Shown: positions 1 through 28,442 of the stretch, one piece after another
Layout of the letters: each line of letters starts with the position of its first letter
Numbering within the stretch: position 1 is the first letter of the stretch
Virus record (IMG/VR): IMGVR_UViG_3300042868_006792
Span: 1 to 28,442 of that record
Reading direction: 5' to 3' (one strand)
Length of the DNA: 28,442 bases
From: a virus
Made by a program: the position numbers and the translations under genes
The notes under the pieces: model-generated
The model's input: only the letters and a program-made list of their open reading frames with translations
Told to the model about the DNA's origin: nothing
The model's database searches: none

Positions 1-1
1 A

Positions 2-619
2 CCATTTGGAATTCCAAATAATTCAATACCATTCACAAATTTCCCTGGTTTCATAGATACTGTTGGAACTCAGTATGGTTTGGTTATTGGTTCATACTCG
101 GGATGTGTAACATATAGTGGTGTCTCAACAACAAATTTAGGTTATGAAATAAAAAACTATGGTAATACACTTCCAACATTTTCATCATATGATTGTGATT
201 TTTGTTTAGAATATATTTTTCCTTGTGAAGATACTCCTACAGTAACAACACCCATAATTATTGGGTATAAAAATGAATGTGGAATAATAACGATTCTACC
301 AATGCTTGTCGAATGTGAGATATCTCAACCAACATCTTCGGATTCTTTTGATGGTGAAGTTTCTGTATCAATAACAGGAGGTACCTCACCATATACCGTT
401 ACTTGGTTAAATAATGGGAATATATCACCAGCATTAAGTGGAATTGGTATTGGGTCATACACCGCAACCACAGTCGATTATTGGGGTGATTTTACCGCAA
501 CAACTGTTTGTGATGTAATTGTAGAAAAAAATTGTTCATTTAACGCAACCATTGTGGAACAAGATATTAATGATTGTTTACCAACCGCTATGTCCGGATA
601 CACATTTGATTTAACATAA
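2..619 (+). CDS. Phage tail/adhesin protein with a SprB-like repeat (5' partial)
   Basis: The reading frame is open from the left edge with no stop, so the true start lies outside the window. The first in-window initiator, a TTG at 80, need not be real. The visible ~205 residues are rich in Thr, Ser, Gly and Cys. From about base 320 they show one SprB-like Ig-fold module: a 'CEISQP' lead-in, then 'GEVSVSITGGTSPYTVTW', a Gly-rich turn, and 'GSYTATTVD'. SprB repeats are known from the gliding adhesin of Flavobacterium and from other Bacteroidota surface proteins. In this context the protein is inferred to be a tail fibre or virion adhesin. It ends with TAA 7 nt before the next gene, in the same apparent operon. 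The module assignment is fairly sure; the role is inferred. Confidence 0.7.
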   Translation, partial: PFGIPNNSIPFTNFPGFIDTVGTQYGLVIGSYSGCVTYSGVSTTNLGYEIKNYGNTLPTFSSYDCDFCLEYIFPCEDTPTVTTPIIIGYKNECGIITILPMLVECEISQPTSSDSFDGEVSVSITGGTSPYTVTWLNNGNISPALSGIGIGSYTATTVDYWGDFTATTVCDVIVEKNCSFNATIVEQDINDCLPTAMSGYTFDLT

Positions 620-626
620 AAAATAT

Positions 627-2840
627 ATGCCAGCAACATTTTCAGCATCAACCTGTATATCATCAAATAACACTTCACCGGGTCCATTTAACATTTATTT
701 GGATAGCGATTACACATCTACACCATTTTCTTCAGCAACTCTTTCACAATTAACAAATTGTCCATTTGTTATTGTTGTACCAACAGGAACAACTAGTTTA
801 GGGTTTAAAGACACCCTTTTAGATTTTTGTTTTGAAACAACAATTCAAGATAATAACATCTGTAGTAATTGTAATTTAGGATTATCTAATTATTCTTCAT
901 CAACAATAACGCAATTGTCTTGTGGTATTTTGACAGGGACTTGTCAAAATATTAATGATTATGTAATAAATTGGTATGGACCTAATGATACAACAACATT
1001 AGAATTTACATCAGGCGCCGGTAGTTTTCTTACTCCAAATATGATTCCACATCCTTTCACAGGTATTAACTCAAGACCTCTACCAGAAGGTGTTTATACA
1101 CCGGTTATATCAAAGATTAAATTAAGTGGTATAACATTTTCAAATACAGGTGGTACAGGTAGTGTATTATTTAGCGGAAATTGTCTACCTTCAACAACTA
1201 TACTACCATTAACGTGCAGCAATCAAACTAACCCTTCTACTGTTTTACCATATTCCGCATATAAACATTATGTTTCATATGAATTTCTTAATGGAGACGT
1301 ACCAACACCGATTAATTTAACTTATAAAGTATCGGCGTCCACTCAATTTTTTGCTTGGAGATTTAGGGGGACCGATAACCCCGATAGAATCCAAATAAAG
1401 TTTAGTGGTGCATCATATGGGTCTAATAAACTTGGGTTAGAAGATTTTTTTATAGGGAATAATGGTATAACAAGTAATTTAAACCCAACGGTATTTCCTA
1501 AATCAGCTCAAACGCTAGGTTATTTAACAAAATTAACTTGTCTAACAGGTTTAACTGTTAATAATAATGATAATATATTAATAACAATAACTCCAGGTAA
1601 CACTGAAACTGTTTGGGATTTATATTCGACTTGTTTAAATAGTTATAATTGTACAAGTTGTTTATTTACCAACCCATACAAAATAATTGGTTCAACTATA
1701 ACAGGTATAACAAGTAGTTGTTTTTCTCAGGTAAATTTTTCAATATCAGGAGGATGTAATCAAACAACTTATACTTCAAGTGACTTATATAAATATTATA
1801 TTAATACTAATGGATTTGGTTATCAATCCATTCAAAATATAGCACCTGCGGGTTCAGGTCTTTCCCAGTTATATGATAATCCTATCAATTATTATAGCAC
1901 AACATTTTATAATAATTCGAATGTTTGTTCAGAGGGTCCTGAGTTTGAATTAACACCTAATTGCGCAACCGACACTAATAACGTAAAATATGAAAAAACT
2001 TTTGTAAGTGGTATTGGGTCAAAAGGTATTTTTAATATAACAGGCTCATCAACAGTCATTTCCTCATACTATAATAGTTGGGTTTATCTTAAAACAAATT
2101 TTTCCGGAAGTTCTTCCTCAACTAACGCATCATATTATAGAAGGTTTAATTGTAGATTTCCAGGACCCACAACATCTAATAATTGTATAGAGAATGTTTC
2201 ATATCAAAATTATTATTTTCACCCATCATCAACTGTTTCAACAGGATTAACAAGTAGTGGCAGTTATTATTTTAGAATAACCGCCGAAACTATATCTAAC
2301 AATTTTACTGCATTAACGTCTTGTGATATTAATTGCCTTACTAAAAGTGATGCTTATGTTAGTCTAATTAATAATAGTTCAACAGGGGTAACATCTGATT
2401 TTAATAGAGAGTTTATATATAGTTCTAACACATTAAATTTTGGAGTTTATTATACAAACCCATTTTATGGTTGTTATTCAATGAATCAAAGCGTTCAAAC
2501 CCAAACCTTAAACACAATTGGAGCTAAATTAGAAACTAATCAATGGACGACAAACACAATACCATATTCCGGGATAAGTAATACATTAATACCATCATTA
2601 TCCGGTACAGTATGTAATTATAATTTATCCGGAGCAACAAGTTCAATTTACAATAATTTTTATAATATTAATATGTTATATTATTACTATATTGTAAAAC
2701 CAACACTTACCGATTTTGAAATATGGTCAGCACCTATTATCTCTTATAGTGCCAATACTAACCAAAACGACGCAATTTTAGCATACAGATATTCAGGTGG
2801 AAATGTTACATATTCATCATCAACATATATAATCGGATAA
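627..2840 (+). CDS. Large Ser/Thr/Asn/Tyr-rich putative tail fibre protein (737 aa)
   Basis: This is an unrecognised virion-type protein, very rich in Ser, Thr, Asn, Tyr and Gly, with scattered Cys and no enzyme motif. Residues ~1-75 form a module shared with the next gene: 'TSPGPFNIYLD', then 'LSQL', then a hydrophobic strand and 'VPTGTTS'. The rest looks like beta-rich repeats without a named family, including 'CSNCN', 'CTSCLF' and several 'SGG/TGG' turns. ATG at 627 follows the upstream stop by 7 nt. The sequence before it is A-rich with no Shine-Dalgarno, as is usual in Bacteroidota. The next gene starts 2 nt after the stop. There is no signal peptide or membrane segment. Tail fibre or tail-surface protein is inferred from composition and neighbours. 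Confidence 0.72.
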   Translation: MPATFSASTCISSNNTSPGPFNIYLDSDYTSTPFSSATLSQLTNCPFVIVVPTGTTSLGFKDTLLDFCFETTIQDNNICSNCNLGLSNYSSSTITQLSCGILTGTCQNINDYVINWYGPNDTTTLEFTSGAGSFLTPNMIPHPFTGINSRPLPEGVYTPVISKIKLSGITFSNTGGTGSVLFSGNCLPSTTILPLTCSNQTNPSTVLPYSAYKHYVSYEFLNGDVPTPINLTYKVSASTQFFAWRFRGTDNPDRIQIKFSGASYGSNKLGLEDFFIGNNGITSNLNPTVFPKSAQTLGYLTKLTCLTGLTVNNNDNILITITPGNTETVWDLYSTCLNSYNCTSCLFTNPYKIIGSTITGITSSCFSQVNFSISGGCNQTTYTSSDLYKYYINTNGFGYQSIQNIAPAGSGLSQLYDNPINYYSTTFYNNSNVCSEGPEFELTPNCATDTNNVKYEKTFVSGIGSKGIFNITGSSTVISSYYNSWVYLKTNFSGSSSSTNASYYRRFNCRFPGPTTSNNCIENVSYQNYYFHPSSTVSTGLTSSGSYYFRITAETISNNFTALTSCDINCLTKSDAYVSLINNSSTGVTSDFNREFIYSSNTLNFGVYYTNPFYGCYSMNQSVQTQTLNTIGAKLETNQWTTNTIPYSGISNTLIPSLSGTVCNYNLSGATSSIYNNFYNINMLYYYYIVKPTLTDFEIWSAPIISYSANTNQNDAILAYRYSGGNVTYSSSTYIIG

Positions 2841-2842
2841 TT

Positions 2843-4132
2843 ATGAGTAAATATTATACAATAACACTATCAGCCGGGACAACATCTCCAGGTCCTTACA
2901 CAATTTATCTTAATCAAACCCCACCGGCAGTAATCCCACCAAGATATCCATCAGGGGGTTTAGCGGAAAATATATCATTAAGTACACTATTAGCAGGTAT
3001 AACAATTGAGGTACCGGATAACACTACATCCATTATTGTTTATAACACATATTGTGGAAATTCCTTGTTCTTAATACCACCTGTAACAATAACATATTCC
3101 GATTTTTGTTTAACAATACAACCAAATAGAAGAACTTTCGCAACAATTATACATTTTACTTATAGTAGTTTAGATTCAAATAATAAACCAATTTGGTTGG
3201 GTGATGATTCACCTCAATCATCAATTAATTGGGTAAATGGTCAATGGTTATTATCACCGGATGTTTACGGTAACACAATATTTTCAACATCTCAAATAAA
3301 TACAACAACAACATACCCTACTAATTGGAATTCAGCAAATACTAATGAACTTAACCCTATTGCAATATCATCAATTGAGATAAATGAAGGTAGTTGTGGT
3401 CCAACTAGAAAACAATTACCACCTGTAAGTGTTAATCAACCAACTTGTTTATGTGATGGTAGTATTACATTTAATATTACATTAGACAACCCACCATTTA
3501 ATTATTCTATTGATAACGGTGTGACTTATTATTCATTCCCAATTTTTACAGACCTTTGTAGTGGAATATATAATCTATCAGTAGTTGATTCATTAGGGGA
3601 CACATATTCAAGTTCAGTAACTTTAGATAAACCTATACAAACAACAACATATAGTTTGTCACTTTTGACAACTAACACAACACCTGTTAATAATAACATT
3701 TCATTAGTTAATTCTTATGAAACAACAGTTATTGTGAACCCACCTTTACCTGATGGTACAACAATAACATTTGATATTATACATAACAATAGTTTCTATT
3801 CTTCACCAAATAGTGGAACATCAATATTAACAACATCAACAGTATTATCTAAAAATAGCACAACAATACCATTAAGTAATACTTCAAATTACACTAACGA
3901 ATCCGTTAACACAATAACAAATTGTCAAAAAGAATATGTTTACCAATCAAATGTTGACGATGTTTGGAATTCATTAACAATCACTAATAGTGACTCAATA
4001 ACAATTAGTACAACATCAAGAGTTGATAAAACAACTTCAGGTGAATGTGTTGTTGGATATAGTACGGATAGTTACTCAATTAGTAATCCTGTTATTAATG
4101 GATGTGATTGTTGTACAATAAAAATTAATTAA
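2843..4132 (+). CDS. Putative tail fibre/adhesin protein with SprB-like repeat (429 aa)
   Basis: The N-terminal ~80 residues are a paralogue of the N-terminus of the preceding protein: 'TSPGPYTIYLN', 'LSTL', 'GITIEVPDNTTS'. Around residues 195-265 there is a SprB-like module: 'VNQPTCLCDGSITFNITL', 'PPFNYSIDNG', 'LCSGIYNLSVVDSLG'. The C-terminal part is Thr/Ser/Asn-rich and ends with a Cys cluster 'GCDCCTIKIN'. It sits 2 nt after the preceding stop and is followed by a 27-nt gap. It probably acts at the tail surface with the proteins around it. The shared N-terminus may be a common docking domain on the tail, but that is inference. Confidence 0.72.
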   Translation: MSKYYTITLSAGTTSPGPYTIYLNQTPPAVIPPRYPSGGLAENISLSTLLAGITIEVPDNTTSIIVYNTYCGNSLFLIPPVTITYSDFCLTIQPNRRTFATIIHFTYSSLDSNNKPIWLGDDSPQSSINWVNGQWLLSPDVYGNTIFSTSQINTTTTYPTNWNSANTNELNPIAISSIEINEGSCGPTRKQLPPVSVNQPTCLCDGSITFNITLDNPPFNYSIDNGVTYYSFPIFTDLCSGIYNLSVVDSLGDTYSSSVTLDKPIQTTTYSLSLLTTNTTPVNNNISLVNSYETTVIVNPPLPDGTTITFDIIHNNSFYSSPNSGTSILTTSTVLSKNSTTIPLSNTSNYTNESVNTITNCQKEYVYQSNVDDVWNSLTITNSDSITISTTSRVDKTTSGECVVGYSTDSYSISNPVINGCDCCTIKIN

Positions 4133-4159
4133 TAATAAAACACAGAATATTTATAAAGT

Positions 4160-6598
4160 ATGGCATATATAGTTAAAAATACATCAGCATTAATTAATAC
4201 AAGATTAACCGACACGGCTAGACTAAAACTATCTCAAGGTAATTTTAATATTTCATATTTCCAAATAGGTGATAGTGAAATTTCGTATAATACATTAACC
4301 GGAACATCTTACAATCAAACAAGTAATAATATACTAGAACCTAACTTTAATTCTCAAAATTCTGCTCAAGGTCAAACTAATAAACAAAATGTTAAATACC
4401 CTATTTATGTTAGCCAAAAGAACAATAGTACATACGGTATACCATTTTCAGACCCAGCAGTTTCTCCGATATACAATAGAGCAACAATGAGAGGATTTTT
4501 TAGTGGTAATTCCTCTAACTTATCACAAACTTGGAGTGCATATACAGACACTGATTATGTTATTAATTCTAATTATGTTGTAGATATTTCAACATTTACA
4601 GGTGGAACAAAAATTAAAATAATTTATTCCGGATGTAACATTAATATCGTTAGATTACCTGTTAAAGGAGATTTAATTACTATTTTTTATGATGGTAACA
4701 CAACTTCTTGTGGTACCGGTCCAATTTCTGTAACACCAACTTCAACACCAACTCCAACACCAACACCATCATATGATGCCTGTGCATTACCACTACCAAC
4801 ACCAACACCATCAGCCAGTTGTTGTGTAACAACACCTACAGGATGTACACCAACACCTGTTATTAACACATTTTCAAATGTTGAAAGTTGTTATAATATT
4901 TTAACCTATAAAATTATTGATGTTTGTTTAGATGTTATAACATTAGATAGAGTAACACCTAATTATTCATACATTCTATCAGGATGCTCATATGTTAGAA
5001 CATTAGTGTACCCACCAAATATGTCTAGTTTATATGATAGTATATCACCAACACCTCATTGGAATCCGGATGTAATTAATTTTGAATCTATATGTAACAC
5101 AGATGAATTTGACGTTAAAGTTTGGAATATGAATATTCCTTGGACTGAAAACCCAGCAGGATTAATTTCTAGTGTGGCACAAGATTACAAATCATTTGGG
5201 TCTAAATCATATATAGGAACTAAAGAATATTTAGGTTATATGACAGACGAGGGACAAACTTTTGTTGATGTAAGCGGCAATACTGAAGACTCTGTTTATT
5301 ACTATAATTCATTTAATAATAAAATTGTTGTTACACCTAAAGAACAAAAAGCTATTGCAATAATTCACTATACAAATAATACTATTGATTTTTTCTATGG
5401 TGAAAAATTCGCACTTGAACAACCTATTGCCGGAACAAACCCAATTGATGTCACAGGAGACGCAAGAAATTTCAAATTACATTTACCTTGGCTAATGTGG
5501 CATAAAAACCCTTATTCTTGTTCTAGTTGTGTTGGTGAAACATTCTATGTTTATCCTCCTGAAAATTTACTTAAAATAGATGTTAATACTTTATTTAAAC
5601 CACACTACATCAAATCTACTAAAAATAGTGATATGAATATGCCAGGTATTCGTTATTATATGTTATGGGACTCAAACCCTAACGCTATTGATGGTAGACC
5701 TAATAGAGTTGGTAAAGTATTTCCTGACCAAAAAATAATTATAATTGATGATGAGGAATTAGTTGCGGCATTATCATATAAATCAAACCGTAATTGGACT
5801 TTACCAGCAGCAACCACATCATTAATTGTTCCAAATACTTGTAATACAGAACAATCATCATCATTAGGTGTATTAAGTGGAACTAACCAAACAATGTATG
5901 TTAGTTATTTATTAACAAACACATCATCAGGAGCAACAAATTCACTACATTGTAACTACTATTCAACCATTGTAGGTCCAAACGTAGATTGTGGAACACC
6001 GGGTAGTCAAAATGTTGCCGTTAGATTTGGTGGAGAATTTAATTGTTTAAATCAAATTACTAATAACACACTTTTTAATGGTTTTGTGGCGAATAAATTT
6101 CAAATAATTTGTCAACTAGTTGAAGATGGTGGAAGACCCGAATCCAATGGATGGAAAATAATTGATTTTACTAGTCAACTAAGTGCTACAACAATAAACG
6201 GATTTTTAACTCAAAGTGGATTAACAAACAATACATTTGTTATTACAAGTGACTTATATAACCCATCAATATCAAACCAATACAATTTAAATAATTATAT
6301 TTCCTTACCAAGTATTGGTCAAACAGGTCAAACTCTTAATTTTGGAGACGAATATTACTTTTATGGAACATTAGAAACTGATATTCAAGCAACCATTTAT
6401 GAAATGAGATATAAAATAAATCTTGGTCAAGCAGAATTCCAAAATTCATCAAACCCAAGTTGGTCTCAAGGTCTTCCTCCATATATTTCAGAAATTGGTC
6501 TTTACGATAACGAAATGAATCTTATGATTGTATCAAAGCTACAATCTCCTGTTCAAAGACAGGGTATTCAACAGTTTTTAGTAAAATTTGATTTTTAA
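4160..6598 (+). CDS. Tail/baseplate-associated protein with Pro-Thr tract (812 aa)
   Basis: The N-terminus ('LTDTARLKLSQGNFNISYFQIGDSEI' region, residues ~10-45) resembles the start of phage tail-collar fibre proteins, which read roughly 'T..G...LA......I...AFGDG'. The C-terminus (about residues 770-812) has 'PPYISEIGLYDNEMNLMIV', the 'EIGLYD' element also common in tail fibre proteins. Between them, residues ~192-234 are a low-complexity Pro-Thr tract interspersed with Cys pairs. The segment from ~300 to 560 looks globular and conserved ('LPWLMWHK', 'GKVFPDQKIIIIDDEEL', 'YKSNRNWTLP'). This suggests a conserved virion protein into which a Pro-Thr linker has been inserted. An 'ATATTTATA' element precedes the ATG. 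The resolvase gene starts 3 nt after the stop. Tail role fairly likely; exact position in the virion unknown. Confidence 0.75.
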   Translation: MAYIVKNTSALINTRLTDTARLKLSQGNFNISYFQIGDSEISYNTLTGTSYNQTSNNILEPNFNSQNSAQGQTNKQNVKYPIYVSQKNNSTYGIPFSDPAVSPIYNRATMRGFFSGNSSNLSQTWSAYTDTDYVINSNYVVDISTFTGGTKIKIIYSGCNINIVRLPVKGDLITIFYDGNTTSCGTGPISVTPTSTPTPTPTPSYDACALPLPTPTPSASCCVTTPTGCTPTPVINTFSNVESCYNILTYKIIDVCLDVITLDRVTPNYSYILSGCSYVRTLVYPPNMSSLYDSISPTPHWNPDVINFESICNTDEFDVKVWNMNIPWTENPAGLISSVAQDYKSFGSKSYIGTKEYLGYMTDEGQTFVDVSGNTEDSVYYYNSFNNKIVVTPKEQKAIAIIHYTNNTIDFFYGEKFALEQPIAGTNPIDVTGDARNFKLHLPWLMWHKNPYSCSSCVGETFYVYPPENLLKIDVNTLFKPHYIKSTKNSDMNMPGIRYYMLWDSNPNAIDGRPNRVGKVFPDQKIIIIDDEELVAALSYKSNRNWTLPAATTSLIVPNTCNTEQSSSLGVLSGTNQTMYVSYLLTNTSSGATNSLHCNYYSTIVGPNVDCGTPGSQNVAVRFGGEFNCLNQITNNTLFNGFVANKFQIICQLVEDGGRPESNGWKIIDFTSQLSATTINGFLTQSGLTNNTFVITSDLYNPSISNQYNLNNYISLPSIGQTGQTLNFGDEYYFYGTLETDIQATIYEMRYKINLGQAEFQNSSNPSWSQGLPPYISEIGLYDNEMNLMIVSKLQSPVQRQGIQQFLVKFDF
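4733..4861 (+). repeat. Pro-Thr coding low-complexity tract in the 812-aa tail gene
   Basis: ACA-CCA/ACT-CCA hexanucleotide runs encode alternating Thr-Pro at about residues 192-204, then shorter Pro-Thr runs separated by Cys-containing spacers up to about residue 234. Part of it (4747-4768) is identical, inverted, to 8630-8651 in the 1184-aa gene. Such tracts commonly act as stiff linkers and are prone to slippage. Confidence 0.85.
4747..4768 (+). repeat. 22-bp inverted repeat, left copy
   Basis: Read on the plus strand, this 22-bp sequence equals the reverse complement of 8630-8651. Both copies are read in the same codon phase (CCA ACT CCA ACA CCA ACA CCA) by their own genes, which lie on opposite strands. 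The identity is seen directly; any role in inversion is inference. Confidence 0.8.
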
Positions 6599-6601
6599 CC
6601 T

Positions 6602-7201
6602 ATGAAAAAAACATTAAAAGAAAGCCCTAAAGTTTTAGGGCTTGATGTTTCTACCAAAACAATTGGTTGGGCATTATTTGACATACAAAGTAGAGAATTA
6701 TTAGAACTAACCCACGTATCTCCAACACCAAAACCAAAGGAAGATAACAAAATAAAAGAATTACTCCTTAAAGGCGAAATCTTTAGAACTAAACTTTTAG
6801 AATATAAAGATATGGGGATTAGTAAAGTTATCATTGAGGAACCTCTATTAAACTCAAATAACGTTTATACAGTCCAAACATTGTTAAGGTTTAATACTTT
6901 GGTCACAAAAGAAATTTACGACGTTTTAGGGATAGTTCCTGACTTCATATCAACATATAACTCTCGTAAGTTTGCCTTCCCTGAATTAGTTAAAGAAAAC
7001 GACAAGGGTAAGTTTGTTTTATTTGGTGGTCTACCAAAAGACATTGATAAAAAACTAATCATTTGGGATTTAATCGCAAAAAAAGAACCTCAAATAACTT
7101 GGCAATACACAAGAAACAATACCCTCAAAAAAGAGAACTTCGACCAAACAGACGCTTATTGTTGTGTTTTAGGTCATATGAGACAAGAAAATATTTGGTA
7201 A
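6602..7201 (+). CDS. RuvC-like Holliday junction resolvase / crossover junction endonuclease
   Basis: This 199-aa protein has the RuvC-type RNase H-fold layout. The first strand is 'KVLGLDVSTKTIGWALFD' with the catalytic Asp at residue 15. The second acidic site is 'VIIEEP' (Glu79/Glu80). A C-terminal helix 'DQTDAYCCVLGH' carries Asp181 and Asp184, matching the D-x-x-D-A pattern that ends RuvC family active sites. All four expected carboxylates are present, so it is probably active as a Mg2+-dependent nuclease on branched DNA. In phages such enzymes resolve recombination and replication intermediates before packaging. It is the last gene of the plus-strand cluster, 3 nt after the tail gene and directly before a terminator, so it is probably expressed late with the tail genes. 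Confidence 0.87.
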   Translation: MKKTLKESPKVLGLDVSTKTIGWALFDIQSRELLELTHVSPTPKPKEDNKIKELLLKGEIFRTKLLEYKDMGISKVIIEEPLLNSNNVYTVQTLLRFNTLVTKEIYDVLGIVPDFISTYNSRKFAFPELVKENDKGKFVLFGGLPKDIDKKLIIWDLIAKKEPQITWQYTRNNTLKKENFDQTDAYCCVLGHMRQENIW

Positions 7202-7202
7202 T

Positions 7203-7232
7203 AAAAAACCCCTCTTAACGGAGGGGTTTTTT
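7203..7232. terminator. Bidirectional intrinsic terminator between convergent clusters
   Basis: A perfect stem of six A, CCCC and TC pairs with GA, GGGG and six T around a 6-nt loop (TTAACG at 7215-7220). It has a U-tract in both reading directions. It begins 2 nt after the resolvase stop and lies 20 nt from the stop of the convergent 1184-aa gene, so it can end transcription from both sides. Confidence 0.93.
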
Positions 7233-7252
7233 ATTTCTTACATCTTAAAGTC

Positions 7253-10200
7253 TTACACTGATGTAAATGTTGAGTAATTACTTTCAATCACACTTCCATT
7301 TATTAATGTTGCAGTAATTTTTATTCTATAATTATGTGTTGATGGAGGACACGGTCCATTCCAACCATTTATCGCATCACTACCAGGGAAAATAACCTCC
7401 CAATCTGTTGGTTGTGGATTACCATTAATCCAACTACCATTCGCAATGATATTTGTTTGAAGTGGGTCAATATCTGTTACAAACCAATGAATAAAGAACC
7501 CATCAGGACTACTACCCGGAGCATCAATATCTTCACAAAGTAACTCATAACTTAAAACATTTGTTGTGTTAAAATTATTTAAAATCCAAGTTAAATTTGG
7601 ACTATCATTTAAAGACGCACAAAATACTAAATTTTTAAAATTAACCGGAATTAAACCCCCTTCAGTATATGATGTACTATATAACGTCATTGATGGAATA
7701 CCTTTTTTACAAGTTGAGAAAATATCGATACTACATCCATTAGGAAACTCTGCATTACATTCAGTTTTAAACGTATACACAATATTACCACTACTTGTTT
7801 GCGAATACGTTACATATCCAGAAACATTTAATGTAACTATTGTTTCTCCATTAGTCGGTGGTATTAATATTACTTTTATAATATCCCCACTATTTGTTTG
7901 TAAAGTACCAAGATATATGTTAACATCAAAATTAGGACCAAACGAATAAACAAGACTTGTAACCCCATTTGGTGTAGTTATATATATCTCACCATTAACA
8001 TCAGCCGCTTTACAATCACTCCAATTTCTTAAATTTGTTGGACAATCACCATCAAGAGGTAGAACATCAAGAGCTTTTATACAATCTTCACAAGGTGTTC
8101 TATTTGGAATATTAGGGAATACTGTTACACCACCCGTAAAGTAATTATTAGGATATGTTACACCAAACCATTGGTTTTGTAATTGTTGTAAATTACTACC
8201 AATAGCCATTAATTGCCAACAAACTCTACTAGGTATGTGTAATACAACATCATTAATTAGATTACCAGGAACTGCCGGAACCGGTTGAATTATTACCGTT
8301 GTTTCAGATGGACGTCTAGTACCACAAATCATATATACGTAATACATAGTTTTTGATGTTGTCGATGGAGTCATTGTTGGTGTATTAGTCGGTGTTTGTG
8401 TCTGCGTTTGTGTCTGTGTTGGAGTTTTTGTTACTGTTTGTGTTGGAGTTTTTGTTACTGTCGGTGTTGGAGTTTTTGTTACTGCCGGTGTTGGAGTTTG
8501 AGTCGGTGTTACCGGAGGTGTACTACCAACAGTTGCTGTCGGAGTTGGTGTGCGTGTAGGTGTAGTAGTTATTGTAGGCGTTTGAGTCATTGTTTGAGTC
8601 ATTGTTACTGTAGGTGTCGGTGTATAAGTTGGTGTTGGTGTTGGAGTTGGTTTAGGACAAACACAATTAATACCGTAATCGATATACATTTCTACCAAAA
8701 CATTTGAATTATGCAATGATGTTGGGTCACAATTTGTTGTAACCGTTATACTATTATTAAAAGGGTCTAAAGTTACATTACCTGACCCAATTTGAGGACA
8801 CGATTCTATCAATGAAGTAACCGCTGAAAACCATAATCCATCGGTAGGATAGTCAGTTAAGGATGTACTATTATAAAATATTATAGAATTAACACAATCC
8901 CCAACTGTTACTTGCGCCGTAAATGTCGCTGCTGTTAATTCACAATTATAATAACCTGAGGTTAATAACGCTTGAGAAATTAATTCATTATATCCTTCAT
9001 AAAAATATTGTTTTGGATTAGATTCAATAACAATACTATCACTTAATCTCCCATCACAAACATTATAATAACCCGTAGAACTAAATTCCGTGTAACCTCT
9101 AATAGGTCTTAGTTTTGTTTTAGAACAACCCGCACTATCAACAATTCTAACTGAATAATCACCCGAAGGTAAATCAGGTATAGTCATAACTGTTGTCCCA
9201 ACAGTATCCCCATTAAAGTATAATGTAAATGGTGGAGTTCCATTAGTAATATAAGCAGTAATTAAACCATCATTATCATATGAATCAACCCCTAATAACT
9301 GAAAATCAATTGTGTTTGATTGACTAATTGTAAATGGTTGTATTTGTTTACAAAATAATGAATCTGTAACAATAGCAACATAATTACCACTAACTAAATT
9401 ATTAAACGTATACGAAGTTAATGATACATTATAAATAGATTGTCCATCAATCTGATATATATACGGTGGAGTACCTCCACTAGTTATATTTAAAATAACA
9501 GAACCATTATCACCATTACAAGTTGTTCCGGTGGTTGAAGTTATCAAATCAAACGTAACAACATTATTAATTGTATAGGCACTTGTAAATGAACAAGCCC
9601 CATTATCTGTAATATCTAAAGTATAATTACCTGAAGATAAATTATTAAAAATCCAACTTGACTCATAAACAGTGTTTGAATTTTGATTCCCTAATGAGTC
9701 CGTTAAGGTAAATGTATATGGTGAAACACCCCCAAATACCACAATAGGACCAATAGCTCCCGATAAATCATTACAAGTTGAATTTGTAATATTCACTGAT
9801 ATTACCGACATACCTTGTGGTGTCAATAAATTTGTACTTGTTGTAAAAGTACATAATCCAGCATCAACTACTTGAATTGTAAATCCTCCCGGACCTAACC
9901 CTGTAAAAATAACTGTTCTATCAAATGTAATATCCGTAACACCATTTGAACCTAAATAATAAAATGGTGCGGTACCACCAGTTATAATAATTTCAATCTC
10001 ACCATCTGAAGTAAAACAAGTTGGTTGTGTTAAATAAATTGCCCCTAATCCAACAGGGGATATAGTATTTATAACTGTCGTATTAGATATTGAACAATAA
10101 CTACTATCAGTTACGGTAACAGCATAAGTTCCTTCGGTTAATCCTGTTATACTATCATTTGTACTTCCGTTAGACCATAAATAAGTATAAGGAGCAGTAC

Positions 10201-10807
10201 CTGTCAATCCTGTTATAAATATTTTTCCAGAATTAACCCCACATCCGGCATCATCAACAGTATATAACCCAAAACTTAAGTTTGAAGAACTTTTAACAAT
10301 CACACTCTCAGATTTTCCCGTACATCCACCACCATCATTAGCAATAACATAATAGGTTCCAACAGATAAGTTGTCAAAAACATAAGAATTATTTGCTGGA
10401 TAAAATGTAGATATTAAACCCGTAATTTCACTATATAACGAAAATACAGCATTTCCGTAAAAATTACTCGTTGATGCCGTTAAAGACCCATTATTGGAAT
10501 CACAAATAGTATTACTAACATCTAATATTGAAACACAGGTTCCGCTAGATATATAAATGTTTACAGGCTGAACAGTATTACCCGAAATACAACTATCAAT
10601 AATATTAAATGAATAGGTGTCTGCTGATAAATTTGTTTGAGTATACGCAGTAACTCCAGCACCTAACGCGGTTGTTCCTGTAATTGGGGATAACCATTGA
10701 ATGGTGTAATCAGGAGCATCACCAAAAATATCAATGGTAAATGAACCTAAGTTAAGATTAGTACAATCCCCTGTTATACTAGCGTTATATGATAAAAGAC
10801 AAGACAT
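7253..10807 (-). CDS. Chimeric tail adhesin: seven SprB-like repeats, Pro/Thr tract, C-terminal PEBP-like domain (1184 aa)
   Basis: Residues 1-572 form seven SprB-like Ig-fold modules of ~75-90 aa, with recurring 'GG..PY.Y', 'L..G.Y...V.D...C' and 'QPTC' elements. Residues ~573-717 are unassigned. Residues ~720-815 are a Pro/Thr/Gln tract, ~816-1040 are unassigned and Cys-containing, and ~1046-1184 match the PEBP/YbhB (Raf-kinase-inhibitor-like) fold: 'SPNLTW', 'EDIDAP' (Asp1093/Asp1095), 'FIHW' (His1107), 'GPCPP' (1151-1155) and a following 'HNYR' (His1158). In cellular PEBPs these residues line an anion/phospholipid head-group pocket. It is last in the minus-strand tail cluster, after a 35-nt gap with a motif shared with the 1752-aa gene. 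A host-contacting fibre is inferred. The repeats and PEBP match are visible in the sequence; the ligand is unknown. Confidence 0.85.
7256..7672 (-). other. PEBP/YbhB-like domain at the C-terminus of the adhesin
   Basis: These are residues ~1046-1184 of the 1184-aa protein. The ordered motifs are SPxLxW, a D-x-D-A-P element, H-W after a hydrophobic strand, and GPCPPxxHxYR. This is the order and spacing of the phosphatidylethanolamine-binding protein family (YbhB/YbcL-like in bacteria). Both pocket Asp residues and both His residues are kept, so ligand binding may be retained. Confidence 0.82.
8363..8650 (-). repeat. Pro/Thr/Gln-rich low-complexity tract in the adhesin gene
   Basis: About 96 codons (residues ~720-815) encode almost only Pro, Thr, Gln, Val, Met and Lys ('TPTPTPT', 'TQTMTQTP', 'VTKTPT'). 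It separates the SprB half from the PEBP half and is likely an extended linker. Reading the opposite strand gives a spurious Cys/Trp-rich frame. Confidence 0.88.
8416..8505 (-). repeat. 24-bp in-frame tandem repeat
   Basis: Three near-identical 24-bp units at 8416-8439, 8440-8463 and 8464-8487, plus a partial fourth unit to about 8505. Each encodes an eight-residue T-x-x-V-T-K-T-P-type unit. Units differ only at positions near their ends. The length is a multiple of three, so gain or loss of units keeps the frame. Confidence 0.85.
8630..8651 (-). repeat. 22-bp inverted repeat, right copy
   Basis: Reverse complement of 4747-4768. It encodes residues ~720-726 of the 1184-aa protein at the start of its Pro/Thr tract, in the same codon phase as the left copy. 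Confidence 0.8.
9092..10807 (-). repeat. Seven tandem SprB-like modules
   Basis: Protein-level repeats at about residues 1-87, 88-174, 175-249, 250-330, 331-416, 417-497 and 498-572 of the 1184-aa protein. Most share a Cys near the module start, 'G.I...I.GG..PY', and 'L..G.Y.V.V.D...C'. They are diverged at the DNA level, so this is an old duplication rather than a recent tandem array. Modules 1 and 2 are the least typical. Confidence 0.78.
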
Positions 10808-10810
10808 TTA

Positions 10811-10837
10811 TTTTATCTAAATTATTGTATAGTTTAT
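10811..10837 (-). promoter_or_regulatory. Bipartite upstream element before the 1184-aa gene
   Basis: On the minus strand ATAAACTAT (10837-10829), then 10 nt, then AGATAAAA (10818-10811), then 3 nt to the ATG. The same two words with the same 10-nt spacer occur before the 1752-aa gene. It may be a phage promoter or a translation enhancer; the sequence does not say which. Confidence 0.45.
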
Positions 10838-10842
10838 TTTTA

Positions 10843-13800
10843 TTAAAATGTTTGACAAACAATATTAAATTGTACCCCAACATTTATTGTTATAGTTTTC
10901 ATTATTTGTGTTGATGAACAGTTAGTATCCCATATTCTAACCATAACGGCATTGCTATCCTCATACCCAAGAATATTCCCTGACATATCTTCATAACGAT
11001 AATCATATCCTAATGAAATCATTTGTTGTAACGTTTGGTCTAATGAGTAATTCCAATCATTTAAACAAGGATAACTATCTGTTATATTATGTGATACACA
11101 ATTAGGTGTATTATAAAGACCAGCACCATAAAAGAATGGTGATTGAGGAATATTAACACCATTTATACGTATGTCAACAAACCATTGGCTACTAATTGAA
11201 TTAAAATCACAATTAAAAAGGGCCGGTGTCGGTCCAAGAGGAGGGTTAAGAGAATTACCAACAACCTCAGACAATACCAAATCAAATCCTTTATCTGGAT
11301 ATCTATCACACAATGTTGACCAAACAGTACAATTGTTTAGATAAATACTACCTATAAATTTACAAGGTTTACAAAGAATCGGTACTAAATCACAACCTTT
11401 TTGTCTTCTCCACACAAATTTTTGTCTATGAAAAATTGAATTCTCTAATTTAACTCCAGTGTTCCAAATAGTACTTGCGGGTATCATTTGTTCAACTAAA
11501 CGAATCCAATAATCCCCCATACCACTAACATAATCAATCATAGTGTCGTATGTGAAATTATCATTTTGAACTCCCGCTAAAGATTCTGACTGTAAATAAT
11601 TCCAATATATTGACGATAACGTTGGGTATCCACTTGTTCCCCCATCAGTAGCGTATTGTCTATTTCTAACATTAATTGTATTTCTCCAAAATGTTTGTGC
11701 AAACTCAAAAAACGATTCTTTTAATGGTTGAGGATTAATAACCGTTGAATCCACCCCACCTCTATGTGGGTATGCAGAAATAGGGTCAGGATTACATCTT
11801 GTTGGTGCAACATAACCTAAACCTTCATTTGCAATAGGATAGTTAAACTGTCTAGACATATACCAAACATCATACACTAATCCTTGTGCAGGGTTTAAAT
11901 ATAAATCAATATTTTTAACATTAATAACTAAATTTTCATTATCAGCATTATATAATGCGTTATATCCTCCGTCTAAATTATTTCTTGTACCAAATTCTGT
12001 ATCAACCCAACTTTTATTATTATCAACAGCAGATGTTAAATTGTATCCCAAATCAGTGAATGGGAATTTTCTATAAACATCTAAATATTCTTGACCATAA
12101 GTGAATGGAGCTAATTTTGTTTGATAATCCGGATTTGACCCTGTAAATACACTATTTGTTAAATCAGGTTGTTCTGGCGACCTATGTTTAGGTGTTGATT
12201 CAAACCATCCACTACCCATTTGATAATAATATGTTTCAGAATTAACCGGTGACTGAGGATAACCATTATTACTAATTGGAAAATCAGTTTTAGTCACATT
12301 AGCTTCTTGAAGAATCGATGTTGTTGTAAAACCTGAGTATTGATTACCTTGTATAGTAAAAGTATAACCACCGTCTAACGTAGGTAATATTTTACTATAG
12401 GTTCCTCCAGATATGTTTGCGTATTGTAAGTCAAAATCTGATATATTTATTTTTTGGTCCGCCAAATAAACATATTCATTAAACTCAACTAATGCGTCCG
12501 GAGCACCAATCAATCTCATTAAAGTTTCAATTGATTTTCGAGTCCCTTTAGATTTAAACAAATAAGCCGAATTAAGAACTAAATTTTTATAATATTGGTA
12601 ATTTAATTCATCGGGTGTTTGAGATTGCCCAACTCCACTAAATTTAGATTTATCCACATTTTTTTGACCAAACACTGACGATAAAAAATCATCATTAGTT
12701 ATTGGTGACATATTTGTAGACCAACCTAATGTTTGAGATAAATTTTTTAATAACTGTGATGGCATATCATTACCTGTATTATAATTTACAGAATTCATAT
12801 AAGCCAAACCATTTATAAATTTCTTAGTTTCATCAAAACTTCTACCATAAATTTGTAATATTTTTTCAATTTTTTGGTCAGAAGTATCAAATTCTTTAAG
12901 TGAATCAGTTGTTAAAAATCTAGAAACAAGATTTGTTTGATAACCATCAAAAGACAAACTGATTTCATTTAACGTTGTTAAATAAGTCGTAAACGAATTT
13001 GTTAAAATATCTAAATTCCAATTACCATATAATGGCCAAGTAACTAATTTATTTTGTATATAATAAGTCCCATCATCATTTTCATTTGGAACTTTAAAAG
13101 TTGCGGTATAAATAGGAACTATATTTCTGTTTAATAAAAATCTTTGAACCTCATCTAAATCTTCATTAAAAACTCTGTTAACTTGATAGTCATTTGGTCT
13201 AATAATTAAATCTTCATATGTTTCGGTTTGACTTGGAAAAATATTACCTTTAAGATATATTTTAAGAACCCCTGTTGTCAAAGACGTTGTTGGGTCAATA
13301 TGTGTAACATCATAACCACTACCACTATAATATAATGAATATTTGGTAAATTGAGTTGTCATATTTCTTAAAGGAGAAACTTGAATTTCTCTTAACTCTA
13401 AATTTCTAGTGGAGTTAACTGTAAAATCAACATCAAATGGATTTCTAATTTTTGGGACACTTATTTCAATACTAGTTTCATCAGTGATTGGATTATAAGA
13501 AATATTTGTCGCTGTTGTACCGGTTATATAATTCTCATCCATAAAAGTAACTTCTAACGCCGCAGGGAATTTACTAATAATGGTTTCAACTGATGTTGAG
13601 ATTCTTTTAACCATTGACCCGTATGAAGTAAAATTAGTTACTTGAGTTAAATCAAAATTTGGATATACTTTAAAATTATTTTCAAAAATAGCTTTTGATT
13701 GTGCAATACTATCAACACCTAACCCTTCTAAATTTATTGGGTTTGAAAATGCTCCTGTTGTAAAAGTTCTATTTGATTTTTCAGTAATACCTGTAGTAAA

Positions 13801-13920
13801 CTCAAAATTACCTTGCGTCAAACCTCCCCCCGCAACAAGTTGGAATCCAACTAAATTATCAGAGAAGGTACCTGCACCTGAGGCTGTTTGTGGCGGACAC
13901 GTAAATTTTTCTATAGCCAT
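10843..13920 (-). CDS. Large baseplate/tail structural protein, tail-protein-I-like motif (1025 aa)
   Basis: This is an unnamed virion protein. Around residues 455-505 it has 'AYLFKSKGTRKSIETLMRLIGAP' followed by 'FNEYVYLAD'. The small-residue, 'KGTRKSIE', amphipathic helix, 'LIG' pattern recalls tail protein I (gpI) of P2-like phages, where a similar 'RGT...' helix occurs. That protein works next to the gpJ homologue, and a gpJ/gp6 homologue is in this cluster. Residues ~810-855 contain 'TIWNTGVKLENSIFHRQKF' and 'VWRRQKGC', then Cys843, Cys850 and Cys853 (C-x6-C-x2-C), a possible metal site. The C-terminal 170 residues look like a separate beta domain. ATG overlaps the preceding TAA by 1 nt (TAATG), implying translational coupling. 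Baseplate role likely; gpI relationship tentative. Confidence 0.72.
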   Translation of the reverse strand: MAIEKFTCPPQTASGAGTFSDNLVGFQLVAGGGLTQGNFEFTTGITEKSNRTFTTGAFSNPINLEGLGVDSIAQSKAIFENNFKVYPNFDLTQVTNFTSYGSMVKRISTSVETIISKFPAALEVTFMDENYITGTTATNISYNPITDETSIEISVPKIRNPFDVDFTVNSTRNLELREIQVSPLRNMTTQFTKYSLYYSGSGYDVTHIDPTTSLTTGVLKIYLKGNIFPSQTETYEDLIIRPNDYQVNRVFNEDLDEVQRFLLNRNIVPIYTATFKVPNENDDGTYYIQNKLVTWPLYGNWNLDILTNSFTTYLTTLNEISLSFDGYQTNLVSRFLTTDSLKEFDTSDQKIEKILQIYGRSFDETKKFINGLAYMNSVNYNTGNDMPSQLLKNLSQTLGWSTNMSPITNDDFLSSVFGQKNVDKSKFSGVGQSQTPDELNYQYYKNLVLNSAYLFKSKGTRKSIETLMRLIGAPDALVEFNEYVYLADQKINISDFDLQYANISGGTYSKILPTLDGGYTFTIQGNQYSGFTTTSILQEANVTKTDFPISNNGYPQSPVNSETYYYQMGSGWFESTPKHRSPEQPDLTNSVFTGSNPDYQTKLAPFTYGQEYLDVYRKFPFTDLGYNLTSAVDNNKSWVDTEFGTRNNLDGGYNALYNADNENLVINVKNIDLYLNPAQGLVYDVWYMSRQFNYPIANEGLGYVAPTRCNPDPISAYPHRGGVDSTVINPQPLKESFFEFAQTFWRNTINVRNRQYATDGGTSGYPTLSSIYWNYLQSESLAGVQNDNFTYDTMIDYVSGMGDYWIRLVEQMIPASTIWNTGVKLENSIFHRQKFVWRRQKGCDLVPILCKPCKFIGSIYLNNCTVWSTLCDRYPDKGFDLVLSEVVGNSLNPPLGPTPALFNCDFNSISSQWFVDIRINGVNIPQSPFFYGAGLYNTPNCVSHNITDSYPCLNDWNYSLDQTLQQMISLGYDYRYEDMSGNILGYEDSNAVMVRIWDTNCSSTQIMKTITINVGVQFNIVCQTF

Positions 13921-14828
13921 TATTGAGTTATATTTGTAAAGTTTTTACTAAAATCTATATTATTACCTCTATCTTGTCTAACCTCATATAATAACTCATT
14001 AAATTGGTCTCTAATTTCATATAAATTGTATTGTTTGTATATGTTATTAGCGTTATCGTATAATGTGTAGATACCGTCATCCATAGATTTAGTTTGATTA
14101 CCATATAGAGCGATTGCCAATGTTGAGAAATCGTGTTCACCAATTTCAATATCCAATGTTATTGGATTAAAGAAAGTATTTGTAATAATTACACCTTGAT
14201 TTGGTTGACCAATATATGGTGTAGCATTTGGCTTATTTGTTGGTGCCGAAGATGGTGTTAACGTACAGAATAATAAATTAGTATTATTGTCAGTATATTT
14301 ATACCTTATCGCTTTTTGTGATGAATTTGTCAAGTTTTGAACTACCGGTTCACAAAAAAATGATGAAGTAATAATTCTAAAAAAATTAGGTATTTTTGTA
14401 CCATCAGCATTTAAATATTCAATTCTAAACCCAACCAATCCTTGATTAACAAATTTGTTACGATAAGTAGACGGAACTTGATTTAAATCAAAAATTAACC
14501 CTTTAACATTAGGAAGAGCAGATAAAACACCACAATCTAATATAGTCGTTCTTATTTGTGCTGGTCTAATAAATATGGTATATATACCTATTTGATTAAA
14601 TTGTTCCGCAGGCAATTTTAAATTATATAAACCCCCTAATATCTCAATACCATTATTAACACCTGTAGTGTCATTATTATAGTAAGGTCTTAAAATAGAC
14701 AATGCGTCCAACTTTGTTAAAACAAAATTATCCGTTTCATCTCTTGATGGTGTATAATTTAAAATTATCTCAACATCTTCCGGACTTACATCAGCCGGTC
14801 TTATTGTTCCATATGTTCCTGTAGCCAT
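13920..14828 (-). CDS. Phage tail structural protein of unknown function (302 aa)
   Basis: No family is recognised. The N-terminal half is mixed alpha/beta with a conserved-looking 'GGLYNLKLPAEQFNQIGIYTIFIRPAQI' stretch. Residues ~195-215 are a Pro/Asn/Ser-rich loop. The C-terminal ~65 residues are helical and charged ('NLYEIRDQFNELLYEVRQDRG'), suitable for oligomerisation. It starts at ATG 14828, 1 nt after the upstream stop, and shares a TAATG junction with the 1025-aa gene. Tight packing between baseplate genes suggests a small structural or connector component of the baseplate or tail tip. Confidence 0.66.
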   Translation of the reverse strand: MATGTYGTIRPADVSPEDVEIILNYTPSRDETDNFVLTKLDALSILRPYYNNDTTGVNNGIEILGGLYNLKLPAEQFNQIGIYTIFIRPAQIRTTILDCGVLSALPNVKGLIFDLNQVPSTYRNKFVNQGLVGFRIEYLNADGTKIPNFFRIITSSFFCEPVVQNLTNSSQKAIRYKYTDNNTNLLFCTLTPSSAPTNKPNATPYIGQPNQGVIITNTFFNPITLDIEIGEHDFSTLAIALYGNQTKSMDDGIYTLYDNANNIYKQYNLYEIRDQFNELLYEVRQDRGNNIDFSKNFTNITQ

Positions 14829-14829
14829 A

Positions 14830-16062
14830 TTATATTTTAGTATTTACATTAAAAAATTTATACCCGTATTTGACTAAATCACCTACGTTGTCAACCTCAC
14901 CCAATCTTTCAACTCTTTCAAGTGCTGAGTTCTTCCCTCGTTCTATAAATATGTTGGATTGCACTTCTGCCTCGTCAATTATGTTCATTAATAAATCATT
15001 TTTAACTATTGGTTCGCAAACTACCATATTAGAGGTTAAACCTGAAGATTTTGCAACAAAAATTGTAGTTCCATTTGAATAATCATAGTAATCAACATCA
15101 TTAATTGTATAGGCAGTATATAATCCATCTACACTTGTTCCAGAATATTTACCAATAGCTCCCGTATTTCCGGTAACTGAAATACCCGGTTTATATTTAA
15201 CCGAACCATATTGTTTTAAATCACTTAATGATGATGTTGTATATCCTGTTATTAAGAAAGGAATTGATTGTCCCGTAAATGGTGGAACATTACCTGTATT
15301 AAATAACCAAATATCGTTTGTTGTTGCATCACAACTTGAATCCCCACTGAATATATAATCGTAAGAAAGTAACGTATTAGACCAGTTACCCCCAGCAGGT
15401 TGAAAATAAGCCGTCCCCTTTTTATTTGTTATTGTAGCACCTGTAAATGGGATATACACCGTTTTTTTAATAATATTTGTTCCCCAAGGACTCATTCCTG
15501 ACAAAACAATATTATATGTTTTACCTGTTGTTACTTGTGGATATGGATGTGATAAAGGTAATGATGATGTTACCGATTGGATAGAAGACCCATCACCCCA
15601 ATCTATTTTATACGTTGAGAATTCCAAATACTTTTTAAACTCTGTATCTGACGTATTATAAAAATAACATCTATATTTGTCCGTACTATTACCAGAAAAA
15701 ACAAAATTTAACATAGTTTCTTGTTGTAAAACCATACCATCAAAGACCGAATAATACCCTACATCCGTTACAGTTTCTGTTAATAAAATTGGGATAGTTA
15801 ATCCGGTTAATAAAGAAGTACCTGATTTGGTTGTCGCCGATGAAATATTAGTAGTGTTTGTTCCTCCTGACAATACTTCCGTCATTGACGAATATACGTA
15901 AGATGTCCCCGTTAAATTAATTTTAAAGGTTTGTGCAGGAATAATACAACACTTATTAACTATTCCGGACCCTGTTATAGTTCCAGCGTCATAAGTGACT
16001 TTAAAAATGTCCCCACTAATGAATTCAGGTGATATTTTGATATGATAATCTCTTTCTGTCAT
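14830..16062 (-). CDS. Tail structural protein with PKD-like segment (410 aa)
   Basis: Around residues 145-205 there is 'YKIDWGDGSS', then 'LSHPYP', then 'GKTYNIVLSGMSPWG'. This 'W/F-GDG...H.Y...G.Y.V.L' order is typical of PKD/Ig-like beta domains in surface proteins. The C-terminal ~60 residues differ, being charged and helical ('LMNIIDEAEVQSNIFIERG', 'ALERVERLGEVDNVGDLVKYG'), and could anchor the protein to the tail. There is no signal peptide, so it is presumably incorporated into the virion rather than exported. ATG at 16062 follows the upstream stop by 1 nt. The role is inferred from context. Confidence 0.68.
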   Translation of the reverse strand: MTERDYHIKISPEFISGDIFKVTYDAGTITGSGIVNKCCIIPAQTFKINLTGTSYVYSSMTEVLSGGTNTTNISSATTKSGTSLLTGLTIPILLTETVTDVGYYSVFDGMVLQQETMLNFVFSGNSTDKYRCYFYNTSDTEFKKYLEFSTYKIDWGDGSSIQSVTSSLPLSHPYPQVTTGKTYNIVLSGMSPWGTNIIKKTVYIPFTGATITNKKGTAYFQPAGGNWSNTLLSYDYIFSGDSSCDATTNDIWLFNTGNVPPFTGQSIPFLITGYTTSSLSDLKQYGSVKYKPGISVTGNTGAIGKYSGTSVDGLYTAYTINDVDYYDYSNGTTIFVAKSSGLTSNMVVCEPIVKNDLLMNIIDEAEVQSNIFIERGKNSALERVERLGEVDNVGDLVKYGYKFFNVNTKI

Positions 16063-16063
16063 A

Positions 16064-16885
16064 TTATGGATTTATATATTCATACCATTTTATTGAACTT
16101 GTTGTCCCAACTCTGTTTACATTATTAAAAACCTCATATGTTTTTTCCGTATAATTTAATCTAACCTCATAGTAGAAATAATCTTCAGGGTTAAATCTAA
16201 ATTTAGCTGGAATATTACTTTGTGGAGTATTAGTCATTTTAACAAACACACCTAACCTAGCATCAAAGAATTTTGCCGTCATATAAAATTTACTAATGTC
16301 CAAGAATTTTGTATTTCTTAACCAATACAAAAAGAACCCTTCTTTATCCCCAACATAATCTAATTGAAATGAAGGGATTTTAATATTAACCGGTGGTTGA
16401 TAAGAAGTAGTTGTCGCAGTTACTGTAAACCCTTGTTGGACCGGTAATATTACCGTAAAATAATTTGTTTGACTAATAGCGTCTTTAGTATCATAAAAAT
16501 CCAATTTAAAAAATGATTTAGTAAACGGTTTTACATAATAATATATTTCAGTTGTCAAAAATCCCTCCGGAATATAACTTGTCACCCAATTATTAGCGGT
16601 AGATGTTAAAACTTGGGATGAAGGATTTGCCGGAACACCCCCATTAATACTAAAAAAATGAAAATCATATTTGATATCAGTTTTAGTATCACTACTATAT
16701 GGTGAGTGAGCAAATCTTAGTATCTCAAAGTCACCAGGAAACCCAACAACCTCTTCAACAACGTTCTGCTGATATTCTTCAACAGCACTATCTTGACCAA
16801 GAAAATCCCATTTAATTTCAATTGGTATATTGATATATTTGTCGCCCTCTTTTGGTAAGGTAAATTTATAACTATTATTATTCAC
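16064..16885 (-). CDS. Phage tail structural protein of unknown function, GTG start (273 aa)
   Basis: No family is recognised. The start is a GTG at 16885 inside the last codons of the preceding gene (8-nt overlap), which implies coupled translation. Residues 1-60 are acidic ('DFLGQDSAVEEYQQNVVEEVV'). The middle is beta-rich with a Pro-containing 'TSYQPPVNIKIPSF' stretch. The C-terminal ~75 residues ('FYMTAKFFDARLGVFVKMTN', 'YYEVRLNYTEKTYEVF') look like a compact beta sandwich. Aromatic-rich composition matches the neighbouring tail proteins. Baseplate or tail accessory protein is inferred from position only. Confidence 0.63.
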   Translation of the reverse strand: MNNNSYKFTLPKEGDKYINIPIEIKWDFLGQDSAVEEYQQNVVEEVVGFPGDFEILRFAHSPYSSDTKTDIKYDFHFFSINGGVPANPSSQVLTSTANNWVTSYIPEGFLTTEIYYYVKPFTKSFFKLDFYDTKDAISQTNYFTVILPVQQGFTVTATTTSYQPPVNIKIPSFQLDYVGDKEGFFLYWLRNTKFLDISKFYMTAKFFDARLGVFVKMTNTPQSNIPAKFRFNPEDYFYYEVRLNYTEKTYEVFNNVNRVGTTSSIKWYEYINP

Positions 16886-18719
16886 AATTATCGTTTGTTG
16901 GTTCTGCAGCCCCGGAAAGAGTTGCGTAATTATGTAAACTACTTTCTATATAATTAGTTCCTTCAGGTATTATTCTGAAAATAAAATTACTATATGGATA
17001 ATGTTTTCCGTTTAGAAATGGATAATCAACACCATTACCACTATTATCTTTAAATCCGTAGGTATACAAATCTCTCCAAATAAAAGAATTATATGTGGTT
17101 GAGAAATATGAATAATCCGGAACATCCGCTATATTATTAACACTACCAGTTTCTATATAGTCAGAATAATCTCTAATTTTCATTTTGTTGTGTGGTTGAT
17201 AATAATAACCCATTAAATTTTGAGAATTACCTCCAATAGGAAAAACAATAGGATTAAATGTAAATTTATGTGAAATTTCACTAATCATTCTTTCTTTCTG
17301 CTCATAGTCATTCCATTCATAAATTCCACCATCAACAACATCACCTTCTTTTAACGAATTTACATAAGTAAAAGTAATTGGTTGACCACCAGGTCCTAAT
17401 CCACTACCTGGTATTGTCTGATAAGTTCCTAAAGAATATGGTTGATTATTTTCATTAACAAAATTGGATGTTGAATTATTTAATCTCCACCAAGTACTAG
17501 GAAAACCAAGAGAATTTAGTGGTAAATTAAACTCATAACCTTGTTTTAACCCAACATATTGATTGGTATTCGCATTTTTTACTCCAAACGTTAACCCAAA
17601 ATAACCTTTCCATAATGTTGTTATATATAATTCAGTTATTGGTCTTTTTTGATTATCCCTCAATGGGTTAACATCAATATCTTTATTAAACGATAAGCTA
17701 TATGATTGAGCTCCTTCTTTAATTGAAACTCTTTTATTATTATTTGGGGTATAAACCGGACTTTCAAATTTCTTTTTTGACCCAAATATATTTTGTTCAA
17801 ACCCCGCATTAACCATAACCGCATCATTAACATTTGTTAATAATTTATGTTGTAACACATAATATTTTGATGTAGTATCATTAGGATTCTCATAATTAAT
17901 TATTCGTTTAAAAGTTCCATTTATACCTGACACAAATTTTGTTGATGGATATCCAATATCATAAATGTTAAAAATATATTCTTCCGTTCCCGGCATACCA
18001 TCACCTAACTCAAACACCTGAAATGTTTCATTTGTGGTTACCACCCCATTAACAACTATTTTAATTTTTGCAAATTCACTAATAGATAACCCGTGCTTAA
18101 CCGGACACACAAATCTCACAACTTTATTACCATTAATAAATGTATCCGTTCTTTTAATTACAAACGGAATACCATCAGAAATAGTCCATTGAACAGCTTG
18201 TGAATTAGACCCATCGTAATACTCCAAAATTTTATTATACGAATTCTTATAAGGATAACTTACAAAAAAATTCCAATTGTAAGTTGATGCACTTCTTGAT
18301 ACAAAATTTATATGATTATTTGGTGGTTGAGTATACCCACTAACATTGTAATCACTACGAACAAAATCAAACTCGTGGTATTGAGGAAATCCTTGCCAGT
18401 TAACATTTGCCGAACCTACATTACATTGTTGTAGCAATGAGGCATTTTCATTAATATAGTATAAATTATTTTCTAATGGTGTATATGGTGTTGACCCTGT
18501 ATACGCATTTTCATATAATAATTGAAATTTACAAACGGGTCTAAACGTTGTCGATTTTTGCCTCTCATCATTAAATAATTGAGCAAGATTAACATCAACA
18601 CTTCTATCAAATTCTAATAAATTCTTTGAATTTTGAACTAAAGGGGTTGGTATAGATAAATCGGTATTGGTTGACGTTTTGTATCTTAATGAACCTAAAA
18701 CAATTCTAATATTATCCAT
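16878..18719 (-). CDS. Phage tail structural protein of unknown function (613 aa)
   Basis: This is a Tyr/Asn/Phe-rich protein without recognised domains. Its start, 'MDNIRIVLGSLRY', is followed by mixed beta segments. There are no Cys clusters, signal peptide or membrane helices. Residues ~355-400 ('NPLRDNQKRPITELYITTLWKGYFGLTFG') look well folded and charged compared with the rest. Its stop overlaps the GTG start of the next gene by 8 nt, and it starts 1 nt after the stop of the 1752-aa gene. It belongs to the same baseplate/tail operon; its place in the structure cannot be told from the sequence. Confidence 0.66.
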   Translation of the reverse strand: MDNIRIVLGSLRYKTSTNTDLSIPTPLVQNSKNLLEFDRSVDVNLAQLFNDERQKSTTFRPVCKFQLLYENAYTGSTPYTPLENNLYYINENASLLQQCNVGSANVNWQGFPQYHEFDFVRSDYNVSGYTQPPNNHINFVSRSASTYNWNFFVSYPYKNSYNKILEYYDGSNSQAVQWTISDGIPFVIKRTDTFINGNKVVRFVCPVKHGLSISEFAKIKIVVNGVVTTNETFQVFELGDGMPGTEEYIFNIYDIGYPSTKFVSGINGTFKRIINYENPNDTTSKYYVLQHKLLTNVNDAVMVNAGFEQNIFGSKKKFESPVYTPNNNKRVSIKEGAQSYSLSFNKDIDVNPLRDNQKRPITELYITTLWKGYFGLTFGVKNANTNQYVGLKQGYEFNLPLNSLGFPSTWWRLNNSTSNFVNENNQPYSLGTYQTIPGSGLGPGGQPITFTYVNSLKEGDVVDGGIYEWNDYEQKERMISEISHKFTFNPIVFPIGGNSQNLMGYYYQPHNKMKIRDYSDYIETGSVNNIADVPDYSYFSTTYNSFIWRDLYTYGFKDNSGNGVDYPFLNGKHYPYSNFIFRIIPEGTNYIESSLHNYATLSGAAEPTNDNCE

Positions 18720-18720
18720 T

Positions 18721-21700
18721 TTAATTTATTACATTATTTGTGTTTATCCATTTAAGTCTAAATCTATCAAATGCTGATGCTCCTCGTCTTAAACCAAAAT
18801 AAAAGTGGAATGGGGCTCCCGTAGTAACTAACTGTGCATCTGGTGGATTTTTCTCCCAATCAAGTTTACTTGCACTTAATTCAATATGAGGAACGGGTAG
18901 AAGCACATTTTTAACCGCATATATATATCCTTTATAATATTGATTTTCATTAGTATTATCAGTTCTAAAATATCTAGAATTTTGATTTAATCTATCTAAT
19001 GACTGATATTTGTGAGAGAATACTTTATTACCATCAAACGTAAAATCCCAATTATTTGATTGTAACCCAAATATATAATTAGTATCCTTTATATACCATT
19101 GTGATAAAGGAACTCTTTGAGAATACACAGGAAAGTTATTAAACGTACAATTACCTACCGATGTACCTGAAGGATTTATAATAGTTCTTTTTGGTGTAAT
19201 ATAATCCCTTAATTGAGTATCAGATGAAAAGAAAATACCTAAAACATTATTACAATCAAAGAAAATTGGGTTTTGTTGACCCGGAGGGTTATCCGGATAA
19301 TTTGATGATAAGAATGGTGCCACACCTAACTCTGAATTAATCGATATTAATTGAGCATAATCAGCATCAATCATTAATTTAGTACCACCAACACCATCAT
19401 TTGCTCTATTATTAGAAAAATAAGCTAATATATTTAGAGACCCTAATAATGATTTTAGAAAAGTTTGGTCCATAAATCTACTAACAATAAATAAATTAAG
19501 TATATCATCAACAGTCCCAAATGATGACGAATCTAATCTGTTCGCAACATACCCATCATAATCATCCGACATAACCAATTCCTGTAAGTAATCCGCTCTA
19601 GGACCTAAATCCATTATTGTTGTTGGGAAACCCATATTATCTCTTGAAATCTGTTCAAACTCATTTGTTGTTGTATTATAAGGTGTTGCTCTATAATAAA
19701 AGTTTTTGGTTTGATTATGATATATTAAAACACCATCCGCTTGACCAAGAACATTTATCCCAACACCACAAAATTTAAATCTTGGTTGATTTGGTGTCGC
19801 GCTAGTTGGCGAAGTATACGCACCAATTTCATTTTTAAATGGAAACGCATATAACGTACCATTAACCCAATTATTAACAAATCGATGTGAGAACACGTTT
19901 CTACAAGCACCAAGCATAACCATATTTCGAGCAATCCACTCAAACATTAATAACCAATCATTACCTAACGATAAAAAGATTGTTGTAATAAATCTATAAC
20001 AACCAAATTCAAAAATAGTTTCTCCTAAATATTCTTGACAAGAATGTCCAGCAATATTTATTGTACCATTACTACAACCATAACATTCCAAATTAACTGA
20101 ACCATTACAAGTAAAGGAATCAAAAACTCTATTAATTGCTGGCGAACCCACTAAGTCTGCATAGGTATACTGTAAATCACCAGACCCCGCACTTGCGGAA
20201 CTACCTTGACTACTACTTATATCTAAAACACCATCTTCAGGTATCAAATATATTTGAAAATTAAAATTTTTCTGTAATACCATAGCATTACAACAATATT
20301 CTTCAACATTTGTTGAGGTCGGTAGTCTATCACCTCTCATAACAGTTTTATAACCTCCATTAGGATTATCACTTGGATTTAAATTACCTAAAGAAAAGTT
20401 TATTGTGTTACCCGTCGTATTATATATTCTTGAATAATAATTAGATGTTATTTTAAACGCATTTGGGTCAGTACCAGAGACATTGTATATTGTTGTTGGT
20501 TCTTGTTGCCCCGCATTTCTAAGGTCTAAATTAGTATACATAATAGGACCTCCCTCAACAATTTCATTTGGAAAATAACCTTGATTAACCCCTGTATTTG
20601 CACTGTAAGTAAATTGAGGTAATAAATAATTAACCGCATTTTGAGTATTAGGATAAATTCTCCAACTAAATCTATTTTGAGTACTAACACGTAATCCCAA
20701 TGTCACATCGGCGGTTGCAACGGCAGTATTAAGAGTTGTAACATTTGCAACACTACCACCACATTGTGGTCTAAAAAATGCCGTCATAACAGTTTTATCC
20801 ATATATGAATAATAACTTATTAAATTGGAACTAAACCCAGAATACTTAGATACTAACAACCCATTTGGGTCTATTTGAGGTTGACCAAATTCATATGTTG
20901 TTACGAGTCCTCGTATTTCAGTAATTTGAGGTCTATAACTAAACGAATTAAAATAAAGATTTTGATTAGAATATGTATCCGTAGATATATTACTATTACT
21001 TAAATGACTACTTAAATGACTAACATTTAAAAACCTACCCTGAATAGGTATATTCATATGATAATAACCTGTTATTGTTTTACTACTTTCATTAGTAAAA
21101 CCAAACAATCTACCTAACCCATATGAAATAGGTACTTTAGGCGTATAAGGGTCGACACCTCTATTTAAAATTAAAACACAAATACTTTGATGGTCGTCAA
21201 CATAATTTAAACCTAAAAGGTTTTCATTATTATAATTATTAATAACTCCTGTTACTTCTTCTTGTCCAATAAATGTTGTATTATTAATGTAACGATTGTT
21301 TAGAGAATCAGACCCTAATAGAGTACTACATTGACCACTAAATTGACTATAAGTCATACCGGTTATAACTTGATAATATTCTACGTCAGTAGGGAACTTA
21401 TGATAATTATTTGTTGTGTCCGCAGTTATATTTATATTATATGTTACAGGTGTAGATACATTACCGGTACCATCTAATTTAGCATAATATACTTTTATTT
21501 GAGTTAGACCTGTATATGTTGTACCGGTAATTGCGTTATTCCCATATTCATTTAAAACTCCACGAGTAAGATTAACATCTTTACTTAACGATGGGTTTTG
21601 GAAGGCAATTAATTGTCCCGGAACTAAATTTTGTATGGTAGACTTATCACATAATATTACGGTTGTATTATCGTAATGGAATTGATTGGGAGCGGTATTT

Positions 21701-23979
21701 CCCGTTGGGTTATATTTAACAGTAACCCTATTAACACCACCACCTGGATTTGTTGTTCCACCATTAAAATATTTAGATTTAACATTAAACAAGTTAATTC
21801 TATCCGCAACCGGAATACTTGTCGTATAAATATATCTACGAATATTATCATCACTTGTATCGGTATGAGCCAAATAAGGCGCCCCAATATTATTTGACGC
21901 ATACTGTAAATCATATATAATCCCCGTTAATTGTTGTTTGTAAACTTGAGCACGAGTAGTTAAAAACCCATTAGGGTTTGTTGGTGATATTGCCGGTATA
22001 TCAAATGCCGTTGAACTAAACAATGGTAATATACCTGGACTTAAACTTATTGATGTAACATCTGTATTTGAAACAATACTCGAACAAGGAACCGCCGCAT
22101 TACCTGTATTTTGTGTTGTCGCACCAACACCCTCACCGATATCCTCACTTGTGCTTGAATCCGGACTACAAGAACATAGTTCACAATCAGGATAAGTTAA
22201 AATAGGTACTTTAACACCCGATAAATCTATCTTAAATAATAATACAATTATATAAATAATAAACGCGGCTAATAAAGCATATGTAACTGCCGCTATAGCA
22301 AGACCTACACTAAATGTTGCACCAAAACCGACAGCAAATGCCCCTATCCCGGTTTGTATTCCAAGAGCTATATAATAAAGTGCCAAAACAGGTAAAAACG
22401 CAACTCTTAAAATCCAAATTACAAAATATAATATGTGTAGTAAAAGTATTAACGCAAAAAACACCGGAGTTAAAATTATACTAAAAAACATAAAAATGAT
22501 ATATAAAATATCAAATCTAAAATTACCATCATTTGTTGGAAATCTGTTATTGAGTCCTGAACAATTGTCATCTAATATATTTTTAACACCAATATATCTC
22601 TCAATCCCACTACCTTCTTTTCTACCTGAAATAAATTGAGAAACAGTATAAACTTTATTATATTGCATTAAATAAAATTTATCCTCACAATTAATCGCTT
22701 CTTGTACTATTTTTTGAGCCAAAATATTGTCGGATGTTGTACCTGTACGTGCATAATCATTCCAATCAACACTAAACGCGTAAGATTGTTGTTGATTATT
22801 ACCTTTATATTCTTTAATATTTGGAATTAAAAAATACCCTCGTTTTGTCGTTTCACTTAATGAAGGTGATTGAGACCACTTAACTTTAAATCTATACTTA
22901 GACTTAGTTGGTATCCCAACTTCCGGGTCATTAGATAATACTTGTTCCCCAAATTCATTAGTTGTATAATAATCTAAATTCATTGGCACATCAATTAACC
23001 AAGTACCGTTTTCATCAATAACTTTACCACCATTTTCTAAACTAAAATTTTCTAAAATTGGTCGTCCGTTTGAATCTTGTAATATTGTTTGTCTAATCGC
23101 CAATATGTCACCAGGACCTACAGTTAAATTACATAAATGACCTGAATTACTTGGTGGTCTACATCCTGTCGATAGAGAACTACTATTTGGACCTGAAATT
23201 ATTGACCCCATAAAAACTGCGGTTGGTCTAATATCTACATTAGCCTCACTAGTCAAATCAAAATCTGTTCTTGTGATACCTAAATTACAAATTTCAGGTT
23301 GACCCCATAGCGGTTCTACCTCAATAGATTTACTAAGATTAATAATTTGAGGTAATTCACGTAAATTATTTGATGACCTAAAATTAGTCCCCGAAACTTG
23401 AGCCTCAGTTGCAATCCCCATTCTAATTAAATCTTGAGGTGATAAAGAAAATTCACCAATATCAGACAAGTCAACGTCCATTACAATAGTATGAGACCCT
23501 GCCGGAACCCCAAATATCATATAATCACCACTCTCATTGGTAATTGCATTATATTTGTAATATTTGTCGTAAACTTCAATTAGTGTTGGGTCTGTTAAAA
23601 CATCTTTTCTAGTAAAGAACGTTCCTGTTGGGACGTGAGCACTATATGATTTAACATAAGGAAGTAAATTATATCGATATCCTTCGTCATTATTGTCTAA
23701 TAATGATTTATACGGATATAATTCAGATATAATAGGATTTTTTTGGTCAACACTATCTATAGGAATAAAGATAGAAACCTTAGCGTTTGGGATACCAAAA
23801 CCATTATTAACACTAACACGTCCAACAATAACTCCATAATCGGAGCATTGTCTTGTGTAGATATCACTTTGTAATATTTTTAAGGAGAGAATTTCTAAAT
23901 GCTCGAATTCTTGTTCAATTAATACTTTCAAAGAAGTATCGACACCGACCTTCGTTCTTACTCTATATGACTTTGACAT
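18721..23979 (-). CDS. Giant tail/baseplate protein with carboxypeptidase-regulatory-like domain and internal membrane segments (1752 aa)
   Basis: Residues ~48-172 read 'VIVGRVSVNNGFGIPNAKVSIFIP', later 'ITNESGDYMIFGVPAGSHTIVMDVDL'. This is the 'G.V....G.P...V......T...G.Y.F..VP.G.Y.' pattern of carboxypeptidase-regulatory (transthyretin-like) beta domains. Residues ~487-583 are almost uninterruptedly hydrophobic ('YIIFMFFSIILTPVFFALIL', 'LPVLALYYIALG', 'AAFIIYIIVLLF'), enough for about four membrane helices, followed by a Cys cluster 'CELCSC'. The remaining ~1150 residues are Asn/Thr/Tyr-rich tail-type sequence. It follows the gp6-like gene after a 72-nt gap holding a hairpin and a bipartite motif, the largest gap in the window. 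In T4 the large wedge protein gp7 has a similar neighbourhood, but no homology is claimed. Confidence 0.75.
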   Translation of the reverse strand: MSKSYRVRTKVGVDTSLKVLIEQEFEHLEILSLKILQSDIYTRQCSDYGVIVGRVSVNNGFGIPNAKVSIFIPIDSVDQKNPIISELYPYKSLLDNNDEGYRYNLLPYVKSYSAHVPTGTFFTRKDVLTDPTLIEVYDKYYKYNAITNESGDYMIFGVPAGSHTIVMDVDLSDIGEFSLSPQDLIRMGIATEAQVSGTNFRSSNNLRELPQIINLSKSIEVEPLWGQPEICNLGITRTDFDLTSEANVDIRPTAVFMGSIISGPNSSSLSTGCRPPSNSGHLCNLTVGPGDILAIRQTILQDSNGRPILENFSLENGGKVIDENGTWLIDVPMNLDYYTTNEFGEQVLSNDPEVGIPTKSKYRFKVKWSQSPSLSETTKRGYFLIPNIKEYKGNNQQQSYAFSVDWNDYARTGTTSDNILAQKIVQEAINCEDKFYLMQYNKVYTVSQFISGRKEGSGIERYIGVKNILDDNCSGLNNRFPTNDGNFRFDILYIIFMFFSIILTPVFFALILLLHILYFVIWILRVAFLPVLALYYIALGIQTGIGAFAVGFGATFSVGLAIAAVTYALLAAFIIYIIVLLFKIDLSGVKVPILTYPDCELCSCSPDSSTSEDIGEGVGATTQNTGNAAVPCSSIVSNTDVTSISLSPGILPLFSSTAFDIPAISPTNPNGFLTTRAQVYKQQLTGIIYDLQYASNNIGAPYLAHTDTSDDNIRRYIYTTSIPVADRINLFNVKSKYFNGGTTNPGGGVNRVTVKYNPTGNTAPNQFHYDNTTVILCDKSTIQNLVPGQLIAFQNPSLSKDVNLTRGVLNEYGNNAITGTTYTGLTQIKVYYAKLDGTGNVSTPVTYNINITADTTNNYHKFPTDVEYYQVITGMTYSQFSGQCSTLLGSDSLNNRYINNTTFIGQEEVTGVINNYNNENLLGLNYVDDHQSICVLILNRGVDPYTPKVPISYGLGRLFGFTNESSKTITGYYHMNIPIQGRFLNVSHLSSHLSNSNISTDTYSNQNLYFNSFSYRPQITEIRGLVTTYEFGQPQIDPNGLLVSKYSGFSSNLISYYSYMDKTVMTAFFRPQCGGSVANVTTLNTAVATADVTLGLRVSTQNRFSWRIYPNTQNAVNYLLPQFTYSANTGVNQGYFPNEIVEGGPIMYTNLDLRNAGQQEPTTIYNVSGTDPNAFKITSNYYSRIYNTTGNTINFSLGNLNPSDNPNGGYKTVMRGDRLPTSTNVEEYCCNAMVLQKNFNFQIYLIPEDGVLDISSSQGSSASAGSGDLQYTYADLVGSPAINRVFDSFTCNGSVNLECYGCSNGTINIAGHSCQEYLGETIFEFGCYRFITTIFLSLGNDWLLMFEWIARNMVMLGACRNVFSHRFVNNWVNGTLYAFPFKNEIGAYTSPTSATPNQPRFKFCGVGINVLGQADGVLIYHNQTKNFYYRATPYNTTTNEFEQISRDNMGFPTTIMDLGPRADYLQELVMSDDYDGYVANRLDSSSFGTVDDILNLFIVSRFMDQTFLKSLLGSLNILAYFSNNRANDGVGGTKLMIDADYAQLISINSELGVAPFLSSNYPDNPPGQQNPIFFDCNNVLGIFFSSDTQLRDYITPKRTIINPSGTSVGNCTFNNFPVYSQRVPLSQWYIKDTNYIFGLQSNNWDFTFDGNKVFSHKYQSLDRLNQNSRYFRTDNTNENQYYKGYIYAVKNVLLPVPHIELSASKLDWEKNPPDAQLVTTGAPFHFYFGLRRGASAFDRFRLKWINTNNVIN

Positions 23980-23980
23980 T

Positions 23981-24007
23981 TTTTATCTTTTTAAATAAAT
24001 AGTTTAT
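23981..24007 (-). promoter_or_regulatory. Bipartite upstream element before the 1752-aa gene
   Basis: On the minus strand ATAAACTAT (24007-23999), 10 nt, AGATAAAA (23988-23981), then one base to the ATG at 23979. It is identical in both words and in spacer length to 10837-10811. Confidence 0.45.
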
Positions 24008-24027
24008 ACACTATTTTTAAAAGATAA
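23983..24027 (-). promoter_or_regulatory. Imperfect hairpin in the 72-nt leader of the 1752-aa gene
   Basis: TTATCTTTT (23983-23991) pairs with AAAAGATAA (24019-24027), and AAATAGT (23997-24003) pairs with ACTATTT (24010-24016), around a 6-nt loop with a small internal bulge. The foot of the stem lies 3 nt from the ATG, so folding could hide the start. It is AT-only apart from two G-C pairs, so stability is low. A weak terminator for the gp6-like gene is the other reading. Confidence 0.45.
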
Positions 24028-24051
24028 TTCATTATTATTAAAAATAAATTA

Positions 24052-25890
24052 TTATGAAAAGTTAACAGTTTTTAAATTTTTAACTCTAATATTAATATCT
24101 TTGTTTGGATATTTAATTTGATAAGTTTGATTTGGTTGAGCAAAAATCGTATCATCAATTAATTCAATTTGTTTTGTTGCACTATCAATATATCTTTGAG
24201 ATGTTTGAGATGATGAATATTGTCCCCCTACTTGATTGAATACTTGAATATCCGATAATGAAATTACCCCATTTTCACTTTGTATTAATCTTCTTAATTC
24301 GGATATATTAACATTTTCACCCATTTGTCTATTAAGAGGGTCAAAATACTCAGAAACAATTGTGATTATTTGAGAAATAACGGTTCCTTGATTTTGTGTA
24401 TTATCTAAAACAACATCAATATTAAAACTTAAATCAATAACATTCGCACTTTGTATTGACACATAGTCATTTATCATACGATAATTTGATAAATAATTTG
24501 CAACATTATTTTTCAGAGTGTTTGAAATAACTTCGGTTAATCTACCGGTTTCATCATACGATAACATTTGAACTATTATCTTATTATTATTTTCAGTTAT
24601 TGAAACTTTTGCTGGTGCCCCAAATTGTGATGGCATTGTTCTAATTAACGATTCATAATCATTTACCGTAACCGCTCTTTTTTGTGATGAAAAATTATAA
24701 GCAACTAAATTTCTAACTTCTTCAGTTGTTGGGAAACTTGCTCCACCAATTGCCGCAGTTACATTGGTACATCTTAATGAGTTAACCACACTTGTATTAA
24801 CACTATCTGAAGGACCATTAACAAAAAATGATACCGTTCCTATTTGTGTTATAGCATTTACACCAATATTACTACCAACACCACCACCAACTCTATATTG
24901 AACAAATAAAGTTGTATTTGATTTTAAAGAACTACCTAACGCTAAATTATTAGAATACTTATATAAATTTAATTGATACCCATCTCTCGCAAATTCTCTT
25001 AATTGTTCGTCCGCAGATTGTGAACCTCCCCCAAAAGTCATTTTTAAAAATCCTTCAGGTGTAAATTCTGTAATAAATTTAGTACTCGTTTGAATATACT
25101 TACCAACTTTAATTCCCGGTGCGTCCGATACTTTTGTAGGGTCTTCAACAAACACTCTATCTTCCGCTAACGCATCAACTTCATACCATCTATTATCTAA
25201 CCCTAAAAACTCTTGTACTGATGGAATATTTGTATATTGTGTACTATCTTTTAATAATACACTAGTTACCCCTAATACATTTTTATCAGGTAAAAATAAT
25301 TCATAAAAAGGTTTAACATCATTTGGTGTTATAACTTTTTTAAATACTTTTGTGGTTCCATTAACCACAGTTTCTCGTTTAGTGATTGTATAATTTAATA
25401 ATTTGTTATTAGAGTCAAAATTAGGTATTTTTAACCTATTAGGAAATCCCTCACCATTTATTGGTGAAGCAAAATCAATATCATAAACAGTTTCAAATGC
25501 TTGACCCGCACCATTAACCTGAGACCCTCTTCTTAGAATTCCACAATATCTCAAGTCTTCTTTATCCCCATATGCCGGAACTGTGATTGAAAAATCAACT
25601 AATGCAACAGATGGTCTCATACCCGGAACTTTTAATCCGTAGGTTTTTGCTATATTAAAAACTGATGACCTTTGTTGAGCATATTGAAGAACTGTCTCTT
25701 GAATACTTCTATCAATATTAAACTGTAAGTTGTCAGTTACCGCAGCATTTAAATCTAATAATACCGAAAAAACAGACGCATCGTTAAAGTTTTGAATAGT
25801 GTCCGGATAATAGGTTTTAGTAAAGTTAATTAACTCTGTTCTAATTGATTGGAAATCTCTTGTAGTATAGGAAATTTTTTTGTTTGCCAT
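24052..25890 (-). CDS. Baseplate wedge protein, T4 gp6 / P2 gpJ family
   Basis: At 612 aa it is close to T4 gp6 (660 aa). The N-terminus has the family's start: 'YTTRDFQSIRTELINFTKTYYPD', then 'DASVFSVLLDLNAAVTDNLQF', and 'QRSSVFNIAKTYGLKVPGMRPS', the helix that precedes the first beta domain in gp6/BaseplateJ proteins. Around residues 410-430, 'QKRAVTVNDYESLIRTMP' matches the conserved 'RAVT..DY..L' of the family. gp6 dimers link baseplate wedges into a ring in contractile tails. The gene follows the gp25-like stop by 4 nt, and gp25-gp6 adjacency is classic. This makes a contractile-tail (myovirus) virion the best reading. Confidence 0.92.
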   Translation of the reverse strand: MANKKISYTTRDFQSIRTELINFTKTYYPDTIQNFNDASVFSVLLDLNAAVTDNLQFNIDRSIQETVLQYAQQRSSVFNIAKTYGLKVPGMRPSVALVDFSITVPAYGDKEDLRYCGILRRGSQVNGAGQAFETVYDIDFASPINGEGFPNRLKIPNFDSNNKLLNYTITKRETVVNGTTKVFKKVITPNDVKPFYELFLPDKNVLGVTSVLLKDSTQYTNIPSVQEFLGLDNRWYEVDALAEDRVFVEDPTKVSDAPGIKVGKYIQTSTKFITEFTPEGFLKMTFGGGSQSADEQLREFARDGYQLNLYKYSNNLALGSSLKSNTTLFVQYRVGGGVGSNIGVNAITQIGTVSFFVNGPSDSVNTSVVNSLRCTNVTAAIGGASFPTTEEVRNLVAYNFSSQKRAVTVNDYESLIRTMPSQFGAPAKVSITENNNKIIVQMLSYDETGRLTEVISNTLKNNVANYLSNYRMINDYVSIQSANVIDLSFNIDVVLDNTQNQGTVISQIITIVSEYFDPLNRQMGENVNISELRRLIQSENGVISLSDIQVFNQVGGQYSSSQTSQRYIDSATKQIELIDDTIFAQPNQTYQIKYPNKDINIRVKNLKTVNFS

Positions 25891-25894
25891 AATT

Positions 25895-26353
25895 TTATAT
25901 ATTAATAATTACAAAGTCACTACTATTAAACACATCATTATTAATGATATAATCAATTTTAACTTTTGCAGTATGTTCATTATTTGAGATGTTAGGTACA
26001 CGAAATACTCTTTCATCGTTATCGTTTATATAACTACCTTTATCTTCGTCTGTATCTGAAGCCGCGGTAATTGAAATATTAGTTATTCTTATGCCCGGTA
26101 GATATACACCAGCTGCCTCTCTTATTTCCGTTTCTATTTCTGAAAAAGTAGGTCCGTCTAATGGTTCAAAGATAAATTCATATAACCTGGTACCAAAATC
26201 AGGTAAGTAATATCTACTACCTTTTTTTGATAATAAAAGGTGTATTAAATTAGACCTAATTTCTTGGTCACTATAATCTGATAAATCTAAATATTTCCCA
26301 TCATAAGAATCTCTGAAAGGAAAAGTTAACCCATATGTTGTTCCATCTGCCAT
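25895..26353 (-). CDS. Baseplate wedge protein, gp25 / gpW family
   Basis: This short protein (152 aa from ATG 26353) has the family core 'EIRSNLIHLLLSKKGSRYYLPDFGTRLYEFIFEP', followed by 'EIETEIREAA' and 'PGIRITNISI'. The 'KGSR...PDFG..L....FEP' element is diagnostic of the GPW_gp25 family, which nucleates baseplate wedges and sheath assembly. A TTG at 26398 would add 15 residues. I prefer the ATG because 'ADGTTYGLTFPFRDS' is a typical beginning and because ATATTTATA lies just before it, as at the 812-aa gene. The TTG lies only a few bases from the terminator of the upstream nrdA. The gp6-like gene follows 4 nt later. Confidence 0.92.
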   Translation of the reverse strand: MADGTTYGLTFPFRDSYDGKYLDLSDYSDQEIRSNLIHLLLSKKGSRYYLPDFGTRLYEFIFEPLDGPTFSEIETEIREAAGVYLPGIRITNISITAASDTDEDKGSYINDNDERVFRVPNISNNEHTAKVKIDYIINNDVFNSSDFVIINI

Positions 26354-26404
26354 AACTATAAATATAGTGTCGTCATTATTTTTTATAAATACCCCCAAAA
26401 TAAA

Positions 26405-26428
26405 AAATCACGACCTAAGTCGTGATTT
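26405..26428 (-). terminator. Intrinsic terminator of the ribonucleotide reductase gene
   Basis: A perfect 10-bp stem (26405-26414 with 26419-26428) around a 4-nt loop. On the minus strand it is followed by a T-rich run. It lies 9 nt after the nrdA-like stop. It separates nucleotide metabolism from the baseplate genes, so these need a promoter nearby or read-through. Confidence 0.88.
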
Positions 26429-26437
26429 ATATTCTTT

Positions 26438-28442
26438 TTAAGAACCACATCCGAAACACTCAAACTCGGAATCCGAAGGTTTTTGTGTTAAATCAACTGT
26501 TGGTTTTTCAATTGGTTTTGATTGACCTACTTTAGATATGTCCACCGCCAAGTGTTTTGCTCCGGTCGATATCGCTTTTGTTCTAACATAATAACAAAGA
26601 GTTTTTAATCCTTTACCCCACGAATGGAAGTGTGAGGATGAAATCTTTGATAATGTTGGGTTAGACATATAGATATTCATTGATTGTGATTGGTCGATGA
26701 ATGGTGCTCTGTCAGCCGCCATATCAATAAGTTCTCTTTGAGATATCTCCCAAATTGTTTTGTATTTTGGAATCAAATGTTCAATTCTCTTAACTTTCTT
26801 GTTGTAATTTTTATCTTCTTGGTCGAGATAATTATTAAAGTTAATATTTTGAATTGACCCTTCGTTCATAATGATTTCATTTTTTAAATCTTCAGACCAA
26901 ATACCTATTTTTTCAAAATCACTAATTAAGTATTTGTTAACAATTAGAATTTCACCCCCAACTACACGACGATTAAACAATGCCGAGTGAGCCGGTTCAG
27001 TCATTTCAAATGAACCTGTAATCTTAGCTGAAGACGCAACTGGCATCTGAGCCGTGAATAACGAATTACAAACCCCGTGATTGGACACTTCTAACTTAAG
27101 TGAATCCCAATCCCACATTCTTCCTAATCCCTCGTAATCTAACCCCCACATATCAAATTGGAATATACCTTTTGACATTGGTGAACCTTTAAAGAATTTG
27201 TATGGTTTATATTCACCTGATTTACACAATTCCATACTCTCGGTGATTGCCGCGAAGTAGATTGTTTCAAAGATTTCTTTGTTTAACTTTTTTGCCTCTT
27301 CAGATGTGAAGATATAATCCATTAAGAAAAATACGTCAGCAAGACCTTGAGTCCCAATCGCAATTGCTCTTTGTTCTAAACCACCTTTTCTACCTTGTTC
27401 TGTTGAATAACTATTAATGTCAACAACTTTGTTAAGTGCTCTAACAACCTTTCTAACCTCACTATAAAGTAATTTAAAATCAAATTCACCTTTAATGATA
27501 AAGTTTTTTAATACCATAGATGATAACGTACAGATTGCCGTAGTGTTCTCATCTGTGTATTGGTAAATCTCATTACATAGGTTAGATTGTTTAATCACCC
27601 CAATGTTTTGATGGTTTGTTTTTCTGTTAGCACTATCTTTAGAACATAAGTAAGGAACTCCTGTTTCAACTTGAGATTCAATAATTTTATTCCAAATTGT
27701 TTGAGCTTTAACTTTTTTACCAAGTCCAAGTTCAACCGCTTTGTTGTAGTTTGATTCATACTCATCACCATAAGCTTCTTGTAATGGTTTGATACCCGCT
27801 TTGATAATATCGTTAGGACAAAACAAATACCAATCACTATTGTTCTTAACCGCATTCATAAAGTTGTCCGGTAACCATATTGAGGTAAATAAATCTTTTG
27901 CTCTTAATTCTTCAGCTCCCGTATTCTTTTTGATTTCAAGTAAATCAATGATGTCTTTATGCCAAGGTTCGATGTAGATAGCGGCACTACCCGGTCTTCT
28001 ACCTTGTTGATTGAAGAATCTTAATCCTTCATTAACAATCTTTAAGTACTTCAATAAACCACCCGCAAATCCTCCTGATGAGTTAATACGACTTTCTTTA
28101 CTCCGAATGTTAGACATACACAGTCCAATACCAGCAGCGTCAGACGAATATGTTGAAATGTCGTTGAATGTTTGTAATAACCCTTCTCTTGAATCCCCGT
28201 GATTATATTTCAATACACAAGATGCTAGTTGAGGTGTTTTAGTACCCGCATTAATCATAATAGGTGTTGCCGGAGAAATAACTTGATTTGATAATGATTG
28301 ATAATACTCAACCGCTTGTTCAAATGATTTAGTAACCCATAAAGCCACTCTCATATACATATGTTGAGGTCTTTCAATTACTCTACCTTCAGGATTTTTT
28401 AACAAATACATTTCTTGTAATGATTTCCACGCAAAATAATCA
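26438..28442 (-). CDS. nrdA: Class I ribonucleoside-diphosphate reductase, large (alpha) subunit, 5' partial
   Basis: It reduces ribonucleoside diphosphates to deoxy forms, with a radical supplied by the NrdB subunit (not in the window). The frame runs off the right edge, and residues before the in-window ATG at 28411 ('DYFAWKSLQE') match the family, so the real start is outside. Counting from that ATG: Cys65 in 'LASCVL' and Cys294 in 'ICTLSS' are the active-site thiol pair; Asn277, Cys279 and Glu281 in 'SNLCNEIYQ' are the catalytic triad; 'CYYVRT' carries the two radical-transfer tyrosines; and the C-terminal 'ECFGCGS' gives the thioredoxin-accessible Cys pair. All key residues are present and there is no intein or intron. 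The N-terminal ~90-100 residues, including any ATP-cone, are not visible. A terminator follows. Confidence 0.96.
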   Translation of the reverse strand, partial: DYFAWKSLQEMYLLKNPEGRVIERPQHMYMRVALWVTKSFEQAVEYYQSLSNQVISPATPIMINAGTKTPQLASCVLKYNHGDSREGLLQTFNDISTYSSDAAGIGLCMSNIRSKESRINSSGGFAGGLLKYLKIVNEGLRFFNQQGRRPGSAAIYIEPWHKDIIDLLEIKKNTGAEELRAKDLFTSIWLPDNFMNAVKNNSDWYLFCPNDIIKAGIKPLQEAYGDEYESNYNKAVELGLGKKVKAQTIWNKIIESQVETGVPYLCSKDSANRKTNHQNIGVIKQSNLCNEIYQYTDENTTAICTLSSMVLKNFIIKGEFDFKLLYSEVRKVVRALNKVVDINSYSTEQGRKGGLEQRAIAIGTQGLADVFFLMDYIFTSEEAKKLNKEIFETIYFAAITESMELCKSGEYKPYKFFKGSPMSKGIFQFDMWGLDYEGLGRMWDWDSLKLEVSNHGVCNSLFTAQMPVASSAKITGSFEMTEPAHSALFNRRVVGGEILIVNKYLISDFEKIGIWSEDLKNEIIMNEGSIQNINFNNYLDQEDKNYNKKVKRIEHLIPKYKTIWEISQRELIDMAADRAPFIDQSQSMNIYMSNPTLSKISSSHFHSWGKGLKTLCYYVRTKAISTGAKHLAVDISKVGQSKPIEKPTVDLTQKPSDSEFECFGCGS

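Follow-up and report, generated by a model that had tools for sequence, protein, structure and literature searches.

PEBPs occur in every domain of life; what they do at the molecular level in bacteria is unsettled. They share a conserved quintet of residues, Asp, Asp, His, His and Arg (PMC8793217). The bacterial YbhB and YbcL proteins (PF01161; TIGR00481; structures 1fjj, 1fux and 3n08) are free-standing and about 158 aa long. Phages encode free-standing PEBPs too: those of phrog_5139 (YbcL-like, Escherichia phage PhiR34_1) are stand-alone genes of about 159 aa, found as temperate-phage cargo beside YbcK and YbcM. Fusions are described in actinobacteria, where a C-terminal PEBP is joined to pectate-lyase-like, FN3 and GSDH modules (PMC8793217). 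Modular phage receptor-binding proteins (PMC13082707, PMC10253068) have a conserved N-terminal part and variable C-terminal heads.

The protein reported here follows the same modular plan, with a PEBP as its head. It is encoded in the window, i.e. the whole 28-kb virus record that was analysed, whose relatives include contigs of 308 kb (G001) and 272 kb. Its tip resembles the YbhB/YbcL proteins in fold, in motif order and in both Asp and both His, but it is fused to a fibre, is 20-27% identical to them, lacks the Arg, leaves the C-terminal stretch of the profile unmatched, and falls under the TIGR00481 cut-off. It matches phrog_5139 at E 2e-6, and those proteins, although phage-encoded as well, are not tips of tail proteins. 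The actinobacterial fusions likewise place the PEBP at the C-terminus of a multidomain protein, but they are cellular and enzyme-linked, with neither SprB repeats nor tail genes. Finally, BFVD entry A0A6S4P7W4, a 724-aa 'Cell wall/surface repeat protein' from a different phage (uncultured phage MedDCM-OCT-S31-C1), has a PEBP-like fold (Foldseek E 2.8e-6, 25% identity), on which its annotation is silent; this comparison is one of fold match and annotation. The view of a first-pass annotation of this DNA, that known PEBPs are free-standing, holds for most of them, the exceptions being the actinobacterial fusions and this last phage protein.

In the open-licence papers searched, no PEBP was found as a phage tail protein or fibre tip, and the eCIS receptor-domain catalogue is silent on the domain. 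The window tip had no tblastn match in 50,697 phage records, the tip of a second carrier (see below) had only weak matches in phage records, nearly all of them free-standing PEBPs, and a tip profile search of genome contigs found no relative. PEBP is a new head fold on a known plan of modular fibre tips.

The 1184-aa protein and its PEBP tip

The gene lies on the minus strand at 7253-10807 (an ORF with an ATG start, Pfam matches, and orthologs in many viral contigs), and encodes a fibre- or adhesin-like tail-region protein of 1184 aa. The N-terminus and SprB-type repeat shaft (residues 1-570, 9098-10807) match PF13573 in 3 stretches (Pfam-A, 55.4 bits for a cut-off of 28, E 4.5e-15) and form the conserved part, 94-64% identical between PEBP-bearing forms. 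Then come a conserved post-repeat module (residues 571-716, 8660-9097), matched by profile in nearly all shaft relatives reaching that far, a Thr/Pro-rich linker (residues 717-818, 8354-8659) visible in the sequence and in many relatives, and two small Cys-containing neck domains (residues 819-1024, 7736-8353), whose neck1 and neck2 profiles are found with and without PEBP. A hinge, IDIFSTCKK (residues 1025-1036, 7700-7735), leads to the PEBP-fold tip (residues 1037-1184, 7256-7699), all of these features being on the minus strand. A PEGA Pfam match was set aside: it lies over the repeats, and none of its stretches passes alone. No T9SS C-terminal sorting domain (TIGR04183 or other CTD) scored above cut-off in the protein and the orthologs scanned, and no signal-peptide-like N-terminus was seen by eye in the 1184-aa protein. 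Separately, five places in the genome of the 642-kb uncultured phage LR756502.1 (516787-518130) resemble the SprB shaft, and such shafts may therefore be common in huge phages.

Reading the letters alone, the first-pass annotation had described a virion-type phage protein, with SprB modules and a Pro/Thr linker, that ends in a PEBP domain, and had suggested a profile search and a structure prediction. Both agree with the PEBP domain. PF01161 matches residues 1063-1167 (window 7307-7621) at 41.8 bits and E 1.7e-10 in Pfam-A, above the curated cut-off of 24 bits; the last ~30 positions of the profile are without a match in the phage tip. NCBIfam TIGR00481 (YbhB/YbcL) gave E 2.5e-7 and 30.6 bits, under its cut-off of 57.75 bits, which leaves the tip outside that subfamily. 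With phmmer against the PDB, E. coli YbcL (1fux) and C. trachomatis CT736 (3n08) were each found at E 0.0012, and a profile built from the phage PEBP domains reached 1fux at E 1.7e-4. The proposed motifs occur in the proposed order: SPNLTW at 1069-1074, DIDAP at 1093-1097, HW at 1107-1108, and a motif of the GPCPPxxHxYR type at 1151-1161. Of the span first given for the domain, 7256-7672, the end stands; the start has to be moved by some 10 residues, to near residue 1037, just past the hinge.

AlphaFold2 modelled the tip with a pLDDT of 91.2 and a pTM of 0.85 from a 36-sequence alignment. As bacterial PEBPs sit in that alignment, the model depends on sequence homology, and with 3 phage sequences alone it was unusably poor (pLDDT 48); the Pfam and PDB sequence matches, for their part, are independent of the model. 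The top Foldseek matches of the model were all bacterial PEBPs (3n08 at E 6.9e-9). VIA comparison gave Z scores of 12.6-16.0 against bacterial PEBPs and at most 9.0 against all others, the best-matching pair with 3n08 having Z 16.0 over 128 residues at 2.6 Å and containing the two-sheet PEBP fold; VIA also finds the model weakly Ig-like. As judged from sequence matches and this homology-assisted model, residues 1037-1184 are a true PEBP-fold domain.

Gene neighbourhood, phage type and host

Read from the right edge of the window, the minus strand encodes the large subunit of ribonucleotide reductase (truncated at the edge), a gp25-like baseplate wedge protein (25895-26398; phrog_261, PF04965), a gp6-like baseplate wedge protein (24052-25890; phrog_219 at E 9e-23, PF04865, 26% to the baseplate wedge protein of Flavobacterium phage immuto), a 1752-aa protein, more proteins without an assignment, a 1025-aa protein and the PEBP gene. 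The 1025-aa neighbour (10843-13920, minus strand), next in the array, is conserved beside the PEBP gene and is weakly similar, by blastp, to immuto CDS 161. The gp25-gp6 order is shared with immuto, whose array ends in annotated tail fiber and tail spike genes; between the two arrays gp6 and gp25 are clear homologs, and the remaining proteins are weakly similar or not similar. In the 308-kb relative G001, sheath and tube genes lie ~40 kb from the same array. From the gp25-gp6 array, the nearby sheath and tube genes and the immuto order, we take the PEBP gene to be, most likely, the last gene of a fibre module. The gene content most likely indicates a T4-like contractile-tailed jumbo phage, and the SprB repeats, together with immuto as nearest isolated phage, point to a probable host among the Bacteroidota.

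Alternatively, the protein might not belong to the virion at all and act in or on the infected cell, the baseplate neighbourhood being a coincidence. No homolog has a proven virion location, the convergent neighbour is RuvC-like, and the second carrier adjoins DNA polymerase B. Yet the gp25 and gp6 array is kept on the same strand across relatives, and the protein has a large repeat-linker architecture; we hold this explanation to be very improbable. We infer instead that the protein is part of the virion and that its head binds a receptor.

Some other features of the region were recorded. The RuvC-like gene (6602-7201) is convergent with the fibre gene, and the gap between them holds a GC-rich hairpin (7205-7250), which has runs of T on both strands and looks like a shared terminator. 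By eye, lookalikes of GIY-YIG or HNH-type homing endonucleases are inserted between the RuvC-like gene and the gene of an 810-aa tail protein in loci L066 and L067 (both 9835-10539, minus strand) and L079 (9612-10436, minus strand).

Presence, loss and replacement of the tip

A search with the shaft (residues 1-717) detected 68 viral loci that carry this 717-aa stretch. PEBP is present in 8 distinct sequences of the fibre gene, window included, and again on a second carrier. An assembly chimera is ruled out by the recurrence of the fusion in many contigs and in 8 distinct sequences.

The hinge is the exact point at which the tip is gained or lost. In L065, L066 and L067 the shaft is 83-68% identical and both neck domains are kept, and the protein ends exactly at the hinge, at '..STC'. 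Right after the stop in L065 (L065:9153-9260) lies a relic, PCPPSGIHNYRIK, the core of the second PEBP motif, from which we conclude that the PEBP was deleted in this locus. That L065 is a mere missed ORF was ruled out, as this 13-residue relic is all that remains after the stop. Other loci exchange the tip: L087 switches at the hinge to ~300 residues of another domain, which looks two-copy by eye, and among the more distant shaft relatives L089 ends in a YncE-like propeller (slightly under the YNCE cut-off), L106 and L116 have DUF285 (BspA-like) repeats as tip, and others end in tips without an assignment. The existence of PEBP-less forms means that the head is dispensable in some phages. The protein family thus combines a conserved N-terminal part with an exchangeable C-terminal head, as phage receptor-binding proteins do.

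The second carrier is a protein of 878-896 aa without SprB repeats, with PEBP at its C-terminus and a gene beside DNA polymerase B. Its PEBP exists in 3 distinct forms, and 3 close orthologs end at '..YFI', the exact junction. The ortholog in the 308-kb phage (744 aa, 61% identical) stops where PEBP would start, and the window itself encodes, on the plus strand at 627-2840, a 737-aa PEBP-less paralog that ends at the same junction in an alignment of ends; the figure is 33% for the N-terminal part of L020 against the G001 copy of this 627-2840 gene. In the records showing both carriers (G001 and 3300042878_001080) PEBP is on the first carrier only. The PEBP copy of 3300042878_001080 is degenerate and escapes Pfam.

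Shaft and PEBP have different histories. The shaft tree joins L019 with L062 and L003 with L021, with full support; the PEBP tree joins L018 with L062 and groups L003 with the window. Enforcing the clades of the other part was rejected (AU p 0.0125, 0.0044 and 0.0005, values somewhat optimistic because the clades were picked after the identities were seen). This conflict indicates that the PEBP tip recombines. Between L018 and L062, the shaft is 76% identical (dS 0.97) and the PEBP 85% (dS 0.41). Values of dN/dS were about 0.16-0.66 for neck and PEBP, mostly above the 0.11-0.27 of the shaft, and all were below 1; averaged over the PEBP domain, dN/dS gave no sign of positive selection. All phage tips form a single clade apart from 25 bacterial PEBPs, a set without Bacteroidota (support 100/100, stem 3.3). 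One clade on a long stem is consistent with a single capture followed by spread, and a test of which carrier came first gave an AU p of 0.45.

Could the domain be a structural cap or decoration that makes the fibre more stable or attaches to surfaces other than the host (mucus, particles), as many Ig-like phage domains do, with no part in host choice? Its presence or absence between close relatives, the erosion of the pocket in some copies and the weakly Ig-like fold would all fit. However, two unrelated carriers bear PEBP at their outermost end, and repeat and propeller-like domains replace it at the same place, so that we consider a cap unlikely. The protein is, in our opinion, probably a long tail-associated fibre or adhesin with an exchangeable PEBP head. 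The SprB-type repeats, the flexible Thr/Pro linker and the two neck domains would display the C-terminal head, which would meet the cell surface and help select the host. Phage lineages add, delete or replace the head at one hinge, and the population would tune its host choice in this way; the same head also sits on the unrelated second carrier. The receptor-binding head first proposed from the sequence thus receives indirect support from presence and absence at the hinge, tip replacement, the second carrier and recombination; its lipid ligand fares less well, as follows.

Pocket residues and the candidate ligand

According to the residue table, the window protein keeps both pocket Asp (D1093, D1095) and both His (H1107, H1158), in agreement with the first reading. 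The conserved Arg of the family, after the second His, is Asn1159, and the window tip therefore holds 4 of the 5 residues of the quintet. Fewer remain in L019, L047 and L021: Asp1095 is replaced by Asn in the first two, and L021 has Leu in place of His1107, has lost the DAP and GPCPP motifs, has its second His displaced by one, and has its Cys lost or moved. Altogether the pocket is eroded in 3 of the 11 distinct phage PEBP copies. In the L021/L069 family, the pocket residues are gone and the PEBP domain is retained, below Pfam detection.

In the judgement of a review (PMC8793217), lipids do not suit the PEBP cavity, which is too small and too polar for them. Together with the pocket erosion in several homologs, this means that the lipid ligand suggested at first is not supported. 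Erosion of the pocket while the domain persists also disfavours a strictly conserved catalytic or phosphate site. It bears as well on an enzyme-like head, in which the His/His/Asp cluster would modify a surface sugar or a nucleotide-like group, akin to depolymerising tailspikes. Most copies, the one in the window among them, retain Asp1093, Asp1095, His1107 and His1158, and catalysis has been argued for free-standing PEBPs (PMC8793217); against this, the domain persists with the family Arg changed to Asn, with the second Asp lost in L019 and L047, and with both His and Cys lost or moved in L021. An enzymatic head appears improbable to us.

For a head that binds a receptor, the likeliest ligand would be a small group, polar or anionic, bound at the rim of the pocket, e.g. 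a phosphate-bearing sugar or head group, and variable loops would possibly take over binding where the pocket is eroded. A more specific version is tentative and rather doubtful: the PEBP pocket would have been recruited as a receptor-binding site that recognises a glycan or head group bearing phosphate on the envelopes of Bacteroidota, and the cassette would change host range by moving between fibre proteins that are unrelated.

With a swappable tip, matched pairs with and without PEBP, and copies with intact or eroded pockets, the binding partner of the PEBP pocket becomes a testable question. The finding adds a head fold to the exchangeable fibre tips of jumbo phages, few of which have been isolated from Bacteroidota.
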